Source: Salinirubrum litoreum
Lineage (GTDB): Archaea > Halobacteriota > Halobacteria > Halobacteriales > Haloferacaceae
Assembly: GCF_020567425.1 (NCBI RefSeq)
Contig: NZ_JAJCVJ010000001.1
Span: 1,240,001 to 1,304,000, forward strand
Reading direction: 5' to 3'
DNA: 64,000 nt
Below the pieces are notes generated by a model. It had not been told where the DNA came from, ran no database searches, and saw nothing but the letters and a program-made list of their open reading frames with translations. This document shows, in pieces, positions 1 to 64,000 of this stretch. How positions within the stretch are numbered: the first letter of the stretch is position 1; each line of letters begins with the position of its first letter. Made by a program: the position numbers and the translations under genes.

Positions 1-62
1 TCTATACCAATCTTTAATCCTAATATTCCTTATACAGATCCGCCGGCGTCGAGGTGGTCGGC
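1..62. other. AT-rich left edge, no gene seen
   Basis: The first 40 bases are AT-rich compared with the rest of the window and lie just 3' of the minus-strand DUF255 gene. They may hold a transcription end or belong to the next gene outside the window. Nothing more can be supported. Confidence 0.4.
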
Positions 63-1772
63 TCAGACCAGTTGCGACACCTGCGCCATCAACTCGTCCG
101 GCGTCGTCGCCGACCTGACCTCCTCGCCGCGCACCACGGAGGCCCCCCCGGCCGACAGGCCCTCCTCGACATCGGCCGAGAGCAACTCTGCCACGTCCGT
201 CGCCTCGGGCACGACCACCTTCTCGTGGTCAGCGACCCGGAGGGCGGCCCGATGCAGGTCCGACCCGGACGGTCCGGCGACTGCAATCACGAGTGGTGCC
301 CGACAGCACCGGGCGGCGACACCCCCGTAACCGGCGACCTGCGCGCCCATCCGGTCTGCCGCACCGGCGAACGCGCCGACCGTCTCCTCGGCGACCGCAC
401 GGTAGCGCTCCTCGCCGGTGACGCCCGCCAGTTCGAGCAACGCGTCGGCCATCTCGACGTTCCCGTCGAGTGGGCGGAGCGGACGATCCAGCAGACCCGC
501 GCCCTCGGCCGGTCCGTCGCGGAACGACCCCGACTCGTGGAGGGTCTCGATAGCGTGGTCGGCGACGGACCGCGCGGTGGCGAGTGGCTCCGGAACCGCG
601 TCGGTGCCGAGCACCTGCCGCGCGCGGACGAACGCCGCGACGACGCGCGCCTGATCCTCCAGCAAGCCCGCCTCGACGACCGGGTCGGTCCCGGCGTCCG
701 CCGCCGTCGCGTCTCGGTTGGGGTCGTGGACGTGGGTCACGACGCCGTCGTCGATCAGTTGCTCACGGAGGAACTCGAGGATGCGACCCGCGTACTCGCG
801 GGCGCGGTCGTCGTCGGTGTAGGCGTGGTAGGTGAGCAGGGCGTCGGCCGCGAGGGCGTTCCCGCCGGCGTAGGCTGTCAGGTCTCTCCGGGGCGACCGC
901 ATCGCCGCTCGCTGCTCGGCGTCAGCGGCGTAGTAGTCCCGGCCCTCGCCCGGTCCCTCGCTGCCGCCGACCGCGACGCCCGACCAGAGGTCGTCCGTGA
1001 GATACCGGACCGTCCGGCGTGCCGGGTCGCGGTAGGCGTCCTCGCCGGTGTAGCAGTACGCGTGGGCGAACGTCCGCAGGAGCGAGGCGTTGAGGTCGGC
1101 GACCTTCTCGTAGTGGATGCCGCCCCAACTCCGACTGTCGGCGTACCGGAAGAAGCCACCCGCCACCGAGTCGTGGAGGTGGTCCCGGATCGCGTCCAGC
1201 GTCCGGAGTGCCTGCTCGCGGTCGCGCTTGAGGGCGAACTCCACCGTTCGGGGGAGCGGGAACTTCGCGTCGGTCCCCCACCCGGCGAACTTCTGGTCGA
1301 ACTGCCGGTCGAGTTGCCCCGCGACGTACTCCTCGATCTGTGGCGTCACCTCGCCGGCCGGCGTCGGTTCGTCGCCGAGAGCGCGCGGAACTCTGCCGGC
1401 GGACGCACCCTTCGCGTCCCAGACCTCCCGGACGCGGTCGAGGATGCCCCGGAAGCTCTCGGGGTCGAGGTAGCCCGCGCCGGTGATGACCTCGCCGGCG
1501 GGCGTGGTGAAGACGGTGGAGGGGAACCCGCCCATGTTGTAGCGCTCCCGGACGCGCGGGTGGCGGTCCACGTCGACCCGGATCGGGACGAAGCCGTCGT
1601 TGACGTTCGCCGCGATACGCGGGTCGGCGTAGGTCTCGGCGTCCATCTCGTGACAGCCGTCACACCACGTCGCGGTGAGCGCGAGGAGCACCGGTTTCCC
1701 GGCCTCGTCGGCCTCGTCGAACGCCGCCCGGCCCCAGTCGCGCCACTCGACGCGCGTCCCGTCGTCTGTCAT
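63..1772 (-). CDS. DUF255 / thioredoxin-fold protein (YyaL/SPATA20-like)
   Basis: The 569-residue protein starts with a thioredoxin fold. Residues about 28-90 hold the CxxC motif CDGC (37-40) preceded by TATW, and a cis-proline segment GGFPST follows. The rest resembles the alpha/alpha toroid of YyaL-type proteins, with repeated Tyr/Trp-rich helices. The family usually has WCHWC at the redox site and is about 690 residues in bacteria; this shorter form with CDGC looks like the haloarchaeal version. It probably acts as a cytoplasmic thiol-redox or sugar-epimerase-like protein, but no substrate can be read from sequence. The ATG at 1772 is the first start in a clearly coding frame. It is transcribed away from the plus-strand gene at 1860. 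Confidence 0.88.
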   Translation of the reverse strand: MTDDGTRVEWRDWGRAAFDEADEAGKPVLLALTATWCDGCHEMDAETYADPRIAANVNDGFVPIRVDVDRHPRVRERYNMGGFPSTVFTTPAGEVITGAGYLDPESFRGILDRVREVWDAKGASAGRVPRALGDEPTPAGEVTPQIEEYVAGQLDRQFDQKFAGWGTDAKFPLPRTVEFALKRDREQALRTLDAIRDHLHDSVAGGFFRYADSRSWGGIHYEKVADLNASLLRTFAHAYCYTGEDAYRDPARRTVRYLTDDLWSGVAVGGSEGPGEGRDYYAADAEQRAAMRSPRRDLTAYAGGNALAADALLTYHAYTDDDRAREYAGRILEFLREQLIDDGVVTHVHDPNRDATAADAGTDPVVEAGLLEDQARVVAAFVRARQVLGTDAVPEPLATARSVADHAIETLHESGSFRDGPAEGAGLLDRPLRPLDGNVEMADALLELAGVTGEERYRAVAEETVGAFAGAADRMGAQVAGYGGVAARCCRAPLVIAVAGPSGSDLHRAALRVADHEKVVVPEATDVAELLSADVEEGLSAGGASVVRGEEVRSATTPDELMAQVSQLV

Positions 1773-1828
1773 ACCCGACGCTCGGGAACGCGGGAGGGTA
1801 AGGGCTTCGAGTCGCCGAGATGCTACAG

Positions 1829-1837
1829 GTATTTAGC
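1829..1837 (+). promoter_or_regulatory. TATA box for the gene at 1860
   Basis: The sequence GTATTTAGC is centred about 27 nt before the ATG at 1860. This is the normal spacing for a leaderless haloarchaeal transcript, and no ribosome binding site is seen. Confidence 0.5.
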
Positions 1838-1859
1838 CTGACAGAGCGTATCACGTGGT

Positions 1860-2297
1860 ATGCACGATCAACACAATCCGTCGGACGTTCACGTCCCCGC
1901 GCCCGACTTCGCCCCCGCCGAAGTCGTCTCGCTCCACCTCGACGCGTTCGGGCGGGTCGGCGTGGCCGACACCGGCGCCGATCCGGCGACGACTCGCGGT
2001 CTCGACGACGCGGCGGTCCAGACGGCGTTCCGCTTCGCCAGCCCCGCAGTCCGGCGTCGGATCGGGTCGGCTGGGAACCTCCGGACGCTGCTGCTCAGTC
2101 GACTGTACGAGCCACTCGTCACCTTCGAGCGGTCCGCGACCGCACCGATCGAGGTGACCGGCGACCGCGCCAGACAGGAGGTGACGGTGATGACGCCGGA
2201 CCGCGCGGAGGCAGTCTACGAGTTCCGCCTGGCCCGCGCCGACTCGGGACCGGAGGTCGGCTGTTGGTTGGTCGACGCGGTGGATCGGATCGCGTGA
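1860..2297 (+). CDS. DUF4864-like protein
   Basis: A 145-residue soluble acidic protein. The block TAFRFASPAVRRRIG near residues 60-74, followed by a Tyr-x-Pro-Leu segment and a beta-rich C-terminus (VYEFRLARA, GCWLVDAV), matches the pattern of DUF4864 proteins, whose function is unknown. The ATG at 1860 fits the TATA box upstream. The next gene starts 2 nt after the stop, so the two are probably co-transcribed. The family call rests on motif resemblance only. Confidence 0.75.
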   Translation: MHDQHNPSDVHVPAPDFAPAEVVSLHLDAFGRVGVADTGADPATTRGLDDAAVQTAFRFASPAVRRRIGSAGNLRTLLLSRLYEPLVTFERSATAPIEVTGDRARQEVTVMTPDRAEAVYEFRLARADSGPEVGCWLVDAVDRIA

Positions 2298-2299
2298 CG

Positions 2300-3295
2300 A
2301 TGACCGGCGAGCCACCTGCCCGCCCGGACGGCGGGTCCGCGACCGACGGCGAGTCCGCGACCGACGGCGACGTGACGGGCGGCGAGAGCCCGCCGTCCGA
2401 GCGCTCCGCGACCGACGGCGACGACGCACTCCCACCCGAGGTGCCCGGCGAGTCGGTGTACGTCGAGACGAACGGGATCACCCTCCACACGGTGCAGGCC
2501 GGGCCGGAGGACGGCCCGCTGGTGGTCCTGCTCCACGGCTTCCCGGAGTTCTGGTACGGCTGGCACGACCAGATTCGGCCCCTCGCGGAGGCGGGGTTCC
2601 GGGTCGTGGTCCCGGACCAGCGCGGCTACAACCTGAGCGACAAGCCGGAGGGCGTCGACGCGTACCGCATCGACGAACTCGCGGCGGACGTGGTCGGCCT
2701 GATCGACGCACAGGGGCGCGAGCAGGCGGCGGTGGTCGGCCACGACTGGGGCGCGGCGGTCGCGTGGTGGACCGCACTCCACCACCCCGAACGCGTCTCG
2801 AGACTCGTGACGGTGAACGTCCCACACCCCTCGATCATGAGTCGGACCCTCCGTCGGAGTTGGACCCAGCGGTTCAAGAGCGTCTACATGCTGTTCTTCC
2901 AGGTGCCGGTGCTGCCGGAACTGGTGTCGTCGGCGCGCGACTGGGAGACGGTGGTCCGGACGCTGAAGCGCAGCAGTCTGCCGGGGACGTTCTCGGAGAC
3001 CGACCTGGAGCGCTACCGGGAGGCGTGGTCACGGCCGGGGGCGTTCCGCGCGATGCTCAACTGGTACCGGGCGATGGTCCGCCGGCGCGACAGCCCGCGA
3101 ACCGAGCGCGTGACGGTCCCGACGCTGGTGCTGTGGGGCGCACAGGACCGGTTCCTGAGTCGCTCGATGGCCCGCCCGAGTGCCGACCTGTGTGACGACG
3201 GCCGGGTGACGTTCTTCGAGGACGCGACCCACTGGGTGCAACACGAGGAACCGGTGAAGGTCGCGGCGGCGCTCGTCGAGTTCCTGTCGGAGTGA
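2300..3295 (+). CDS. alpha/beta hydrolase, epoxide hydrolase-like
   Basis: A 331-residue alpha/beta hydrolase with an acidic, Ser/Asp-rich N-terminal extension of about 45 residues built from repeats of SATDG/ESATDG. The oxyanion motif HGFPEFWYGWHDQI precedes the nucleophile elbow GHDWGAAV, where Asp is the nucleophile as in epoxide hydrolases and haloalkane dehalogenases. The acid segment is LVLWGAQDRFL and the catalytic His lies in DATHWVQHEEP. The ATG at 2300 is 2 nt beyond the stop of the preceding gene; an in-frame opening further upstream overlaps that gene and is rejected. The substrate is unknown. Confidence 0.9.
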   Translation: MTGEPPARPDGGSATDGESATDGDVTGGESPPSERSATDGDDALPPEVPGESVYVETNGITLHTVQAGPEDGPLVVLLHGFPEFWYGWHDQIRPLAEAGFRVVVPDQRGYNLSDKPEGVDAYRIDELAADVVGLIDAQGREQAAVVGHDWGAAVAWWTALHHPERVSRLVTVNVPHPSIMSRTLRRSWTQRFKSVYMLFFQVPVLPELVSSARDWETVVRTLKRSSLPGTFSETDLERYREAWSRPGAFRAMLNWYRAMVRRRDSPRTERVTVPTLVLWGAQDRFLSRSMARPSADLCDDGRVTFFEDATHWVQHEEPVKVAAALVEFLSE

Positions 3296-3438
3296 CCCTG
3301 CGACTGCACGGCGACCGCAGACCACGACAGCACAGCGACCGCCACCCGTCGTCCCCGACCGATTCGACCGAGTGCTCTCCGACGTACCAGTTACTCCACC
3401 CTCACGTTCACCACAGAAACGCACACACCAGACCGAAC
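3296..3438. repeat. short gap with vocabulary of the dispersed element
   Basis: This convergent gap between the hydrolase and egsA has no gene. It contains GCAGACCACGACAGCACAG and ACCGATTCGACCGAGTGCTC, which are the same words that make up the GAC/CGC-rich tract and the 24-bp tail repeat of the dispersed elements found elsewhere in the window. It may be a decayed or minimal copy. Confidence 0.45.
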
Positions 3439-4491
3439 TCAGATCACACCGGTCACGCTCGCCACCTCGCGGGCGGCCGACTCGCTCATCCCGTCGCCGA
3501 GGATGGTGTACCGGTCCCGGATCCGGTGTGCCGTCGTCAGCGCCTCGATCACGGTCTCGCCGTCGATGCCCAACTCGTCGGCGGTCGTCGGCGCGTCGAT
3601 GCTCGTCAGCGCGCGCCGGATGTCGTGCCACTCGCCGTCCTTCCCGCCGTGGAGGTACGCCGTCATGATCGACCCGACGCCGACCTGGTGACCGTGGAGC
3701 GCCGCGCCGGGCGCGATCCTGTCGAGTTGGTGCGAGAAGAGGTGTTCCGCGCCCGAGGCGGGTCGGGAGGAACTGGCGATGGACATCGCGACGCCCGAGG
3801 AGACCAGCGCCTTCACGACGATCCAGGCCGACTCCTCCAGTCCCGGCTTGATCGAGTCCGCGCTGTCCACCAGCATCTCGGCGGTCATCTCCGAGAGGGC
3901 GGCGGAGTACTCCGAGAACTCGACGTTCTTCAGCCGTTTGGCGAGTCGCCAGTCCTTGACAGCCGTGTAGTTCGAGATGATGTCGGCACAGCCGGCGGTG
4001 GTCAACTCCCACGGCGCGTTCGCCAGGACCTCGGTGTCGGCGATCACCGCCAGTGGCGGGTCTGCGGCGACGCTGTGGCGGGTGTCACCCTCCGGGACCG
4101 ACCCGCGCCCGGAGACGATGCCGTCGTGGCTCGCGGCGGTCGGCACCGAGACGAAGCCCATCCCGAGGTGGTCCGACGCCATCTTGGCGATGTCGACCGG
4201 TTTCCCGCCGCCGACACCGAGCAGGTAGCCCGCGCCCTCGGCGCGGGCGGTGTCGATGACCCGCTCCACGGCGGCGAAACTCGCCGTCTCGACCGTGACC
4301 GTGATCGGTTCGGCGTCGGCGAACTGTGCCCGGATGCTGTCGCCGACCATGTCGTCCGGCGTCGGACTCGTGACGATCAGCGGTCTGCCCGTGACCGGCA
4401 ACTCGTCGACCGCCTCGCGCAACTCCTCGACGACGCCGTGCCCGACCACGACGTTTCGCGGGAGTTTGATCCACGTGGTCTTTTCGAACAT
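3439..4491 (-). CDS. egsA: sn-glycerol-1-phosphate dehydrogenase
   Basis: A 350-residue enzyme that reduces dihydroxyacetone phosphate to sn-glycerol-1-phosphate, the first step giving archaeal membrane lipids their backbone stereochemistry. The nucleotide-binding GVGGGKPVDIAKMAS, the signature PTAASHDGIVSGRGSV and the metal-binding histidines in GAEHLFSHQLD and HGHQVGVGS are all present and in order, and the length is normal. The ATG at 4491 begins MFEKTTWIKLPRNVVVG. The longer open frame to 4695 overlaps the DUF58 gene and lacks acidic coding bias. Confidence 0.97.
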   Translation of the reverse strand: MFEKTTWIKLPRNVVVGHGVVEELREAVDELPVTGRPLIVTSPTPDDMVGDSIRAQFADAEPITVTVETASFAAVERVIDTARAEGAGYLLGVGGGKPVDIAKMASDHLGMGFVSVPTAASHDGIVSGRGSVPEGDTRHSVAADPPLAVIADTEVLANAPWELTTAGCADIISNYTAVKDWRLAKRLKNVEFSEYSAALSEMTAEMLVDSADSIKPGLEESAWIVVKALVSSGVAMSIASSSRPASGAEHLFSHQLDRIAPGAALHGHQVGVGSIMTAYLHGGKDGEWHDIRRALTSIDAPTTADELGIDGETVIEALTTAHRIRDRYTILGDGMSESAAREVASVTGVI

Positions 4492-4591
4492 ACTGGATCG
4501 TCTCACGGAGTGCTTGAAACAGTTTGGCCTTCGGTCCCCGGTCGGCGACCTCGGCACGGTGCCGCCCGGCGAGACTCTCGCCTGCTGTCGG

Positions 4592-5449
4592 TCACTCGCT
4601 CCACAGCGACGCGAAGGAGTCGAAGAAGTCCGCGCCGGTGTCCACCAGCACGTGGTCGGCCCGGAGCGTGTCGGCGCGTTCGGCCACGTCCTCAACGTGT
4701 GCCTGAAGTCGGTCGCGGTACGACTGTGCGAGCGACCCGCCGAAGTAGGTCCGGGTCGTCTCGTCGGTCTCCGGGTCGTGGAAGACCGTGTCGCCGGTCG
4801 CGTCCGGATCGAGTTCTGCCGGCGAGAGCACGTGCGCGAGGAGGGTGTCGTTACGGGCCAGCGCCCCGACGCCGGCGTCGATCTCGTCTGCGTCTTCGAG
4901 AAAGTCGCTGACGATCACGACGAACGCCCGCGAGTGGATCGACTCGGCGTACTCCTCGAAGACGCTCCGGAAGTCGGCTTCGCCCGCCGGGTCGGTCTCG
5001 TTCAACAGGTCGATGATCTGCATCAGTTCGGCCCGGTTCGACTTCCCGGTGTCGAGGCGTTCGAGGTCCGCGCCGAACGTCGAAAAGCGGAAGTCGTTGT
5101 TCTCCTCGGCCGTGAGGTACGCGAAGCCGAGGCCGAGTTTCGCGCCGTACTCGAACTTGTTCGTCTCGCCCTCGCCGAACGCCATCGACTCGCTCCTGTC
5201 GAGGAGGACGTGGACCGTCAGACTGCGCTCCTCCTCGAACTGTTTGACGAAGTACTCCTCGGTCCGGGCGTACAGTTTCCAGTCGATGAGTCGGGTGTCG
5301 TCGCCGGGGGCGTACCGGCGGTAGTCGGAGAACGTCAACCCCTCGCCGAGGTTGCGCGACTCCTGTTCGCCCTGCTGGATCGAACTCGCCTCGCGCTTCA
5401 TCGCGGACTCGAAACGGTCCAGTTCGTCGAGGAAGTCGGGATCGATCAT
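4592..5449 (-). CDS. DUF58 domain protein of the MoxR operon
   Basis: A 285-residue DUF58 protein. The family signature GEGLTFSDYRRYAPGDD and RLIDWKLYARTEEYFVKQFEEE lies at residues about 36-75, followed by a vWA-like metal site DRSESM. DUF58 proteins accompany MoxR ATPases and vWA proteins and are thought to act in chaperone-like or metal-insertion assemblies at the membrane. It is the last gene of a six-gene minus-strand operon, 46 nt after the MoxR gene. Confidence 0.92.
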   Translation of the reverse strand: MIDPDFLDELDRFESAMKREASSIQQGEQESRNLGEGLTFSDYRRYAPGDDTRLIDWKLYARTEEYFVKQFEEERSLTVHVLLDRSESMAFGEGETNKFEYGAKLGLGFAYLTAEENNDFRFSTFGADLERLDTGKSNRAELMQIIDLLNETDPAGEADFRSVFEEYAESIHSRAFVVIVSDFLEDADEIDAGVGALARNDTLLAHVLSPAELDPDATGDTVFHDPETDETTRTYFGGSLAQSYRDRLQAHVEDVAERADTLRADHVLVDTGADFFDSFASLWSE

Positions 5450-5495
5450 CGTCTCCCCCTCCTCGTCGCCACGACCGGGTCGGTCATGCTCGCTC

Positions 5496-6464
5496 TCACT
5501 CCAGTCCCGCCACCATCCGCGAGACCACCTCGTCGGTCGTCAGCCCCTCACGTTCCGCGCGGAAGTCGAGGATGATCCGGTGGCGCAACACCGGCGGTGC
5601 CATCGCCTCCACGTCGTCCCACGAGACGTGGCTCCGACCCTGCAGGAACGCCCGCGCCTTCGCCGTCAGGACGAGTGCCATGCTCGCACGCGGAGACGCG
5701 CCGTACTCGATCTGGTCGTCGCTCCGCGTCTGCTGGACCAACTCGACCGCCCGGTCGCGGATGTCGTCGGCGACGGGCACCTCCCGGGTCAACTGCTGGG
5801 CCTCCTGGATCTCCTCGCGGGTCAGGACCTGTTCGACCGGTTGCTGTGGTTTGCCGGTCGTGTACATATCGACGATGGACACCTCCTCGTCGAAGGAGGG
5901 GTAGTCGACGAGAATCTTCAGCAGGAAGCGGTCGGTCTGTGCCTCCGGGAGCGCGTAGGTGCCGCCCTGGTCGATGGGGTTCTGGGTCGCCAGCACGAAG
6001 AACGGGCGCGGGAGGTCGTACGTCTCGCCGGCCGCCGTCACCTGCTTCTCCTGCATCGCTTCCAGCAGGGCGGCCTGCGTCTTCGGGGTCGCGCGGTTGA
6101 TCTCGTCGGCCAGCACGACGTTGGCGAAGATGGGGCCACGCTCGAAGACGAAGTCCCGACCCGAATCGGTCTCCCGGATGATCTCGGTCCCGGTGATGTC
6201 CGAGGGCATCAGGTCGGGGGTGTTCTGGATGCGCGAGAACTGGAGGTCCGTCACCTCGGAGACGGTCCGGATCATCGAGGTCTTGCCGAGTCCGGGGTTC
6301 GACTCCAGCAGGGCGTTCCCGTCCGCGAGGATGCAGACGAACAACTGTTCCAGTACGTCTGTCTGGCCGACGATGCGTTTGCCCACCTCCTCGCGCGCAG
6401 CGCCGAGTTTCCGCTGGAGGTCGTCGATGCGATCCGTCGTCACGCCGTCTCGTTGGTCTGTCAT
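5496..6464 (-). CDS. MoxR-family AAA+ ATPase
   Basis: A 322-residue MoxR ATPase. Walker A is ESNPGLGKTSM near residue 55, Walker B is VVLADEINRATPKTQAALLEAM, sensor 1 is VLATQNPIDQGGTYALPEAQ and the C-terminal lid has the usual ASPRASMAL. MoxR ATPases remodel partner complexes that contain vWA proteins, which fits the neighbours on both sides. It starts 34 nt after the stop of the upstream membrane gene. Confidence 0.95.
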   Translation of the reverse strand: MTDQRDGVTTDRIDDLQRKLGAAREEVGKRIVGQTDVLEQLFVCILADGNALLESNPGLGKTSMIRTVSEVTDLQFSRIQNTPDLMPSDITGTEIIRETDSGRDFVFERGPIFANVVLADEINRATPKTQAALLEAMQEKQVTAAGETYDLPRPFFVLATQNPIDQGGTYALPEAQTDRFLLKILVDYPSFDEEVSIVDMYTTGKPQQPVEQVLTREEIQEAQQLTREVPVADDIRDRAVELVQQTRSDDQIEYGASPRASMALVLTAKARAFLQGRSHVSWDDVEAMAPPVLRHRIILDFRAEREGLTTDEVVSRMVAGLE

Positions 6465-6498
6465 GGTGTCGTCCCGTCCTGCGTCGTGAATCGCGTGG

Positions 6499-7377
6499 TC
6501 ATTCCTCGTCGTCCTCCTCTCTGATCGCCAGGTTGTACTCCCGGATCAGGTCGGCGTCCTCGATCTCCTCGTCCGGCGCGAAGCCGGCCTGCTGGCTCTC
6601 GACCGCCCGGTCGCCGGCGAACCCGCCGTCGTCGTAGGAGGCGGGCGACTCGCCGCCCTCGTTCGATCCCGCCCCACTCGATCCGACCGAGACGTTCTGT
6701 TCCGTGTCGCCCGCGCTCACGTCCTCGGGGTCGCCGAGCACCTCGCTCCCGTCCTGCAGGCCGCCGAACTCGTCGTCCACGCCACCGCCGCCACCGCCGG
6801 TGACGCCGCCGCCGCCCAACTGGAGGTCGACGACCGCGACCTGCACCGTCAGCACGCTGGCGAGCAACAGCAGGACCATCGGGATCGCGAGTCGCTTCCC
6901 GTCGAGCAGACCGACGCTGGAGGTCTGCTTCAGTCGGGTCAACACGTCCCGGTAGAGCCGAACCGCCATCGCCGACTCCGCGCCGTCCTCCACGGCGTCC
7001 CGGGCGGTCCGGAGCGCCTCGCGCACCTCGGGGTTCGCACGCTCGAACAGTTCGACTGCGGGCCTCCGCGCCCGGTAGACGAACTCGCCGACCCCCACGA
7101 CCAGGCCGAGTCCAGCACCGATCACGGTGCTGGTGGCGATCCGAACCGGGCCGAACTGTCGGCCCGCGACACGCTCCGCGAGACCGACGAGGACGCCCGG
7201 CACCGACACCTCGGCCGGAAGCGCGTCGAGTGCGAGCACCGTGAGCAGGAGGTTGACGACCAGTGCGACCGCCGCCGCGTCGATGACGGCGTAGACGGCC
7301 GCGAGTTTGTAACCCTCTCTCCGGACCTCCTCGATGGCTTCGCGGACGCGCTGGGAATCGGATTTCGTCTCGGGCAT
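6499..7377 (-). CDS. haloarchaeal membrane protein of the MoxR operon
   Basis: A 292-residue protein with transmembrane segments at about 25-50, 79-102 and 163-184. The Gly-rich stretch after residue 186 and the strongly acidic Ser/Gly-rich tail end in EEDDEE. No catalytic motif is seen. The ATG at 7377 forms a TGATG overlap with the stop of the upstream coiled-coil gene, which decides the start over a GTG two codons earlier and suggests translational coupling. It probably anchors or scaffolds the MoxR/vWA assembly; that role is inferred from position only. Confidence 0.85.
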   Translation of the reverse strand: MPETKSDSQRVREAIEEVRREGYKLAAVYAVIDAAAVALVVNLLLTVLALDALPAEVSVPGVLVGLAERVAGRQFGPVRIATSTVIGAGLGLVVGVGEFVYRARRPAVELFERANPEVREALRTARDAVEDGAESAMAVRLYRDVLTRLKQTSSVGLLDGKRLAIPMVLLLLASVLTVQVAVVDLQLGGGGVTGGGGGGVDDEFGGLQDGSEVLGDPEDVSAGDTEQNVSVGSSGAGSNEGGESPASYDDGGFAGDRAVESQQAGFAPDEEIEDADLIREYNLAIREEDDEE

Positions 7378-7973
7378 CAGCACTCACTCGGGAGCGGTTC
7401 GTCGTTCGGCCACTGGTTACAGACGCTGTTCAGGTCGTCTTCGAGGTCGTCCCGTTCGTTCTGCAACTGCGTGATCTCCGTGTTCAGATCCTCGATGTCC
7501 TCGTTGAGCCGTTCCTTGTCGCGTTCCAACTCGGTGACGCTCTCCTCCAGTTCCTCGACGTCGTTCTCCAACTGGTTCCGTTCGCTCCGGAGCTGTGACA
7601 CCTGCGCTTCCAGCGTGTCGGACCGACTCTGTGCCTCCCGGAGGTTCTCTCTGGTCGCCTGGAGGTCTTCTTCGGTCTCCGCGAGGTCGTCGCGTGTCTC
7701 TTTCAGGTTCTCCGAGACCTGCGAGACGTCGCTCTGGGTCGTGTTGAGTCGTTGCTGGAGTTCGGAGAGGCGCTGTCGGCGCTGGTCGAGTTCCGACTGC
7801 GTGTCGTCGAGTCGGCTACTCAGTTCCGCGTTCCGGTCACGCAACTCCTCGTTCTGCCGCTCCAACTGCTCGACCGACCGCTGGTAGAACATCGTCGCGC
7901 CGGCCGTGCCGACGACCGAGGCGACGATGAGGAGGACCAGCAGGAGGTTGATCGACTTGCCGATGTAACTCAC
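7377..7973 (-). CDS. membrane-anchored coiled-coil protein
   Basis: A 198-residue protein with one N-terminal transmembrane segment (about 8-26) followed by an almost uninterrupted coiled coil (about 32-185) rich in Glu, Arg, Leu and Gln heptads. It ends with a short tail containing two Cys (CNQWPNDEPLPSEC). The GTG start at 7973 overlaps the stop of the vWA gene as GTGA, and its own stop overlaps the next ATG as TGATG. This places it firmly inside the MoxR operon. It may act as a spacer or oligomeriser; no family name can be given. Confidence 0.88.
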   Translation of the reverse strand: MSYIGKSINLLLVLLIVASVVGTAGATMFYQRSVEQLERQNEELRDRNAELSSRLDDTQSELDQRRQRLSELQQRLNTTQSDVSQVSENLKETRDDLAETEEDLQATRENLREAQSRSDTLEAQVSQLRSERNQLENDVEELEESVTELERDKERLNEDIEDLNTEITQLQNERDDLEDDLNSVCNQWPNDEPLPSEC

Positions 7974-10399
7974 GGGAGACCACCTTCGTTCCGAGTGCGA
8001 CCCCTGTAGACTTGAATCCGGCGGGCGACCACCTCCAGCAGGTACAGGAGCAGCGCGGCCGTCAGCAGCGCCCACGTCAGGTCGGTCTCGACGCGCCGGA
8101 CCCGCGTCGACTGCTCACGTGCGTACTCGGCGATCTGACTCGCCTCGTTCGGGGCGAACGTCCGCCCGTTCGTCGCCGCGACCGCCTGCGACAGCGCCGG
8201 ATCGCTCCCGAAGCCCGCGTACTCCGCCTCGTAGTTGGCGGCGTACTGCGCGTCCAGCACGTCGACGAAGCCGGTCTCCTCGGGTGTCACCGACGCGCGG
8301 TAGACGCCCTCGCTCGTCTGCCGGAAGTCGATCCCCTCGGCCTCCGGACGCTGGTCGCCCCGGTAGACGACGACCGTCTCCTCGCCGACGCGCGTGTCGC
8401 CGATCTCGGTGACGCCGGTCGCGCGCCGCTCCGGATCGCCGATTGCGTAGTTCGTCGATTTCGTCAGGAGCAGCGAGTCCGGCCGGGAGAGGAGGCCGTC
8501 GAGCGTCCCGTCCTCGCCGTAGGCCGTGATCGTGACGACCCGACCGAGGCCGTAGCGCCACGAGGCGACCGCCGGAGTCCCGTCGTCCGACGCGACGAGG
8601 AAGTCCCCGCCGGGTTTCATCGACACGTCGTTCACGCGGGCGGGACTGGCGGTCAACTCCACGCCGGAGGTGATGAACGTGTTCCCGTCCACCACGGTCA
8701 GCCCCTCGCCCTCGAACTGGCGAGAGGCCCCCCCGAACAGGAGGCGGAGGCGATCGGTCTCGGTCGCCCGGAGATACGACCCGCCGGACTCGCGGGCGAT
8801 CTCGCCGAGCACCTGCCCGTTCGGACTCGGACCGGTCCCGACCGAGACGACGCGGGTCCCGGCGGTCCCGAGTTGGGAGGCGATCCGGTCCGAGTTCGAG
8901 GCGGTGTCGGCACCGTCCGAGATCAGGATCACGGTCCCGCGGTCGCCGCCGAGCATCTCCTGTGCGCCCTGCAGGCCGAGGGCGATGTTGGTCGCCCCGC
9001 CGGCCTGCAAGCGCCTGATCCGATCCTCTAACTCGCCGCGGTTGTCCGAGAGCGACCGGATGTCGGCGACCCGGTAGGCGTTCTGGTTGAACGCGACGAG
9101 GCCGACCCGGTTCTCGTCGCCCAGTTGGTCCAGCACGTCCAGCGACACCGCCTTCTGGACGGTCATCCCCTGTTCGGCACTGCCGGAGACGTCGATCAGC
9201 AGGACGATGTTGGAACTGCCGCCGCTCCCCTCGCCGACTCGCACCGGGAGCATCGACGCGACCGGCGACTGGTCGTAGTCGCCGCCCTCGAAGGCGTTGT
9301 CGCCGCCGACCATCAGCAGGCCCCCGCCGTCGATGACGAACCGCTGGAGACTGTCGACGTTGCCGAGGTCACGCGCGGCGGTGTCCTGCACGACGACCGC
9401 GTAGTACGGCGAGAGGTCCTCGGGCACCGAGTCGGCACGCTCCACGTCGTACAGGTCCGAGAGGTAGCTCCGGAAGGGGTACGAGCCACGCGAGACGTAG
9501 AGGATCTTCGGGCGCTCGACGACCCGGACCGACTTGTAGAACACGTCGTTCGTGTCGAACTGGTCGCTGGTGGCGACCTCGGCCCGGATCTCGTGTGACC
9601 CCACGTCCTCGAAGGTGTGGGTGAACTCGACGCGCCCGCCGCCCTCGGTGAGTGGTCGCTCCAGCACCTGCTGGTTGTCCACCTCGACGCGGAGTGTCGC
9701 GTCGCCGGCCGGCAGGTTCACGCCGTCGACCGACACGAGGAACTGGCTCTCGATGCCGACGCTGGTCTTCGCCGGGCCGTTGACCGTCACGTAGCGCTCG
9801 GTGCGCTCCGGTTGAATCCGGACACGACTGATCGTCGCGTTCAGTCCGCGAGCGCGGTCGGCAGTTTCGGCAAGGGTTCGCCCACCGGTGACGCGACCGT
9901 CCGAGAGGACGACCACGGTCCCGTTCTCCCGCAGGTTCGCGCCGATCGCGTCCCCGAGTCGCGAGTCGGTCCCCTGGCCGATCGTGGCGGTCCGGACCGG
10001 GACACCCTGGCTCTCGATCCCCTCGGCCAGTGCCGCACCGTCGGCGTCGGTGACGCGCATGCTGTCGGACTCGTCGACGAGGAGCGTCACCTGCGGTTGG
10101 CCGGCGGTCTCGCGGGTGGCGACTGCGTAGGGTGCAGTCGCCGAGAGCACGACGAGCACGACGATCAGCAGTCGGCTCACGGCGAGCAGTCGTCGGCTCC
10201 GGGTGGACGCGGAGCCGATTCGTCGGTCGCCGTCCTCGGCGTCGTCTCGCCGGAGGATCAGCAGGTACAGCAGACCGACCGCGACCGGGAGCGCGAGCAG
10301 GGGCCAGAGCTGTTCGACCCCGACGGTGACGCCGTTCGGGAGGGTGTAGGTCGTCTGCAAGGGGAGTCCGTCGAGGCGTGTCGGGAGTACCGACCGCAT
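7970..10399 (-). CDS. large vWA-domain membrane protein of the MoxR operon
   Basis: An 809-residue protein. Two N-terminal membrane helices (about 32-50 and 72-93) are followed by a degenerate vWA-like domain beginning TLLVDESDSMRVTDADG and a beta-sandwich stretch. Next come a glutamine-amidotransferase-like segment (RPKILYVSRGSYPFRSYLSD) and a full vWA domain with the metal site DVSGSAEQGM and the later ISDGADTAS. It ends in a C-terminal helix (ALLTAALLLYLLEVV). This is the usual architecture of large BatA/BatB-like partners of MoxR. The ATG at 10399 makes a TGATG overlap with the preceding gene, and a GTG at 10402 is an equally coupled alternative. Confidence 0.92.
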   Translation of the reverse strand: MRSVLPTRLDGLPLQTTYTLPNGVTVGVEQLWPLLALPVAVGLLYLLILRRDDAEDGDRRIGSASTRSRRLLAVSRLLIVVLVVLSATAPYAVATRETAGQPQVTLLVDESDSMRVTDADGAALAEGIESQGVPVRTATIGQGTDSRLGDAIGANLRENGTVVVLSDGRVTGGRTLAETADRARGLNATISRVRIQPERTERYVTVNGPAKTSVGIESQFLVSVDGVNLPAGDATLRVEVDNQQVLERPLTEGGGRVEFTHTFEDVGSHEIRAEVATSDQFDTNDVFYKSVRVVERPKILYVSRGSYPFRSYLSDLYDVERADSVPEDLSPYYAVVVQDTAARDLGNVDSLQRFVIDGGGLLMVGGDNAFEGGDYDQSPVASMLPVRVGEGSGGSSNIVLLIDVSGSAEQGMTVQKAVSLDVLDQLGDENRVGLVAFNQNAYRVADIRSLSDNRGELEDRIRRLQAGGATNIALGLQGAQEMLGGDRGTVILISDGADTASNSDRIASQLGTAGTRVVSVGTGPSPNGQVLGEIARESGGSYLRATETDRLRLLFGGASRQFEGEGLTVVDGNTFITSGVELTASPARVNDVSMKPGGDFLVASDDGTPAVASWRYGLGRVVTITAYGEDGTLDGLLSRPDSLLLTKSTNYAIGDPERRATGVTEIGDTRVGEETVVVYRGDQRPEAEGIDFRQTSEGVYRASVTPEETGFVDVLDAQYAANYEAEYAGFGSDPALSQAVAATNGRTFAPNEASQIAEYAREQSTRVRRVETDLTWALLTAALLLYLLEVVARRIQVYRGRTRNEGGLP

Positions 10400-12297
10400 C
10401 ACAGATCACCCCGCCGACGCAGGTAGGCCAACTCGCCGAGTGCGACCACCAGCGCCCCGAGCGCGAGGTACTCGGTGATCGGATCGGGGACACTGCGTTC
10501 CTCGGTCCGTGCCCTGACACCGGCCTCGCCGCCCGCCACGTCCGGCGCGGTGACGGTCGACTCCGGTTCGCTCAGCAGGGCGACCGCGATGCGTCTCCCC
10601 TCGACGCCGGTGTCTGCGCTGGTGTCGCCCGCGCCGGGGCCGGCACCGTCGCCAGCAGTCGGCGTCGTGGTCGTCTGTTGTCCCTCACCACCACCGGTCG
10701 CACTCCCGATCCGGTAGAGGCCGACCTCGGTCAGCGGGACCGTCGTCGCGCTCACCGATCCGGAGGGTGTCTCGACGCGTCGCTCTGCGGTGAAGTCGAG
10801 ACTGCCGCCGGTCTCGCGGTTCAGCGTCGGGAGCGTCTCCCGGTCGGCGAGGTAGAAGACGGCACGCTTCCAGAACACCGGGTACTGGTAGTTGAACTTG
10901 AACGACGACGACGCCTCGATGTAGCCGTAGTAGAGCAGGCGTCCCTCGCCGCGGTCGGCGGTGGCGAGCAGGGGGTCACCGTCGTTGACCGCCACTTGGA
11001 GCGTCCCCTCCCGGAGCGTCCCGTCGACGTACTCGGTCGGGGCCTGGAAGTCGATGCCTCGCGTCAACTCGGTCTGTGCCCGGATCTGGGTCGTGGAGCC
11101 GGTTCGAAGCTGGCCCGGTTCGATCAGGAGCAGGTCGCCGTACTGGCTCGGGAACGGCTCCTGTGCCTGGATCGCCACGCCGCCGCCGCGCTCGACCGTC
11201 TCCCGGCCGGCGGCGACGTTGCCCGGCAGGAGTTCGTCGGGGTCGACGTTGCTGTAGACGATCACGTCGTACTCCTCGCTGACGGCGGTCGGCGGGTTCT
11301 TCACCGTCAACTCCACGTCGTCGATGACCGACAGCGCGGTCGTCAGGTAGCGGTTCCGGTCGTTCGTCAACACCAGCACGTCCACGGTCGGGTCCTCGGG
11401 CGCGGACAGCGGGAGTCTGTCGTCGGTCGGGAACGAGTCGCCCGGCGTCAGTCGAACCTCGCTCGCGCCCGCCGGGACGGTGAAGGTCCGGGTCGTCACG
11501 TCGTCCGGTTCGAGGGTGACGGTCGCGGTCTGCTGGCCGAGTTGGAGTTGGCGTGTCGCCTCGCTGTCGCCGAAGTTCTTCACCGAGACCGTCACCTCGG
11601 TCCCGGAGAACCGTCGGTCCACGATGCCGACGTTGTCGGTCCCGCCGCCGGCGAACTGCCGGAGTTCGACGAGGAGGTCGCGGGCGCGGGCCGTCTCGAC
11701 GGCCGACTGCCAGTCGGTGTCGTCCGCGAAGTCGCCGACGACGACGATCCGGGCGTTCTCGCCGGCGACGGCCGTGGCCTGCGAGATAGCGGCCCGGAGG
11801 TTCCCTTCGGTCGCGGTCGGGGCGAGTCCGTCGAGCGTGGTTCGCGCCTCGTCTGCGGTTCCGCCGCGGAGGGCAACGTCGGCGTCCGGGGCCGTGACCA
11901 CCACCGAGGTCGTCCCGCTGACCGCGCTTCTGGCCGACGCGAGCGCCTGCCCGAACCGGGTGTCGCCACCCGCCTCGGTCGCCATCGACGCGCTGGTGTC
12001 GACGACGAGCACGGTCTCCTCGACGGTCGACTCCTCCGAGACGGTGACGTAGGGGGACGCGAGCGAGACCGCCAGCAGGACCAGCACCGCGATCTGGAGG
12101 AAGAGGAGGAGATTCCGGCGTAACTGTTCGAGCAGGGGGTTGGTCGTATCCTGTCGGGTCTGTTCGACCAGAAAGCGGAGTGTCGGCAGATCGACCTCCA
12201 TCGGGTCGGGGCGGATCAGGTACAGCAGGATCACGGGGATCACCGACGCGAGGGCCAGGAGACCGAGGGGGGAGAGCACGAAGTCGGAGAGGGCCAT
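10399..12297 (-). CDS. BatA-type vWA membrane protein
   Basis: A 632-residue protein and first gene of the MoxR operon. The N-terminus carries the double-transmembrane BatA-like domain (about 7-27 and 64-83, with LRFLVEQTRQD between them). A vWA domain with metal site VVDTSASM follows, then a long extracellular beta-rich region and a C-terminal membrane helix (EYLALGALVVALGELAYL) ending in basic residues. A Thr/Gly-rich low-complexity linker lies near residues 535-565. Its stop overlaps the start of the second vWA gene. Together the two probably form the outward-facing part of a MoxR-dependent complex. Confidence 0.92.
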   Translation of the reverse strand: MALSDFVLSPLGLLALASVIPVILLYLIRPDPMEVDLPTLRFLVEQTRQDTTNPLLEQLRRNLLLFLQIAVLVLLAVSLASPYVTVSEESTVEETVLVVDTSASMATEAGGDTRFGQALASARSAVSGTTSVVVTAPDADVALRGGTADEARTTLDGLAPTATEGNLRAAISQATAVAGENARIVVVGDFADDTDWQSAVETARARDLLVELRQFAGGGTDNVGIVDRRFSGTEVTVSVKNFGDSEATRQLQLGQQTATVTLEPDDVTTRTFTVPAGASEVRLTPGDSFPTDDRLPLSAPEDPTVDVLVLTNDRNRYLTTALSVIDDVELTVKNPPTAVSEEYDVIVYSNVDPDELLPGNVAAGRETVERGGGVAIQAQEPFPSQYGDLLLIEPGQLRTGSTTQIRAQTELTRGIDFQAPTEYVDGTLREGTLQVAVNDGDPLLATADRGEGRLLYYGYIEASSSFKFNYQYPVFWKRAVFYLADRETLPTLNRETGGSLDFTAERRVETPSGSVSATTVPLTEVGLYRIGSATGGGEGQQTTTTPTAGDGAGPGAGDTSADTGVEGRRIAVALLSEPESTVTAPDVAGGEAGVRARTEERSVPDPITEYLALGALVVALGELAYLRRRGDL

Positions 12298-12372
12298 CGT
12301 CCACCGTGAGAACCCGGGGGCCTATGGCTGTTGTGCTGGTAGCCCCCGCCTACGACTGCGGACGACGACGGC

Positions 12373-13182
12373 TCAGTACAGTTCGTCGAGTTCGTCTTCG
12401 ACGTGGCTGTGTTCCTCGGCCGGGTACGCGCCGGACTCGACCGCCTCCTTGTAGCCGGCGACCGCCGACGCCATCTCGCCGCGCACGTCGCCGAACTGCT
12501 TCGAGAAGGGGGCGGCCGACTCGCTCAACCCGATCACGTCGTTGACGACGAGCACCTGCCCGTCACAGTCCGGCCCGGCACCGATGCCGACGGTCGGGAT
12601 GTCGATGCTCTCGGTGATCTGCCGGGCGACGTTCGCCGGCACGTGTTCCAGGACGAGCGAGAAGGCCCCCGCGTCGGCGTGCTGGCGCGCGAGGTCCAGC
12701 ATCTCGCGGGCCTCGTCGCGGGTCGTCCCCTGCCGGAACAGGCCCGTCTCCTTCACGTGCTGGGGGGTCAGACCGAGGTGGGCCTGTACCGGGATGCCGA
12801 GTCGGACGAGCGTCTCGGTCAACGCGACGGTGTGCGGTCCGGACTCCAGTTTGACCGCGTCGGCGTCCGCTTCCTTCAGCATCCGGCCGCAGTGCTCGAC
12901 GCTCTGGGCCTCGCTGACGCCGTAGGAGAGGAAGGGCATGTCGGCGACGACGAGGGCGTCGTCGGTCGCGCGGGCGACGGCGGCGGTCCGACTCGCCATC
13001 TCCTCGACGGTGACCGGGAGCGTGGAGTCGTAGCCGAGCGCCTCGTTGCCCATGCTGTCGCCGACGAGGATCACGTCCACGCCGGCCTCGTCGACGACCC
13101 GGGCGGTCGGGGCGTCGTAGGCCGTCAGCATCGTGATCGGCTCCTCGCCCGCCTTCGCGCGCAGTGATCGGACGGTGGTCAT
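12373..13182 (-). CDS. panB: 3-methyl-2-oxobutanoate hydroxymethyltransferase
   Basis: A 269-residue PanB that makes ketopantoate from 3-methyl-2-oxobutanoate for coenzyme A synthesis. MLTAYDAPTARVVDEAG, the metal-binding GDSMGNEALGYDSTLPVT, VKLESG, QAHLGLTPQ and the late IGAGPDCDGQVLVVNDV are all conserved, and the length is typical. No other pantothenate gene is in the window. It starts at the ATG at 13182. Confidence 0.96.
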   Translation of the reverse strand: MTTVRSLRAKAGEEPITMLTAYDAPTARVVDEAGVDVILVGDSMGNEALGYDSTLPVTVEEMASRTAAVARATDDALVVADMPFLSYGVSEAQSVEHCGRMLKEADADAVKLESGPHTVALTETLVRLGIPVQAHLGLTPQHVKETGLFRQGTTRDEAREMLDLARQHADAGAFSLVLEHVPANVARQITESIDIPTVGIGAGPDCDGQVLVVNDVIGLSESAAPFSKQFGDVRGEMASAVAGYKEAVESGAYPAEEHSHVEDELDELY

Positions 13183-13317
13183 ACTCGGCAGAGAGACGGC
13201 CCGTGTGGTAAACTCATGCGATTCCGGGGCGTGCCGACGCGGGTCGGAGGGTCGGCGCGGAGCGGACCGGACGCCGGAGACCGGCAGACCTTAGCCGGTT
13301 CGCCCGAAGCGTCGACC

Positions 13318-13692
13318 GTGCCCACACGAGTCGAGACCACCGATCCGGAGGGCGTGGACTACGGCTGGGTGATGCAGGTGACGTTCGTCGTCACCATCCT
13401 CCTCGGCGCGCCCGTGGTCGCGCTGGCGTCGACAGCCGTGACGCTCCCGACGTGGGGCGCTCGGGTCGGCTTCGTCCTCCGGGTCGGCGCGGTCGTCTGG
13501 ATCGTCGTCGCGGTCGGCGTCTTCCTGTACGCGAAGCGGACCGACGCCGGGGACGGTGGCGACGACCCAGACGAGATCGAGTCGGCGGACGACACCGGAC
13601 GCGAGTCGACCGATAGCGAGTCCGACGTGGGGAGTGGGACCGGCGACCGCGAGACGGCCGCCGGAGAGTCGGAACGTCACCCCGACGCCTGA
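13318..13692 (+). CDS. small membrane protein, DUF5822-like
   Basis: A 124-residue protein beginning VPTRVETTDPEGVDYGWVMQ, with two transmembrane segments (about 17-39 and 51-71) and a long acidic Ser/Asp/Glu tail. The sequence resembles the haloarchaeal DUF5822 family as I remember it; function is unknown. The GTG at 13318 is chosen because the conserved part begins there; the open frame from 13216 adds a basic, non-acidic leader. A palindrome with a TATA box follows 11 nt after its stop. Confidence 0.8.
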   Translation: MPTRVETTDPEGVDYGWVMQVTFVVTILLGAPVVALASTAVTLPTWGARVGFVLRVGAVVWIVVAVGVFLYAKRTDAGDGGDDPDEIESADDTGRESTDSESDVGSGTGDRETAAGESERHPDA

Positions 13693-13702
13693 CGGTTCTC
13701 TC

Positions 13703-13719
13703 CGGTATTTTTAATACCG
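13703..13719 (+). promoter_or_regulatory. palindromic TATA element before lsm-rpl37e
   Basis: The perfect palindrome CGGTATT-TTT-AATACCG has its AT core about 28 nt before the ATG at 13740. It is therefore the TATA box of a leaderless lsm-rpl37e transcript. Being 11 nt beyond the previous stop, the same sequence could also end transcription of the upstream gene through its T run. Confidence 0.65.
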
Positions 13720-13739
13720 AAACGCGAGGTGTTCCCGAT

Positions 13740-13982
13740 ATGAGTGGCCGACCGCTGGACGTACTCGAAGAGTCGCTGAACACCACCGTCACCGTCGAGT
13801 TGAAGGACGGGTCGTCGTACTACGGACTGCTGGCCGGCTACGACCAGCACATGAACGTCGTGCTGGAGGCCGCCGAGAGTGACGTGGCCGCGGACGACGC
13901 CACGCTGGGCGAGTTGGACGTGGAATCGGTCGAAGACACAACGATTATACGCGGCGATAACGTCGTCACGATCAAAGCATGA
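13740..13982 (+). CDS. Sm-like (Lsm) RNA-binding protein
   Basis: An 80-residue archaeal Lsm protein. Sm1 motif residues are [25 protein letters not shown] and Sm2 is [12 protein letters not shown]. Archaeal Lsm proteins form hexa- or heptameric rings that bind U-rich RNA and small RNAs. The stop overlaps the start of rpl37e (ATGA), the standard archaeal arrangement. Confidence 0.97.
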
Positions 13983-14152
13983 CGGGCGCAGGTACTCCCA
14001 GTCAGGGCAAGAAGAACAAGAAGACGCACGTCAAGTGTCGACGCTGCGGCGAGAAATCCTACCACGTGAAGAAGAAGCAGTGCTCCTCGTGTGGCTTCGG
14101 CAAGTCGGCGAAGCGACGCGAGTACGCGTGGCAGTCCAAAGCGGGCGAGTAA
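13979..14152 (+). CDS. rpl37e: 50S ribosomal protein L37e
   Basis: A 57-residue basic zinc-ribbon ribosomal protein. Cys20, Cys23, Cys35 and Cys38 form the zinc site (CRRC and CSSC). It is the expected partner of the upstream Lsm gene and overlaps it by 4 nt. Its Lys/Arg content is far from the acidic haloarchaeal average, as expected for an rRNA-binding protein. Confidence 0.97.
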
Positions 14153-14315
14153 GCGACGTTCTCTCTCCGTTTCAGCACCTCCCGAGCGACCGCGCCGACG
14201 CTCTCCTCCGACGGCCGTGCCGGTTGCTCTCGACCCGGTCGACGTCACCGTGGATGTCCACGAACGTGCACATCTATCGCCGACCCAACCGGTGATTCGA
14301 CCACGAAGGCGTACG

Positions 14316-14324
14316 TTTTTACGG
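14316..14324 (+). promoter_or_regulatory. TATA box of purF
   Basis: TTTTTACGG lies about 26 nt before the purF ATG at 14346, so the message is probably leaderless. Confidence 0.55.
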
Positions 14325-14345
14325 GTGGACTGCACAGCCTCGCGC

Positions 14346-15848
14346 ATGGATCACGGGCGGGATCAGACGGGTGGCCCGCGAGAGAAGTGCGGTGTCGTCG
14401 GCGTCTCGCTGTCGGAGCGAAGTGCCGCGCGGCCGCTCTACTACTCGCTGTACGCGCTCCAGCACCGGGGCCAGGAGTCGGCCGGCATCGTCACTCACGA
14501 CGGCTTCCAGCAGCACAGCCACGTCGAGATGGGACTGGTCGGCGACGTGTTCGCCGAGGACGACCTCGACCAACTGAACGGGACGGCCGGCATCGGGCAC
14601 GTCCGGTACCCCACGGCTGGCGGGGTCAACACCTGCTGTGCCCAGCCCTTCTCGGTGTCGTTCAAGTCCGGGTCGCTCGGCTTAGCCCACAACGGGAACC
14701 TCGTCAACGCCGACGAGATCCGGGACGAGTTGGAGGGCCTCGGTCACGCGTTCACCTCGACCGGCGACACCGAGGTCATCGCCCACGACCTCGCGCGGAA
14801 CCTCTTGGAGGCCGACCTCGTTCGCGCCGTCAAGAAGACGATGGAGCGTATCCACGGCTCCTACTCGCTGACTATCTCCCACGACGACGTGGTGCTGGGT
14901 GTCAGAGACCCCGAAGGCAATCGCCCGCTGTGTATCGGCGAACTGGACGACGGCTACGTGCTCGCCTCCGAGTCGGCCGCCATCGACACACTGGACGGGG
15001 ACCTGGTCCGGGACGTCCGACCGGGTGAACTGGTCGTCCTCGATCGGGACGGCACAGGCTTCGACTCCTACCAACTCGTCGACCGCGACAACACGGCGCA
15101 CTGCTTCTTCGAACACGTCTACTTCGCTCGCCCGGACTCGGTGATCGACGACTCGCTCGTCTACGAGGTCCGGCGGACGCTCGGCCGGAAACTCTGGGAG
15201 GAGTCCGGCATCGAGACCGACGTGGTGATGCCGGTGCCGGACTCCGGGCGCGCCTTCGCCTCCGGCTACGCCGAGGCCGCGAACGGCACGACCGCAGAGG
15301 GCGAGGAGCGTCCCGAGGGCGACGACGGCGTCGAGTTCGCGGAGGGACTGATGAAGAATCGGTACGTCGGCCGGACGTTCATCATGCCGACGCAGGACGA
15401 ACGCGAACGCGCGGTGCGACTGAAGCTGAACCCGATCAAGTCCACGGTCGAGGGGAAGACCGTCACGCTGATCGACGACAGCATCGTGCGCGGGACGACC
15501 TCGACGCAGTTGGTGGAACTGCTCCGGGACGCCGGCGCGGAGGAGGTCCACCTGCGGATCGGCGCGCCGCCCATCGTCGCGCCGTGTTACATGGGCATCG
15601 ACATGGCCAGTCGCGAGGAACTGATCGCGGCCGGCCAGTCGGTCGACGACATCGGCGAGCAGATCAGCGCGGACAGTCTCTCGTACCTCTCCATCGACGC
15701 GGTCGCCGAGGCGCTGGGTGAGTCGCGGGCGGACCTCTGTCTCGGCTGTGTCACCGGCGAGTACCCCTACGACATCGAGGGCGAGACCACCGATCGGGAC
15801 GTCGAGCGCCCGCAGATCGGGGACACGTCGCTGGTCGCCGACGACTGA
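14346..15848 (+). CDS. purF: amidophosphoribosyltransferase
   Basis: A 500-residue enzyme that makes 5-phosphoribosylamine from PRPP and glutamine in the first step of purine synthesis. A 14-residue propeptide precedes the catalytic Cys15 in EKCGVVGVSL. The glutaminase domain has QHRGQESAGI and LAHNGNLVNA, the PRPP loop is TLIDDSIVRGTTS, and the C-terminal CLGC suggests the [4Fe-4S] type. An acidic insert near residue 320 (EGEERPEGDD) looks like a halophilic surface loop. The ATG at 14346 is set by the propeptide and the TATA box. Confidence 0.97.
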   Translation: MDHGRDQTGGPREKCGVVGVSLSERSAARPLYYSLYALQHRGQESAGIVTHDGFQQHSHVEMGLVGDVFAEDDLDQLNGTAGIGHVRYPTAGGVNTCCAQPFSVSFKSGSLGLAHNGNLVNADEIRDELEGLGHAFTSTGDTEVIAHDLARNLLEADLVRAVKKTMERIHGSYSLTISHDDVVLGVRDPEGNRPLCIGELDDGYVLASESAAIDTLDGDLVRDVRPGELVVLDRDGTGFDSYQLVDRDNTAHCFFEHVYFARPDSVIDDSLVYEVRRTLGRKLWEESGIETDVVMPVPDSGRAFASGYAEAANGTTAEGEERPEGDDGVEFAEGLMKNRYVGRTFIMPTQDERERAVRLKLNPIKSTVEGKTVTLIDDSIVRGTTSTQLVELLRDAGAEEVHLRIGAPPIVAPCYMGIDMASREELIAAGQSVDDIGEQISADSLSYLSIDAVAEALGESRADLCLGCVTGEYPYDIEGETTDRDVERPQIGDTSLVADD

Positions 15849-16127
15849 GTCGTACTCGATCTGGTGGTTTTCTCGGTGACTGTGCTGATGGATAGGGTTC
15901 TGGTCGACAGTTCCAGACGGGAGCGTGTACTTGTGACCGATACTGCACCGCAGACCGCGACCACGACAGCACCGAACTGCATCGACGACCGCGACAGCAC
16001 GGCAACCGCGACTCGTGCGAGGCGAGGAACCGCGACCGCAGACAGCACCGCGACAGCCACCGCAGACGACACCGCCACCGGCACCGCTACGATTGCTAGC
16101 GCACGGAACCGCCACCGCACAGCACCG

Positions 16128-16180
16128 CACCTCGGTCCTCCCCAGCCTCGCGGGGCGCACGAGAGCGCCCCGCTCCCTCG
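16128..16180 (+). repeat. conserved-flank hairpin module, copy A
   Basis: After the CCTCCCCAGCCTCG flank, the 9-bp stem GCGGGGCGC (16150-16158) pairs with GCGCCCCGC (16165-16173) around the loop ACGAGA, followed by the conserved TCCCTCGC. Other copies keep the flanks but use different stems. Confidence 0.75.
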
Positions 16181-16232
16181 CACGCGTCGGAGTCGCGCGC
16201 GCCGGATTTTGAGTCGAATTACACGCAACTCG

Positions 16233-16243
16233 GGGTTTATAAG
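16233..16243 (+). promoter_or_regulatory. TATA-like sequence inside copy A
   Basis: GGTTTATAAGC is a good haloarchaeal TATA match inside the otherwise GC-rich element. No coding start lies at the expected distance, so it could drive a non-coding transcript beginning near 16270. This is unproven. Confidence 0.35.
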
Positions 16244-16504
16244 CATCCTCGAACGTCTTATTCCTCTGACAGACGACCGGCTCGTCACCCGTTCCGGCCA
16301 ACTTCGGAACCCCGACAGGAAGCGATCTGCTGGCGACCGACACCGAGCAGTGTCCGAGCGACAGTGAGGACCTGCTCGCAGGTCGCGTCGCCAGCAGTCG
16401 GGGAGGTTCGGGGACGACTGCGACGACCGGGTTCCGAACCTTCCGACGACTCGCCGGGTGACGACCAGTGACGACACGATGGGGTCGCACATCTCGGGTG
16501 GGAC

Positions 16505-16835
16505 TGAAAGGGGCCGACCGCTCGATCCATCCCGGACGACGCAAGCCGGGCGGGACCGGAGGTCCCGCTGGAAACCGGCGCGCCGCGCCGGTGACAGAGC
16601 GAGACCGGAGGTCTCGCCAGCAGTCGGGCGACTCTCGGGTCGCCCGACGACACTGGACTGAGGGCGGTCAGCGAGCTGACCGCCCGAGGGAAGCGCGCAG
16701 TGGAGTCCCGGATGCCTTCGTGAGTTTGCGAACAGGGCGAGAGCGAAGCCCTCGCCAGCAACCGGCGCGGAGCGCCGGTGACGAAGGCTCGGGAGAGCTT
16801 GTCTCTCCCGGTGGTCGAGCGGTCGGGGGCTTTCA
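16505..16835 (+). repeat. clamp and hairpin chain of copy A
   Basis: The left arm TGAAAG-GGG-CCGACCGCTCGA (16505-16525) pairs with the right arm TCGAGCGGTCGG-GGG-CTTTCA (16815-16835), apart from an internal GGG/GGG. Between the arms lie perfect hairpins. Examples are CGGGACC/GGTCCCG (16551-16567), GCGAGACC/GGTCTCGC (16599-16617), TCGGGCGAC/GTCGCCCGA (16624-16647), GGGCGGTCAGC/GCTGACCGCCC (16662-16685) and CGGGAGAG/CTCTCCCG (16790-16810). Confidence 0.8.
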
Positions 16836-17020
16836 CCGCTCGTCGTCGTCGACCGACCTAACCAAGTTCGCTTCGACCGACTCCACAGAGTTCTCTACGA
16901 CCGATCCAACCGACTTCATGTCGCAGACCAACTCGACCGAGTTCACGTTTCAGACGTATCCACCCGAGGTCACCCAGAAGTCTCGACAGCTTTACGCCGG
17001 CGTCGGCCGGCGGTGCACGT

Positions 17021-17692
17021 ATGGCCGAGGACCACGCTGACGGCGAGCGAACCGACTCGGGACTCCTGCCCGGTCGCTGGGTCGAGTACTACCTCGGAAA
17101 CGGGCCGAGTCTGGTCTGGCTCCTCGTCGTCAACGCCACCGCGTTCCTCGTCGGAGTGAGCTTCTACGTCCACTCCGACCCCTCGCTCCGGGAGATTCCG
17201 ACCTTCCTCTACCCGCTGTTCGGCGACTCCCCGACCGCGCTGGCGCTCGGGACGCTCTCGCTGGTCACCCTCCTGCCGACTCTCGGGTTGCCGGTGCGGG
17301 ACGCTCCACAGAACCGGGCGCTGGCGTACCTCCACACGCTGGCGTTCGTCTGGCTGGTGAAGTACGGCGTCTGGACCGTGATCGCGCTGAACCTCCGGCC
17401 CGAACTGTACATCGGCTTCTCCGCGAGCGCGCTGTGGGACTACTGGGGCATCATGCTGACCCACGCGCTGTTCCTCCTGGAGGCGGCCGTCATCCCGCAC
17501 TTCGGCCGGACGACGCGGGGCGCACTCGCCTTCGCACTGGTGCTCGCGCTGGTGAACGACGTGTACGACTACGGCTTCGGCTTCTACCCACCCCTTCGGT
17601 ACGACGCGTCGGCGACGCTCCTCCCGGCGATCACGGTCGGTCTGTCGATTCTCTCGGTCGCGCTGGCAGGTCGCGTCTTCGACCGGTTGTGA
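17021..17692 (+). CDS. DUF1405 membrane protein
   Basis: A 223-residue protein with about six membrane helices. The motif region VKYGVWTVIALNL and LWDYWGIMLTHALFLLEA, followed by ALVNDVYDYGFGFYPPL, is typical of DUF1405, a family of unknown function. The ATG at 17021 sits 29 nt after a TATA-like CTTTACGCC (16990), just outside the end of element copy A. Confidence 0.9.
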   Translation: MAEDHADGERTDSGLLPGRWVEYYLGNGPSLVWLLVVNATAFLVGVSFYVHSDPSLREIPTFLYPLFGDSPTALALGTLSLVTLLPTLGLPVRDAPQNRALAYLHTLAFVWLVKYGVWTVIALNLRPELYIGFSASALWDYWGIMLTHALFLLEAAVIPHFGRTTRGALAFALVLALVNDVYDYGFGFYPPLRYDASATLLPAITVGLSILSVALAGRVFDRL

Positions 17693-17827
17693 GGCGGTGC
17701 CGACCGACCGGACACCCGTACCGACACGGCGGTAATCGCACCTTTTCCGGACCGCGACAGTGGAACGGAGAGCGTACCGGCCGTCCCGCGCCGTTGTCGG
17801 CGACTGAACGGAACGAACGAAGCTCCG

Positions 17828-17837
17828 ACTTTATGTG
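17828..17837 (+). promoter_or_regulatory. TATA box for the secreted protein at 17861
   Basis: ACTTTATGTG is centred about 28 nt before the ATG at 17861, which supports that start over an upstream GTG at 17837. Confidence 0.5.
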
Positions 17838-17860
17838 TGGTGACGAGTAAGCGTCTCACG

Positions 17861-18790
17861 ATGAGAGTGTCTTCGGTGCTACTGGTGGTCCTCGCGGTCT
17901 GTCTCGCGGGCGTCACCGTGCCGGTCGCGGCGGTCGGCGGGTCGTCGGGTGCGTCTCCGGCGACCGCCTCGCCGATCGCACCAGCGACCGCGCAGGCCGA
18001 CGCTCCGCAGGTCGCACAACAGGAGACGCCGAACGGAACGAACGAGACGACCGACGAGGGCTCGGACGGTTCGACCGCCGGCGAGGAGTCGGCCGGCTTC
18101 GGGAGTCGAATCTCGTCGTTCATGCAGTCGAGTTCGACACAGACGAGCGGTGCAGTCGAGAGTCGCCTCTGGGAGGTCCGGGTGAACCGCACCGCCGGTG
18201 AGATCGGGACGACCGACGGCGGTGTGTCCGGTCCCGTGGTCGAGCGCCGAGTCTCGGTGCTGGAGTCCCGCCTGACGGAGGTCCGAGAGACGAGACAGCG
18301 ACTCGCCGAGGCGCGGGCCAACGGGAGCCTCTCTGCGGTCGAGTATCGGGCACGGCTCGCTCGCGTGAACGGACAGCTCTCGGCGCTCGAAAGCGCCGTG
18401 GATCGAACCCGCCCGGTCGCGGTCGACGCAGGGCTGAACGAGACACGGCTCTCCGACCTCAGCGCAGAGATCGAAGCCGAACGCGGACCGCCTGACTGGG
18501 CCGGCAACCGCTCCGCCGGAGACGAGTCGGAGGGAAACGGGAACGGGCCGCCCGAGGGTGGTGACGGTGGTCCCGGGAACGGTGCCGGGCCACCCGGAAA
18601 CGGGAACGGTGGCGACCGTGGGAACGCCGGCAACGGAAACGGGAACGACAACGCCGGCAACGGGAACGGCGACGACCGTGGGAATGCCGGAAACGGGAAC
18701 AGCGGAAACGACGGGAACGGCAACGGTGGCGATCGCGGCAACGGCGGCGGTCCCGAAAACGGACGTCTCGGTCCGACCGGGAACCGCTGA
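17861..18790 (+). CDS. secreted protein with Gly/Asn-rich tail
   Basis: A 309-residue protein that I do not recognise. It has a signal peptide (about 1-26, hydrophobic core VLLVVLAVCLAGVTVPVAAV), an Ala/Thr-rich linker, and a helical, probably coiled-coil middle (VVERRVSVLESRLTEVRETR to VNGQLSALESAVDR). The final 90 residues are repeats of GNGNGG, GDRGNAGNG and GNGNDNAGNG. The charged helical core suggests a cell-surface or periplasm-like role. The tail is coded by near-identical short DNA repeats that may vary in number between strains. No membrane anchor is seen at the C-terminus. Confidence 0.78.
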   Translation: MRVSSVLLVVLAVCLAGVTVPVAAVGGSSGASPATASPIAPATAQADAPQVAQQETPNGTNETTDEGSDGSTAGEESAGFGSRISSFMQSSSTQTSGAVESRLWEVRVNRTAGEIGTTDGGVSGPVVERRVSVLESRLTEVRETRQRLAEARANGSLSAVEYRARLARVNGQLSALESAVDRTRPVAVDAGLNETRLSDLSAEIEAERGPPDWAGNRSAGDESEGNGNGPPEGGDGGPGNGAGPPGNGNGGDRGNAGNGNGNDNAGNGNGDDRGNAGNGNSGNDGNGNGGDRGNGGGPENGRLGPTGNR

Positions 18791-18859
18791 GTCTCACGTC
18801 GACCGGCATCGTCCACGAGGTAGTCAGCCTTTTCACTGCACGTAGCGTAGAAGGGCCGT

Positions 18860-19525
18860 ATGGATTCCGCCGTCCTCCTCGATCTCCTCGGCAACGAGAA
18901 CCGGCGGCGTATCCTCCGGCTACTGTCGCACAAACCGTGTTACGTGACCGAGATCAGCGAGTATCTCGGCGTCAGTCCGAAGGCGGTCATCGACCACCTC
19001 CGGAAGCTGGAGGACGCCGGCCTGGTCGAGAGCCGCACCGACGACCAGCGCCGGAAGTACTTCCACATCTCCCGGAACCTCCGCCTCGAAGTGAACGTCT
19101 CTCCCTACGGCTTCGGCGCGAAGAGCGCCTACCCCGCGAACCCGAGTCTCGACATGACCGGCCGGTGTCCCCACCTCACGCTGGACGCCGACCTCTGTGA
19201 ACCCGACGACGGCGGCGAGGACGTGACGGAACTCGCCGACGAACTCGCCCGTCTCGAAGAGTTGGAGAACGAACTCTCACTCGCCAAGCGGTGGGTCCAC
19301 GGCCGGATGACCGACGTGCTCGACCGACTGAACGAGAAGGTCGGCGCGGAGGCCGACAGCCGGTTCTACGCCGACGTCCTCGCGGCCATCGCTCGCGGCA
19401 AGCGCACCCCACGCGAGATCGACGGCGACGTGGACGCACCGCCGGAGGCCATCGAGTCGGCACTCGGGACGCTCGCCGACCGTGGACTGGTCGTCGAGCG
19501 AAACGGTCGCTGGCGACTGCGCTGA
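18860..19525 (+). CDS. ArsR-type winged-helix regulator
   Basis: A 221-residue transcription regulator. The N-terminal winged helix (about 1-75) reads LLDLLGNENRRRILRLLSHKPCYVTEISEYL followed by the recognition segment SPKAVIDHLRKLEDAGLVESR. A helical domain with a Glu-rich stretch (about 115-155) follows. A second helix-turn-helix-like segment (about 160-220) ends in LADRGLVVERNGRWRLR. The target is unknown. It is expressed away from the minus-strand membrane gene to its right (convergent). Confidence 0.9.
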   Translation: MDSAVLLDLLGNENRRRILRLLSHKPCYVTEISEYLGVSPKAVIDHLRKLEDAGLVESRTDDQRRKYFHISRNLRLEVNVSPYGFGAKSAYPANPSLDMTGRCPHLTLDADLCEPDDGGEDVTELADELARLEELENELSLAKRWVHGRMTDVLDRLNEKVGAEADSRFYADVLAAIARGKRTPREIDGDVDAPPEAIESALGTLADRGLVVERNGRWRLR

Positions 19526-19542
19526 CGGACGGCCGGGCCGCC

Positions 19543-20109
19543 TCAGGGAATCTCGCGGGTCAGACCGCTCCGGAGATCACGGCCGAAGTAGACGCCGATC
19601 AGCGCCGCGACCGCACCGATGCCCGCGCCGACGGCCGCGAACTGCAGGCCGACGTCGCTGACGAAGGTGAACAGCACCGCGTTGGCGACGAACGCGAGGC
19701 CGGCGGCGGTCGCGCCACCCAGCGCACCTTCGAGGTATCTGCGGCGCTTCGCACCGAGTCCGAGGACGAAGCCCGCGAGAAAGACCCCGAGGAAGCCGAG
19801 GAACTGTCCGACGAGCGGGAGTTGGCCGAGGATGGGTACCGACTGGCCGAGCGCGAGCCCAGCGACCGAGAGCAGGAGTGCCGCGAGGAACGCACGCGGG
19901 GAGAAGACGCGACCGAGTCTGGTGCGGAGCCCCTCCGAGTCGGCGGCACCGTCCGACCCGGTCGTCGCCTCGGAGTCGCCCGTCGCGGTGGTGTCGCCGG
20001 TCGACTCGGTCTCGGCGGCCGTCTCGCCGAGGGAGGTGTCGGCGAACACGTCGGTCTCGAGGGCGGCGAGGTCGTCGTCGGCCGACGACTGTTCGTCACT
20101 GCGTTGCAT
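19543..20109 (-). CDS. haloarchaeal membrane protein
   Basis: A 188-residue protein with an acidic Thr/Ser-rich N-terminal half (about 1-62) and four predicted membrane helices after residue 70. Gly-rich helices such as GALGGATAAGLAFVANAV and AAVGAGIGAVAALIGVYFG resemble DUF456-like proteins, but I cannot confirm the family. The ATG at 20109 (MQRSDEQSS) is chosen because the upstream extension is basic and runs into the repeat region. Confidence 0.78.
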   Translation of the reverse strand: MQRSDEQSSADDDLAALETDVFADTSLGETAAETESTGDTTATGDSEATTGSDGAADSEGLRTRLGRVFSPRAFLAALLLSVAGLALGQSVPILGQLPLVGQFLGFLGVFLAGFVLGLGAKRRRYLEGALGGATAAGLAFVANAVLFTFVSDVGLQFAAVGAGIGAVAALIGVYFGRDLRSGLTREIP

Positions 20110-20160
20110 ACGCCGGGGTACGATGCCCCGAGGCTTGGGTGTTGTGCCGGCCGTGGGGCG

Positions 20161-20227
20161 ACGACTCACAGACCGACGCCAGTCCTCGTGTCGTCGACAG
20201 CGCGCGGGCGGTCGGCCTGTGAGTCGT
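20161..20227. repeat. long inverted repeat between divergent genes
   Basis: ACGACTCACAG (20161-20171) is complementary to CTGTGAGTCGT (20217-20227), and the pairing continues inward through CCGAC/GTCGG. It gives an imperfect stem of about 20 bp with a loop of about 25 nt. It lies upstream of both divergent genes and next to element copy G. Confidence 0.6.
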
Positions 20228-20365
20228 CACTCGGCGGGTTCTGGCGCGGCCGAGGTTCGATGCGACTCGGGGTCAGCGCAGGTCCGGTGCGTCCAGTTCC
20301 GATGCGTGGTTTCGGGTCTTCCCGGTTCTTGTTCCGGTCCTCCTGATCTTCGGCGCGCGCGAACA

Positions 20366-20740
20366 GTCGTCCTCGTGAGCTTGCGAACAGGGCGAGACCG
20401 AGGGTCTCGCTGGCAGTCGGCGCGGCGCGCCGACGACAGACCGGGACCTTCGGTCCCGCCGGCAACCGGCGCGAAGCGCCGGTGACGAGGGTCAGCGAGA
20501 GCGTGTCTCTCGCCGGACGTGCGAAGGAAGGTCGCGTGCGGTGCGGAACGCGACCCGAGGCTGGGGAGGGACCGAGGAGCGGTGCCGGTGCTGTTGCAGT
20601 GCGGTCGTGGTGGTGCTGCGGTGGCTGGTAGGCTGCCGGTGCGGTCGTGGTGCCGGTGCTGCTGCGGTGGCTGGTAGGCTGCCGGTGCTGTTGCGGTGGC
20701 CGGTGTGGTCGCAGCCGAGAACTCTGCCACACGTACCACC
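20366..20740 (-). repeat. dispersed hairpin element, copy G (reverse)
   Basis: Read on the minus strand, this has a GAC/CGC-rich tract (20740-20581). That tract includes a 27-nt unit present twice, at 20615-20641 and 20661-20687. Next comes the conserved-flank hairpin, with stem GGTCGCGT (20530-20537) / ACGCGACC (20548-20555) around the conserved loop GCGGTGCGGA. Then follows a chain of hairpins (20366-20520) closely related to the second half of the chain in copy A, including the constant linker TTGCGAACAG. The clamp arms are missing. It fills most of the gap between 20110 and 20844. Confidence 0.75.
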
Positions 20741-20844
20741 ACGGTTCGGTCGGCCCGTGCTCGATCCGTCGCCACCCGAGCCACGCTTCCACCGGAGACA
20801 CCCGACACCGTGCGATTGATAGCCACGACGGCACACCCCCCGCT

Positions 20845-21909
20845 ATGGACGACAGCCCACGGGAGTTCCTCTACGAGTTGCTCGACACGCCAAGCCCCTC
20901 CGGGTTCGAGACGCCCGGTCAGCGCGTCTGGGTCGAGTACGTCCGCGCGTTCGCCGACGAGGTCCGGACCGACGACTACGGCAACGCGGTCGCGGTCCAC
21001 CACGGCGCGGAGGACGCCCCCGAGATCGCATTCGCGGGCCACGCCGACGAGATCGGCTTCATCGTCCGGCGGATCACCGACGACGGCTTCCTCCGGATCG
21101 GCCCGATCGGCGGCTCCGACCGGACCGTCTCGAAGGGGCAACACGTCACGGTCCACGCCGAGAGTGGTCCGGTCTCGGGCGTCGTCGGCCAGACCGCGAT
21201 CCACATCCGCCGGGAGGCGGACGACGAGTACGACGACCTGAAAGAGCAGTTCGTGGACGTGGGCGCGACCGACCGCGCCGAGGCCGAGTCGCTCGTCGAG
21301 GTCGGCGACCCGATCACCTTCTCGACGACCACCGAGTCGCTCCACGGCGACCGCATCGCTGGCCGGGGCATCGACAACCGCGTGGGCACCTGGGCCGCCG
21401 CCGAGGGACTCCGACAGACCGTCGAGTCCGACGCCGACGCGACCGTCTACGCGGTCAGCACCGTTCAGGAGGAGGTCGGTCTGCAGGGCGCGCAGATGGT
21501 CGGCTTCGATCTCGCGCCGGACGCAGTCGTCGCGGTGGACGTGACCCACGCGACCGACTCACCACAGTTGAAAGAGTGGGAACGTGGCGCGGTCCAGCTG
21601 GGCGCGGGACCGGTGATCGGTCGCGGGAGCGCGAACCACCCGACGGTCGTCCGGGTGGCCCGCGAGGCGGCGAGCGAGGCCGGTATCGACGTGCAGTTGC
21701 AGGCCGCCGGGGTGCGAACCGGCACCGACGCCGACGCGTTCTTCACTGCGCGGGGCGGCATCCCGTCGCTGAACGTCGGCGTTCCGAACCGGTACATGCA
21801 CACGCCGGTCGAGGTCGTCGACACGGGTGACCTGGACGCGGTGGCCGACCTCCTGGGGGCGGTCGCCCGCGCGGCCGGGGACGTGGAGACGTTCGGCGTC
21901 GACCTGTAG
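20845..21909 (+). CDS. M42-family metallopeptidase (TET-type aminopeptidase)
   Basis: A 354-residue M42 peptidase. Metal ligands and catalytic residues are visible in AFAGHADEIGF, GRGIDNRVGTW, TVQEEVGLQGA, AVDVTHATD and the C-terminal RYMHTPVEVV. Family members form large tetrahedral aminopeptidase complexes that trim peptides in the cytoplasm. The ATG at 20845 (MDDSPREFLYELL) begins the acidic coding region; the open frame upstream runs through element copy G and is not coding. Confidence 0.95.
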   Translation: MDDSPREFLYELLDTPSPSGFETPGQRVWVEYVRAFADEVRTDDYGNAVAVHHGAEDAPEIAFAGHADEIGFIVRRITDDGFLRIGPIGGSDRTVSKGQHVTVHAESGPVSGVVGQTAIHIRREADDEYDDLKEQFVDVGATDRAEAESLVEVGDPITFSTTTESLHGDRIAGRGIDNRVGTWAAAEGLRQTVESDADATVYAVSTVQEEVGLQGAQMVGFDLAPDAVVAVDVTHATDSPQLKEWERGAVQLGAGPVIGRGSANHPTVVRVAREAASEAGIDVQLQAAGVRTGTDADAFFTARGGIPSLNVGVPNRYMHTPVEVVDTGDLDAVADLLGAVARAAGDVETFGVDL

Positions 21910-21995
21910 CCGGCGGAGTCGGGGGCCGGGACCGCCTCGTGACGGTCGGCGTGTATCGCGCTCCGACGACTCGCCGTATCGGGCGGTATCTCAAA

Positions 21996-22004
21996 CTTTT
22001 ACTA
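21996..22004 (+). promoter_or_regulatory. TATA box of the sugar-acid dehydratase gene
   Basis: CTTTTACTA lies about 26 nt before the ATG at 22026. Confidence 0.55.
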
Positions 22005-22025
22005 CCAGCCGAAGAACGATCGGGT

Positions 22026-23264
22026 ATGGGAGTCGACTACTCGGACCTTCACGATCCGAACGCGGAGTACACGATGCGGGAACTCTCCGCCGAGACGATG
22101 GGTGTCACACGCGAGCGCGGCGGCGGGCGCGACGTCGAGATCACCGACGTCCAGACGACGATGGTCGACGGGAACTTCCCGTGGACCCTCGTGCGCGTCT
22201 ACACCGACGCGGGCGTCGTCGGCACCGGCGAGGCCTACTGGGGCGCGGGCGTCCCGGAACTCATCCAGCGCATGAAGCCGATGATTATCGGCGAGAACCC
22301 GCTGGACATCGACCGCCTCTACGAACACCTCATCCAGAAGATGTCCGGCGAGGGCACCGTCGAGGGCGTGACGGTCACCGCCATCTCCGGCATCGAGGTC
22401 GCACTGCACGACCTCGCGGGCAAGATTCTGAACGTCCCCGCCTACCAGTTGCTCGGCGGGAAGTACCGCGACGAGATGCGGGTCTACTGTGACTGCCACA
22501 CCGAGGAGGAGGCCGACCCCGAGGCCTGCGCCGACGAGGCAGAACGCGTCGTCGAGGACCTGGGGTACGACGCCCTGAAGTTCGACCTCGACGTCCCGAG
22601 CGGCCTGGAGAAGGATCGCGCGAACCGCCACCTCCGACCGGGCGAGATCCGCCACAAAGCCGAGATCGTCGAGAAGGTCACCGAGCGCGTGAAGGACCGC
22701 GCCGACGTCTCCTTCGACTGCCACTGGACGTTCTCGGGCGGTTCGGCAAAACGGCTCGCGGACGCCATCGAGGACTACGACGTCTGGTGGCTCGAGGACC
22801 CCGTGCCGCCGGAGAACCTCGAGGTGCAGGAAGAGGTCACGAAGTCCACGACGACGCCCATCTGCGTGGGCGAGAACCGCTACCGCGTGACCGAGGAGCG
22901 TCGCCTGATCGAGAACCAGGCGGTCGACATGATCGCGCCGGACCTGCCGAAGGTCGGCGGGATGCGCGAGACCCGGAAGATCGCGGACGTGGCGAACCAG
23001 TACTACGTCCCGGTCGCCATGCACAACGTCGCCTCGCCGGTCGCCACGATGGCCGCCGTCCACGTCGGCGCGGCCATCCCGAACTCGCTGGCGGTCGAGT
23101 ACCACAGCTACGAACTCGGCTGGTGGGACGACCTCGTCGAGGAGACGATGATCGAGGACGGCTACATCACGGTGCCCGAGAAGCCGGGACTGGGTGTCAC
23201 GCTGGACATGGACGTCATCGAGGAGCACATGGTCGACGGCGAGACGCTGTTCGACGAAGCGTAA
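22026..23264 (+). CDS. enolase-superfamily sugar-acid dehydratase
   Basis: A 412-residue mandelate racemase/muconate lactonizing enzyme homologue. Metal ligands are seen in DVSFDCHWTF, WWLEDPVPPE and ICVGENRY, with the catalytic-type His in VAMHNVASPVATMA and Lys in YDALKFDLDVP. In haloarchaea such proteins include xylonate and gluconate dehydratases of the oxidative pentose and semi-phosphorylative Entner-Doudoroff pathways, and this one resembles xylonate dehydratase in length. No sugar-pathway neighbour is present, so the substrate is a guess. The start fits the TATA box. Confidence 0.85.
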   Translation: MGVDYSDLHDPNAEYTMRELSAETMGVTRERGGGRDVEITDVQTTMVDGNFPWTLVRVYTDAGVVGTGEAYWGAGVPELIQRMKPMIIGENPLDIDRLYEHLIQKMSGEGTVEGVTVTAISGIEVALHDLAGKILNVPAYQLLGGKYRDEMRVYCDCHTEEEADPEACADEAERVVEDLGYDALKFDLDVPSGLEKDRANRHLRPGEIRHKAEIVEKVTERVKDRADVSFDCHWTFSGGSAKRLADAIEDYDVWWLEDPVPPENLEVQEEVTKSTTTPICVGENRYRVTEERRLIENQAVDMIAPDLPKVGGMRETRKIADVANQYYVPVAMHNVASPVATMAAVHVGAAIPNSLAVEYHSYELGWWDDLVEETMIEDGYITVPEKPGLGVTLDMDVIEEHMVDGETLFDEA

Positions 23265-23277
23265 GCGAAGGCGAGCC

Positions 23278-23345
23278 AGCGAATCCCCGATTCGCTCTGT
23301 TCGACTGAGCGAAGCGAACTCAAACTCGAAACTCTCCGAGTTTCG
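23278..23345 (+). terminator. two perfect hairpins after the dehydratase gene
   Basis: AGCGAAT-CCCCG-ATTCGCT (23278-23296) and CGAAACTC-TCC-GAGTTTCG (23327-23345) are perfect hairpins within 82 nt of the stop. They are not followed by long T runs, so they are more likely RNA 3'-end stabilisers or processing signals than classical terminators. Confidence 0.45.
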
Positions 23346-23423
23346 GTGTTCAACGAGGCGTAAGGGGATTCTCGTCCGCTCCGAGGACACAAGACACTTT
23401 GTTCGGACACGATTCGAGTCGGT

Positions 23424-24203
23424 GTGACAAACCGCCGAAAGGCCCTCGCCCTGCTGTTCGTCGGTCTCCTCCTCGTTTCGCTGCCGGTCGTCGTCCCGGC
23501 GGTCGTAGACGTTCACCCCGAACCGGAGTACCCCGGCGTCGTGAGTGCCGACGTCGTCGATCCGACCGACCCGGACGATCAGCGGACGGTGATCCGCAGC
23601 AACGGGGAGGGGATCGTGCTGGACGTGTCCGACCTCCGGAACGAGCGAGAGTCTCGCCCGATTCCGGTAGACGCCCCGAACGAGACGACCGAGACCCTCC
23701 GGAACGCGACGGTCCGAAACGTGACCACCAACGACGAGACCGTGGCGGGCGACCTCCGGCGGATCGACACGGAGTACGAGTTCTACACGGGCGGTGACGA
23801 ACGCCGGTGGTATCGACTCACCGTCACCGAGACAGAGAACGGAACCGCCGTCTTCGGGCGTGCGGTGGACGGGGAGGACGTCACCCGACACGTCATCGAC
23901 GAGCGAACCGTTCCGGCGAGTTCGCTGACCGCCGCCGAGCGTCGAACGCTTGATCGCGTGATCGACGGCGGTGACGGGTCCTACGACGGCTACCGGCCCG
24001 ACGCCGACGACCCGCTGCTCGACGACGTTCCTGCGCTCGTCGAACGCGACGGGACGGTCTACTGGGTTCGCACGACGGTCCACATCGACGACTTCGGTCC
24101 GTCACCGGCGCAACTCGTCCTGTTACTCGCCGGCGGCGTCGGTGTCGTCCTGCTGCTGGCGTCGGTCGCAGTGGCGGTCACCGATCTCCGTGCAGATCGG
24201 TAG
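23424..24203 (+). CDS. membrane-anchored extracytoplasmic protein
   Basis: A 259-residue protein that I do not recognise. Residues about 7-27 form a signal anchor (ALALLFVGLLLVSLPVVVPAVV), and an outside domain of about 195 residues is rich in Asn/Thr sites (NETTETLRNATVRNVTTND). A C-terminal helix (about 222-252, LVLLLAGGVGVVLLLASVAVAV) ends in a short basic tail. The Asn-x-Thr sites could be glycosylated. It starts at the GTG at 23424; no ATG fits. Confidence 0.8.
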   Translation: MTNRRKALALLFVGLLLVSLPVVVPAVVDVHPEPEYPGVVSADVVDPTDPDDQRTVIRSNGEGIVLDVSDLRNERESRPIPVDAPNETTETLRNATVRNVTTNDETVAGDLRRIDTEYEFYTGGDERRWYRLTVTETENGTAVFGRAVDGEDVTRHVIDERTVPASSLTAAERRTLDRVIDGGDGSYDGYRPDADDPLLDDVPALVERDGTVYWVRTTVHIDDFGPSPAQLVLLLAGGVGVVLLLASVAVAVTDLRADR

Positions 24204-24251
24204 CGGCTGGTGTCTCTCCCCTCGTTCGACGGACTCCCACGGTCCCGACAC

Positions 24252-24301
24252 GCTTATACCGATGTACGGATTTGTACATCGTAAGACGAACTCGTACATC
24301 G
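24252..24301 (+). promoter_or_regulatory. trp promoter with palindromic operator-like sites
   Basis: A TATA box GCTTATACC (24252-24260) is followed at once by CGATGTAC (24260-24267), its inverted copy GTACATCG (24274-24281) and a third direct copy GTACATCG (24294-24301), ending 10 nt before the trpD ATG. The sites cover the TATA box edge and the expected transcription start, so a bound protein would block initiation. The core TGTACA recalls the TRP box of Methanothermobacter TrpY, but that similarity is short and may be chance. Confidence 0.65.
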
Positions 24302-24311
24302 GTGACTCACA

Positions 24312-25376
24312 ATGCAGGACTACATCGAACGCGTGACCGAGGGACAGGACCTGACACTCGACGAGGCGCGCGACGCCGCGCGCCTGATCTTCGAGGAGGC
24401 GACCGAGGCGCAGATCGGCGCGCTCCTCACGGCACTCCGGGCGAAAGGCGAGACCGAGACCGAGATCGCCGGTTTCGCACAGGGGATGCGCGACGCGGCG
24501 CTGACCATCGACCCACAGCGCGACCCACTCGTGGACACCTGCGGCACCGGCGGCGACGACTACGACACGATCAACGTCTCCACGACCTCCGCCATCGTCG
24601 CCGGCGGGGCAGGGGTCGCGGTCGCCAAGCACGGCAACTACTCCGTCTCCTCCTCCTCCGGCAGTGCCGACGTGTTGGACGTGGCCGGCGTGAAGGTCGA
24701 CGCCGAACCACCGGCCGTCGAAGCGGGGATCGAGCGCGACGGGATCGGCTTCATGCTCGCGCCCGTCTTCCACCCGGCGATGAAGGCCGTCATCGGTCCG
24801 CGAAAGGAACTCGGGATGCGGACCATCTTCAACGTGCTCGGACCGCTGACGAACCCCGCCGGGGCCGACGCGCAGGTGCTCGGCGTCTACGATCCCGACC
24901 TCGTGCCGGTGATCGCTCGCGCGCTCTCACACATGCCGGTCGAGCACGCGCTCGTCGTCCACGGCTCCGGGATGGACGAGATCGCCATCCACGACGAGAC
25001 GGCCGTCGCCGAGATCCACGGTGGAGAAATCACCGAGTACACCCTGACGCCGGCCGACATCGGAATCGACCGCGCACCCATCGAGGCGGTCACGGGCGGG
25101 ACACCCCAGGCGAACGCGGACGACCTCGTCGGCATCGTCGAGGGCGACGTGACAGGCCCGAAACGCGACATCATCCTCGCCAACGCCGGCGCGGCCGTCT
25201 ACGTGGCGGGCCTCGCAGACAGCATCGAGGAGGGTGTGACGGTCGCAGCGCAGGCAATCAACTCCGGCGACGCCGCGGAGAAACTCGACGCCCTGCGGGA
25301 CGGGAGTCGGCTCGGCGGGGACGCGGTCGACGCGCCGGCGGATGCTCCGGAGGCGGTGGAGGCCGACGAGTCGTGA
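24312..25376 (+). CDS. trpD: anthranilate phosphoribosyltransferase
   Basis: A 354-residue enzyme joining anthranilate to PRPP in tryptophan synthesis. DTCGTGGDDYDTINVST, the following AKHGNYSVSSSSGSADVLD and KELGMRTIFNVLGPLTNPA are the PRPP and anthranilate motifs. An acidic Ala/Glu-rich tail of about 25 residues extends the usual end. It is the first gene of trpDFEG; its stop overlaps trpF as GTGA. Confidence 0.97.
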   Translation: MQDYIERVTEGQDLTLDEARDAARLIFEEATEAQIGALLTALRAKGETETEIAGFAQGMRDAALTIDPQRDPLVDTCGTGGDDYDTINVSTTSAIVAGGAGVAVAKHGNYSVSSSSGSADVLDVAGVKVDAEPPAVEAGIERDGIGFMLAPVFHPAMKAVIGPRKELGMRTIFNVLGPLTNPAGADAQVLGVYDPDLVPVIARALSHMPVEHALVVHGSGMDEIAIHDETAVAEIHGGEITEYTLTPADIGIDRAPIEAVTGGTPQANADDLVGIVEGDVTGPKRDIILANAGAAVYVAGLADSIEEGVTVAAQAINSGDAAEKLDALRDGSRLGGDAVDAPADAPEAVEADES

Positions 25377-26047
25377 CGCGCGTCAAACTCTGTGGGGTCA
25401 CGAGCGCGGCGGACCTCTCGCTGGTCGCCGACGCCGGTGCGGACGCGGTCGGCGTCATCAGCGAGGTCCCGGTCGACAGCCACCGCGAGGTGGCACCGAC
25501 GACCGCCGCCGAACTCGTCGCCGCCGCGCCGCCGATGCTGACGACGACGCTCGTGACGATGCCGGAGGAACCGGGCAACGCGGTCGGTCTCGCCGGCGCG
25601 ATCCAGCCCGACCTGCTCCAGCTCCACGCCGACTTCACGCCCGACGAACTCCGGGGCATCCGCGCCGAGACCGGGACGAAACTGGTCGTCACGGTCGACG
25701 CCGACGACCCGGAGCGCGCCCACGAACTCGACGGGGTGGTCGACGCCGTCCTGCTCGACTCGACGACCGAGGAGGGTGCCGGCGGCACCGGCGAGACACA
25801 CGACTGGGCGGCGGCCGGGGACCTCGCGGCCGACCTCGACACGCCGGTCGTCCTCGCCGGCGGGTTGACCCCCGAGACGGTCGGCGAGGCGGTCGAGACC
25901 GCCCGGCCCTACGCGGTCGACGTGGCGAGCGGTATCGAGGGCGACGACGGGACGAAGGACGCAGAGACCGTCGAACGATTCGTCCGGCAGGTCCGGGAAG
26001 CGGACGCGAGACTGGCCGAGACCGACTCGCCGGAGGCCCAGGGATGA
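25373..26047 (+). CDS. trpF: phosphoribosylanthranilate isomerase
   Basis: A 224-residue TIM-barrel enzyme for the third step of tryptophan synthesis. VKLCGVTSAADLSLVADAGADAVG, LLQLHADFTPDEL, LLDST, VVLAGGLTPETV and AVDVASGIE mark the active-site strands. It starts at the GTG at 25373, which overlaps the trpD stop; its own stop overlaps trpE as ATGA. Confidence 0.96.
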   Translation: MTRVKLCGVTSAADLSLVADAGADAVGVISEVPVDSHREVAPTTAAELVAAAPPMLTTTLVTMPEEPGNAVGLAGAIQPDLLQLHADFTPDELRGIRAETGTKLVVTVDADDPERAHELDGVVDAVLLDSTTEEGAGGTGETHDWAAAGDLAADLDTPVVLAGGLTPETVGEAVETARPYAVDVASGIEGDDGTKDAETVERFVRQVREADARLAETDSPEAQG

Positions 26048-27756
26048 CGTTCGACCTCACCCGTGCCGAGTTCCGGGACCTGGCCTCGGAGGCGGACGAC
26101 GACAGGCCGGTCGTCGTGCGACTGTCCGCCGACCTGGACGTAGGTGTGACGCCACTGTCGGCGTACGACGCACTGTCAGACCGGAGCGAGTACAACTTCC
26201 TCCTGGAGAGCGCGGAGAAGGTCGCCTCCAGCGACCCGGACGGCGCGTTCTCGCCCGACGGACAGGGTGCCGACAGACACGCCCGGTACTCGTTCGTCGG
26301 CTACGATCCGGAGGCTGTCGTCAGCGTCGGTCCCGAGGGAACCGAGGTGCGGACACTCCGCGACCGACTGGACGACCTGCTGGCGACCGACGGGGCGACC
26401 GCCGACGGAAGGGCGGGCGAATCGGCCGGCGACGCCGGCGACACACTCGACACGCTCCGGCGTGTGATGCCCGACGTCCGACTGGCCAACTTCCCCGACT
26501 CCGAGCGTCAGCAACTCGCGGGCGGACTGGTCGGCTTTCTCGCGTACGACGCGGTGTACGACCTCTGGCTCGAAGAGGTGGGCGTCGAGCGCCCGGAGAC
26601 GTCACTGCCGGACGCGCAGTTCGTGGTGACGACCCGGACGCTCGTCTTCGACGACGCGGAAGGCTCTGTGTCGCTGGTCTGCACGCCGGTCGTCCGGCCC
26701 GAGGACGACCCGGACGCGGTGTACGACGACCTCGTCGCGGAACTGACCGAGGTCGTCGACAGTCTGGGGAGCGCCGAGCGGACAGCGGCCACCGGCGCGG
26801 GCGACGACAGCGAAGGTGGCGACCCGGGCTTCGTCCGGACCGGCGAGACCGCCGGGCCGCGTGAGGAGTACGAGGACGCGGTCCGCCGCGCGAAGGAGCA
26901 CGTCCTCGACGGCGACATCTACCAGGGCGTCATCTCGCGGAAACGCGAACTGACCGGCGACATCGACACGCTCGCCTTCTACCGGTCGCTCCGGGCGGTC
27001 AACCCCTCGCCGTACATGTACCTGCTCCGCTTCGGCGACCGGTCCATCGTCGGTGCGTCGCCGGAGACGCTGGTCTCCGTCGGCGGGGAGCGTGTCGTCG
27101 CCAACCCCATCGCGGGGACCTGTGCGCGTGGCTCCTCGCCGGTCGAGGACCGCCGTCTCGCGGGGGAGATGCTCGCCGACGCGAAGGAGCGGTCGGAACA
27201 CACGATGCTGGTCGACCTCGCCCGCAACGACGTGCGGCGCGTCTCCCGTCCGGGGAGCGTCCGCGTCGAGGAGTTCATGAACGTCCTGAAGTACAGCCAC
27301 GTCCAGCACATCGAGTCGACCGTGACCGGGCGACTCGCGCCGGACTGTGACGCCTTCGACGCGACGCGGGCCGCGTTCCCGGCCGGGACGCTCTCGGGCG
27401 CGCCGAAGGTCCGGGCGATGGAGATCATCGACGCTCTCGAACTGACCCCGCGCGGGTTGTACGGCGGCGGCGTCGGCTACTACTCGTGGACGGGCGACGC
27501 CGACTTCGCCATCGTGATCCGGACCGCGACGGTCGAACACGGCGTCGAGACCGAACGCGGCACCGAGGACCGCGTGACGGTGCAGGCCGGCGCGGGCATC
27601 GTCGCCGACAGCGACCCGGCCAGCGAGTACGAGGAGACCGAGAAGAAGATGGGCGGGGTGCTGGACGCACTGCTCCGCATCGAGGGCAACGGGGGAGACG
27701 CCGACGGCGACGACCCGGGTGCTCCCACCGAATCCACCCCGGAGGCGGGCCGATGA
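26044..27756 (+). CDS. trpE: anthranilate synthase component I
   Basis: A 570-residue enzyme converting chorismate and ammonia to anthranilate with TrpG. The N-terminal part carries LLESAEK, the position of the tryptophan feedback site in the family. The catalytic half has GDIYQGVISRKRELTG, NPSPYMYLLRFGDRSIVGASPE, PIAGTCARG, the DLARNDVRRVSRPGSV block and FPAGTLSGAPKVRAMEIID. An acidic linker near residues 235-265 separates the halves. The end overlaps trpG by 4 nt. Confidence 0.97.
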   Translation: MTFDLTRAEFRDLASEADDDRPVVVRLSADLDVGVTPLSAYDALSDRSEYNFLLESAEKVASSDPDGAFSPDGQGADRHARYSFVGYDPEAVVSVGPEGTEVRTLRDRLDDLLATDGATADGRAGESAGDAGDTLDTLRRVMPDVRLANFPDSERQQLAGGLVGFLAYDAVYDLWLEEVGVERPETSLPDAQFVVTTRTLVFDDAEGSVSLVCTPVVRPEDDPDAVYDDLVAELTEVVDSLGSAERTAATGAGDDSEGGDPGFVRTGETAGPREEYEDAVRRAKEHVLDGDIYQGVISRKRELTGDIDTLAFYRSLRAVNPSPYMYLLRFGDRSIVGASPETLVSVGGERVVANPIAGTCARGSSPVEDRRLAGEMLADAKERSEHTMLVDLARNDVRRVSRPGSVRVEEFMNVLKYSHVQHIESTVTGRLAPDCDAFDATRAAFPAGTLSGAPKVRAMEIIDALELTPRGLYGGGVGYYSWTGDADFAIVIRTATVEHGVETERGTEDRVTVQAGAGIVADSDPASEYEETEKKMGGVLDALLRIEGNGGDADGDDPGAPTESTPEAGR

Positions 27757-28382
27757 GACTACTCGTCGTCGACAACTACGACTCGTTCACGTACAACCTC
27801 GTGGAGTACTTCTCAGAGCAGACGGTCCCCGGCACCGACGAACCGCTCGACATCGAGGTGCTGAAGAACACCGCCACGCTCGACGACGTTCGGGCGTTCG
27901 ACCCGGACGCCATCGTCGTCTCGCCGGGGCCGGGCCACCCGAAGAACGACCGCGACGTGGGCGTCACGAACGCGGTCCTGACCGAGATCTCGCCGACGGT
28001 GCCGACCCTCGGGGTCTGTCTCGGACTGGAGGCGGCCGTCTACGCCTACGGCGGGCACGTGGGCCACGCGCCGGAACCGATCCACGGGAAGGCGTTCCCG
28101 GTCGACCACGACGGGCGTGGGGTCTTCACCGGTCTCGAACAGGGCTTCCAGGCCGGGCGCTACCACTCGCTGGTGGCGACCGAGGTGCCGGACTGCTTCG
28201 AGGTGTCGGCCACCACGGACCACGACGGGACCGAACTCGTGATGGGCGTCCGGCACCGCGAGTACCCCATCGAATGCGTGCAGTTCCACCCCGAGAGCGT
28301 CCTGACCGCGGTCGGCCACGACGTGATCCGGAACTTCCTGGAGTACTGTGTGCCCGACGAGGGACGGGTCGAAGCCGAGTAG
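27753..28382 (+). CDS. trpG: anthranilate synthase component II (glutaminase)
   Basis: A 209-residue class I glutamine amidotransferase. DNYDSFTYNLVEYF starts the domain, SPGPGHP is the oxyanion region, the nucleophile Cys is in GVCLGLEAAV, and the His-Glu pair is in QFHPESVLT. The usual GVCLGHQ reads GVCLGLE here, a change next to the nucleophile, but the triad itself is intact. It is the last gene of the operon. Confidence 0.95.
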   Translation: MRLLVVDNYDSFTYNLVEYFSEQTVPGTDEPLDIEVLKNTATLDDVRAFDPDAIVVSPGPGHPKNDRDVGVTNAVLTEISPTVPTLGVCLGLEAAVYAYGGHVGHAPEPIHGKAFPVDHDGRGVFTGLEQGFQAGRYHSLVATEVPDCFEVSATTDHDGTELVMGVRHREYPIECVQFHPESVLTAVGHDVIRNFLEYCVPDEGRVEAE

Positions 28383-28428
28383 ATCGTCCCGGAACAAGTC
28401 GCGGCTGACCGATCTCGGCCGGATCGCC

Positions 28429-28635
28429 TCAGAACCCGCCGAAGAAGAAGGTGAAGAGCAGAATCGCCCCGAGGACGACGGCCGCGATGGTGACGAGTCG
28501 CCACGCGACCTTGAGGACGATGCGCCCGACGAGGACGACCAGTCCGATCACGACGACGACCGCGAACAACTGGCCGACGAGGCTGTCGAGCAAGCCGCCG
28601 AGTTGGAGAATCGGCGCGAGGAGTGTCGGGTCCAT
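28429..28635 (-). CDS. small two-helix membrane protein
   Basis: A 68-residue protein with two hydrophobic helices (about 20-40 and 46-66) around a short basic loop (RIVLKVAWR), ending FFFGGF. A TATA box (AGATTTATCG, 28659-28668) lies about 27 nt before its ATG at 28635, which supports it as a real gene. Function is unknown. Confidence 0.75.
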   Translation of the reverse strand: MDPTLLAPILQLGGLLDSLVGQLFAVVVVIGLVVLVGRIVLKVAWRLVTIAAVVLGAILLFTFFFGGF

Positions 28636-28658
28636 GCGCTGGAGAAGTACCGGACGGG

Positions 28659-28668
28659 CGATAAATCT
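28659..28668 (-). promoter_or_regulatory. TATA box for the small membrane protein
   Basis: AGATTTATCG on the minus strand is at leaderless spacing from the ATG at 28635. Confidence 0.5.
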
Positions 28669-28689
28669 GTGGGCCGGACGCGGACGGTG

Positions 28690-29260
28690 GTGTGGGTTTC
28701 GTCGACGAGTGGTCGGTCGAGTATGTCACCAACAACGAGCGGTGAAAGCCCCCGGCGTCTCGACCGGCCGCGACTTGGTGTCGTTCGAGAGAGCGAAGCT
28801 CTCTCGTGATGACGAGAGACGCCGACGACGTCTCTCGAACCACGCTCCTCGGTCGGCGAGCCAGCAGGCTGGCTCACCTCCCTGCGGTGCTGACGGGCGA
28901 GCCTCGCCCGTCTGCTGGCGAGACCTCCGGTCTCGCTCTGTCACCGGCGCGGCGCGCCGGTTTCCAGCGGGACCGCCGGTCCCGCCCGGCTTCCGGCGTC
29001 GGGGCCGGACCGAGACGCCGGCCCCGTTCAGTCCCGCCCGGTGTACGCTGTCGAGGCGCACGCAACTCTGACAGACCAGTCGGTTTCAGCGCGAGCGCCT
29101 CCCTGTAACCGTCGGCTCGCCTGAGGCGGGTGCATCCCGCCGAAGTGCGCGACACGAGGCTCGCCCGAGGCAGCCCTACGCCGCCGAGGTGTGGTGCCCG
29201 AGGCGACCCTCCGTCGCCGAAGTGTCGCGCCCGCCCGTTCGACTGGTCGCGTGTCGTCTG
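28690..29260 (-). repeat. dispersed hairpin element, copy F (reverse)
   Basis: Read on the minus strand, this starts with the extended GACCAGTCG-to-CGACTGGT segment (29255-29065), which is nearly the same as in copy C. The clamp arms follow: TGAACG-GGG-CCGGCGTCTCG (29030-29011) and TCGAGACGCCGG-GGG-CTTTCA (28763-28743). Several hairpins lie between the arms. One arm differs from the consensus TGAAAG by a single base that breaks one pair. The conserved-flank hairpin module is absent. It fills the divergent gap between the small membrane gene and truD. Confidence 0.75.
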
Positions 29261-29294
29261 CCGTCTCTCTCGCCGTCCGACCGAGACCGACGAC

Positions 29295-29303
29295 AGTTAA
29301 CCC
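29295..29303 (+). promoter_or_regulatory. TATA-like box 27 nt before the truD upstream ORF
   Basis: AGTTAACCC is centred about 27 nt upstream of an ATG at 29325, not of the truD ATG at 29384. Transcription would therefore start at the upstream ORF. Confidence 0.4.
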
Positions 29304-29324
29304 ACGTCGCCACAATCGGCGGGT

Positions 29325-29384
29325 ATGACCCAGCGTCTCGTCTTGTCGACGATCACTCGCCCGCGCCGGGAGGGTCGCGCCTGA
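29325..29384 (+). CDS. possible 19-residue upstream ORF coupled to truD
   Basis: An ATG at 29325 opens a 19-codon frame ([19 protein letters not shown]) whose TGA overlaps the truD ATG as TGATG. The ATG sits at leaderless spacing from a TATA-like box. It could be a leader peptide or a remnant of a longer upstream gene. It may also be a chance frame; coding bias cannot be judged at this length. Confidence 0.35.
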
Positions 29385-30865
29385 TGCGCGAGGCCCACCC
29401 CATCGAACAGGCGGTCGGGATGGAGTTCTACGTCAGCGACGGCGACGGCATCGGCGGCCACCTGCGGGAGTCACCCGAGGACTTCCGGGTCCGCGAGTTG
29501 GAAGCGTTCGACTGGCACCCGCTCGAGGCCGACCCCGGCGACTTTCACCACCTCGTCTTGCGGGCGACCCTCCGGGGCTGGGACACCAACGACTTCGCCT
29601 CCCGGCTCTCCGATGCACTCGGCATCAGCAGAGAGCGCGTCTCGTGGGCCGGGACGAAGGACAAACACGCCGTCACGACCCAGTTGTTCACCGTGAAGGG
29701 TGCCGACCCCGAGGCGCTCCCGGACGTCTCCGGCGTCGAGATGGAACTGCTCGGCAGGGCCGGCAGAGGCCTCACCTTCGGCGACCTCGCGGGGAACGCC
29801 TTCGGTATCGTCGTCCGGGGACCCGAGGCTCCCGAGCACCTCGACGCGATCACCGCCGACCTCCGGCAGTTCGCGGGCGACGGACCGGCCAGCGACCCCG
29901 GCGACACCGTGACGACGCTCGCGGGGGCAGTCACGGCAGACGACGCGGTCGCGGCCGCAGAAGCGGAGACCGGAAGCGACGCCGACCTCGTCCGGATCGG
30001 CGTGCCGAACTACTTCGGCCAGCAACGCTTCGGGAGCCAACGGCCCGTCACCCACAGAGTCGGACTGGCGGTCCTCCGGGGCGACTGGCGCGAGGCGGTC
30101 CGGCGGTACGTCGGCGACCCGGCAGAGACCGAACCCGAGGGCACGCAGGAGGCCCGCGCCGTCGCGGACGAGCAGTTCGCCGCCGCACAACCAGACTGGC
30201 AGACTGCCCTCGACGCGATGCCCGGTCGCCTGCGCTACGAGCGATCCATGCTCCACCGCCTCGCGGAGACGAACGCCGGCCGTGACGACGAGACCGCACC
30301 CCCCGCGAGCGCCGACGCAGATGACCCCTTCCGCTACGCGCTGGAGGCGGTTCCGTCGAACCTGACGCGCCTGTTCGTCAACGCCGCGCAGTCGTTCGTC
30401 TTCAACCGCATCCTCTCGGAGCGTCTTCGCAGAGGACTCCCCTTCGACCGCCCGGTCGCGGGCGACGTGGTCTGCTTCGCGGACCGCGAGGCCCCGGCCG
30501 GCCTCCCCCTGCCGGACACCGACCGCGAGCAGCGTGTGACCGACGAGCGAGTGGACACGGTCACCCGGCACTGTGAGCGCGGGCGGGCCTACGTCACCGC
30601 GCCGCTGGTCGGCACCGACACCGAACTCGCAGACGGTGAGCCGGGTGCGATCGAACGGGAGATTCTGGCCGACCTCGACCTCGCGCCCGCCGACTTCGAC
30701 CTGCCGGGCGACTTCCGGTCGCGGGGGACGCGCCGGGCGGTGCTCTGCCGGACCGACCTGCTCGTGACGCGCGACCCGGTGCGGTTCGAGTTCGCCCTGC
30801 CCCACGGGAGCTACGCGACTGCGGTCCTCAGGGAGTATCTGAAGTCCGGACCGCTGTCGTTGTGA
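29384..30865 (+). CDS. truD: tRNA pseudouridine(13) synthase
   Basis: A 493-residue TruD, which makes pseudouridine at tRNA position 13. [14 protein letters not shown] opens the family domain, and the catalytic Asp is in [38 protein letters not shown] and [19 protein letters not shown] are the other signatures, with the TRUD insertion domain between. The ATG at 29384 ([17 protein letters not shown]) matches the family start; the longer open frame upstream is inside repeat copy F. Confidence 0.96.
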
Positions 30866-30869
30866 TCGG

Positions 30870-30883
30870 GACTCGATCGAGTC
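30870..30883. terminator. perfect 14-bp palindrome after truD
   Basis: GACTCGATCGAGTC begins 5 nt after the truD stop codon. Its position suggests a transcript-end or processing role; no T run follows. Confidence 0.35.
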
Positions 30884-30921
30884 GACAGGTACGCTGACTT
30901 CCAGTTCTGCGACGACACGAA

Positions 30922-31262
30922 ACCAGTCAGACGGGCTGGCGCGAGTTCATTTCGCGCCGATGGTTGCAGGTAGGCCATCGCTGAAACCGACTGGTCCACC
31001 GCAGTTGCGTGCGCTTTCACAAATTCGGGTGGGACTGAAAGGGGCCGACCGCTCGATCCACCTCCGACGATTCAAGCACTGGACTGAGGGCTGGCGGGCT
31101 TGTCCCGCCAGCCCGAGGGAAGCGCGCAGAGAGTCGCAGGTGGTCGAGCGGTCGGGGGCTTTCACCGCTCGTTCTCTGCGACCGATTCGGCAACCCTCAC
31201 GTCTCCAACTGATTCGACAGCATCCACATCATCGACCGATTCGACCGAGTTCACACCTGCTT
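30922..31262 (+). repeat. dispersed hairpin element, copy B (compact)
   Basis: ACCAGTC (30922-30928) pairs with GACTGGT (30989-30995) and encloses GGCGCGA/TCGCGCC (30938-30958). The clamp arms TGAAAG-GGG-CCGACCGCTCGA (31036-31056) and TCGAGCGGTCGG-GGG-CTTTCA (31144-31164) hold one perfect hairpin, GGGCTGGCGGG-CTTGT-CCCGCCAGCCC (31088-31114). Constant flanks CTGGACTGA and GAGGGAAGCGCGCAG border it. The degenerate tail (31167-31262) runs up to the next gene. The GAC-rich tract and conserved-flank hairpin are absent. It fills the convergent gap after truD. Confidence 0.8.
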
Positions 31263-31263
31263 T

Positions 31264-31881
31264 CTACCCACCACCAGACCCGTCTTCACAGTCCTTCCGA
31301 GCAGTAAGCGGTTGTCTCGACACCAGATCACAGTCGAACGCCGGATGCTCGACGAAGTGCCGCAGGAGGATGTGCCGCCGACCACCGGTCACCCCCGACC
31401 GGCCGACAGTCTCGGCGGTGAACTCGGTCGGCAACTCGGCGAAGAGCGCCTCCAGGGCGGCGAAGCTCTCGAAGACCTTGCTGTGGCCGGCCGACTCTGC
31501 GCGTCGGCGCGCGACGACGTAGCTCCCGTCGGGGCGGTGCTCGCCGGTAGTGCGCAGGAACTCACGCCGGCCGGTCAGCGCGTCGGCCAGTTCGTCTCGG
31601 AGCGCGGTCGCGGCGCGTCTGGAGAGGTGGTGTGTCTCGCCGGCGAGCGTGACCGCGACCGTCTCGCTGTCGCTCCGGGTCTCGACGGAAGACTCGGCGT
31701 CTGCGTCGCCGTCGCTGGACGGTTCGGCTCTCGTGTCGGTCGATACGGCAGTCGCAGTGTCTGACTCGGCGTCCGGCGCGTGCGTACCGGCCGAGTCGAG
31801 GGTCTCACTGCGGGAGAATTTCTCGATCAGGAGCGTGGGTACTCCGTTGCATGTGCAGCTATCTCTGTCGGCACCCGACAA
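31264..31881 (-). CDS. haloarchaeal conserved protein, DUF7528-like, start uncertain
   Basis: The conserved part is the C-terminal 110 residues: VTLAGETHHLSRRAATALRDEL, RREFLRTTGEHRPDGSYVVARR, SKVFESFAALEALFAELP and GGRRHILLRHFVEHPAFDCDL. These resemble a haloarchaeal family that I recall as DUF7528; function is unknown. An acidic Ser/Asp-rich N-terminus precedes it. No in-frame ATG or GTG lies at a sensible place: the only ATG (32190) is deep in the opposite gene. A TTG at 31881 is offered as the start, but an out-of-frame ATG near 31850 hints at a frameshift or an odd start codon. Confidence 0.6.
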   Translation of the reverse strand: MSGADRDSCTCNGVPTLLIEKFSRSETLDSAGTHAPDAESDTATAVSTDTRAEPSSDGDADAESSVETRSDSETVAVTLAGETHHLSRRAATALRDELADALTGRREFLRTTGEHRPDGSYVVARRRAESAGHSKVFESFAALEALFAELPTEFTAETVGRSGVTGGRRHILLRHFVEHPAFDCDLVSRQPLTARKDCEDGSGGG

Positions 31882-31995
31882 AACGGTTCGGGTCGGACAG
31901 ATCGACTGTCGGACCGCCGTGGCGACCCGGAACGACGGGACCACCGGGTCCGAACCGTCACGCGAGGACCGTCGAGACGCCCACTCGTCACGGTG

Positions 31996-32005
31996 CTGTT
32001 TTACC
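31996..32005 (+). promoter_or_regulatory. TATA box for the gene at 32028
   Basis: CTGTTTTACC lies about 27 nt before the ATG at 32028. Confidence 0.5.
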
Positions 32006-32027
32006 GCCGCCGATCCAACCGCCGAGC

Positions 32028-32738
32028 ATGAAGATTCGGGGTCAGCGCGAGTGCACGTCCTGCGGGACACGGTGGTCGTACTACGACACCGGGAGCGTCG
32101 AGTGTCCGAACTGCGGCGCGCTCCGGAGCGTCGGCGTCGACGACCGGACGCGCCACACCGCCACGCCCACCGACCTCGATCTGTCGGCACACCGCCACGC
32201 GCTCGACGACGGCGAGATTCCGGACATCGCCGACGACGTGAAGTCGGACTGCCGGGCGTACGTCCGCGAACGCGGGTTCATCCACGGCGGCGACCTCCTC
32301 CCGCTGGACGACACCTTCCTCTCCGCCAGCGAGTTGATCCACGTCGTCGACCTGTACGCCCGTCTGCGCGACCCGACCGACGCCGAACAGCTCTACGTCC
32401 TCGATCTGCTCCGCGGCGCCGATCAGGACGAACGCCCGCCGGCCGACCGCGTGCCGGACTCGCTCGCCGAGGGGCGTGGACTCGGCTACGCCGAGGCCGT
32501 CGACGAGTACCGCCGGGAGGTCGTGACGTGGCTGAACGACAACCCCGATCCGGCCGCCCGGCGGACGCTCGGGACGGTCGCCGAGCAGGTGAAACGCGTC
32601 GAAGCGCTCCAGGGCGACGTGACGCCGGCGACCGCAGAGGCGCTCGTCACCGCGACCCGTGAGATCGTCCGGTATCTGATCGACGACGACGAGACCGCGC
32701 TGGCGTCGGCGCAGGACCGGCTCGCACGACTCGGCTGA
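32028..32738 (+). CDS. zinc-ribbon haloarchaeal protein (DUF7117-like)
   Basis: A 236-residue protein with an N-terminal zinc ribbon (CTSCGTRWSYYDTGSVECPNCG, about residues 9-30), followed by a helical domain. Conserved-looking segments are FIHGGDLLPLDDTFLSASELIHV and LYARLRDPTDAEQLYVLDLL. It resembles a haloarchaeal family that I recall as DUF7117; no function is known. The ribbon suggests nucleic-acid or protein binding. Confidence 0.8.
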   Translation: MKIRGQRECTSCGTRWSYYDTGSVECPNCGALRSVGVDDRTRHTATPTDLDLSAHRHALDDGEIPDIADDVKSDCRAYVRERGFIHGGDLLPLDDTFLSASELIHVVDLYARLRDPTDAEQLYVLDLLRGADQDERPPADRVPDSLAEGRGLGYAEAVDEYRREVVTWLNDNPDPAARRTLGTVAEQVKRVEALQGDVTPATAEALVTATREIVRYLIDDDETALASAQDRLARLG

Positions 32739-32763
32739 CCGCTCCTTCTGGTTGCGACGCTGT

Positions 32764-33810
32764 TCAGAGATCGCCAGCGACGTCGGTCAGGATGGTTCGG
32801 CCGGCCGGTACCGACCACTCACCGAGCATACTCGCCGCGCCGTGAATCTGGTCGGGGTAGTGGTGGTGTGTGACGCCGACCCCGGACTCGGCGAGTGCCT
32901 CGGCGTAGGCGATGCCCTCGTCCCGGAGCGGGTCGAAACCGCAGGTGACGACCGACGCTGGCGGGAGGTCGCCGAGATCGGTCGCCTCCAGGGGGCAGGC
33001 GTAGGGATGGTAGCGGTCGAGGTCGTGGCCGAAGTACTGGTCCCCGAACCAGCGCATGTCCGGGCGATCCAGTCCGTACCCCTCGCCGTTCTCCGTGAGT
33101 GAGTCCCAGTCGTTCCGTCGGCTGACGGTCGGGTATATCAGGAGCTGTCGGTCGAGTTCGGGGGCTGACTCGCCGTCTCGCCGGCGGTCGCGTGCCCACA
33201 GACCGACCGCCGCCGCGAGGTTCGCGCCGGCGCTATCGCCCGCGACGACCAGTCGAGGTTCCTCGCTGGATACGCTCACACCGTCGCGGTCGCCGATCAG
33301 TCGCCGGGCGTTGTCGGCGACCCACTCGGTCGCGGCGCAGGCGTCGGCGACCGGTTCCGGGAAGGGGTGTTCCGGCGCGCGTCGGTAGGCGACCGAGACG
33401 ACTGTCGCACCCGACTCGCGGGCCAGTACACGACAGAGTTCGTCGTGACTGTCGAGACTGCCGACGACCCAGCCGCCGCCGTGGAAGTAGACGAGGACGG
33501 TCGACTGGCTGTCGCCGTCGTCGCGGTTCGCGTCCCCAGCGTCGGACAGCGGTCGGTAGACCCGCGCCGACAGGTCGACAGCCTCGTCACCGCCGGGGAC
33601 GGACAGATTTTCGACCGACGCCATCGGCGTGGGTTCCGGCACGCGGTGGACCGGATCGGCGTCGAAGCCGGCGCGGAGTCGGCCGAGTGTGACCTCGGCG
33701 ATCGGACCGTCACTGCGCTCGGCTTGCTTGGCGAGGACGGCCCGCGCGTCCGGGTCCGGTTCGTCGCTCCGGAGCGGGCCCGTCACACCGGCGTCGTCGG
33801 AACTCGTCAT
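32764..33810 (-). CDS. alpha/beta hydrolase (HSL-type esterase)
   Basis: A 348-residue esterase of the hormone-sensitive lipase group. The oxyanion motif HGGGWVVGS, nucleophile elbow GDSAGANLAAAV, acid segment GFDPLRDEG and catalytic His in HHYPDQIHG are present. An N-terminal cap (about 1-90) is normal for the family. It probably acts on short acyl esters. Its ATG at 33810 follows a TATA-like GGTTTATCC at 33834. Confidence 0.93.
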   Translation of the reverse strand: MTSSDDAGVTGPLRSDEPDPDARAVLAKQAERSDGPIAEVTLGRLRAGFDADPVHRVPEPTPMASVENLSVPGGDEAVDLSARVYRPLSDAGDANRDDGDSQSTVLVYFHGGGWVVGSLDSHDELCRVLARESGATVVSVAYRRAPEHPFPEPVADACAATEWVADNARRLIGDRDGVSVSSEEPRLVVAGDSAGANLAAAVGLWARDRRRDGESAPELDRQLLIYPTVSRRNDWDSLTENGEGYGLDRPDMRWFGDQYFGHDLDRYHPYACPLEATDLGDLPPASVVTCGFDPLRDEGIAYAEALAESGVGVTHHHYPDQIHGAASMLGEWSVPAGRTILTDVAGDL

Positions 33811-33864
33811 GACGCGCGGTTCCGGGGCCGTCGGGATAAACCCGGACGTCGGCGACTCGGGGGA

Positions 33865-34539
33865 TCAGTCGGTGGTCGTCCCCGTCGATCCGTCGTTCGC
33901 CTGGTCGAGTGCCGCCACCAGTTCCGCTGCTCGCGCAGAGCCGACGTGAACCGGCCGCCCGTCGGCGCGGTCGACGTGGACACACTCGCCGTCGCCGACG
34001 CCGTAGGTGATCGAATCGAGCCACCAGGCGTGCCGGCCGCTGCCGAGCGCGATGCCGTGGCCGGTCGGCGTGTCCGGTTCGACGCGGTAGTCGGTGATCT
34101 CGGCGTGCGTGACGGTCAGCGGCCGCCTGTCGAACGGTTCGACGTGGACCGTGAGGCCGTCGTCGTCGACGGTGACCACGAGTCGCGTCGCGTAGGCGAA
34201 CGCGAGGCAGGCGGCGACGACGAGGGTGATGGCGGCGAGGCCGGCGAGCGCTCGCGGGTCGGTCGGGGCGCTCCACAGGACCGCGCCGGCGACGAGGACG
34301 AGTGTGGGGAACAGGGTGACGAACAGCGAGACGAAGAGGTCGGTGTCGCGGACGCGCTGGACGTCGCTGAACCGGGGGGCCGGCGGGGGCGACGGGTGCT
34401 CGGAGTCGGCCGACGACGGAGTGGCGTCGGCTGATACGTCGGGGTCGGCTGGCACGTCGGGGTCGCCCGGACTGTCCGAGTCAGCCGAGGTGTCGCCGTC
34501 TGCGAGGAGTCGCCGGGCGTCACGTCTGGAGGACCGCAT
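33865..34539 (-). CDS. membrane protein with PH-like C-terminal domain
   Basis: A 224-residue protein. A Ser/Pro/Asp-rich N-terminus (about 1-60, with repeats of DPDVSAD type) is followed by two membrane helices (about 72-92 and 99-118). A soluble beta-rich domain of about 100 residues (RLVVTVDDDGLTVHVEPFDRRPLTV, WWLDSITYGVGDGECVHVD) resembles bacterial PH-like domains. Function is unknown. The ATG at 34539 is preferred to the GTG directly before it. Confidence 0.78.
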   Translation of the reverse strand: MRSSRRDARRLLADGDTSADSDSPGDPDVPADPDVSADATPSSADSEHPSPPPAPRFSDVQRVRDTDLFVSLFVTLFPTLVLVAGAVLWSAPTDPRALAGLAAITLVVAACLAFAYATRLVVTVDDDGLTVHVEPFDRRPLTVTHAEITDYRVEPDTPTGHGIALGSGRHAWWLDSITYGVGDGECVHVDRADGRPVHVGSARAAELVAALDQANDGSTGTTTD

Positions 34540-34623
34540 CACCCGACAGTTCGACAGTCGGGAACAAAAAGCTCCGCCGGAGGCGTTGGTGAGAGTGAGC
34601 CGGTGTGGACGTGCCGCGACCGA

Positions 34624-35517
34624 CTACGGGAGGTCGACGGCCACGCTCGCGTCGTCTGCGGCGGCCTTCACGGTGTTCCACAGGAGCATCGCGCGGGTCA
34701 TCGGCCCGACGCCGCCGGGGACCGGCGTGATGGCACTCGCCTTCGCCTTCGCGCTCTCGAAGTCCACGTCGCCGACGAGTTCGTAGCCCTTCTCCGTGTC
34801 GGCGTCGACGCGGTTGATCCCCACGTCGATCACGGTCACACCCTCCGAGAGCATCTCGCCGTCGATCATCTCCGGGACGCCGGCGGCCGCGACGAGGATG
34901 TCGGCCTGCCGGGTCTTCGCGGCGAGGTCGGCGGTCCGGGAGTGACAGACCGTCACGGTCGCGTTGCCGCCCGCGGCCTTCTGCACGAGGAGGTTCGCCA
35001 TCGGCTTGCCGACGATGTCGGAGCGACCGACGACCACGGCGTCCTTCCCCTCGGGGTCGACGCCGACCGAGTCGAGGAGTTTGACGATGCCGTGGGGCGT
35101 GCAGGGGATGAATCGCGGGTTGCCGGCGACGAGGCGACCGACGTTTTCGGGGTGGAAGCCGTCGGCGTCCTTCGCGGGGTCGATGCGCCGGAGGACCTCG
35201 CGCTTGTCGACGTGCTCCGGCACGGGCATCTGGACGAGGATGCCGTCGACGTCGTCGTCGGCGTTGAGGTCGTCGATGGTGTCGTACAGTTCCTCGGCGG
35301 GTGCCTCGGGGTCGATGTCCACGTCGACGGTCTCGATGCCGACCTCCTCGCAGTCACCCTGTTTCATCGAGACGTAGGTCTCGCTGGCGGGGTCGTCGGT
35401 CATCAGCACGGTGGCGAGTGTCGGGCGGACGCCCGCGTCGGCGAGTCGGTCGATCTCCGAGGCGAGGTCGGCCCGGATCGACTCCGCGACCGCGTTGCCG
35501 TCGATGATCTCTGTCAT
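34624..35517 (-). CDS. folD: methylenetetrahydrofolate dehydrogenase/cyclohydrolase
   Basis: A 297-residue FolD that interconverts methylene-, methenyl- and formyl-tetrahydrofolate. The catalytic Tyr/Lys motif is SETYVSMKQGDCEEVGI, then QMPVPEHVDKREVLRRIDPAKDADGFH, the NADP motif VVGRSDIVGKPMANLL and the end PVPGGVGPMTRAMLL. Length is normal. Its role in haloarchaea is C1 transfer for purines, thymidylate and formyl groups. Confidence 0.97.
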   Translation of the reverse strand: MTEIIDGNAVAESIRADLASEIDRLADAGVRPTLATVLMTDDPASETYVSMKQGDCEEVGIETVDVDIDPEAPAEELYDTIDDLNADDDVDGILVQMPVPEHVDKREVLRRIDPAKDADGFHPENVGRLVAGNPRFIPCTPHGIVKLLDSVGVDPEGKDAVVVGRSDIVGKPMANLLVQKAAGGNATVTVCHSRTADLAAKTRQADILVAAAGVPEMIDGEMLSEGVTVIDVGINRVDADTEKGYELVGDVDFESAKAKASAITPVPGGVGPMTRAMLLWNTVKAAADDASVAVDLP

Positions 35518-35774
35518 ACGTAGGTGGGCGCTCCGATGGCTGAAATACTCTCGGATTCGTGCGTATCTCTCGGTCGACAGTGGGTGAATCTGTCCACGAT
35601 CGTGTCGATCTCGTGGGCGACGTGTTCGGCGGTCTCGCGGGTGCGGCGTGAGCGCCCCGGTCGTCCGTGACGACTCAGACTTTGGGAATGTACGAACGTA
35701 ACGATCTCGTATTTTTGAATCGGTGACCGTGTCACAGCGTTTCAGAGACGTGTCACAGCGCTTCGGGACTCAGC

Positions 35775-36060
35775 ACTGCGGCAGCGCGTGCGATACTGCA
35801 GTGGTGCGTACGAACTGCGGTGGCCCTGTGCGAACTGTGGTGGTGCGTACGAACTACGGTGGCGCTGTGCGAACTGCGGTGGCGCGTGCGCGACGAACGC
35901 GCACGCGAGGGAGCAGGGCGCGCGGTGCGGAGCGCCCTGCGAGGGTGGGGAGGACGAGGTGCGGTGCTGTCGTGGGTCCGGGCGCTCCTCCCAGTCGCGG
36001 TCGCCGTGTGTCGCGGGTGCTGTGCTGGCTGTGGTCGCGGTCGCGGTCGCTGTGTCTCTC
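35775..36060 (-). repeat. dispersed hairpin element, copy H1 (reverse, short form)
   Basis: On the minus strand, a GAC/CGC-rich tract (36060-35962) leads into the conserved flank (35961-35940) and the hairpin GCAGGGCGC (35913-35921) / GCGCCCTGC (35932-35940) around the conserved loop GCGGTGCGGA. A second tract (35890-35775) follows, with about four imperfect copies of GCGAACTGCGGTGGC. No clamp arms are seen. The rest of the 35518-36158 gap holds a TATA-like CGTATTTTTGAA near 35706 and nothing coding. Confidence 0.7.
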
Positions 36061-36158
36061 CACGAATGACGCGCAAACCACACGCGAATCACACACGAAT
36101 CACACGCGAACGGGCGTCTCGGCCCACCTCGACTCGGCTCGGAGGGTTCCACCGCGTC

Positions 36159-38081
36159 TCAGGCGAACAGGAAGATCAGCACACTCACCGCCATCGCCGC
36201 GAGGATGACCGCCGCCGCCAGCGCACCGCCCAGCGACACCACCGCGTTCGCGTGACTCGCCAGCGTCTCGGTCCGGTCGTTGCCGAACACCGTCACCTCA
36301 CACCGCTCGCTCGCCATCCCGCCCGACACCGGTTCCAGATCGGCGACCGCCTCCTCGGTCAACTCGTCGATCAACGCGATCAGGTCGTCCTCGGGCAGTG
36401 CCGCGCCGACCTGGTTGTCCGCCTCGACCGTGTTCACGATGTGGGTGTCGGTCGTCATCGCCTCGGCCTCGTCGATGCGGTCGGGGAGCGAGTCGAGGAT
36501 ACGATCCCGCAGGCCCGGTTCCATGTTGTTCCCGTCGACCAGCACGTAGGCGGTGGTCGTCTCGCCGACCTCGGTGACCGCGACCCGAATCCCCAGCGGT
36601 CCGATGCCCTCCGCTGGCTCCCACGGCGTCGCGTCCCACGCCGTCCCGAGGCGGAGGTCCCCGCGTTCGGCGTCGGCAAGCGCCTCGCCAGCCTCGCCCG
36701 CCGCCGTGATCATGTCGAACGAGCGCTGACTGCCGGGCGTGACGTGGCCCAGATCCGGGCCGGACAGGCCGTCGTTGGAGTTGTGCGCGTCCACGAGCAA
36801 CACGTCTTCGAGCCCCGTGGTCCGCGCCTCGGCGGCCGCCGACAGCCCTACGGCGTACTCCACGTCGTCCGCGAAGTTCGGCGCGTACGAGGAGACCAGC
36901 AGGGCGTCGTCGCCGAACGCCTGGCCGAGCATCGTCGCCTCGCCCGACCCCACCCGGACGCTCTCCGAGGCCTCGTCGCCGTACTCGATGTGGTCGTACG
37001 CCTCGTCGGCCGTGTCGAGGATGGTGTCCACCTCCCGCTCCGTGACGAGGTTGAAGTCGTGGCCGGCGGTCGCGTGCGGCGGGAAGGCCAGTCCCTCCGC
37101 CCGGCGGGCGACTCGTTCCGGGAAGTTGCCGCCGCCGATCTCGCCCATCGGGCCAGGGTGGATCATCGGGAGGACGAACCGCGCCTTCTCGGTGCCGTCC
37201 GGGCGCTCGAACGAGCAGACCGTGACCGGGACGACCGCACGCTCGCCCAGGTCCTCGAAGAAGTCCTCGAGTTCGCGCGACCCCTCGGCGACGTGGCCGA
37301 TGAACCCCCGGAGGAAGTCGAGCATCGAGACGCCCATGCTCTGTCGCCACGGCCGGTCGATGACGATGACGAAGGCGTACACCGCCAGCGCGTAGACGAC
37401 GCAGGTCACGCCCAGGAGGAGGAAGTGGTTCGGGCCGATGACGGTGATCTCCGTGGGAGCCTCGCCCGCGCGGTTCAGGTACGGCATCAGGTACGCCCGG
37501 AGGAGCGGTCCGCCGACCTCGAGGAAGGTGACGGTCCCGCTGTAGACGAACAGCAGGACGGCGGAGGCGAGCGTCTGGACACTCGCCGGGATGGCCGCCA
37601 CGAGCAGCGAGGAGCGCGAGACGGCCATCACGACCAGCAGGCGGAACGCGAAGATGGACGCGAGCGCGATGATCAGCGCGTCGTAGACGAACGTCTGGCC
37701 GAGCGGTGCGATCCCGGGCACGACGCCCGAGAGCGTCGAGATCAGCGCCGCGAGGGTGACGATGGTGACGATGATGACCTCACAGGCCAGCGCGAGCAGC
37801 GAGGACCGGTTCGGCGTGAGTCGACCGCCGACGAACCGGTCGACGCCGGTCGTGAGCACCGAGGCGACGAGAGTCGGGATGCCGATGAAGAAGACCCCTT
37901 CCCACGCGTCTCTGCCGACGAACAGCAGGCCGCGCCACGAGTCGGTCGCGGTGCCGGTGTCGAAGGCGGCGACACCCGCGAAGGCGGCGAGGAGGAGGGC
38001 GAATGCGAGACTGGCGTACCAACTCGGGGCGCGGAAGATGTACCGCGAGAGGCCCGCCAGGTTGCTCTGCGTCGCAGTCAT
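36159..38081 (-). CDS. DUF2070 membrane protein
   Basis: A 640-residue archaeal protein. About seven membrane helices fill residues 20-260. A soluble domain (about 265-610) contains the family blocks VLPMIHPGPMGEIGGGNFPERV, VDAHNSNDG and VLVDGNNMEPGLRDRI. One last helix occupies residues 612-640. The conserved His and Asp residues of the soluble part suggest a metal-dependent activity, but none is established for DUF2070. A TATA-like GGTTTTACG (38108-38117) precedes the start. Confidence 0.95.
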   Translation of the reverse strand: MTATQSNLAGLSRYIFRAPSWYASLAFALLLAAFAGVAAFDTGTATDSWRGLLFVGRDAWEGVFFIGIPTLVASVLTTGVDRFVGGRLTPNRSSLLALACEVIIVTIVTLAALISTLSGVVPGIAPLGQTFVYDALIIALASIFAFRLLVVMAVSRSSLLVAAIPASVQTLASAVLLFVYSGTVTFLEVGGPLLRAYLMPYLNRAGEAPTEITVIGPNHFLLLGVTCVVYALAVYAFVIVIDRPWRQSMGVSMLDFLRGFIGHVAEGSRELEDFFEDLGERAVVPVTVCSFERPDGTEKARFVLPMIHPGPMGEIGGGNFPERVARRAEGLAFPPHATAGHDFNLVTEREVDTILDTADEAYDHIEYGDEASESVRVGSGEATMLGQAFGDDALLVSSYAPNFADDVEYAVGLSAAAEARTTGLEDVLLVDAHNSNDGLSGPDLGHVTPGSQRSFDMITAAGEAGEALADAERGDLRLGTAWDATPWEPAEGIGPLGIRVAVTEVGETTTAYVLVDGNNMEPGLRDRILDSLPDRIDEAEAMTTDTHIVNTVEADNQVGAALPEDDLIALIDELTEEAVADLEPVSGGMASERCEVTVFGNDRTETLASHANAVVSLGGALAAAVILAAMAVSVLIFLFA

Positions 38082-38167
38082 ACCTCGAATCTCACGGCGA
38101 ACGTTCGTAAAACCACCTTACTCGGTACAGTCGGGTGGGTCGTTCGAATCCGCCCGACAGCTTCGGC

Positions 38168-38716
38168 CTACTCGCAGATCTCGCGGAAGTTCTCGAACAC
38201 GGCCTGCCCCTCCTCGGTGTGGGCGACCTCCGGGTGCCACTGGACCCCGTACAGGTCGTGCTCGGTGTCGCTGATCGCCTCGATCTCACACACCTCGCTG
38301 CGCCCGGTGTGGGCAAAGCCTGGCGGGACTTCTTTCACCTCGTCGGCGTGGCTGGCCCAGACGCGCGTCTCGGGGGCGAGCGAGCCGAGCAGTGGGTCTT
38401 CCTCGTCCAGAATCTCGACGGTCACGTCGGCGTAGCCGCCGTACTCGCCGCCGCCGACTCTGCCGCCGCGCTGGTCGGCGATTATCTGCATCCCGAGACA
38501 GATGCCGAGGACGGGGACGTCGAGATCGAGGTAGTCCGCGGAGTTGCCGATTCGTTCCATGCTGGGGCCGCCCGAGAGGACGATCCCGTCCGCGTCGATC
38601 TCCTCGGGCGGGGTGGTGTTGTCGACGATCTCGGTCTCGATCCCGAGATCGCGCAGCGCCCGCCCCTCGAGGTGGGTGAACTGGCCGTGGTTGTCGACGA
38701 CGACGATCCGAGTCAT
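38168..38716 (-). CDS. guaAA: GMP synthase glutaminase subunit
   Basis: A 182-residue class I glutamine amidotransferase that supplies ammonia to the separate GMP synthetase subunit, as usual in archaea. VVDNHGQFTHL starts the fold, the nucleophile Cys is in GICLGMQIIAD, and the His/Glu pair is in QWHPEVAHTEEG. The ATG at 38716 begins MTRIVVVDNHG. The longer frame to 38857 crosses the ppk2 promoter. Confidence 0.95.
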   Translation of the reverse strand: MTRIVVVDNHGQFTHLEGRALRDLGIETEIVDNTTPPEEIDADGIVLSGGPSMERIGNSADYLDLDVPVLGICLGMQIIADQRGGRVGGGEYGGYADVTVEILDEEDPLLGSLAPETRVWASHADEVKEVPPGFAHTGRSEVCEIEAISDTEHDLYGVQWHPEVAHTEEGQAVFENFREICE

Positions 38717-38831
38717 TGCTGTGGGGTAGCCGAGAGGGGATGAAAAACTGCCCGGTCCGCGGTGATAGCTGTCCCCGGCGTCTACGTGGACGAGACCGCC
38801 GAGGAGACACGGGAGTTCACAGTCAGCAGAC

Positions 38832-38855
38832 AGGTGCGACCTGTTAAGCACCTGC
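38832..38855 (+). promoter_or_regulatory. inverted repeat at the ppk2 promoter
   Basis: CAGGTGC (38832-38838) and GCACCTG (38849-38855) flank GACCTGTTAA, which contains the TATA-like CTGTTAAGC about 28 nt before the ppk2 ATG. The 7-bp inverted repeat around the TATA region looks like a repressor or activator site. Confidence 0.5.
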
Positions 38856-38880
38856 ACTGCGTGTTCGGCGGTGGTTCACC

Positions 38881-39726
38881 ATGACAGACGGTCACACAGA
38901 CGGGGAGATTCGGTACAAGGACAACGGGGTCATCAAGAAGAAGGACTACAAACGGGAACTCGAACGCCTGCAGGAGGAACTCGTCAAACTCCAGTACTGG
39001 ATCGCCGAGAACGACCTCCAGGTCTGTGTGATCTTCGAGGGCCGGGACGCGGCGGGGAAGGGCGGCGTCATCAAGCGAATCACCCGGCGACTGAACCCGC
39101 GTGTCGCCCGGGTCGTCGCACTCGGGAAGCCCACCGAACGGGAGAACCGGCAGTGGTACTTCCAGCGGTACGTCGAGGAACTGCCCGCGAAAGGCGAGAT
39201 GGTGCTGTTCGACCGGAGTTGGTACAACCGGGCCGGCGTGGAGCGCGTGATGGACTTCTGTACCGACGAGGAGTACGAACGTTTCCTCCGCACCGCCCCG
39301 GAGTTCGAGGACATGCTGGTGCGCTCGGGGATGACCGTCATCAAGTACTGGTTCTCGATCAGCGACGAGGAACAGGAACGGCGGTTCCAGAAGCGGAACC
39401 GCGACACGAAACGGCGCTGGAAGCTGAGTCCGATGGACCTCGAAGCACGCGCTCGGTGGGCCGAGTTCTCCAAGGCGAAAGACGACATGTTCGAGCACAC
39501 CGACACCGAGGTCGCGCCGTGGTACGTGGTCCACGCCGACGTGAAGAAGCACGCCCGCCTGAACTGCATCTCGCACCTGCTGGACCAGATCGACTACGAG
39601 GACCTGACGCCGGACCCCATCGACCTGCCGCCGCGACAGGTGGACGCCGACTACGAACGACCCGACATCGACAGCCAGACGTGGGTGCCGGCGCGCTACG
39701 GCGAGAATCCCGACGGGGTTGTGTGA
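38881..39726 (+). CDS. ppk2: polyphosphate kinase 2 family protein
   Basis: A 281-residue PPK2, which transfers phosphate between polyphosphate and nucleotides. Walker A is FEGRDAAGKGGVIKRI. Walker B and the lid are VLFDRSWYNRAGVERVMDFC and KRNRDTKRRWKLSPMDLEAR. The length and single domain fit class I PPK2 enzymes, which favour nucleoside diphosphates. It is divergent from guaAA. Confidence 0.95.
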   Translation: MTDGHTDGEIRYKDNGVIKKKDYKRELERLQEELVKLQYWIAENDLQVCVIFEGRDAAGKGGVIKRITRRLNPRVARVVALGKPTERENRQWYFQRYVEELPAKGEMVLFDRSWYNRAGVERVMDFCTDEEYERFLRTAPEFEDMLVRSGMTVIKYWFSISDEEQERRFQKRNRDTKRRWKLSPMDLEARARWAEFSKAKDDMFEHTDTEVAPWYVVHADVKKHARLNCISHLLDQIDYEDLTPDPIDLPPRQVDADYERPDIDSQTWVPARYGENPDGVV

Positions 39727-39770
39727 GAGACGGTGAGCAACTGAACGACAGACCCTCGTAACCCTGCTGT

Positions 39771-40077
39771 CGGCGCGCGCGAGGAACGTGCGCGAGGGAG
39801 CGGGACGGGCGGTGCCGAGAGTCCCGCGAGGCTGGGGAGGACCGAGGTGCGGGTGCTGTCTGCGGTCCGGGTGCGGGTGCTGTCTGCAGTCCGAGTGCGG
39901 TCGTGGTTGTAGTCCGGGTGCGGTCGTGGTTGCAGTCGGCGGTGCGGGTGCGGTCGCGGACGCTGTCGCGGTGCGGTTCCTCGCGCCAGCACGAGTAGCG
40001 GTCGCAGTGGCGGTTGCAGTCGCTGTCGCGGTCTGCGGTGCGGGCTTCTCGTCGGTGCGCTACGACGAGTAGCGGTG
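39771..40077 (-). repeat. dispersed hairpin element, copy H2 (reverse, short form)
   Basis: On the minus strand, the boundary palindromes CGCTA-N7-TAGCG type (40077-40057 and 40002-39983) open a GAC/CGC-rich tract with tandem similarity. The conserved flank follows (39849-39827), then the hairpin GCGGGAC (39800-39806) / GTCCCGC (39821-39827) with a loop close to the conserved one. Clamp arms are absent. It fills the convergent gap between ppk2 and the SRPBCC gene. Confidence 0.72.
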
Positions 40078-40090
40078 CCGTCGCGGAGCT

Positions 40091-40591
40091 TCAGGCGGTC
40101 GATCCCTCGTTCGGAGCGGATTCAGAGGCCTCACCCTCGACTGTCACGCCCTCCGACTCGGCCATCGCTTCGGCACGCTCCTTCAGCGCCGCGTTCATCT
40201 GCTCGAAGCCCGCCTCGAAGTCCTCACGACCGAGGCGCAGGATCAGCCCGGCCAACAGGCCCGCGAACTCCTCCGAGTGGTGGACCCGACTCGTGCCGTC
40301 CTCCAACTCCTCGATCCGGAAGGCGTGTTCCCCGTCGAAGAGCCCCGCCATCCAGAGGTGGCCGAGCCACCGCAGTTCACGCGGCTTGGCGACCGTCACG
40401 AGCTCCGGCCGGAACGTCGTCGCCCGGCGGTTCGGCGGGCGGAGTTCGACCACGACGTGTGCGCCCTCGTTCGCGCGACCGACGATGCGCATGAAGGGGT
40501 TCCACTCGTCGTAGCTGTCGAAGTCCGTGAGCACCTGCCAGACGACCTCGGGGGCGGCGTTGACGTCGATGGAAGTGGTGATCTCGTGCAT
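40091..40591 (-). CDS. SRPBCC (START-like) domain protein
   Basis: A 166-residue protein of the polyketide-cyclase/Bet v 1 fold. SIDVNAAPEVVWQVLTDFDSYDEWNPFM, the following VVVELRPP and RELRWLGHLWMAGLFDGEHAFRIEEL are the standard hydrophobic-cavity strands. An acidic tail of about 20 residues closes it. The ligand is unknown. The ATG at 40591 begins the conserved domain. Confidence 0.9.
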   Translation of the reverse strand: MHEITTSIDVNAAPEVVWQVLTDFDSYDEWNPFMRIVGRANEGAHVVVELRPPNRRATTFRPELVTVAKPRELRWLGHLWMAGLFDGEHAFRIEELEDGTSRVHHSEEFAGLLAGLILRLGREDFEAGFEQMNAALKERAEAMAESEGVTVEGEASESAPNEGSTA

Positions 40592-40730
40592 ACCGGAGAT
40601 ACGACGCGCGAGAACGTGAATCGTACTGACACCGTGGTAGCAGTCCGCAGTCGGTGTGGGCCACATCGGGCGACCACGACTCCCGGGGGCAGGCGGCAGA
40701 CTCATCCACGACGACACCCAACCCCGAGCC

Positions 40731-41348
40731 ATGACGACGGTGCTGTTGGTCCGCCACGGCGAGACGACGTGGAACCGCGACCGGCGCGTGCAGGGGTGGG
40801 TCGAGTCGGCGCTGACCGACCGCGGGCACGAACAGGCCGAGGCACTCGGTGGCGCGCTCGCCGAGCAGTACGACCCGGACCGACTGCTCGCCTCCGACCT
40901 CCGCCGGACACGCGAGACCGCCGAACACGTCGCCCGCGCGACCGGTCTCTCGCCGGCCTTCGACCGCGACTGGCGGGAGCGCGACTTCGGCCGCCTCCAG
41001 GGGATGGCCTACGAGGAACTGTTCTTCGGCCACCCGCAGTACGCCGTCTCGCAGTCGGGCCACTGGGCCGCGATGGAACAGCCACCCGGTGGCGAGAGCC
41101 TGCTGGAGACTCGCAGACGTATCCTCGGCGCGTGGCAGATCCTGCTCGCCGACGCCGACGAGGACGAGACGGTGGTCGTCGTCAGCCACGGCGGTCCGCT
41201 GTACCTCGTTCTCGGGGCGGTGAAGGAACTGGACATCGTGGCGACGATCATGGACCAGGAGCAGGACAACTGCGCGCTGAACGAACTCCACGCCTCCGCT
41301 GATCCCGTGATCGTCCGCGAGAACGACACCTCGTTTCTGGCCGACTGA
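40731..41348 (+). CDS. histidine phosphatase family protein
   Basis: A 205-residue phosphoglycerate-mutase-like phosphatase. The catalytic motif LVRHGETTWN is at residues 6-15, the proton donor Glu lies in DWRERDFGRLQGM, and the second His in VVVVSHGGPLYLVL. The substrate is not predictable from sequence. It diverges from the SRPBCC gene. Confidence 0.93.
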   Translation: MTTVLLVRHGETTWNRDRRVQGWVESALTDRGHEQAEALGGALAEQYDPDRLLASDLRRTRETAEHVARATGLSPAFDRDWRERDFGRLQGMAYEELFFGHPQYAVSQSGHWAAMEQPPGGESLLETRRRILGAWQILLADADEDETVVVVSHGGPLYLVLGAVKELDIVATIMDQEQDNCALNELHASADPVIVRENDTSFLAD

Positions 41349-41361
41349 GCCGACGCGGTGA

Positions 41362-42477
41362 TTACGCCGGCTGTGGACCGCGCTCGGCGAGGTCCCGATA
41401 CAGTCGGTAGCACCGCTCCAGCACGTCGATGCCGACGCTCTCGGTCTCGGTGTGTGCTTCGCCCGGCTCGGAGGCTCCACAGACCACGCAGGTCGTCCCG
41501 GCCGCTGCCAGCCATCCGGCGTCGGTCGCGTGGGGTTTCGTCACCAGTTCCGGGTCGCCGTCCTGCGCCGCGCGGGCAGACGCCAGCACCGCGTCGGCGA
41601 AGTCCGGGTCGTCACAGGCCATCGGCGGGAGGTCCTGGTCGACGGTCCACTCGACGCCCGCGACCGACTCCACCTGCCCGAGGTCGGCGCGTTCGCCCGG
41701 CACCGTGCGCTCGTCCACGGTCACGGTGCAGGTGTCCGGGATCACGTTCCACGCCGACCCGCCGTCGACCTCGGTGGCGGCGATCGACCCCCGGAGCGAC
41801 TCGCCGACGACCTCGGCCTCCGGAAAGTCCAACTCGCGGACGATGTCCACCGCGTCACAGGCCCGATAGATGGCGTTCTCGCCCGCCTCGGGTTCGCTGG
41901 CGTGCGCCGACGCCCCACGGGCGGTGATCGTACTCCCGCGCCGGCCTTTGTGCGCGACCACCACGTCCGTCACGCCCGGCTTCGAGTAGTTCGTCGATCC
42001 CTCGGCGACGAGTGCGTAGTCCGGCGCGAACCCCGCGTCGATGGCGGCCCGCGCGCCCACCCCGCCGACTTCCTCGCCGACGAAGCTGGCGACCACCAGT
42101 TCACAGGCGGGGTCGGCGTCCCGGAAGGCGAGCAGGCAGGCCGCGACCGCACCCTTCATGTCGGCGGTGCCCCGGCCGTAGAGTCGGCCGTCGCGTTCCT
42201 CGACGACGTACTCCTCGCCGTCGAGTTGGCGCGCTGCTGGGGGCACCACGTCGTGGTGGCCGACGAGTGCGAGCGAGGTGTCTTCTCCTCTCCCCGCCGC
42301 GCCGTCTGCCGGCGACTTCCGGGCGATCACGTTGCCGGTGTCGTCTCTGGTGACGGTCGCGTCGGTCTCCTCACGGAGCCAGGCTTCGAGGAAGTCGCCC
42401 GCCTCGGTCTCGTCCTCGTGGCTCGGGATCGAGACCAGATCGCGGGTGAGGTCGGTGATTTCTGCCCGATGGGTCAT
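41362..42477 (-). CDS. M20-family metallopeptidase (ArgE/DapE-like)
   Basis: A 371-residue di-zinc hydrolase. LVGHHDVVP, the catalytic GRGTADMKGAVAACL, the following SFVGEEVGGVGA and the C-terminal KPHATDAGWLAAAGTTCVVCG hold the metal and catalytic residues. The dimerisation domain lies between. Such enzymes remove acyl groups in arginine or lysine synthesis or cleave dipeptides; the context does not tell which. It starts at the ATG at 42477. Confidence 0.92.
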   Translation of the reverse strand: MTHRAEITDLTRDLVSIPSHEDETEAGDFLEAWLREETDATVTRDDTGNVIARKSPADGAAGRGEDTSLALVGHHDVVPPAARQLDGEEYVVEERDGRLYGRGTADMKGAVAACLLAFRDADPACELVVASFVGEEVGGVGARAAIDAGFAPDYALVAEGSTNYSKPGVTDVVVAHKGRRGSTITARGASAHASEPEAGENAIYRACDAVDIVRELDFPEAEVVGESLRGSIAATEVDGGSAWNVIPDTCTVTVDERTVPGERADLGQVESVAGVEWTVDQDLPPMACDDPDFADAVLASARAAQDGDPELVTKPHATDAGWLAAAGTTCVVCGASEPGEAHTETESVGIDVLERCYRLYRDLAERGPQPA

Positions 42478-42572
42478 GCTGGTCGCGTCGTCGGCGGGCG
42501 GGTTAGTGCTTCCCCTCGCGGCGGTCCCGGCCGACGGTTGGCTGGAGAGGGTGTGAGCGGCGAGTCTGTGAG

Positions 42573-42983
42573 TTAGCGATCCGGGACGCCCTCGCCCGCC
42601 AGCGAGTCGTCCACCTCGCCGACGAACCCCGACAGGTCGCCGAAGCTCTCCGGGTCGACGCTGACGACGACCCCACTCCGCCCGTAGCTGTGGATGCGGA
42701 CGACTGCGGCCTCCTCGAACAGGCGCAGTGACGCCTGGAGGTCGCCGAGTTCGCGGGGGTTCATCCGGCCGCCGCCGACCGACTCGACCGGGAAGTCACG
42801 CGAGAAGGCGGTGATCCGGCTCTCGGGGTCCTCGCGCGTCTCGGCGGTGTCTTCCCGGACGTACCACACGTCCTCGGTCGCCTCGCCGCCCTCGACGCGG
42901 TAGAACAGCACGGAGCGCAGGGTCGCACCGAAGGTCGCCCGCGCTCGGGTCACCACCGCGTCACGAATCGAGTCCGTGTCCAT
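42573..42983 (-). CDS. haloarchaeal conserved protein of unknown function
   Basis: A 136-residue acidic protein with alternating strands and helices (LRSVLFYRVEGGEATEDVWYVRED, LGDLQASLRLFEEAAVVRIHSYGRSGVVVSVD). The layout recalls roadblock-like or PAS-size sensory folds. I do not recognise the family. A TATA-like GGTTTTCACG precedes the ATG at 42983. Confidence 0.75.
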   Translation of the reverse strand: MDTDSIRDAVVTRARATFGATLRSVLFYRVEGGEATEDVWYVREDTAETREDPESRITAFSRDFPVESVGGGRMNPRELGDLQASLRLFEEAAVVRIHSYGRSGVVVSVDPESFGDLSGFVGEVDDSLAGEGVPDR

Positions 42984-43108
42984 CGTTCGTGACGAACGCG
43001 GCCGGTCGTGAAAACCGTTGGCCCGGTCGACCGGGTGAGCCGTCGCGTCGGCGTCGGGCGACTCACCCCCGACCGTTCGACGCGGCCACGATGGCTCGTG
43101 TTGAGCAC

Positions 43109-43118
43109 GTTTATACGC
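43109..43118 (+). promoter_or_regulatory. TATA box of the PIN-ATPase gene
   Basis: CGTTTATACG lies about 27 nt before the ATG at 43140. Confidence 0.6.
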
Positions 43119-43139
43119 GTCCCGTTCCGAGAGAGCGAC

Positions 43140-45032
43140 ATGAAGCTAGTGCCGGACACCAGCGCGGTCATCGACGGGCGCGTGTCCGAGCGGATCGAGG
43201 ACGGCGAGTACGACGGGGCGACGGTGCTCGTCCCGGAGGCGGTCGTCTCCGAACTCGAATCGCAGGCCAACGACGGTCGGGACAGCGGCTGGGAGGGACT
43301 CGAAGAACTCCAGCGACTCGTCGAGTTCGACGAGGCGGGAACGGTGACGGTCGAGTACGTCGGCCGGCGACCCTCCGGCGGCGAGAGGGGTGCGGCCCAC
43401 GAGGGCGACATCGACGCGCTCATCCGCGACCTGTCGGCCGACCACGACGCGACGCTGTTGACCTCCGACGTGGTGCAGGCCGAGGTCGCCCGCGCGAAGG
43501 GACTCCCGGTCGACTACGTCGAACCGCGCGGTCGCGTGAAGGAGACGCTCGCAATCGAGGAGTTCTTCGACGAGGGGACGATGTCGGTCCACCTGAAGGT
43601 CGGCGCGAAGCCCCGCGCCAAGCGTGGCTCGATCGGCGACATGCACTACCAGGTGATCGACGAGACTGTCTCGACCGAGGCGGACCTGAAAGAGTGGGCC
43701 CACGACATCGAGGAGTCGGCGCGGGGCCACCCCGACGGCTTCGTCGAACTCGACGAACCGGGCATGACCATCGTCCAGTTCCGGGACTTCCGGATCGCGG
43801 TCGCCCGCCCACCGTTCTCGGACGCCCTGGAGATCACGGCAGTTCGGCCCATCGTCAAGACCGACATGGAGGAGTACGAGTTCGCCGGCGAGTTGAAAGA
43901 GCGACTCGCCGACCGCCAGCGCGGCGTCCTCATCTCCGGTGCGCCGGGGGCCGGGAAGTCCACCTTCGCGCAGGCGGTCGCGGAGTTCCTCGCGGACTCC
44001 GACTACTCGGTGAAGACGATGGAGAAACCGCGGGACCTGCAGGTCGGCCCGGACATCACGCAGTACACCGCCCTCGGCGGGCGGATGGAGAAGACGGCCG
44101 ACTCCCTCCTCCTCGTCCGGCCGGACTACACCATCTACGACGAGGTCCGCAAGACCGACGACTTCGAGGTGTTCGCCGACATGCGCCTCGCGGGTGTCGG
44201 GATGGTCGGTGTCGTCCACGCGACGCGAGCAATCGACGCGCTCCAGCGACTCGTCGGGCGTGTCGAACTCGGCATGATCCCGCAGGTCGTGGACACGGTC
44301 GTCTACATCGAAGCCGGTCAGATCGACACGGTGTACGACGTGAGTACCGAGGTGAAGGTGCCGGAGGGCCTGACGGCCGAGGACCTCGCGCGGCCGGTCA
44401 TCCAGATCTCCGACTTCGAGACCGGTCGCCCGGAGTACGAGATCTACACGTTCAACCGGCAGGTCGTCACGGTGCCACTCGGCGACGAAGACGGCGAGTC
44501 GGAGACCGGCGTCGGCAGGATCGCCAAACAGGAGATCGAACGCGAGATCCGGTCGGTCGCCCGCGGCCACGTCTCGGTCGAACTGAAGGGGCAGAACGAC
44601 GCGGTCGTCTACGTCGACGAGGACGACATCTCCTACGTCATCGGGAAGGGTGGCGGCCGGATCCAAGAGATCGAGAACCGCCTCGGCATCGACATCGACG
44701 TGCGGACCCACAGCGAGAACCCGAGTTTCGGCGGTGCTGGCGGGTCCGGCGGTGCCGGCGGCGGCGCAGGCGGCGCAGGCGGCGCGGGCGCGTCCGGCGG
44801 CCCGGCACGCGAGGGGACGGTCGTCCAGCCGGAGATCACCTCTCGGCACGTCGTCGTCCGGATGGACGACCACGTCGGCGAGACGGTCGAGGTGCGCGCG
44901 GACGGCGAGTACCTGTTCACCGCGACGGTCGGCAGAGGCGGCGACATCCAGGTCTCGCGCGGCAGTGCCATCGCGGACGAGCTGGAGGACGCCGTCGACC
45001 GGAAACAGGAGATCAGAGTCGTCCCGGCCTGA
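43140..45032 (+). CDS. PIN-domain / VirB11-like ATPase / KH-domain protein
   Basis: A 630-residue archaeal protein with three parts. A PIN nuclease-like domain (about 1-130) starts LVPDTSAVIDGRVSE and has TLLTSDVVQAEVARAKG. A secretion-type ATPase (about 190-470) has Walker A SGAPGAGKSTFAQA and a motif VRPDYTIYDEVRKTDDFEVFADMRLAGVGMVGVVHATRA. A KH RNA-binding domain (about 500-630) has the GxxG motif YVIGKGGGRIQEIE. The KH part is interrupted by a stretch of about 24 residues made almost only of Gly, Ala and Ser (near residues 535-558). It is probably an RNA-processing or ribosome-associated ATPase; its role is not settled. Confidence 0.93.
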   Translation: MKLVPDTSAVIDGRVSERIEDGEYDGATVLVPEAVVSELESQANDGRDSGWEGLEELQRLVEFDEAGTVTVEYVGRRPSGGERGAAHEGDIDALIRDLSADHDATLLTSDVVQAEVARAKGLPVDYVEPRGRVKETLAIEEFFDEGTMSVHLKVGAKPRAKRGSIGDMHYQVIDETVSTEADLKEWAHDIEESARGHPDGFVELDEPGMTIVQFRDFRIAVARPPFSDALEITAVRPIVKTDMEEYEFAGELKERLADRQRGVLISGAPGAGKSTFAQAVAEFLADSDYSVKTMEKPRDLQVGPDITQYTALGGRMEKTADSLLLVRPDYTIYDEVRKTDDFEVFADMRLAGVGMVGVVHATRAIDALQRLVGRVELGMIPQVVDTVVYIEAGQIDTVYDVSTEVKVPEGLTAEDLARPVIQISDFETGRPEYEIYTFNRQVVTVPLGDEDGESETGVGRIAKQEIEREIRSVARGHVSVELKGQNDAVVYVDEDDISYVIGKGGGRIQEIENRLGIDIDVRTHSENPSFGGAGGSGGAGGGAGGAGGAGASGGPAREGTVVQPEITSRHVVVRMDDHVGETVEVRADGEYLFTATVGRGGDIQVSRGSAIADELEDAVDRKQEIRVVPA

Positions 45033-45128
45033 GGCGGCCAGAGACTGCGGGCCCGTCCCCGACTCGCTCGTGTGGGGCCGAGCAGGCTCTCCCGGGGTCT
45101 TTTCACACCCTTCGTCGTACCGCAGTCC

Positions 45129-45854
45129 ATGTCACCAGCTACGCCCACCATCGGCGTCCTCGGCGGGATGAGTGCGACCTCGACGGTCGAGTACTACCGC
45201 GAACTGAACAGCCGCGTCAACGACCGACTCGGCGGTCACCACGCCGCAGAGGTCGTGATCCACAGCGTCGACTTCGGCGAGTTCGAGCCACTGATCCAGG
45301 CCGACGAGTGGGGCGAGATCGGCGACCGACTCGCCGACGACGCCGGGCGACTGGAGGCCGCCGGGGCCGACTTCCTGCTGGTGGCGAGGAACACGATGCA
45401 CCGAGTCGCACCAGCCATCGAGGAGGCACTGTCGATCCCGCTGGTCCACATCGTGGACGTGACCGCCGACGCCGCGACCGAGGCCGGACTCGACACGCTC
45501 GGCGTCCTCGGCACCAAGCCGGTGATGGAGGCGAACTTCTACCGGGATCGCTTCGCCGACCACGGGATCGAGGTCGTCGTGCCGGACGCCGCCGGGCGGG
45601 AACTGGTCGACTCGGTGATCTTCGACGAACTGACCCACGGCGTCTTCACCGACGCGTCGCGGGACGACTACCGCGACCTGATGGACGACCTCGTCGACGC
45701 CGGCGCGGAGGGCATCGTCCTCGGCTGTACCGAGATCGGCGAACTCGTCTCGACCGACGACTACGACCGGGTGCCACTGCTGGACACGACCGACCTCCAC
45801 GTCCAGCGCGCGGTCGAGCTACAGCTCGGCGATCGGTCGCTCCCCGAACGGTAA
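45129..45854 (+). CDS. aspartate/glutamate racemase-like protein
   Basis: A 241-residue protein of the Asp/Glu/hydantoin racemase fold. IGVLGGMSATSTVEYYRELN and the C-terminal cysteine motif VLGCTEIGELV are clear. The first catalytic position reads VARNTMHRV, so the Cys that most racemases carry before NT(A/M)H is absent. With only the second Cys it may be a one-sided isomerase, hydrolase or lyase rather than a classical racemase. The ATG at 45129 begins the domain. Confidence 0.88.
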   Translation: MSPATPTIGVLGGMSATSTVEYYRELNSRVNDRLGGHHAAEVVIHSVDFGEFEPLIQADEWGEIGDRLADDAGRLEAAGADFLLVARNTMHRVAPAIEEALSIPLVHIVDVTADAATEAGLDTLGVLGTKPVMEANFYRDRFADHGIEVVVPDAAGRELVDSVIFDELTHGVFTDASRDDYRDLMDDLVDAGAEGIVLGCTEIGELVSTDDYDRVPLLDTTDLHVQRAVELQLGDRSLPER

Positions 45855-45884
45855 GTCGCCGAAACGCGGCGACGGACGGCCGAC

Positions 45885-46595
45885 TCAAGCTACGTCCACG
45901 AACCGGCCGTCGACCAACTTCGGCACGACCTCGTGTGCGTCGAAGTCGGTGATCCGGTCGTCCAGATCGGCCCGGCGCGTCGGGTGGGCGTCGGCGTGGT
46001 AGGCGTCACCCTTCGCGGTCGGCAGCTCTCGGCGGAAGACCGTCTCCTCGGCGTTCGTCAGGCCGACGTCGGCGATCTGCCGGCCGATCCGGATCGCGCC
46101 GATGTGGTCCTCGACGGCGATGTCGCCCTTGTAACCGGCGCTGACGAGGTAGGTGTCGCGGTCGGGGAGGTGGTCGCCCAGTGCCTCGGCGTTCGTCGTC
46201 GACCCGAGGTAGACCGACACGTCGTCGCGGTCGCCGGCACCGCGCTCTCTGAGTCGGTTCACCGCACGGCCGCCGTTCGTCGAGGTCATCGCGGCGTGGC
46301 GGCCCTCGGCGTCGAGACCCCGGACGAACGTCGGCGAGTTGTGGAAGTCGTAGTCGCCGGCCGCGTCGTAGTCGGGGTCGTGGTCGCCGCCGGCCAGCGA
46401 GTCCGGGCGGTCCTCGCGGAAGGCGAGCGTGTCCTCTCTCTCGGCGACGACCGTCAGCGACGCGAGGCCGTCGGCGAACAGTTCGACCACGGTGGTCGAG
46501 AAGAAGATCACGTCGATGACGACGTAGTCGCCCGGCGGGAGGTCGTCCGGAAGTGCCTCACAGCGTTCGACGTGACGGGTCGCCAGCGGTTCCAT
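45885..46595 (-). CDS. 2-phosphosulfolactate phosphatase (ComB)-like protein
   Basis: A 236-residue ComB-family protein. VVIDVIFFSTTVVELFADGL stands where ComB has DVLRATTT. NSPT, the STNGGRAVNRL block and the acidic VSAGYKGDIAVEDHIGA are other family features. ComB acts in coenzyme M synthesis in methanogens; a haloarchaeon has no methanogenesis, so this homologue probably acts on another phosphoester. The ATG at 46595 is preferred to a GTG three codons upstream. Confidence 0.82.
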   Translation of the reverse strand: MEPLATRHVERCEALPDDLPPGDYVVIDVIFFSTTVVELFADGLASLTVVAEREDTLAFREDRPDSLAGGDHDPDYDAAGDYDFHNSPTFVRGLDAEGRHAAMTSTNGGRAVNRLRERGAGDRDDVSVYLGSTTNAEALGDHLPDRDTYLVSAGYKGDIAVEDHIGAIRIGRQIADVGLTNAEETVFRRELPTAKGDAYHADAHPTRRADLDDRITDFDAHEVVPKLVDGRFVDVA

Positions 46596-46713
46596 CGTCC
46601 TCACGTTCGCCGACCTGCGGTAAGCGTCTTGCTACAGCAGACGGTGGTGCGCAGTTCGCCGCCGACAGCGACCGACAGAACGCGTTCGCCGACCGAGGCT
46701 ACCCTCCCGGGAG

Positions 46714-46989
46714 TCACTCGGCACAACAAGCTTCGGTGCCGCCGTCCGCCTCCGCCTTCGGTTCGGTGAGTTCGTAGAGATTCTGTCGCGCGTCGGCGAA
46801 GTACACGTCCTCGTCGACGATGCCGATCCCTTCGAGTCGTTCGAGCGCGTAGCGCACCGTCCGTGCCGACAGCATCGACTCCTCGACGATTCCCTTCTGT
46901 GTCAGTGGTCCGTTGTACTCCAGAACCTTGAAAACGAGTTTCGCACTCGGTGGGAGGTCGTCCAGACTCTCCCCGTCTGTTCCAGCCAT
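46714..46989 (-). CDS. winged-helix DNA-binding protein
   Basis: A 91-residue winged-helix protein: PPSAKLVFKVLEYNGPLTQKGIVEE, then recognition segment SARTVRYALERLEGIGIVDED and a wing ending LYELT. A Cys-Cys pair (ACCAE) closes the protein and might bind metal or sense redox state. A TATA box (CTTTAAGCC on the minus strand, near 47016) fits the ATG at 46989. Targets are unknown. Confidence 0.88.
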   Translation of the reverse strand: MAGTDGESLDDLPPSAKLVFKVLEYNGPLTQKGIVEESMLSARTVRYALERLEGIGIVDEDVYFADARQNLYELTEPKAEADGGTEACCAE

Positions 46990-47190
46990 CGTTACGAATC
47001 GAAACAGCCCACGGGCTTAAAGATTGATACCCGCTGGCACGGAGCGTCTGTCCGATGTCAGATTCGAGGCGCGGGTGGTGGACGGCTGTCGCGTCGGCTG
47101 TCGGCGTCGACCGACACCTCGTCGAGACGGACGGACGACGGCGAGTCGCCAAGCGAACGCCTTTTGACGCAGGGTGCCGCACCGTGGAGT

Positions 47191-47505
47191 ATGGCAACCG
47201 AAACAGAGCAGGGGCTGTCGGGCCACCTGCGCGGTGTCACGGTCACGACGCTCGCCTGTCTGGCGGGTGTGATCGCGGCACTCGTGTCCGGGGTCGTCCT
47301 CGGGACGACGGCCGAGGCCGCCCAGAGCACCCTCGGAGTGGTGATCGTCGGCGGGTTCGTCGTCCTCCAGTTCCCGATCCTCCGGGTGCTCGGCGTGGAC
47401 GTACAGGACTTCTCGGCGAAAGACTACATCTACGTGGCCTTCATGACGGTCACGCTCTGGTTCATCGCGTACACCATCCTCCTGACGAGCGGTGTCCAGC
47501 TGTAA
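47191..47505 (+). CDS. EMC6-like small membrane protein
   Basis: A 104-residue protein with three membrane helices (about 16-38, 46-68 and 77-101) and the polar link DVQDFSAKDYIYVAF before the third. The size, topology and place before ABCE1 match proteins annotated in haloarchaea as EMC6-like, distant relatives of the eukaryotic membrane-insertion subunit. The family call is from memory of that pattern. It is 2 nt from the rli gene, so the two form an operon. Confidence 0.75.
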   Translation: MATETEQGLSGHLRGVTVTTLACLAGVIAALVSGVVLGTTAEAAQSTLGVVIVGGFVVLQFPILRVLGVDVQDFSAKDYIYVAFMTVTLWFIAYTILLTSGVQL

Positions 47506-47507
47506 CC

Positions 47508-49322
47508 ATGGCGGACGACAGTATCGCGGTCGTCGACCTCGACAGGTGTCAGCCTGACCGCTGTAGCTACGAGTGTTCGAACTACTGCCCGCCGAACCGC
47601 ACGGGCAAGGAGTGCATCACGCTGCGTGGCGAGGACGCCGACGTCGGTGAACCGGACCAGATCCACATCTCCGAGGAGATCTGTCTCGGCGAGACCTGCG
47701 GCATCTGCGTCGAGAAGTGTCCCTTCGACGCCATCGAGATCATCAACCTCCCCTCCGAGTTGGAAGAGGACCCCGTCCACCGCTACGGCGACAACGCGTT
47801 CGCGCTGTACGGCCTGCCGGTCCCGGAACCGGGGTCGGTGACGGGCATCCTCGGGCCGAACGGCATCGGGAAGACCACGGCGGTTCGGGCGCTGGCCGGC
47901 GAGATGATCCCGAACCTCGGGCAGTGGAGCGAGGAAGCGAACTGGGACGCGGTGCTAGATCGGTACCGTGGCTCGGAGCTTCAGAACTACATCCGGCGCG
48001 TGATGGACGGCGACGTGACCGTCGCCCGCAAGCCGCAGTACGTCGACCAGATCCCCAAGCAGTTCGACGGCAACACCCGGCAACTGCTCGAACGAACCGA
48101 CGAACGCGGCGCGCTGGACGAACTCGTCGACCGCCTCTCGATCCGGGCGGTGCTGGATCAGAACATCGACAACCTCTCGGGCGGGGAGCTCCAGCGTGTC
48201 GCGCTGGCGGCGACGCTCGCACGGGACGCCGACTTCTACTTCCTCGACGAGATCACGCCGTACCTCGACATCGGCCAGCGCGTGACCGCCGCGCGACTCA
48301 TCCAGGAACTCGCCGAGGACGGCGACCGGTCGATGCTGGTCGTCGAACACGACCTCGCCGTGCTCGATCTGCTGGCGGACACGCTCCACGTCGCCTACGG
48401 TGAACCCGGCGCGTACGGTGTCGTCACGTCGCCCAAGTCCACGAAGAACGGCATCAACGAGTACCTGAACGGCTACCTGAACAACGAGAACATGCGCATC
48501 CGGCCGAGCGCGATCGAGTTCGAGGAGCACGCGCCCCGCGAGAGCGCGAAGGGTACGCCCCTGCTGGACTACCCCGACCTCGAACACTCCTACGGCGAGG
48601 GCGAGTTCTCGTTGTCTGTCGAGGGCGGCACCATCTACCACTCGGAGGTACTGGGCATCGTCGGCCCGAACGGGATCGGGAAGTCCACGCTCGCACAGTT
48701 GTTCACCGGCGATCTGGAGCCGGACAATGGCGAACTCGACTTCCTCGTGGACATCGCCTACAAGCCGCAGTACATCCAGATCGACCAGCCGATGCGCGTC
48801 GACACGTTCCTCTCGTCGATCACCGACGACTTCGGCTCCTCCTACTGGAACACCGAGGTCGCCCAGCCGCTCCAACTGGAGCGCATCATGGAACAGCAAC
48901 TGACGGACCTCTCGGGCGGGGAGCGCCAGCGCGTCGCCATCGCCGCCTGCCTCTCGGAGGACGCCGACCTCTACCTGCTGGACGAACCGTCGGCGCACCT
49001 CGACGTCGAACAGCGCGTCCGCGCGACTTCGGCCATCCGGCGGTACGCCGAGAACCACGACGCGACCGTGATGGTCATCGACCACGACATCTACATGATC
49101 GACCTGCTGGCGGACCGCCTGATGGTCTTCGACGGCGAACCCGCAGTCGAGGGGCACGCCTCGACGCCACAGGAGATGCGCGCCGGCATGAACGACTTCC
49201 TCGCCGACCTGGAGGTCACCTTCCGCCGCGACGAGCGGACCGGCCGACCCCGGATCAACAAGCCGGGGAGCCAACTCGACCGCAAGCAGAAGCGCGAGGG
49301 CGAGTACTACTACGCGCCCTGA
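47508..49322 (+). CDS. rli: ribosome recycling ATPase ABCE1/RLI
   Basis: A 604-residue ABCE1, which splits ribosomes after termination. Two N-terminal Fe-S clusters are marked by CQPDRCSYECSNYC and CLGETCGICVEKCP. The first ATPase domain has GPNGIGKTTA, LSGGELQRVALA and DEITPYLDIGQR. The second has GPNGIGKSTLAQ, LSGGERQRVAIA and DEPSAHLDVEQR, then the hinge. The ATG at 47508 follows the EMC6-like stop by 2 nt. The gene ends 13 nt inside the convergent membrane gene. Confidence 0.98.
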   Translation: MADDSIAVVDLDRCQPDRCSYECSNYCPPNRTGKECITLRGEDADVGEPDQIHISEEICLGETCGICVEKCPFDAIEIINLPSELEEDPVHRYGDNAFALYGLPVPEPGSVTGILGPNGIGKTTAVRALAGEMIPNLGQWSEEANWDAVLDRYRGSELQNYIRRVMDGDVTVARKPQYVDQIPKQFDGNTRQLLERTDERGALDELVDRLSIRAVLDQNIDNLSGGELQRVALAATLARDADFYFLDEITPYLDIGQRVTAARLIQELAEDGDRSMLVVEHDLAVLDLLADTLHVAYGEPGAYGVVTSPKSTKNGINEYLNGYLNNENMRIRPSAIEFEEHAPRESAKGTPLLDYPDLEHSYGEGEFSLSVEGGTIYHSEVLGIVGPNGIGKSTLAQLFTGDLEPDNGELDFLVDIAYKPQYIQIDQPMRVDTFLSSITDDFGSSYWNTEVAQPLQLERIMEQQLTDLSGGERQRVAIAACLSEDADLYLLDEPSAHLDVEQRVRATSAIRRYAENHDATVMVIDHDIYMIDLLADRLMVFDGEPAVEGHASTPQEMRAGMNDFLADLEVTFRRDERTGRPRINKPGSQLDRKQKREGEYYYAP

Positions 49323-50050
49323 TCGTCCGACTGCGCGACAGTCTCCTCGTCTCTTTCCCTCTTTTCGGCCGGCTCCCGCCACAGATCGACGCCGAGAACG
49401 ACCAGCCCCGCGACGGTCGGCAGGACGACCAGTAGGCCGCCACCGGTCGGTAACTCGACGAAGGTAGCGAGGACGACGAGTAGGAGTGTCGCGAGTGGGA
49501 CGACGACCAGCGTGACACCCAGTCGACGCCGGCCCCGCCGGAGGTAGCCGATCCCCCAGAACGCGCCGGCGACGATCACCAGCAGGCCCGCGAGCAGGCC
49601 GCCGAGGACGGCGACCGTGACCACCAGCGCGCCGATGACGTCCGGTTCCCCCCCGGAGAGGCTCCCCGTGCCTGCGAGCAGCAGACCCACGAACAGGAGC
49701 ATCGCGGCACCGAAGGCGGTCAGCCCGCCGGCCACGTCGTGCCAGTGTCCCTCGCTCCGGTCTCGGCGCAGGAGGCCGACGACCGCCGCGAACACGCCCA
49801 GCAGTGCGAGCACGGCGAGCACCGGAACCACGACGCGCTGGACCCACAGCCCGCTGAACAGCGGGGGGTCGAAGACGTAGGAGTCGCCGGGCGGGCCGCG
49901 GTAGAGCCGCCCCGGCACGCCGGCGAAGAACAGACAGAGTCCGCCGACGATGGCCAGCGCGCCGGTGAGGCGGTCGACGCGCTCCGGTTCGGTCGGTGCG
50001 CTCGAGTCGGCCGAGTCGGTCGATGCGCTCGATGCGGCCGATTCAGCCAT
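49310..50050 (-). CDS. multi-helix membrane protein
   Basis: A 246-residue protein with about six membrane helices between residues 28 and 216. It has a Ser/Ala/Asp-rich N-terminus and a charged C-terminal tail (REPAEKRERDEET). No known motif is seen. Its start overlaps the stop of the PQQ-repeat gene by 8 nt, so the two are co-expressed. Its 3' end overlaps the end of rli on the other strand. Confidence 0.82.
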   Translation of the reverse strand: MAESAASSASTDSADSSAPTEPERVDRLTGALAIVGGLCLFFAGVPGRLYRGPPGDSYVFDPPLFSGLWVQRVVVPVLAVLALLGVFAAVVGLLRRDRSEGHWHDVAGGLTAFGAAMLLFVGLLLAGTGSLSGGEPDVIGALVVTVAVLGGLLAGLLVIVAGAFWGIGYLRRGRRRLGVTLVVVPLATLLLVVLATFVELPTGGGLLVVLPTVAGLVVLGVDLWREPAEKRERDEETVAQSDDQGA

Positions 50051-51329
50051 CGAAACCGCCCCCCAGCGCGAGAACGCGCCCGTCCTCGTCGGTCAGGACG
50101 ACCGCCCCGTCGAGGATGGCGGGCGGGAGGACGCGGCTCCGGCCGCCGAGCCCCCACAGCGCGTCGCCGAAGCCGGCGGTGAACGCGACGAGACTCGGTG
50201 CCACGTCGTCGATGCCGGCCGACCCTTCGAGGACGAGTACGTGGTCGTCGGTGCCGGCCGGGACCGTCGCGTCGCCGAGCGCAGAGCACCAGCGCGGCGT
50301 CGGTTTCCCGTCGGTGCGGTCGAACGCGAAGGCGGCGTCGCCGGACTCGCCCGGTCGTTCCGCGAGGTAGAGCGTGTCGGGCGTGACGACCGGCGACGAG
50401 AGACCGCGCCCGCTTCCGCGGTCGATCAGCCAGCGTCGCGTGCCGTCGTCGAGTGCGTAGCAGGCGAGGCCGTCGTAGCTCCCGAGGTAGGCGTTCCCGT
50501 CGACGACGACCGGGTAGAAGTCGGCGACGGCCCCGGTTCGCCAGCGTTCCGTGCCGTCTGCGAGGTCGAGTGCCGCGGTGGCGAGCGTCCGCTCGCCGGC
50601 CAGCCCCTGTGCCTGCAGGACCACCACGCCGTCGCCGACGGCCGGGAGCGAGCGTCCGCCGCCGACCGTGGCGGTCCACCGTTCGGTGCCGTCGCTCGCG
50701 TCGAGAGCGACCGTCTCCCGGTCCGTGTCGAGGACGACGGTCCCGTCGACGACGACGGGGATGCCGACCGGCGCGTCCGCCGCGTAGCGCCAGCGTTCGG
50801 TGCCGTCGGCGAGCGCGAGGGCGACGAGTTCGCTCCGGCCGGCGACGAAGACGGTGTCGCCGCCGACGACCGGGGGAGCTATCTCCTCGTCGTAGCCGTG
50901 GGTCGGCGGGACGGACGCCGGCGAGACGGCGTCGGTCGTCCAGACCTGCGTGCCGTCCCGGAGGTCGAGTGCGGTGACGCCCGCGCCGGTCGAGACGAAC
51001 ACGCGGCCGCCGGCGACGACCGGCGAACTCGCCTCGTAGAAGACCTCGTTCACGGGTGCGGTCGGTGGGGTCGCCTGCCACCGGACCGCGACCGAGTCGG
51101 TCGGAATCGCGCCTTCGGGCGTGTAGCCCGCGTTGCCGGGGTCGTAGCGCGGGGCGGGCCAGTCGCCGGCCGGAACCGAGTCGAAGCCTGCGGGGTCGCT
51201 CGGTCGGCGGACCGAGGCGTCCGGGTCGGGGTCGTCCGAATCCGGGCAGGAGGAGGAACAGCCCGCGAGTCCGGCGACCGTGCCGGTCGCGAGGAGCGCG
51301 AGCACGTCGCGTCTCTGGAGGGACTGCAT
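50043..51329 (-). CDS. PQQ-repeat beta-propeller lipoprotein
   Basis: A 428-residue protein with a Tat-type lipoprotein signal: RRDVLALLATGTVAGLAGC, with the lipobox Cys at about residue 24. A beta-propeller of PQQ-type repeats follows, each with a motif such as TALDLRDGTQVW, VALALADGTERWRY, VALDASDGTERW and ALDLADGTERW. Such proteins sit outside the membrane and act as scaffolds or bind quinone cofactors. Here the downstream membrane protein is its likely partner. Confidence 0.9.
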   Translation of the reverse strand: MQSLQRRDVLALLATGTVAGLAGCSSSCPDSDDPDPDASVRRPSDPAGFDSVPAGDWPAPRYDPGNAGYTPEGAIPTDSVAVRWQATPPTAPVNEVFYEASSPVVAGGRVFVSTGAGVTALDLRDGTQVWTTDAVSPASVPPTHGYDEEIAPPVVGGDTVFVAGRSELVALALADGTERWRYAADAPVGIPVVVDGTVVLDTDRETVALDASDGTERWTATVGGGRSLPAVGDGVVVLQAQGLAGERTLATAALDLADGTERWRTGAVADFYPVVVDGNAYLGSYDGLACYALDDGTRRWLIDRGSGRGLSSPVVTPDTLYLAERPGESGDAAFAFDRTDGKPTPRWCSALGDATVPAGTDDHVLVLEGSAGIDDVAPSLVAFTAGFGDALWGLGGRSRVLPPAILDGAVVLTDEDGRVLALGGGFDG

Positions 51330-51451
51330 TCGAACGTTGTGGTCGACGTGGGAGGTGAAAAAGGTAGAGCCTGAGTCGGACTCCGTTACTGCGCTCGTAC
51401 TATGAGCCGCAGACTGGAACTGTACAGTAGCGCAAACCGCGACAACATCGA

Positions 51452-52165
51452 CACCGCTACGATTGCTAGCGCGGCCACCAGCGGAACCGCGACAGCATCA
51501 GCACCGCAACCGCGACAGCACCGCACCTCGAACCTCCCCAACCTCGCGGGGCGCTCCACACCGCGCGCCCCGCTCCCTCGCGCGTTTCTCGCGCGCCGAC
51601 CGCAACCGCACTGCGACACCCGAGTTGAGAATGTTGCTCACGTCACACCCACCAGTCGAGTGGGCTGGCGCGACACCTCGGCGACGGAGGGCCGCCTCGG
51701 GCACCACACCTCGGCGGCGTGGGGCCGCCTCGGGCGAGCCTCGTGTCGCGCACTTCGGCGGGATGCACCCGCCTCAGGCAAGCCGACGGTCGCAGGGAGG
51801 CTATCGCTGAAACCGACTGGTCCACCGAGAGTTGCACGATGGATCGCAGGTTCACCGGGTGGGACTGAAAGGGGCCGCGTTCTCGATCCACCTCCGACGA
51901 CGTAAGCAGAGCGAGAGCGAAGCTCTCGCGCCAGCAGTCGGGCGACTCCCGTGTCGCCCGACAACACTGGACTGAACGAGGGCGCGGAGCGAAGCGACGC
52001 GTCCTCGTGAAGGAAGCGCGCAACGAGTCGCAGGTGGTCGAGAACGCGGGGGCTTTCACCCCTCGTCGTCCGCGACCGATCCGTCCGAGTTGTCTGTGAG
52101 AGATTCGATAGAAGTGTCTCCAACCGACCCACCCGAGTTCACACCGACGATTCCGAGAAGAACCA
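51452..52165 (+). repeat. dispersed hairpin element, copy C (full)
   Basis: All modules are present: boundary palindrome CCGCTACGATTGCTAGCGC (51454-51472), GAC/CGC-rich tract, conserved flank (51524-51546) and hairpin GCGGGGCGC (51546-51554) / GCGCCCCGC (51565-51573). After these come the extended ACCAGTCG-to-CGACTGGT segment from 51651 and clamp arms TGAAAG-GGG-CCGCGTTCTCGA (51866-51886) and TCGAGAACGCGG-GGG-CTTTCA (52038-52058). Internal hairpins include GCGAGAGC/GCTCTCGC and TCGGGCGAC/GTCGCCCGA. A degenerate tail ends near 52165. It fills the gap between the PQQ lipoprotein and lipA. Confidence 0.8.
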
Positions 52166-52181
52166 CCCCGCCACCGCACCG

Positions 52182-53114
52182 CTAATCAGCCGCGCGTGCT
52201 CTATTTCGCGCGTCCTCCACGCTCTCCCCGTCACGCACCAGCGCCTCGACGAACAGCTCACCCGCCTTGTACGACGACCGGACCATCGGCCCCGAGGCGC
52301 AGTACAGGAAGTCGAAGTCCTCCTCGGCGACCTGCCGCCACGTCTCGAACTTGTCCGGGTGGACGTAGTCGAACACGTCCAGATGCGACCGCGAGGGCTG
52401 GAGGTACTGCCCGAAGGTCACCACGTCCACGTCGATCTGCCGGAGGTCGGACAGCGTCTGGTACACCTCGTGGTCGTACTCGCCGAGACCGAGCATCAGA
52501 CTCGTCTTCGTGTAGATATCCGATTCCCGCGAGACGCGCTCCAGCACGGAGAGACTCTGTTCGTAGCCCGCGCGCCGGTCCCGGATCGGCCACTGGAGGC
52601 GCTCGACCGTCTCGACGTTGTGCGCGATCACGTCCGGGCCGGCGTCGATGATCTGCTCGACCAACTCCGGTTCACCCTGAAAGTCCGGGATCAGACTCTC
52701 GACGAGGATCGACGGGTCGCGGCGCTTGATCTCCCGGATCGTCTCCGCGAACTGGCCCGCGCCCTGGTCCGGCAGGTCGTCGCGGTCGACCGACGTGAGA
52801 ACGACGTAGTCCAGTCCGATCTCCGCGACGGCGTCGGCGACTTTCGTGGGTTCCTCGGGATCGAGGGCCTCCATCCCGCCGGTCTGCACGTCACAGAAGT
52901 TACAGCCGCGCGAACAGCGGTCGCCGAGCAACATGAACGTCGCCGTGCCCGGCCCGTCGCGGCCACTCCAGCACTCGCCCATGTTCGGGCAGTTGGCCTC
53001 CTCACAGACCGTGTGGAGGTCACGGTCCCGGAGCGAGGACTTGATCTCGGTGAACCGCTCCCCGGCCGGCGGTCGCATCTTGAGCCAGTCGGGCTTCCGC
53101 CGCCTGCTACTCAT
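52182..53114 (-). CDS. lipA: lipoyl synthase
   Basis: A 310-residue radical-SAM enzyme that inserts sulfur into protein-bound octanoate. The auxiliary-cluster cysteines lie in CEEANCPNMGEC, and the radical-SAM motif is CSRGCNFCDV. VVLTSVDRDDLPDQGAGQFAETI and VTFGQYLQPSRSHLDV are further signatures. The C-terminal serine ligand region (VRSSYKAGELF) is present. It would modify 2-oxoacid dehydrogenase and glycine cleavage proteins; a dehydrogenase E1-alpha-like gene is 8 kb away. Confidence 0.97.
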   Translation of the reverse strand: MSSRRRKPDWLKMRPPAGERFTEIKSSLRDRDLHTVCEEANCPNMGECWSGRDGPGTATFMLLGDRCSRGCNFCDVQTGGMEALDPEEPTKVADAVAEIGLDYVVLTSVDRDDLPDQGAGQFAETIREIKRRDPSILVESLIPDFQGEPELVEQIIDAGPDVIAHNVETVERLQWPIRDRRAGYEQSLSVLERVSRESDIYTKTSLMLGLGEYDHEVYQTLSDLRQIDVDVVTFGQYLQPSRSHLDVFDYVHPDKFETWRQVAEEDFDFLYCASGPMVRSSYKAGELFVEALVRDGESVEDARNRARAAD

Positions 53115-53292
53115 GCCCGGACCTTCGGGAGGGACGGCAAAAAGTTGTGGCTTCTGCGGTGCGGTCCCGCCGGTGTCGTCCCGACTCGCCGCGAGTCTTC
53201 GACCCCACCGCCGAGTTCACGCACGCCGAGTCAGATCCACGACGAGTGACCGATCAACCTATCGAGAAATGTGCTATGGTCTCATACCGATA

Positions 53293-53303
53293 GAAATTTA
53301 TTA
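53293..53303 (+). promoter_or_regulatory. AT-rich promoter of the MATE gene
   Basis: AAATTTATTAT lies in the most AT-rich stretch of this region, about 35 nt before the ATG at 53333. A short leader is therefore likely. Confidence 0.45.
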
Positions 53304-53332
53304 TCATTCTCCCAGTCGAAAAGTAACAGTCG

Positions 53333-54778
53333 ATGTTCGACCTCTCGCAGGAGGAGATCACGGAGGGTTCGATCTCTCGTGCGCTCGTCCTCCTCGCCGC
53401 CCCCCTCGTCGTGCAGAATCTCGTGCAGGTGGTCCAGCAGGTCGTCGACACGTTCTGGGTCGGGCGGATCGGCGAGACGGCGGTGGCGGCGGTTGGACTC
53501 AACTTCCCGCTGACGGCGCTGTTACTGTCGGTACTCACGACCCCCTTCGTCGGCGTGCAGGTACTCGTCTCCCAGCGCACCGGTAGCGACGACCGGGCGG
53601 GGGCACGCAGTGCCGGCTTCCACGGACTCGTCCTCGCACTCGTGCTCGGGGTGGCGATGGCGCTCGTCACCGTCACCTACGCCGAAGAGTTGATCGCGCT
53701 GTTGAACCCCGGCGACGAGGTCGCGCGCCTCGCCGTGCTCTACCTCCGCATCTACATCGTCGGCGTGGTCGCCGCCGCCGCGAGCGACGCGCTGGAGGCG
53801 GGCTTCATCGGCTCCGGCGACTCGCGGGCGGCGCTCTACATCAACCTCACCGTCGTCGCCGTCAACATCGTCCTCGACCCCTTCCTGATCCTCGGTCTCG
53901 GTCCGTTCCCGGCACTGGGAATCGAGGGGGCCGCCTACGCGACCGCCGCCGGCTTCCTCTGTGGGTTCCTGCTCGCGGCCGGACTGACGCTCGGCGGGCG
54001 CGACAGCTACACGTTGACCCGCGAGTCGGTCGGCTTCGAGGTCGACGAGTTCCGCGAACTGATCGACGTCGGCGGGCCGACGACCGCCCAGCGACTCGGC
54101 GGCCAGTCGGTCCGCGTGGTACTCGTCAGTATCGTCGCCATCACCGGCGGGGCCGCCGGACTGGCGGCGTACACGGTCGGCGCACGCATCGCCGCCATCG
54201 CGTACATCCCGGCGAGTGGCCTCCAGCAGGCCGCCCAGAGCATCGTCGGCCAGAACCTCGGCGCAGGCCAACCGGGGCGGGCGAGTCGAGTCACGTGGGT
54301 CGGCGTCGGCATCGCGGCCGGTGCGCTGTCTGTCGTCGGCGCGATCCAGTGGGTCGTCCCGGAGTTCATCACCACCGTCTTCGTGCCGGATCTGACCCCT
54401 CTCGGCTTCGAGTACACCGTGACGTATCTGGAGATTCTGGCGTACAGCTACTGGGCCATCGGCGGCACCTACCTGTTCCTCGGCGGGTTCAACGGCGCGC
54501 GCCGGACCCGGACGAGTCTGGTCGTCGACCTGCTGAAGTACTGGGGCATCAGGTTCCCCATCGGCGTCCTCGCGCTCCCGACGACGTTCGCGGTCTCGCT
54601 GCTCGGCGTCTCGCTCACTCCCGGTGTCGGCCTCGGGGTCACGGCCATCTTCTGGGCGGTGACCATCTCGAACGTCGTCACCGTGGTCGGCGTGGGCGCG
54701 TACTACTGGTACACGACGAACGACGGGATGTTGGAACGGGCCGCAGACAGCGTCTCGAACTCGGCGTCGGGCGACTGA
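53333..54778 (+). CDS. MATE-family efflux transporter
   Basis: A 481-residue exporter with twelve predicted membrane helices in two six-helix halves. The first half begins ALVLLAAPLVVQNLVQVVQQVVDTFWVGRIGETAVAAVG and the second includes GPTTAQRLGGQSVRVVLVSIVA. SGLQQAAQSIVGQNLGAGQP is the family signature loop. It probably exchanges cations for organic solutes or drugs. The substrate is unknown. Confidence 0.95.
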   Translation: MFDLSQEEITEGSISRALVLLAAPLVVQNLVQVVQQVVDTFWVGRIGETAVAAVGLNFPLTALLLSVLTTPFVGVQVLVSQRTGSDDRAGARSAGFHGLVLALVLGVAMALVTVTYAEELIALLNPGDEVARLAVLYLRIYIVGVVAAAASDALEAGFIGSGDSRAALYINLTVVAVNIVLDPFLILGLGPFPALGIEGAAYATAAGFLCGFLLAAGLTLGGRDSYTLTRESVGFEVDEFRELIDVGGPTTAQRLGGQSVRVVLVSIVAITGGAAGLAAYTVGARIAAIAYIPASGLQQAAQSIVGQNLGAGQPGRASRVTWVGVGIAAGALSVVGAIQWVVPEFITTVFVPDLTPLGFEYTVTYLEILAYSYWAIGGTYLFLGGFNGARRTRTSLVVDLLKYWGIRFPIGVLALPTTFAVSLLGVSLTPGVGLGVTAIFWAVTISNVVTVVGVGAYYWYTTNDGMLERAADSVSNSASGD

Positions 54779-54809
54779 TCGGGCCGAGCGTTCGACCGTC
54801 CGGGTCGGC

Positions 54810-55784
54810 TCACTCCTGGCGCGACGGCGGGATGTCGGGTTCCCACGCGACCGCCTCGACGGCCGCGTCGAGGACGCCGTCGACGTTCTCGTCTGCGGTG
54901 ACGCTCATGTACGCGTCGGCCGCGACGTCGCGCGACTGGTCGCTCTTGTTACAGACCGTGAGGACGGGCACGTCGCGGCTGGCGAACCGGCGTTCGACCG
55001 CGTCCCGCAGTTCGAGTTGGACGTCGATAGGGTAGCCACAGTCACCGGAGGCGTCCACGACGAAGACGACCGCGTCTGCGAGGTGCTCTAAGGCGGAGAC
55101 GGCCTGGCGTTCGATGTCGTTGCGCTCGTCTTCCGGGCGGTCGAGCAGGCCGGGCGTGTCGACGATCTGGTAGCGGACCCGGTCGTGCTCGAAGTGGCCG
55201 ATCTGGACGCCGCGCGTGGTGAAGGGGTAGGTGGCGATCTCGTTCGAGGCGCGGGTGACGTGGTTGACGAACGAGGATTTGCCGACGTTGGGGTAGCCGG
55301 CGACGACGATCGCGGGTTCGTCCGGGCGGATGTCCGGCACGGTCTTCAGTGCGTCGCGGGCCTCGCCGATGCGCAGGAGGTCGTCCGCGATCTGTTCCAC
55401 GATGTCGGCCATGCGGGCGAACGCCTGCTTGCGGTGTTTCCGGGCGGTTTCGGGGGTCGTCCGCCGGAGTTTCGGCTGGTACTCGCGTTTGATCTCGTCG
55501 ATCTGTCGGCTGGCCCAGGTGACCCGCGAGAGGGCCTGCCGGAGTTCGTCCACGTCGACGATGGCGTCCGCGAGTTCGTAGTAGAAGGGGTCGACGAGTT
55601 CGAAGTCGGGCCACTGGGTGACGACGTTCTCCAGGTTGTCCGAGAGGATGTTCGCCGAGGTGGTCAGCATCGACTGCTGTGCCTCGAGTCCCTCCTTCGC
55701 TCGCCCGGACCGGGCGGCCCTGGAGAAGGCCTTGTCCACCAGTTCCTCCGCGCGTGGGGTGGTGGGGAGATTCTCGAAAATCAT
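54810..55784 (-). CDS. NOG1/Obg-family GTPase
   Basis: A 324-residue GTPase. The N-terminal helical domain (about 1-155) is of the NOG1 type (AEELVDKAFSRA, TWASRQIDEIKREY). The G domain has G1 GYPNVGKSSFVNHV, the TR(G) effector region TTRGVQIGHFEHD, G3 VDTPGLLDRPEDERND and G4 TVCNKSDQ. NOG1 proteins help assemble the large ribosomal subunit. A TATA box (GCTTATACGG, 55808-55818) fits the ATG at 55784; the longer frame upstream is basic and lies in repeat copy D. Confidence 0.95.
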   Translation of the reverse strand: MIFENLPTTPRAEELVDKAFSRAARSGRAKEGLEAQQSMLTTSANILSDNLENVVTQWPDFELVDPFYYELADAIVDVDELRQALSRVTWASRQIDEIKREYQPKLRRTTPETARKHRKQAFARMADIVEQIADDLLRIGEARDALKTVPDIRPDEPAIVVAGYPNVGKSSFVNHVTRASNEIATYPFTTRGVQIGHFEHDRVRYQIVDTPGLLDRPEDERNDIERQAVSALEHLADAVVFVVDASGDCGYPIDVQLELRDAVERRFASRDVPVLTVCNKSDQSRDVAADAYMSVTADENVDGVLDAAVEAVAWEPDIPPSRQE

Positions 55785-55807
55785 TTGCCGACTCTTGCGC
55801 GTCGGGC

Positions 55808-55818
55808 CGTATAAGCGC
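55808..55818 (-). promoter_or_regulatory. TATA box of the GTPase gene
   Basis: CGCTTATACGG on the minus strand is at leaderless spacing from the ATG at 55784. Confidence 0.55.
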
Positions 55819-55954
55819 GTTCGTTGCGCTTCGTGGGTGTGTGAGTGTGTCTCGGGTTGGAAGTGGTGTGTGGCGTGGAGTACGGATTCGGGGTGGGCGA
55901 GGTCGGTGCTTCGGTCGCGGCGGAGACTGCGACGGGACTTGATTAGTTGCTGTG

Positions 55955-56795
55955 ACAACGCTCGTACCGCAGACCGCGACCATGACAGCATCCGCACCGC
56001 AGACTGTGACAGCATCCGCACCGCAGACCGTGACAGCATCCGCACCGCAAACAGCAACGCTACTCGATCCGGGACAACCGGAATATTCGACCGCATCCGC
56101 GACCGCGACAGCACCGCAGACCGCCACTGCACAGCACCGCAACCGCGACCGCACCTCGATCCTCCCCAGCCTCGTGACAGAGCGAGAACGGAGCTCTCGC
56201 TAGCCCTCGTTCGGTTTCCTCACGAGGACGCACTCCGCACCGCCCGCGTCACTCCCTCGCACGCGTCAAGTCGCGCGCGCCGACAGCACAGCACCGCGAC
56301 GACCGACTTTCCACCACAACTCGCGCTACACTTACCAGTCGAGTGGGCTGGCGCGAGTTCATCTCGCGCCGACGGTCGCAGGTAGGCGCACACGCTGATC
56401 CGACTGGTCCACCCCAGTTGCGTGCGCTTTCGCAGATTCCACCGGGTGGGACTGAAAGGGGCCGGCGTCTCGACTGGTCCCCGACGCACCAAGCAGAGCG
56501 AGACCGGAGGTCTCGCCAGCCTGAGGGAAGCGCGCAGGAAGTCGCGGGCCATCGAGACGCCGGGGGCTTTCATTTCTCGTTCTCGCCGACCGACTCAACC
56601 GAGTTCTCTGCGACAGATTCGACCGAGTTCTCTGCGACAGATTCGACCGAGTTCTCTGCGACAGATTCGACCGAGTTCTCTGCGACAGATTCGACCGAGT
56701 TCTCTGCGACAGATTCGACCGAGTTCTCGCCGACCGATTCGACCGAATTCTCTCCAACAGAGATTCACCCACGCGAGTCGTCCACCACGTCTCGT
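55955..56795 (+). repeat. dispersed hairpin element, copy D (full, with loop insertion and tandem tail)
   Basis: The GAC/CGC-rich tract (55955-56151) includes two tandem 24-bp units (55992-56039). The conserved flank (56152-56174) is followed by GTGAC ... GTCAC, whose loop has swollen to about 75 nt and holds extra hairpins. The ACCAGTC-to-GACTGGT segment starts at 56334. Clamp arms are TGAAAG-GGG-CCGGCGTCTCGA (56453-56473) and TCGAGACGCCGG-GGG-CTTTCA (56552-56572) around GCGAGACC/GGTCTCGC (56498-56516). The tail is a clean 24-bp tandem array. Confidence 0.8.
56601..56744 (+). repeat. 24-bp tandem repeat, six units
   Basis: Units start at 56601, 56625, 56649, 56673, 56697 and 56721. The first five share GAGTTCTCTGCGACAGATTC plus four more bases; the sixth varies. 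There are no spacers, so this is not CRISPR. The unit length is a multiple of three, so one frame reads TDSTEFSA repeats. Other element copies carry the same unit in degenerate form. Confidence 0.9.
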
Positions 56796-56844
56796 CGGTA
56801 GACAGACCGAACCCCTAAAGTCGAGTGCGGACTTGCGTCCAACA

Positions 56845-57801
56845 ATGACCACGCTCGGAACTGCGAGTGCGGCCCCCGGCGAGATGGACACGGGCCGCCT
56901 CGAGGTCGGGGAGACGCGGGACGGGAGCCCCGTCGAACTCCCCGTCGCCGTCGTCAACGGCGCACGCGACGGCGAGACGCTCTACCTGCAAGCGGCCTCG
57001 GATGGCGACGAACTCAACGGCGTCGGGGTGATCCAGCGGGTCGTCCCCCGGTTGGACCCGGCGGACCTCGCCGGCACCATCCTGATCGTCGGCATCGTCA
57101 ACTACCACGCCTTCCAGGTCGCGGAGCACCGCAACCCGATCGACGACACGAAGATGAACCGCGCGTACCCCGGCGACGCGAACGGCACCTCCTCGGAGCG
57201 CATCGCCGCCGCCACCTTCGAGGCGGCGACGCGGGCCGACCTCGTTCTCGACCTCCACCAGGGCTCTACGAGTCGGATGATCGACGAGGTGCGGGTCCGG
57301 TGTGGGCCGCGCCACCGCCTCCACCGTGAGTGTCTCGAACTGGCGAAGACCTTCGGCTGTGGCTACGTCCTCGATCAGAAGGGCCCCGACGGGCAACTCG
57401 CCCGCGCCGGTCCCGACGAGGGGATTCCGACCGTCGACCCGGAACTCGGCGGCTGTGTCGGCTGGGACGAGTCCAGCATCCAGCGCGGCGTCGAGGGGGT
57501 GTTCAACGTCCTCCGGGGGTACGGCTTCCTCGACGGCTCCGTCGACCGTCAGCGACAGACGCGCGCCACGGGCTTCGATCAGTACGGCTCGCCGGCGGGT
57601 GGCCTCGTGCGGTTCCAGCAGGAACTCGGCGACGAGGTGCGGGCCGGCGACACGCTGTTCGAGGTGACGGACACCTTCGGGAGCCTGAAGGCCCGTATCA
57701 CCGCCGACTCCGACGGCATCTTCTGGCGCTCCCGGCGACTCCCGCAGGTGGCGACCGGCGAGTACGTCTGCTCTGTCGGGATCGACATCGACAGTTACTG
57801 A
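56845..57801 (+). CDS. succinylglutamate desuccinylase/aspartoacylase family protein
   Basis: A 318-residue AstE/AspA-like protein. NYHAFQVAEHRNPIDDTKMNRAYPGD, DLVLDLHQGSTS with the metal-binding His, and a C-terminal beta domain (GDTLFEVTDTFGSLKARITADSDG) match the family. The usual first zinc motif HGDE reads SDGDE here, so an Asp replaces the His. It would remove acyl groups from an amino acid or diamine, possibly in osmolyte metabolism; that is a guess. It starts 2 nt after AACA at the ATG at 56845. Confidence 0.88.
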   Translation: MTTLGTASAAPGEMDTGRLEVGETRDGSPVELPVAVVNGARDGETLYLQAASDGDELNGVGVIQRVVPRLDPADLAGTILIVGIVNYHAFQVAEHRNPIDDTKMNRAYPGDANGTSSERIAAATFEAATRADLVLDLHQGSTSRMIDEVRVRCGPRHRLHRECLELAKTFGCGYVLDQKGPDGQLARAGPDEGIPTVDPELGGCVGWDESSIQRGVEGVFNVLRGYGFLDGSVDRQRQTRATGFDQYGSPAGGLVRFQQELGDEVRAGDTLFEVTDTFGSLKARITADSDGIFWRSRRLPQVATGEYVCSVGIDIDSY

Positions 57802-57825
57802 CACCCCACCTGCGAACCGTCTCTC

Positions 57826-58923
57826 ATGCTCCGCTGTGCCGACTGCGGCCGAACCGACGACCACCGCTGGCGCTGTCACTGCGGCGGGCCACTGGACTTC
57901 GCAGACTCGGCGGTTCCCGAGGGTCAAGCCCCCGATCCCGCCAGTTTCGACACCCGCGACGGTCTCTGGAGTTTCGCCGACTTCCTGCCGGTCGCCCGTG
58001 AAGTGAGCCTCGGCGAGGGACTCACCCCACTCGTCTCGGCATCCGACTGGGACGCCCAGTTCAAACTGGAGTACGTCTTCCCCACCGGGAGCTTCAAAGA
58101 TCGCGGGGCGACGACGACCCTCTCGCGGGCCGTGGCTGTCGGCGCGGATCGGGTCGTCGAGGACTCCTCGGGCAACGCCGGGGCCGCCATCGCCACCTAC
58201 GCCGCCCGTGCCGGCCTGCCGGCGGACATCTACGTCCCGGCCGACGCCAAAGCGTCGAAACTCCGGGCTATCGAGCGCGCCGGGGCGACCGCGATCCGCG
58301 TCGAAGGCGACCGACAGGCGGTGACCGACGCCTGCATCGCGGCGGTCGAGGGCGAGTCGCGGGCCGCAGGCGACGAACGGGTCTACTACGCCAGCCACGC
58401 GTGGGACCCCGCGTTCTACGCCGGTACCGCGACGATGGCGTACGAGATCGCACTCCAGCGTGACTGGTCGGTGCCCGACGCCGTGGTCTGCCCACTCGGT
58501 CACGGCACCCTGTTCCTCGGCGCGTATCGCGGCTTTCGCGCGCTCCGCGAAGCGGGGTGGATCGACCGTGTACCGCGACTGCTCGGCGTGCAGGCCGAGG
58601 GGTACGCACCCATCGCCGAGACGCTCCACCCGGTCGAGTCGGCGGCGGGCGACAGCAACGACCGCGCGGACGGTATCCAGATTCGCCAGCCAGCGCGCCG
58701 CGAGCAACTGCTCGACGCCGTCGACGCGACCGACGGCGACGTTGTCGCACTCGGGAGCGAGGCGGTCGAGACGGAACTGGACCGCCTCCACCGTGCCGGG
58801 TTCTACACCGAACCGACGTGTGCGGTAGCTCCTGCTGGACTCCGCGAGTACCGCGAGCGTGGCGTGCTGTCGGCCGAGGACGACGTGGTCGTCCCGCTGA
58901 CCGGGAGTGGGCTGAAGAACTGA
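57826..58923 (+). CDS. threonine synthase-like PLP enzyme
   Basis: A 365-residue fold-type II PLP protein. The N-terminal zinc-ribbon-like CADCGRTDDHRWRCHCGGPL is typical of archaeal threonine synthases. The PLP Lys is in PTGSFKDRGATTTLSRA, and the phosphate loop is SSGNAGAAIATYAARAGL. The end has VVPLTGSGLKN. It probably releases threonine from O-phosphohomoserine; a related beta-replacing activity cannot be excluded. It is 24 nt after the AstE-like gene. Confidence 0.9.
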   Translation: MLRCADCGRTDDHRWRCHCGGPLDFADSAVPEGQAPDPASFDTRDGLWSFADFLPVAREVSLGEGLTPLVSASDWDAQFKLEYVFPTGSFKDRGATTTLSRAVAVGADRVVEDSSGNAGAAIATYAARAGLPADIYVPADAKASKLRAIERAGATAIRVEGDRQAVTDACIAAVEGESRAAGDERVYYASHAWDPAFYAGTATMAYEIALQRDWSVPDAVVCPLGHGTLFLGAYRGFRALREAGWIDRVPRLLGVQAEGYAPIAETLHPVESAAGDSNDRADGIQIRQPARREQLLDAVDATDGDVVALGSEAVETELDRLHRAGFYTEPTCAVAPAGLREYRERGVLSAEDDVVVPLTGSGLKN

Positions 58924-58976
58924 GTCGTGGTTCTGCGTCGAAAGTTTCGTGGTTCGATTCGGGACCGGCGACGTGA

Positions 58977-59369
58977 TCAGGACCGCGCCAGCACCAGTCC
59001 GGCGAGGACGAGCAGACCGCCGACCGCGAGTGCGACGAGTGGGACCGTGACCGCTTCGACCGAGACTGCGACCGCTACTGCGAGTGTGCCGACCGACACC
59101 CCGGCGACCGCGAGTTCGACACGACTCGGCGCGGTCCCGTCGGCGTGCCACGCACTGACGACGGCGTGTCCGAGGACTGCCAGCGGAAACGCGGTCCCGA
59201 CGACGACCGCGAGGTGGACGGCGACGACACCGACCGCGTCCACTGCCGGGAGTGTCCCGCCGACCGCACTCCCCACGGCGTAGGTCGTCAGGAGTGCGAG
59301 TAGCGAGACGGCGAGTGTGCGTTCGACACTGCGGGCAGAGGGGTGGAGGAACGTCGCTGGCTGGACCAT
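58977..59369 (-). CDS. small four-helix membrane protein
   Basis: A 130-residue protein with about four membrane helices (about 18-38, 44-70, 84-103 and 108-127). A conserved-looking His lies in LGHAVVSAWHADGTAPSR. No family is recognised. The ATG at 59369 begins the hydrophobic coding region; the longer frame to 60170 runs through the tRNA gene and is rejected. Confidence 0.78.
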   Translation of the reverse strand: MVQPATFLHPSARSVERTLAVSLLALLTTYAVGSAVGGTLPAVDAVGVVAVHLAVVVGTAFPLAVLGHAVVSAWHADGTAPSRVELAVAGVSVGTLAVAVAVSVEAVTVPLVALAVGGLLVLAGLVLARS

Positions 59370-59514
59370 GCACTCGACTTCTCGGGCGAGTGGGAAGAGC
59401 GTTCGGGAGACCGGCGGCGACAGACGCGTGAGCCTCGATAACTGGTCGCAGATCGCACGAGGGTCGGGAGATTCGTAACGTATTTCAGTTCGACCGGAGT
59501 ACCAGTAGGTGCGT

Positions 59515-59588
59515 GTCCGGGTTGGGGTAGTGGACCATCCTTCAGCCTTGTGGAGGCTGAGACGCGGGTTCGATTCTCGCACCTGGAC
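59515..59588 (+). tRNA. tRNA-His (anticodon GTG)
   Basis: The sequence folds into a full cloverleaf. The acceptor stem is G-1 (59515) plus TCCGGGT paired with ACCTGGA and C73 (59588). The D stem is closed by GGGT/ATCC. The anticodon stem CAGCC/GGCTG surrounds loop TTGTGGA with GTG at 59550-59552, and the T arm is GCGGG-TTCGATT-CTCGC. The extra G-1:C73 pair is the identity element of tRNA-His and is encoded in the DNA. No intron and no encoded CCA are seen. Confidence 0.96.
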
Positions 59589-59672
59589 CTTCCTTCCGAC
59601 GCCGACCGACGAGCGACGCGACTCTCCTGTGATCGCCCACAGCGACTTGTGCCGGCCGGTCGAACTCGGCCT

Positions 59673-60002
59673 GTGACCGACGACCGGGACGACCCCGACA
59701 CGGAAGCCGAGTCCGACGCCGACGGATCGGTCGACGACGCGGTGCCACTCACCGACTGGCGCCGCGTCGAATCCGCACTCCGCGACCTCGACGGCACCGT
59801 CACCGCGACCGACGACCGCATCGAACTCCGATCCGGGAGCGCTCGCTTCGCCGTCACCCGTGACGGTCGCGTCGAGGCCGGGATGCCGCTCCACGACCTG
59901 ACGACCGGGCGCGTGACCGCACTGGCGGTCGACCACGACCGCGGTGCGATCCGACTGGTGACAGACGACGGCGAGATGGCGTACGAGTTTCGGCTCCCCT
60001 GA
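59673..60002 (+). CDS. small haloarchaeal protein of unknown function
   Basis: A 109-residue very acidic protein (TDDRDDPDTEAESDADGS at the start) with a beta-rich second half: VTATDDRIELRSGSARFAVTRDG, then GAIRLVTDDGEMAYEFRL. I do not recognise it. The GTG at 59673 begins the acidic segment. It shares the tRNA-His strand and lies 84 nt after that gene. Confidence 0.72.
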   Translation: MTDDRDDPDTEAESDADGSVDDAVPLTDWRRVESALRDLDGTVTATDDRIELRSGSARFAVTRDGRVEAGMPLHDLTTGRVTALAVDHDRGAIRLVTDDGEMAYEFRLP

Positions 60003-60042
60003 GTGACGACTGGGCGGGCCGCGACCGGACCCCGGAGGCGGC

Positions 60043-60270
60043 TCAGGACTTGTGCGTGAACAACACCGGCCGGTCGTCGTGGACCGAGACGCAGATGTCC
60101 AGCAGTTCGGTCTGCCGGAGACTGGTGGACTGCTCCTTGCAGACGACCAGCGAGTCGAACGAGTCCTCACAGATCGGACAGGCGACTGCAGTCGTGTTCT
60201 GGTAGAGTTTGATCTCGGGGTTGTCCTCCCGTGGCGTCAGCGACGAGACGAGGTTCTCGAAGTCGTCCAT
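60043..60270 (-). CDS. haloarchaeal flagella-cluster-type zinc protein
   Basis: A 75-residue protein: MDDFENLVSSLTPREDN, then IKLYQNTTAVACPICEDSFD with a CxxC pair, a further Cys in LVVCKEQ, and the end DRPVLFTHKS. Similar small proteins in haloarchaea carry the label flagella cluster protein, but no archaellum gene is nearby, so the label has little meaning. A TATA box (AGATTTATCC, 60293-60302) supports the ATG at 60270. Confidence 0.82.
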   Translation of the reverse strand: MDDFENLVSSLTPREDNPEIKLYQNTTAVACPICEDSFDSLVVCKEQSTSLRQTELLDICVSVHDDRPVLFTHKS

Positions 60271-60292
60271 GTGCAGTAGTGCCGAGGCCGGG

Positions 60293-60302
60293 AGGATAAA
60301 TC
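60293..60302 (-). promoter_or_regulatory. TATA box for the small zinc protein
   Basis: AGATTTATCC on the minus strand is about 27 nt before the ATG at 60270. Confidence 0.5.
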
Positions 60303-60469
60303 TACGGCGCGTCCGCAGGGCGTGCCGACGACTCGGCTCGACGACGAGCACCGTCGATTCGACTTCCGGAGCCGGTACGGTGATGTGTGTCGGCGACACT
60401 GTGTGGGACGATGACAGGCGAGAGTCGGCAGAGAGGAGTCGCAGGCCGACCGACGCGGGGAGCGGGACC

Positions 60470-61579
60470 GTGACCGATCCACTCGCGGACGCCGACGTGC
60501 ACCGGGTGCTGGACGCCGACGGGCACGTCCTGCCGGACGCCGAGGTGCCGGACCTCTCCGACGAGACGCTAGTGGACGTCTACCGCGACATGCGCGTCAC
60601 CCGGCGGTTCGACGAACGCGCCGTCAGCCTCCAGCGACAGGGCCGGATCGGCACCTACGCGCCCTCCGCCGGGCAGGAGGCGTCGGCGGTCGCCTCGACG
60701 CACGCGCTGGCCGACCGGGACTACGTGAGCTACCAGTACCGCGAACACGGCGCGGTCGTCGTCCGGGACCTCCTCTCGGAGTACCTCCCCTACTGGATGG
60801 GCCACGAGTCCGGCAACGCCGCGATGGTCGAGGGGAACGTCGTCCCGCTAAACATCGGTGTCGGGTCGCACATCCCCCACGCTGTCGGCCTGGCGTGGGC
60901 CGCCAGCCTCCGGGGCGACGACACGGTCGTCGCCTGCCACTTCGGCGACGGCGCGACCTCGGAGGGTGACTTCCACGAGGGGCTGAACTTCGCGGGCGTC
61001 TTCGACACGCCGAGCGTCTTCTGCTGTCACAACAACGGCTGGGCCATCTCCATCCCCGAGGGCGAACAAACTGCGAGCGACACCTTCGCCGAGAAGGCGG
61101 TCGCCTACGGGTTCGATGGCATGCGCGTGGACGGGATGGATCCACTCGCCAGTTACGCCGTGACGCGTGAAGCGGTCGAGCGCGCTCGTAACTCGGATTC
61201 CGATGCCGAGGGACCGCGCCCGACGCTGATCGAGTTCGTGGAGTACCGGTTCGGTGCGCACACGACCGCCGACGACCCCGGCGTCTACCGCGACGAGTCG
61301 ACGGTCGACCACTGGCGCGACCTCGATCCGATCCCGCGCTACGAGACGTTTCTGCGGGAGACCGGCCGCATCGACGACGAGGGCGTGCAGGCCATCGCGG
61401 ACGAGGCCGACGAGGTAGTCGCCGAAGCGGTCGACGTCGCCAGCGAAGTCGACGCCGATCCGGCAGAGATGTTCGCGGATGCCTACGCCGACCTCCCGCC
61501 CGAGGTCCGGCGACAGCGCGACGAGTTGCTCCGACAGGTCGAAGCGTTCGGTGACGACGCCTTCCTGCGCGAGGAGTGA
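60470..61579 (+). CDS. 2-oxoacid (pyruvate) dehydrogenase E1 alpha subunit
   Basis: A 369-residue thiamine-diphosphate enzyme subunit. DMRVTRRFDERAVSLQRQGRIGTY and GQEASAVAS begin the domain. The ThDP-magnesium motif runs from GDGATSEGDFHEGLNFAG to CCHNNGWAIS, and phosphorylation-loop-like YRFGAHTTADDP follows. The GTG at 60470 (V-TDPLADADVHRVLD) matches the usual haloarchaeal start; an ATG at 60383 is possible. The E1-beta, E2 and E3 genes that normally follow are not here, so this is probably a lone paralogue. Confidence 0.93.
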   Translation: MTDPLADADVHRVLDADGHVLPDAEVPDLSDETLVDVYRDMRVTRRFDERAVSLQRQGRIGTYAPSAGQEASAVASTHALADRDYVSYQYREHGAVVVRDLLSEYLPYWMGHESGNAAMVEGNVVPLNIGVGSHIPHAVGLAWAASLRGDDTVVACHFGDGATSEGDFHEGLNFAGVFDTPSVFCCHNNGWAISIPEGEQTASDTFAEKAVAYGFDGMRVDGMDPLASYAVTREAVERARNSDSDAEGPRPTLIEFVEYRFGAHTTADDPGVYRDESTVDHWRDLDPIPRYETFLRETGRIDDEGVQAIADEADEVVAEAVDVASEVDADPAEMFADAYADLPPEVRRQRDELLRQVEAFGDDAFLREE

Positions 61580-61621
61580 GGTGGAGGTAGTGAGTCGGCG
61601 ACGGGCGGGTCCGCGACCGGA

Positions 61622-62245
61622 TCAGTCCGCGGCTCTGCGGGCGACGACCGCGTAGAAGGGGTCGCCAGTCGCTGGCGTCTCGCGGAGCGTCTCGACCGAC
61701 TCGAAGCCACCGGCCGCGTCGCAGTATCGTCGCACGAGGTCGGCACGCGCGTCCATCGACGCCGCACGCCACGCGCGGATCGCCTTCTGCGGGAACATCC
61801 GGTTCGAGAAGGAGACCGCGAGGACGCCGCCGGGGGCGAGTACGCGAGCGATCTCGCGGAAGACGGCGGTCGGATACTGGAGGTACTGGACCGAGACCGC
61901 GATCAGCACCGCGTCGAAGCTGTGGTCGTCGAAGGGGAGCGACTGGTCGGCGTTGAGGTTCTGGACGAACGAGTCGTCCAGTCGGTCGTTGGCCGCCAGT
62001 TCCGCGCGGTTCAGGCCGTGGCCGACGACGCGGGGGTAGCTGGCGTCCGGCGGCAGGTGTGAGACCCAACTGCTCATCAGGTCGAGGACGCGGGCGTCGG
62101 CCGGAAGCTCCCGGCGGTAGAGCGCGGTGAGTCGCTCGCGGAACTGCTCGTCGACGTGGTGGACGAAGCGCGGACTGACGTAGAAGTCGCGGTCGTCGCC
62201 GTCGAGGAGTTTCTGGCGGTCGGTCGCGTCCAGCACCGTATCCAT
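61622..62245 (-). CDS. class I SAM-dependent methyltransferase
   Basis: A 207-residue Rossmann-fold methyltransferase. Motif I is degenerate (ARVLDLMSSWVSHLP instead of GxGxG). Motif II region is VVGHGLNRAELAAN, and the later FDAVLIAVSVQYLQYPTAVFREIARVLAPGGVLAVSFSNR is typical. The loss of Gly residues in motif I is a known variant but makes SAM binding less certain. The substrate is unknown. Confidence 0.88.
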   Translation of the reverse strand: MDTVLDATDRQKLLDGDDRDFYVSPRFVHHVDEQFRERLTALYRRELPADARVLDLMSSWVSHLPPDASYPRVVGHGLNRAELAANDRLDDSFVQNLNADQSLPFDDHSFDAVLIAVSVQYLQYPTAVFREIARVLAPGGVLAVSFSNRMFPQKAIRAWRAASMDARADLVRRYCDAAGGFESVETLRETPATGDPFYAVVARRAAD

Positions 62246-62323
62246 ATCGAAGCGCAGGATGCGGGCGGCTTCAGGCTGTCGGCGGGCACGGGAGGCTTCG
62301 GTCGGCTGCGGACGCGACGACCA

Positions 62324-62333
62324 GTCTTATTCT
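62324..62333 (+). promoter_or_regulatory. TATA box of the CinA-like gene
   Basis: GTCTTATTCT lies about 27 nt before the ATG at 62356. Confidence 0.5.
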
Positions 62334-62355
62334 CGTCGCGTGCGTCCCTCCGCGC

Positions 62356-63090
62356 ATGCAGGTCGCGCTCCTGACGGTCGGCGACGAGATTCTCGCGGGG
62401 GACATCGAGAACACGAACGCGACGTGGCTCGCCCGCCAGTTGACCGAGCGCGGTGTGACCGTCACCCGAATTCTGACGGTGCCGGACGACCGGGGGCTGA
62501 TCGCCGAGACGCTCCGCGACTGGACCGCCCAGTTCGACGCGGTGGTGGTCACCGGGGGACTGGGCGGCACGCCGGACGACGTGACCATGGACGCGGTGGC
62601 CGACGCGGTCGGGGTGGAGATGGCCGTGAACGACGAAGCGAAGACGGACGTGGAGGCGACGATCGCCGCGTACCGCGAGCAGTACCCCGACCTCGCCGAG
62701 CGCTACCCGGATCTCGATCTGGACGTGACCCAGCACGCCTCGATTCCGGCCGGCGCGCGACCACTGCTGAACACGGTCGGCCTGTCGCCGGGGTGTGTGA
62801 TCGGCGGGGTGTACGTCTTCCCCGGTATCCCCGAGGAGATGAAGGCGATGTTCGACGCGGTAGCGGAGGAGTTCGGCGGGAGCGTCGTCTCGGAGACGCT
62901 CTACACCGACGCCCCGGAGGGTGCCCTGACTGAGCAGTTGCGGACTGCACGGGACGAGTTCGGCGTCGCCGTCGGGAGCTACCCGAGTCGGGGCGAGCCG
63001 AATCGACTGAAGATAGTCGGGGAGGACGCCGAGGCGGTGGCCGCGGCGACTGCGTGGTTGCGGGAGCACGTCGAGACTGTGGACCGGTGA
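62356..63090 (+). CDS. molybdopterin-binding (CinA N-terminal) domain protein
   Basis: A 244-residue protein of the MoaB/MogA-like fold found at the N-terminus of CinA. LLTVGDEILAGDIENTNATWLARQL and VVVTGGLGGTPDDVTMDAVADA are the signature strands, and VFPGIPEEMKAMFD follows. The C-terminal deamidase domain of bacterial CinA is absent, as is common in archaea. The ligand and function are unsettled. Confidence 0.93.
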   Translation: MQVALLTVGDEILAGDIENTNATWLARQLTERGVTVTRILTVPDDRGLIAETLRDWTAQFDAVVVTGGLGGTPDDVTMDAVADAVGVEMAVNDEAKTDVEATIAAYREQYPDLAERYPDLDLDVTQHASIPAGARPLLNTVGLSPGCVIGGVYVFPGIPEEMKAMFDAVAEEFGGSVVSETLYTDAPEGALTEQLRTARDEFGVAVGSYPSRGEPNRLKIVGEDAEAVAAATAWLREHVETVDR

Positions 63091-63212
63091 GTGAATGTCG
63101 AGGGGTGTGTCGAGGTTCGGGAAAGGGTTGTTCTCGAGTGGTGATCTGTTGTCGTGGTCGGTGAACGCGCTGTTCGTGTGAGGGACTGCGACTACACCGT
63201 GAACAGCGATAG

Positions 63213-63795
63213 CACCGCTACTCGTGCTAGCGCACCGACGAGATGACGCACCCGCGACAGCACCCGCAGACCGCGACAACACCGCAGACCGCGACAACAC
63301 CGCAGACCGCGACAACACCGCAGACCGCGACAACACCACTACTCGTGCTAGCGCGAGGAACCGCACCGCGACAGCACCGCACCTCGGTCCTCCCCAGCCT
63401 CGGGGTTCTCTCCGCACCGCCCGAACCCCTCCCTCGCGCGTTTCTCGCGCGCCGACCGCAAACCGCACCGCGACACTGAACTGAAGCGCCGACTCACGAC
63501 ACGTTTACCAGTCGAGTGGGCTGGCGCGAGTTCATCTCGCGCCGACGGTTGCAGGGAGGCGCTCGCGCTGATCCGACTGGTCCACCGGGAGTTGCGTGAT
63601 GGGTCGCAGATTCCACCGGGTGGGACTGAAAGGGGCCGAGAGCGCGGGGGCTTTCACCTCACGTTGTCCACGACAGCTTCACCTGAGTTCTCTGCGACCG
63701 ATTCGACAGCAATCACATCACTCAGAGACGTTCATCGCTCGTCCTCTCCGACACACTCGACCGAAGTCACTTCTCGCAGAGGATTTCACCCCTCT
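63213..63795 (+). repeat. dispersed hairpin element, copy E (full order, collapsed clamp)
   Basis: Boundary palindromes at 63213-63233 and 63334-63354 flank a GAC/CGC-rich tract with a four-unit 18-bp tandem. The conserved flank (63380-63402) and hairpin GGGGTTC (63402-63408) / GAACCCC (63423-63429) follow. ACCAGTCG (63507) to CGACTGGT encloses GGCGCGAG/CTCGCGCC. The clamp is reduced to one small hairpin (63627-63656), with the internal chain gone. A degenerate tail ends near 63795. It fills most of the gap after the CinA-like gene. Confidence 0.8.
63265..63336 (+). repeat. 18-bp tandem repeat, four units
   Basis: The unit CGCAGACCGCGACAACAC is repeated exactly at 63265, 63283, 63301 and 63319, with no spacers. 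It is the cleanest form of the GAC/CGC-rich tract in the window. Confidence 0.92.
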
Positions 63796-63910
63796 TCGTT
63801 CACGACGCATCAGTCAGGAGAGACAGCCGTGAGCGTTCGGGGGGTCGTCCACACCACCAGTCCATTCTCCCGAGTACGCCACGTCGTACCGAGGTCGGAC
63901 AAAAGACAAC

Positions 63911-63921
63911 CGTTAAAAAGC
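63911..63921 (+). promoter_or_regulatory. TATA box of the zinc-finger microprotein gene
   Basis: CGTTAAAAAGC lies about 26 nt before the ATG at 63942. Confidence 0.55.
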
Positions 63922-63941
63922 GCGGCCCGGACAGAGTAGAT

Positions 63942-64000
63942 ATGAGCGAAGCCCAGCAACGGCGGGCGCGCAAGTGCGTGTCCTGCGGGATCAACATCTC
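63942..64000 (+). CDS. zinc-finger microprotein, 5' part only
   Basis: The first 19 codons read MSEAQQRRARKCVSCGINI and run off the window. The beginning matches haloarchaeal zinc-finger proteins of about 60 residues with two CxxC pairs (similar to Haloferax HVO_2753), which usually sit before the gene for elongation factor 1-beta. That neighbour would lie just outside the window. Confidence 0.75.
   Translation, partial: MSEAQQRRARKCVSCGINI

Follow-up and report, generated by a model that had tools for sequence, protein, structure and literature searches.

The chain of hairpins at positions 16551-16810 of the window (the whole 64,000-nucleotide stretch of Salinirubrum litoreum DNA that was analysed) makes up the interior of a single copy of an intergenic repeat, E1, and consists mostly of double-hairpin modules, some of them nested in one another. 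The family, which is apparently undescribed both in Rfam 15 and in the open-access literature that was searched, is unusual in that mobile double hairpins nest within a host fold that is conserved and covaries. With somewhat less than even confidence, we read E1 as a non-coding element of the mobile type that acts through the fold of one of its strands, likeliest as single-stranded DNA, and that probably serves many plasmids as a single-strand signal.

The Hairpin Chain Lies within an E1 Element

Seven perfect hairpins that do not overlap (stems, 7-11 bp; loops, 2-6 nt) cover 145 of the 260 bases at 16551-16810, while dinucleotide shuffles contained 0.26 on average and 3 at most (n = 1000) and the median for 260-base stretches of the window was 0. 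One further, imperfect hairpin is present at 16736-16755, and two long-range stems pair 16714-16721 with 16781-16788 and 16505-16525 with 16815-16835. The preliminary description had counted about ten back-to-back perfect hairpins; the chain is real, but ten perfect hairpins is an overstatement, and a total near ten is reached only when the imperfect hairpin and the two long-range stems are added to the seven perfect ones. The constant linkers it had listed, CAGCA, GTGAC, CACTGGACTGA and GAGGGAAGCGCGCAG, are all found in copy A. The 16280-16860 strand folds 7.6 standard deviations below its shuffles, and the chain is enclosed by a closing clamp, 16496-16835. The ends of E1 are an opening motif, GGGTGGGACTGAAAGGGGC, and a closing motif, GGGGCTTTC, between which copy A is built as follows:

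16496..16835, + strand: E1 copy A, opening GGGTGGGACTGAAAGGGGC, closing GGGGGCTTTCA, outer stem 16505-16525 with 16815-16835
16547..16595, + strand: double-hairpin insert CGGGCGGGACC..GGTCCCGCTGGAAACCGGCGCG..CGCCGGTGAC, between AAGC and the next module, placed against insert-free copies
16596..16651, + strand: gamma double-hairpin module AGAGCGAGACC..GGTCTCGCCAGCAGTCGGGCGAC..GTCGCCCGACGAC, site AAGC^ACTGG
16652..16700, + strand: apical core hairpin 16662-16685, flanked by linkers ACTGGACTGA and GAGGGAAGCGCGCAG
16714..16813, + strand: double-hairpin module GCCTTCGTGAG..ACGAAGGC plus CGGGAGAG..CTCTCCCG

Within the first hairpin of the last of these modules, a gamma-type double hairpin (16732-16780) is nested. 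Five more copies were located in the window:

28744..29039, - strand: E1 copy B, nested gamma-type and alpha modules (the alpha module is genome match C1:1268780); motif match with 2 mismatches
31028..31163, + strand: E1 copy C, core without inserted modules; covariance model E 5.8e-18
51857..52057, + strand: E1 copy D, one gamma module; motif and covariance model
56445..56571, + strand: E1 copy E, core with a single-hairpin apex; covariance model E 4.3e-14
63619..63655, + strand: E1 copy F, minimal clamp without a chain; covariance model E 8.1e-07

The covariance model was built without the S. litoreum genome and recovers copies in the window as well as fourteen plasmid stretches. The same units had been claimed for other copies as well. 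As can be seen, there are six E1 clamps in the window, with openings at 16497+, 29038-, 31028+, 51858+, 56445+ and 63619+; the last one is without any insert. A seventh hairpin chain, at 20341-20520, lies outside every E1 clamp.

E1 Is Widespread and Patchily Distributed in Haloarchaea

With up to one mismatch allowed, this 4.06-Mb genome contains 85 matches to the opening motif GTGGGACTGAAAGGGG and none to the reversed pattern, and in nearly every copy that was read a closing motif (GGGGGCTTTCACC) ends 29 to 383 nt past the opening. The two large contigs carry 25-28 copies per Mb, while C3 and C4 carry 3-6. Other genomes hold up to about 90 copies (88 in G016 and 71 in G030). In a sample of the class Halobacteria, the exact E1 18-mer was found in 125 of 292 genomes and in 48 of 77 genera; counts by exact motif, which are lower bounds, ranged from 0 to 67 per genome across the class and from 0 to about 30 within single genera, so that the distribution is patchy. 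A scan of 84,980 species genomes gave, among the matches listed, only haloarchaea as named records. No exact E1 motif was present in IMG/VR, and a viral origin is thus not supported. The Rfam search revealed nothing but a tRNA in the window and, elsewhere, sub-threshold matches with none above the gathering score.

Nearly all copies are intergenic. Relative to surrounding genes, which were simple calls from codon-position GC, no preferred orientation was seen in 53 copies of this genome and 107 copies from others, and the absence of such a bias argues against a role of E1 as a gene terminator or leader. The orientation of neighbouring copies agreed no more often than expected by chance, i.e., no replichore bias was detected. 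Some copies form inverted (divergent) pairs with a short spacer, in which the conserved ends face inwards and the common sequence amounts to only ~25-28 bp.

One Strand of E1 Carries a Conserved Fold

The consensus fold, obtained from 40 cores of ~100-130 nt from other genera, contains 29 pairs, 20 of them with compensatory changes. All covariation measures exceeded those of every one of 500 shuffles, and a shift of the partner by one column lowered pairing from 92% to 42-48%. Invariance in the opening- and closing-motif columns results from hit selection and provides no evidence of conservation. The core of ~110 nt comprises P1, a GGG/GGG internal loop, P2, P3 and an apical stem, and the internal-loop sequences GACGYAAGCAC / GCGCAGCGAG are conserved in the 40 cores. 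A G-quadruplex pattern (GGG T GGG ACTGAAA GGGG ... GGGG) fits canonical copies, but in a plasmid variant the G tracts are shorter; the one-mismatch variants, few and related as they are, do not prove selection.

Mismatches in 150 distinct E1 clamps included 57 G.T and only 13 A.C (the outer clamps were used, since internal hairpins contain too few mismatches for this comparison). A process acting on double-stranded DNA alone would be symmetric, and the excess of G.T therefore indicates that one E1 strand is selected as a single strand, be it RNA or DNA. The fold being strand-specific, a single-stranded form is required.

In copies of this genome (L013 and L021, for example), the internal-loop strands GACTGA and GAGGGA are found in both arrangements, with 5′ and 3′ strands swapped. 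Such a swap cannot have arisen by inversion of DNA.

The strongest competitor, to which we give somewhat under one chance in three, is that E1 is a transcribed structured RNA, i.e., a large paralogous non-coding family whose modules are expansion segments in peripheral helices, as in rRNA. Covariation and strand-specific tolerance of G.U agree with it (an RNA fold would yield covariation identical to that of single-stranded DNA), as does retention of the internal-loop sequences in 40 cores, and both arrangements of GACTGA/GAGGGA suit a non-canonical RNA motif. On the other hand, no conserved TATA-like or promoter-like block lies upstream of E1; together with the lack of orientation bias, which would leave about half of the copies without read-through from an upstream gene, the missing block disfavours a dedicated transcript and renders transcription of most copies less probable than a role as single-stranded DNA. 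The short sequence common to divergent pairs, a copy number anywhere between 0 and 67 and the frequency of loss at one locus are likewise at odds with a transcribed RNA. Some haloarchaeal 5S rRNAs are known to carry a 108-nt expansion segment (PMC7812874).

On Many Plasmids, E1 Is Located Upstream of an SSB-like Gene

E1 matches were obtained on 121 plasmid records, and 196 encode a protein that resembles one particular SSB-like OB-fold protein. At least 16 plasmids have E1 at 444-618 bp upstream of the SSB-like gene, in divergent arrangement and with its fold on the template strand of that gene:

MN918442, CP100450, CP082287, CP026313, CP100758, CP100003, CP053943, CP070334: E1/SSB-like layout
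CP100395, CP100357, CP090373, CP007061, CP098517, CP101455, CP031298, pJ7-1: E1/SSB-like layout

The layout is the same on pNG500 and on pNG600, where the gene is annotated as hypothetical, and on PHS2 another gene is located between the two. Pfam OB-fold matches of the protein are sub-threshold only; its names in the database are SOSS complex subunit B, replication factor A or DNA-binding protein. The majority of the plasmids that were opened are typed MPF_T, and on PHS2, CP090373 and CP031298 a TFB gene adjoins the SSB-like gene. No SSB-like gene was shown to adjoin any of the chromosomal copies that were examined, and the SSB-like genes of the S. litoreum genome have no E1 within 1.5 kb.

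In bacterial conjugative plasmids, Frpo is a folded single-strand promoter upstream of ssb on the transferred strand (PMC11541004). Plasmid E1 resembles Frpo/ssi sites in being folded, in its position upstream of an SSB gene on T4SS-type plasmids and in folding on the template strand (PMC11541004). It differs in that no promoter elements were recognised, in its distance of 444-618 bp from the gene, in being archaeal and in its dispersal on chromosomes as well. The E1 strand would most likely fold as single-stranded DNA that is exposed during replication or transfer, and on many plasmids E1 would probably act like a Frpo/ssi site, as a single-strand signal that precedes the SSB-like gene. Against such a signal, neither a bacterial-type nor an archaeal promoter was recognised within E1, and the 444-618 bp are far for a promoter. 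A more specific proposal, to which we assign a low likelihood, is that E1 would be an archaeal counterpart of Frpo/ssi that folds on single-stranded DNA, either incoming or lagging, would be recognised by the transcription or primase apparatus of archaea (perhaps together with plasmid TFB), and would have spread through chromosomes and come to host double-hairpin modules as satellite mobile elements. The arrangement on T4SS-type plasmids makes early expression from incoming single-stranded DNA in archaea directly testable, and the presence of a conserved single-strand fold in over half of the haloarchaeal genera sampled offers a new entry to archaeal DNA transfer and genome plasticity.

Several related observations were made. 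A multi-copy 2.1-kb Haloarcula segment, considered as an autonomous transposon, proved to be plasmid E1 together with the SSB-like gene, of which each plasmid has one. In the S. litoreum genome, a small contig carries a match to plasmid-type E1 (C5:28646-28755, - strand; 37.8 bits), which is separated by ~7.6 kb from an SSB-like gene in divergent orientation. Positions 205-343 of the 2.5-kb plasmid pNB101 (L281), which are non-coding, resemble the segment that separates E1 from the SSB-like gene on Haloarcula plasmids.

Double-Hairpin Modules Occupy Fixed Points of the Core

What varies between E1 copies is the set of whole double hairpins, which occupy fixed positions in the core, and modules are also found nested in one another. 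The alpha module (58-62 bp) has the layout TGGTTCG - stem - CGTCATCACG - stem - CGAACGA; its stems vary between genomes, while its ends and linker are kept, so that copies are not near-identical. The beta module is 58 bp long and the gamma module ~56 bp, and further types exist. All 16 alpha modules of this genome lie within E1 clamps, and those gamma modules that were inspected sit within E1 or within another type of element, which has CTGGGGAGG. In other genera, some modules are found in reverse orientation and at a different site.

The TGGTTCG and CGAACGA ends of alpha are imperfect terminal inverted repeats, while beta and gamma have no clear ones. Alpha and beta insertions allow a single possible cut and show no target duplication; gamma appears in other copies as clean 56-bp insertions, with CA or a few more bases in common with the site at the junction. 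From these junctions, it appears that double-hairpin modules of 50-62 bp may enter several sites of the core, as well as each other, either without target duplication or with a common CA. We propose that they could do so without harm because an insert that folds independently leaves the parent fold intact.

Parts of E1 resemble known kinds of elements (SMRs, double-hairpin elements, REPs and Frpo). SMR-A of Haloquadratum walsbyi is ~110 bp long, with more than 95% identity between copies (PMC3119063); like the modules, it is haloarchaeal and short, makes no target duplication and prefers palindromes of other elements (PMC3119063), but the modules are double hairpins of 50-62 bp whose stems differ while ends and linker are constant. 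The double-hairpin or repetitive hairpin-forming elements of mitochondria are also mobile hairpin pairs that are intergenic, scattered and variable between close relatives (PMC2800124 and references therein); they are, however, independent repeats of organelles, whereas E1 modules nest in a conserved covarying fold on archaeal chromosomes. The mode of repeat evolution that had been called unusual thus has precedents in the SMRs of Haloquadratum and the double-hairpin elements of mitochondria.

Modules Are Gained and Lost Exactly in Haloarcula

Gain and loss were followed in Haloarcula (the genus assignment is inferred) rather than at the loci of S. litoreum itself, by comparing one orthologous spacer across 32 genomes. 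The spacers of the species G133 and G167 differ by the exact presence or absence of two modules, one of 60 bp and, in the neighbouring element, one of 58 bp, and only 2 substitutions were found in 417 aligned spacer bases, with the flanking genes differing by 8.8 and 9.0%. So similar a spacer suggests recent recombination, after which, judging from these alignments, module change would have outpaced substitution. Inserts are missing at the corresponding sites in other species (L303 and L308 for alpha, L301 for beta), and both modules are therefore best read as gains. In a second pair, G224 and G182, an exact 101-bp E1 hairpin is present in one and absent from the other, with 4 substitutions in 215 bases. 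Several Haloarcula species retain only collapsed clamps or the tail TCTGGCTGTT at the spacer, and E1 loss must thus be frequent at that locus. Entry of a whole E1 into a clean site was not caught; at the one locus studied, E1 is old and often lost. In L210/L199 compared with L303, L304 and L308, the elements of a divergent pair are swapped left-right, as if inverted between outer repeats.

The proposal that the chain grows and shrinks by whole hairpins is borne out by these exact differences at orthologous spacers, where both modules and whole hairpins come and go; the outcome that would have spoken against it, identical chains that differ by point mutations only, was not found in Haloarcula. 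What moves, though, is not a single hairpin but a double hairpin of ~50-62 bp, or a whole clamp. Structure at these Haloarcula loci changes by whole double hairpins faster than by substitution, which opens module insertion to study in cultured organisms.

Exact loss of a hairpin between the feet of its stem fits slippage across the hairpin, and deletion of whole hairpins in this manner may lead to the minimal clamps. One could extend this to the entire chain and regard it as a set of passive palindromes without function, in which template switching keeps the arms complementary and slippage expands or collapses the hairpins. Perfect stems, the exact losses and the collapsed clamps of several species all accord with such a scenario. 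We nevertheless consider it improbable, since template switching is strand-symmetric, in conflict with the 57 G.T to 13 A.C ratio, unpaired loops and linkers are conserved across genera, and modules at new sites are homologous across families rather than duplicates of the adjoining hairpin.

Mobilisation of E1

No mobilising enzyme for E1 was found. A Y1 transposase (IS200/IS605 or RAYT) that recognises the single-strand fold could in principle mobilise E1 as a REP/BIME- or PATE-like element. The strand-specific fold, the many intergenic copies, the inverted pairs with short spacers and the lack of target duplication are as this would predict, and PATEs and REPs show like behaviour (PMC3119063, PMC3116915). 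Yet no Y1 transposase (PF01797) is encoded in G016 (88 copies, 99% complete) or in G030 (71 copies, 81% complete), many genomes that bear Y1 are without E1, none of the 15 TnpB genes of the S. litoreum genome adjoins a chromosomal E1, E1 greatly exceeds a REP in length, and its pairs have their conserved ends turned inwards; such mobilisation is, in our estimate, about as doubtful as the passive palindromes.

REP/BIME/REPIN sequences are similar to E1 in being intergenic palindromes, dozens to hundreds per genome and often in inverted pairs (PMC3116915, PMC2817692). REPs are 20-40 bp long with a conserved tetranucleotide at one end and are associated with the RAYT transposase, whereas E1 spans 29-383 nt, has a complex conserved core and does not need a Y1 enzyme. 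The PATEs of Haloquadratum are, like E1, haloarchaeal, transposase-free and palindromic, lack target duplications and are hosts of small insertions (PMC3119063). Layout and proximity set the two apart: PATEs have near-terminal palindromes related to IS605 ends, while E1 has one full-length clamp and no association with TnpB.

Spread of E1 and its modules as retroelements, through an RNA copy, would account for a structured, high-copy element with short tandem-repeat tails downstream in this genome but is very improbable, given that no sampled high-copy genome encodes a reverse transcriptase (PF00078) and only one of 40 relatives does.

Other Structured Elements of the Window

A second structured family, E2, consists of CCTCCCCAGCC, a variable hairpin and then CTCCCTCGCGCG, with GCGGTTGCGGTGCGG-type repeats on its other side:

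16125-16202, 51521-51596, 63377-63452, + strand: E2
20517-20569, 39775-39852, - strand: E2

E2 also hosts gamma modules and is often found near E1. A third element (CCAGTCGAGTGGGCTGGCGCGA ... GACTGGTCCACC) is located just upstream of E1 at 30922-31000, 51637-51825, 56334-56413 and 63507-63586, and in some cases a series of CACCTCGGCGGCG..CCGCCTCGGGC hairpin units takes the place of its inner hairpin. A tandem array with a 24-nt unit (TCGACCGAGTTCTCTGCGACAGAT) occupies positions 56579-56737, downstream of E1 copy E, and degenerate forms of it follow other copies.

Follow-up and report, generated by a model that had tools for sequence, protein, structure and literature searches.

The window analysed here, a stretch of 64,000 nucleotides of the Salinirubrum litoreum genome (positions 1,240,001 to 1,304,000 of contig NZ_JAJCVJ010000001.1), contains several copies of an element whose ends read TGAAAG-GGG-stem and stem-GGG-CTTTCA, with stems that differ between the copies. 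The question raised by copy C (Table 1) is whether the matched differences reflect compensatory change under selection for pairing or the repair of one arm from the other, as the original prediction, based on sequence alone, had proposed, and in which molecule any such pairing would be kept.

The predicted arms are exact in copy C, TGAAAG-GGG-CCGCGTTCTCGA ... TCGAGAACGCGG-GGG-CTTTCA, and the stems stated for copies A, B, D and F, each with the opposite arm changed to match, are present as well. The internal GGG/GGG was predicted to be unchanging, and it is constant even where the outer clamp is altered. The outer hexamers were also said not to change, which fails as a strict rule, since copy F and several genomic copies have TGAACG, mismatching CTTTCA. 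The one mismatch attributed to the D-type stem of copy F is a G-U wobble. What the prediction missed is the larger, modular element, present class-wide, of which the clamp forms the outer part.

Table 1. Coordinates of copy C, its parts and the other copies in the window.
Feature	Position	Strand	Basis
Copy C, whole clamped element, 193 nt	51866..52058	+	sequence, RNA fold
GGGAC lead-in, within near-invariant GGGYGGGACTGAAAGGGGC box	51861..51865	+	
Outer clamp 5' arm TGAAAG (helix 1)	51866..51871	+	paired in fold; covaries in other genera
GGG, 5' half of constant 3x3 G loop, part of GGGGC direct repeat	51872..51874	+	invariant in alignment A1
P1 5' arm CCGCGTTCTCGA	51875..51886	+	12 of 13 pairs of the helix doubly changed in A1
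Body type I of copy C: P2, P2b, P3, P4, constant purine loops	51887..52037	+	
Two-hairpin module inserted in copy C body	about 51909-51964	+	
P1 3' arm TCGAGAACGCGG	52038..52049	+	covariation, fold
GGG, 3' half of G loop, part of GGGGC direct repeat	52050..52052	+	invariant in A1; body deletion at L288
Outer clamp 3' arm CTTTCA	52053..52058	+	sequence, fold
Copy A, 331 nt, stem CCGACCGCTCGA	16505..16835	+	
Copy F, 288 nt, TGAACG clamp, D-type stem with one G-U	28743..29030	-	
Copy B, 129 nt, simple body	31036..31164	+	covariance model, 87.8 bits
Copy D, 120 nt	56453..56572	+	covariance model, 64.7 bits
Collapsed sixth copy, 30 nt, body lost	63627..63656	+	
Composite repeat region around copy C	51430..52110	+	BLAST depth profile

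As RNA, copy C folds at -119.7 kcal/mol (z -9.1, i.e. 9.1 standard deviations below dinucleotide shuffles), compared with -112.1 kcal/mol for the minus strand. The fold is a rod made of the 6-bp clamp, the 3x3 G loop, the 12-bp P1, further helices and two inserted hairpins. Six GGGACTGAAAGGGG sites with at most two mismatches occur in the window, where 0.38 are expected, and the BLAST depth profile shows that the flanks of the copy C region are common to dozens of other intergenic copies in the same genome. A protein-coding role of copy C was rejected, the overlying ORFs being R/P/S-rich and spurious in appearance; copies overlap long spurious ORFs, and some may have been annotated as small hypothetical proteins. 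A 24-nt unit, GCGACCGATTCGACCGAGTTCTCT, forms variable arrays directly 3' of many S. litoreum copies (56580-56760 in the window), in frame as ATDSTEFS repeats.

In the whole S. litoreum genome (4.06 Mb) there are 64 exact GGGACTGAAAGGGG sites, compared with none for the reversed control, and about 70 distinct copies when the TGAACG variants are counted; these counts rest on pattern and model searches. The copies range from 22 nt (TGAAAGGGGCCGGGGGCTTTCA, a bare clamp) to 348 nt. Their layout is the TGAAAG/CTTTCA clamp, the GGG/GGG loop and the 12-bp P1, followed by shorter helices that covary and whose purine-rich loops are constant. P1 is of several types (ACCGCTCGA, GCGTCTCGA, CGCTCTCGA, GTCTCTCGA and others), each with its matching partner arm. 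In the longer copies whole hairpin modules are added at fixed joints, some nested in others, and through such nesting the body of the element varies from 0 to over 320 nt. Three known classes were rejected for this layout. The regular spacing with spacers of a CRISPR repeat is not met, the copies being dispersed over the genome on both strands; a bulge-helix-bulge splicing site does not fit the symmetric GGG/GGG loop, by sequence reasoning; and the GUGAUGA box of a C/D box RNA is present in some modules only, in one orientation.

The exact 15-mer of the element is present in 210 of the 391 genomes of the class Halobacteria and in 61 of 86 genera, with very uneven counts (0 to 74 per genome). 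A covariance model, R1, built from 26 copies finds 31 matches in S. litoreum and matches in 20 of 148 genomes sampled across the phylum. All the matches listed come from the family or order of the window, and none of the genomes listed from other orders has a match; a further 108 genomes of the sample without matches were not itemised by taxon. In several genomes where the exact 15-mer is absent, most of them from a single genus (g2) of the window's family, there are from 10 to at least 25 model matches each. Their clamps are CAAAG/CTTTG or CGAAG/CTTCG with GGG/GGG kept; thus the outer clamp changes in pairs in other genera, and the outer helix also covaries. Where the full element occurs in a named record, the organism belongs to the Halobacteria. 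The non-haloarchaeal matches to the 15-mer (e.g. Cyclobacterium, Corallococcus, Octadecabacter) have no right clamp. The 15-mer occurs at 16 loci in viral contigs, where the sequences shown have no right clamp and look like chance, and the element was not matched in the plasmid collection searched. Rfam 15 gave no relevant family, at E 0.5 and 5, for copy C or for 11 loci whose simple copies represent the two body types. The element was not found in the open-access literature searched; subscription papers and preprints were outside the coverage.

All helices of the element covary class-wide. In alignment A1, 96.3% of the cells are paired (74.6% when shuffled), the covariation score is 0.545 (0.152 when shuffled), and 22 of the 33 pairs have changed on both sides. 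When the partner is slid by one to three columns the score falls to 0.054-0.078. For 78 copies from other genomes that were not used for the model, the score is 0.469 (0.134 shuffled) and 26 of the 33 pairs are doubly changed. The scores are 0.343 (0.109) for the S. litoreum copies and 0.511 (0.148) for the altered-clamp copies. It should be noted that the fitting of alignments A2-A5 to the model structure biases the counts in favour of that structure, and that the last three sets are among those fitted; A1 was aligned by sequence, yet its structure was derived from A1 itself. The original prediction would be refuted by arms that change independently. Such change is true of the terminal repeats of the carrier MITEs described below, where 25% of the positions are not Watson-Crick, but is not seen in P1, where non-standard pairs amount to 3-7%.

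Pairing in RNA predicts that, on one strand only, one-sided changes giving G-U are tolerated and those giving A-C are not. In the first 13 pairs of P1 the G-U to A-C ratios are 61:14 in other genomes, 36:15 in S. litoreum and 20:10 in a further set, i.e. 117 to 39 in the pool (p 3e-10); such p-values are optimistic, because the copies are related. In the control, the terminal repeats of the carrier MITEs read in the same orientation, there are 23 G-U and 25 A-C (Fisher p 7e-4 against P1). The tolerance of one-sided change is therefore strand-specific, with G-U kept and A-C avoided on the GGGACTGAAAGGGG strand, and the excess in P1 together with the symmetric control argues against a mutational strand bias and for selection at the RNA level on that strand. 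The plus strand also folds better in 72% of the copies (p 3e-7).

Copies at a fixed chromosomal site bear on the same question. In the Natrialbaceae the element stands at the same place upstream of a gene in 13 of 33 loci (including L113, L139 and L154); we take this gene to be endA and the next one in L113 to be trpS, both named from their sequences. Relative to the L282 copy as reference, the endA copies have two to seven double changes in P1 with at most one mismatch, L276 being near-identical. The covariation score is 0.467 (0.160 shuffled) in a set of 14 matches, one of which (L297) sits elsewhere in its locus. Of eight endA copies tested, five resemble endA copies from other genomes far more than they resemble the remaining copies in the same genome; L285 and L290 show no clear grouping with other endA copies. 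Gene conversion from other loci was rejected as the source of this variation, most endA copies having their best match among the endA copies of other genera. Pairing is thus kept in standing, vertically inherited copies. Loss is also seen at this site. In L288 the body is precisely absent between GGGGC direct repeats (GAAAGGGGCTTTC), L302 and L297 are near-minimal clamps, and many genomes have no trace of the element. The G loop forms this direct-repeat pair, so its two halves are the likely endpoints of body deletion.

The orientation of the copies toward neighbouring genes, which were called by a custom amino-acid composition score, is biased outside S. litoreum. Among single copies that lie between co-directional genes, 57 are sense and 15 antisense there, compared with 16 and 12 in S. 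litoreum, where no bias is seen. It is chiefly the downstream gene that accounts for the bias, as would be expected if transcription runs outward from the 5' side of the element; this gene lies on the strand of the element for 107 of 160 copies in other genomes, often 80-120 nt away. The same figures may be taken to favour a cis-regulatory leader (riboswitch-like) of the downstream gene. We consider this very unlikely, because 37 downstream genes are diverse by their start sequences and unrelated, a promoter-like conserved stretch lies between the element and the endA start codon and is retained in genomes without the element, and S. litoreum has no orientation bias and tens of copies per genome are present. 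A terminator or insulator hairpin between genes would account for an intergenic, GC-rich hairpin with CTTTC after the stem. There is little to recommend it, however, since no U tract was found directly after the hairpin, only CTTTC; the relation to the strand of the upstream gene is weak (75 versus 49 single copies); and termination does not need conserved interior loops.

The bodies within the clamp are of two unrelated kinds. The second (CUUCAGUCGUCUCAGCGACCCCUAU...AUAUGUCGCUGAGCGACC) is found mostly in one family of genomes. It is of the CCCCUAU...AUAUG type and has matched stems of its own (L119, L122, L134, L195, L197, L198, L204; L309, L324-L345). A head-to-head pair of elements, about 31 nt apart with a palindromic spacer between them, is a frequent arrangement in Haloarcula and others. 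In such pairs (L098, L100, L115, L128, L143, L144, L146, L149) the spacer is TTGATCAA with TGGCCA centres, possibly divergent promoters. The 3' clamp arm is tandemly duplicated (GGGGCTTTCACC..., about 50-60 nt apart) in L016, L022, L033, L054 and L078 and in L423, L425 and L427. A large number of modules form almost perfect palindromes that close in triloops. One module of two hairpins, GUGGUUCGA-hp-UCGUCAUCACGA-hp-UCGAACGAC, is found in either orientation (L146, L171 and L186 versus L016, L031 and L207), which points to the insertion of modules at the DNA level.

These features give some support to an explanation at the DNA level only, in which quasi-palindromes are perfected by template switching or arm-to-arm repair in replication without any RNA function. 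The nested near-perfect hairpins, the triloops, the precise loss of bodies between GGGGC repeats and the module in both orientations are all in its favour. Nevertheless, it is unlikely. Arm repair alone predicts equal numbers of G-U and A-C, as in the control but not in P1; the mismatched loops (GGG/GGG, A-A, GAA/GA, GCA/GA), which repair should erase, are constant class-wide; and the orientation bias toward neighbouring genes is against it. The repair of one arm from the other, the alternative named with the original prediction, is therefore not sufficient alone but may contribute, and the predicted compensatory change under selection for pairing is supported by covariation, the endA orthologues, the G-U excess and the orientation bias.

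In several genomes the element lies between terminal inverted repeats (TIRs), GGTAGTGTTCAGATA ... TATCTGAACACTACC, and the distance from their ends to the clamp is about 51 nt for one and 52 nt for the other. The two TIRs are present in 17 and 20 of 100 copies, both in 11, compared with 1.2% of random stretches, and in none of 64 copies in S. litoreum. Flanking 8-bp repeats are GCCCGTGT at L245, TTCGGACG at L249 and TCCCGAAC at L248; 8-bp target duplications were not seen at several other MITE-borne loci checked. Halobellus salinus has a compact 697-bp element (L233:817-1514) with the TIR and an IS6-family transposase (NF033587, E 1.2e-51), which is likely to be the autonomous partner of the MITE-borne copies. 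Other mobilisers were rejected: IS1595 (PF12762) is absent from the genomes richest in TIRs, and one DDE_Tnp_1 (PF01609) locus has the TIR pair nearby, within a neighbouring IS6 element. Some copies are thus the interior of IS6-type MITEs; the window copies have no TIR and are not assigned there. Around the S. litoreum copies other repeats form a composite of roughly 680 bp, and the Halorubrum-like copies have another conserved 5' flank. In the Halorubrum-like loci L416-L431 this flank contains a conserved G-rich GAGGCTGGGGAGGCGTGAGGTGCGG, and a similar motif, CTGGGGAGG, is seen in other genera. The RNA core is the common denominator of the three flank contexts. The TIRs and 8-bp duplications in several genomes might suggest that the hairpin is a mere MITE interior, kept for transposition as a DNA cruciform or transposase site. 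This can hardly be so, because most copies, including all of S. litoreum and the Halorubrum-like ones, lack the TIR, and because of the RNA-strand asymmetry and the retention of the element at endA in several genera.

The clamp is thus probably the outer helix of a noncoding RNA of Halobacteria that is structured, dispersed and borne on mobile elements, although neither transcription nor a function has been shown. The plus strand would be transcribed, probably from the 5' flank toward the next gene, for which there are no transcript data, and the RNA may fold into a rod of clamp, G loop, P1, P2, P2b, P3 and P4, with a protein binding to the constant purine loops or the loops making up a tertiary motif. 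As for the molecular task, the most cautious guess is a rod that binds protein; no protein partner has been shown. Copies would spread by transposition on different carriers, hairpin modules would be gained and lost at the DNA level, whole bodies would drop out between the GGGGC direct repeats, and selection at the RNA level would keep the surviving copies paired. We lean, tentatively, toward an RNA-bearing, non-autonomous mobile element that is partly domesticated; its role, as host regulator, parasite RNA or both, is undecided. Among the points against this reading, the S. litoreum copies have neither orientation bias nor IS6 TIR, so that mobilisation there is unexplained, and the palindromic triloop modules and the module in two orientations are as expected of DNA-level events. 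A bolder reading, which we hold to be distinctly less likely than not, is that the clamp is a docking cassette. Exchangeable bodies, of two or more unrelated types, and nested hairpin modules would be placed in a constant clamp with its G-rich loop, and promoters, divergent or single, would drive their transcription into a functional RNA or RNP needed by the mobile element or the host.

The nearest described elements are the PATEs, MITEs and SMR-A elements of Haloquadratum (PMC3119063). They are likewise transposase-free haloarchaeal repeats in dozens of copies with palindromes, with small elements nested in the palindromes of others and core loss by repeat-mediated deletion. In contrast, the relevant passages deal with a single species and describe no covarying RNA structure, whereas in the present element an RNA core is conserved across the class, and TIRs and 8-bp duplications are present in some genomes. 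The absence of TIRs and target duplications that marks PATEs (IS605-type) is not met by the MITE-borne copies, and the boundaries of the window copies are unresolved. With IS6-family insertion sequences and MITEs the element shares the TIR GGYAGTGTTCAGATA and the 8-bp target duplication in several genomes, but the window copies lack the TIR and the RNA core occurs in at least three flank contexts. The omega RNAs of IS200/IS605 and the HEARO RNA are also structured, tied to mobile DNA and present in many copies per genome; unlike them, the present element has no Rfam match at either threshold. REP/BIME palindromes of bacteria and the GC clusters and double-hairpin elements of fungal mitochondria are likewise dispersed, mobile, nested hairpins, but the present element is much larger, multi-helix, archaeal and under RNA-strand selection.

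A structured RNA so abundant and so well supported by covariation is rare, and this one, for which Rfam has no entry, spans most of an archaeal class that has been well studied. The dozens of paralogues per genome, together with the inherited copies, constitute a natural experiment in which the fold is kept while nearly every paired base changes, and the element also shows how hairpin modules are inserted and lost.
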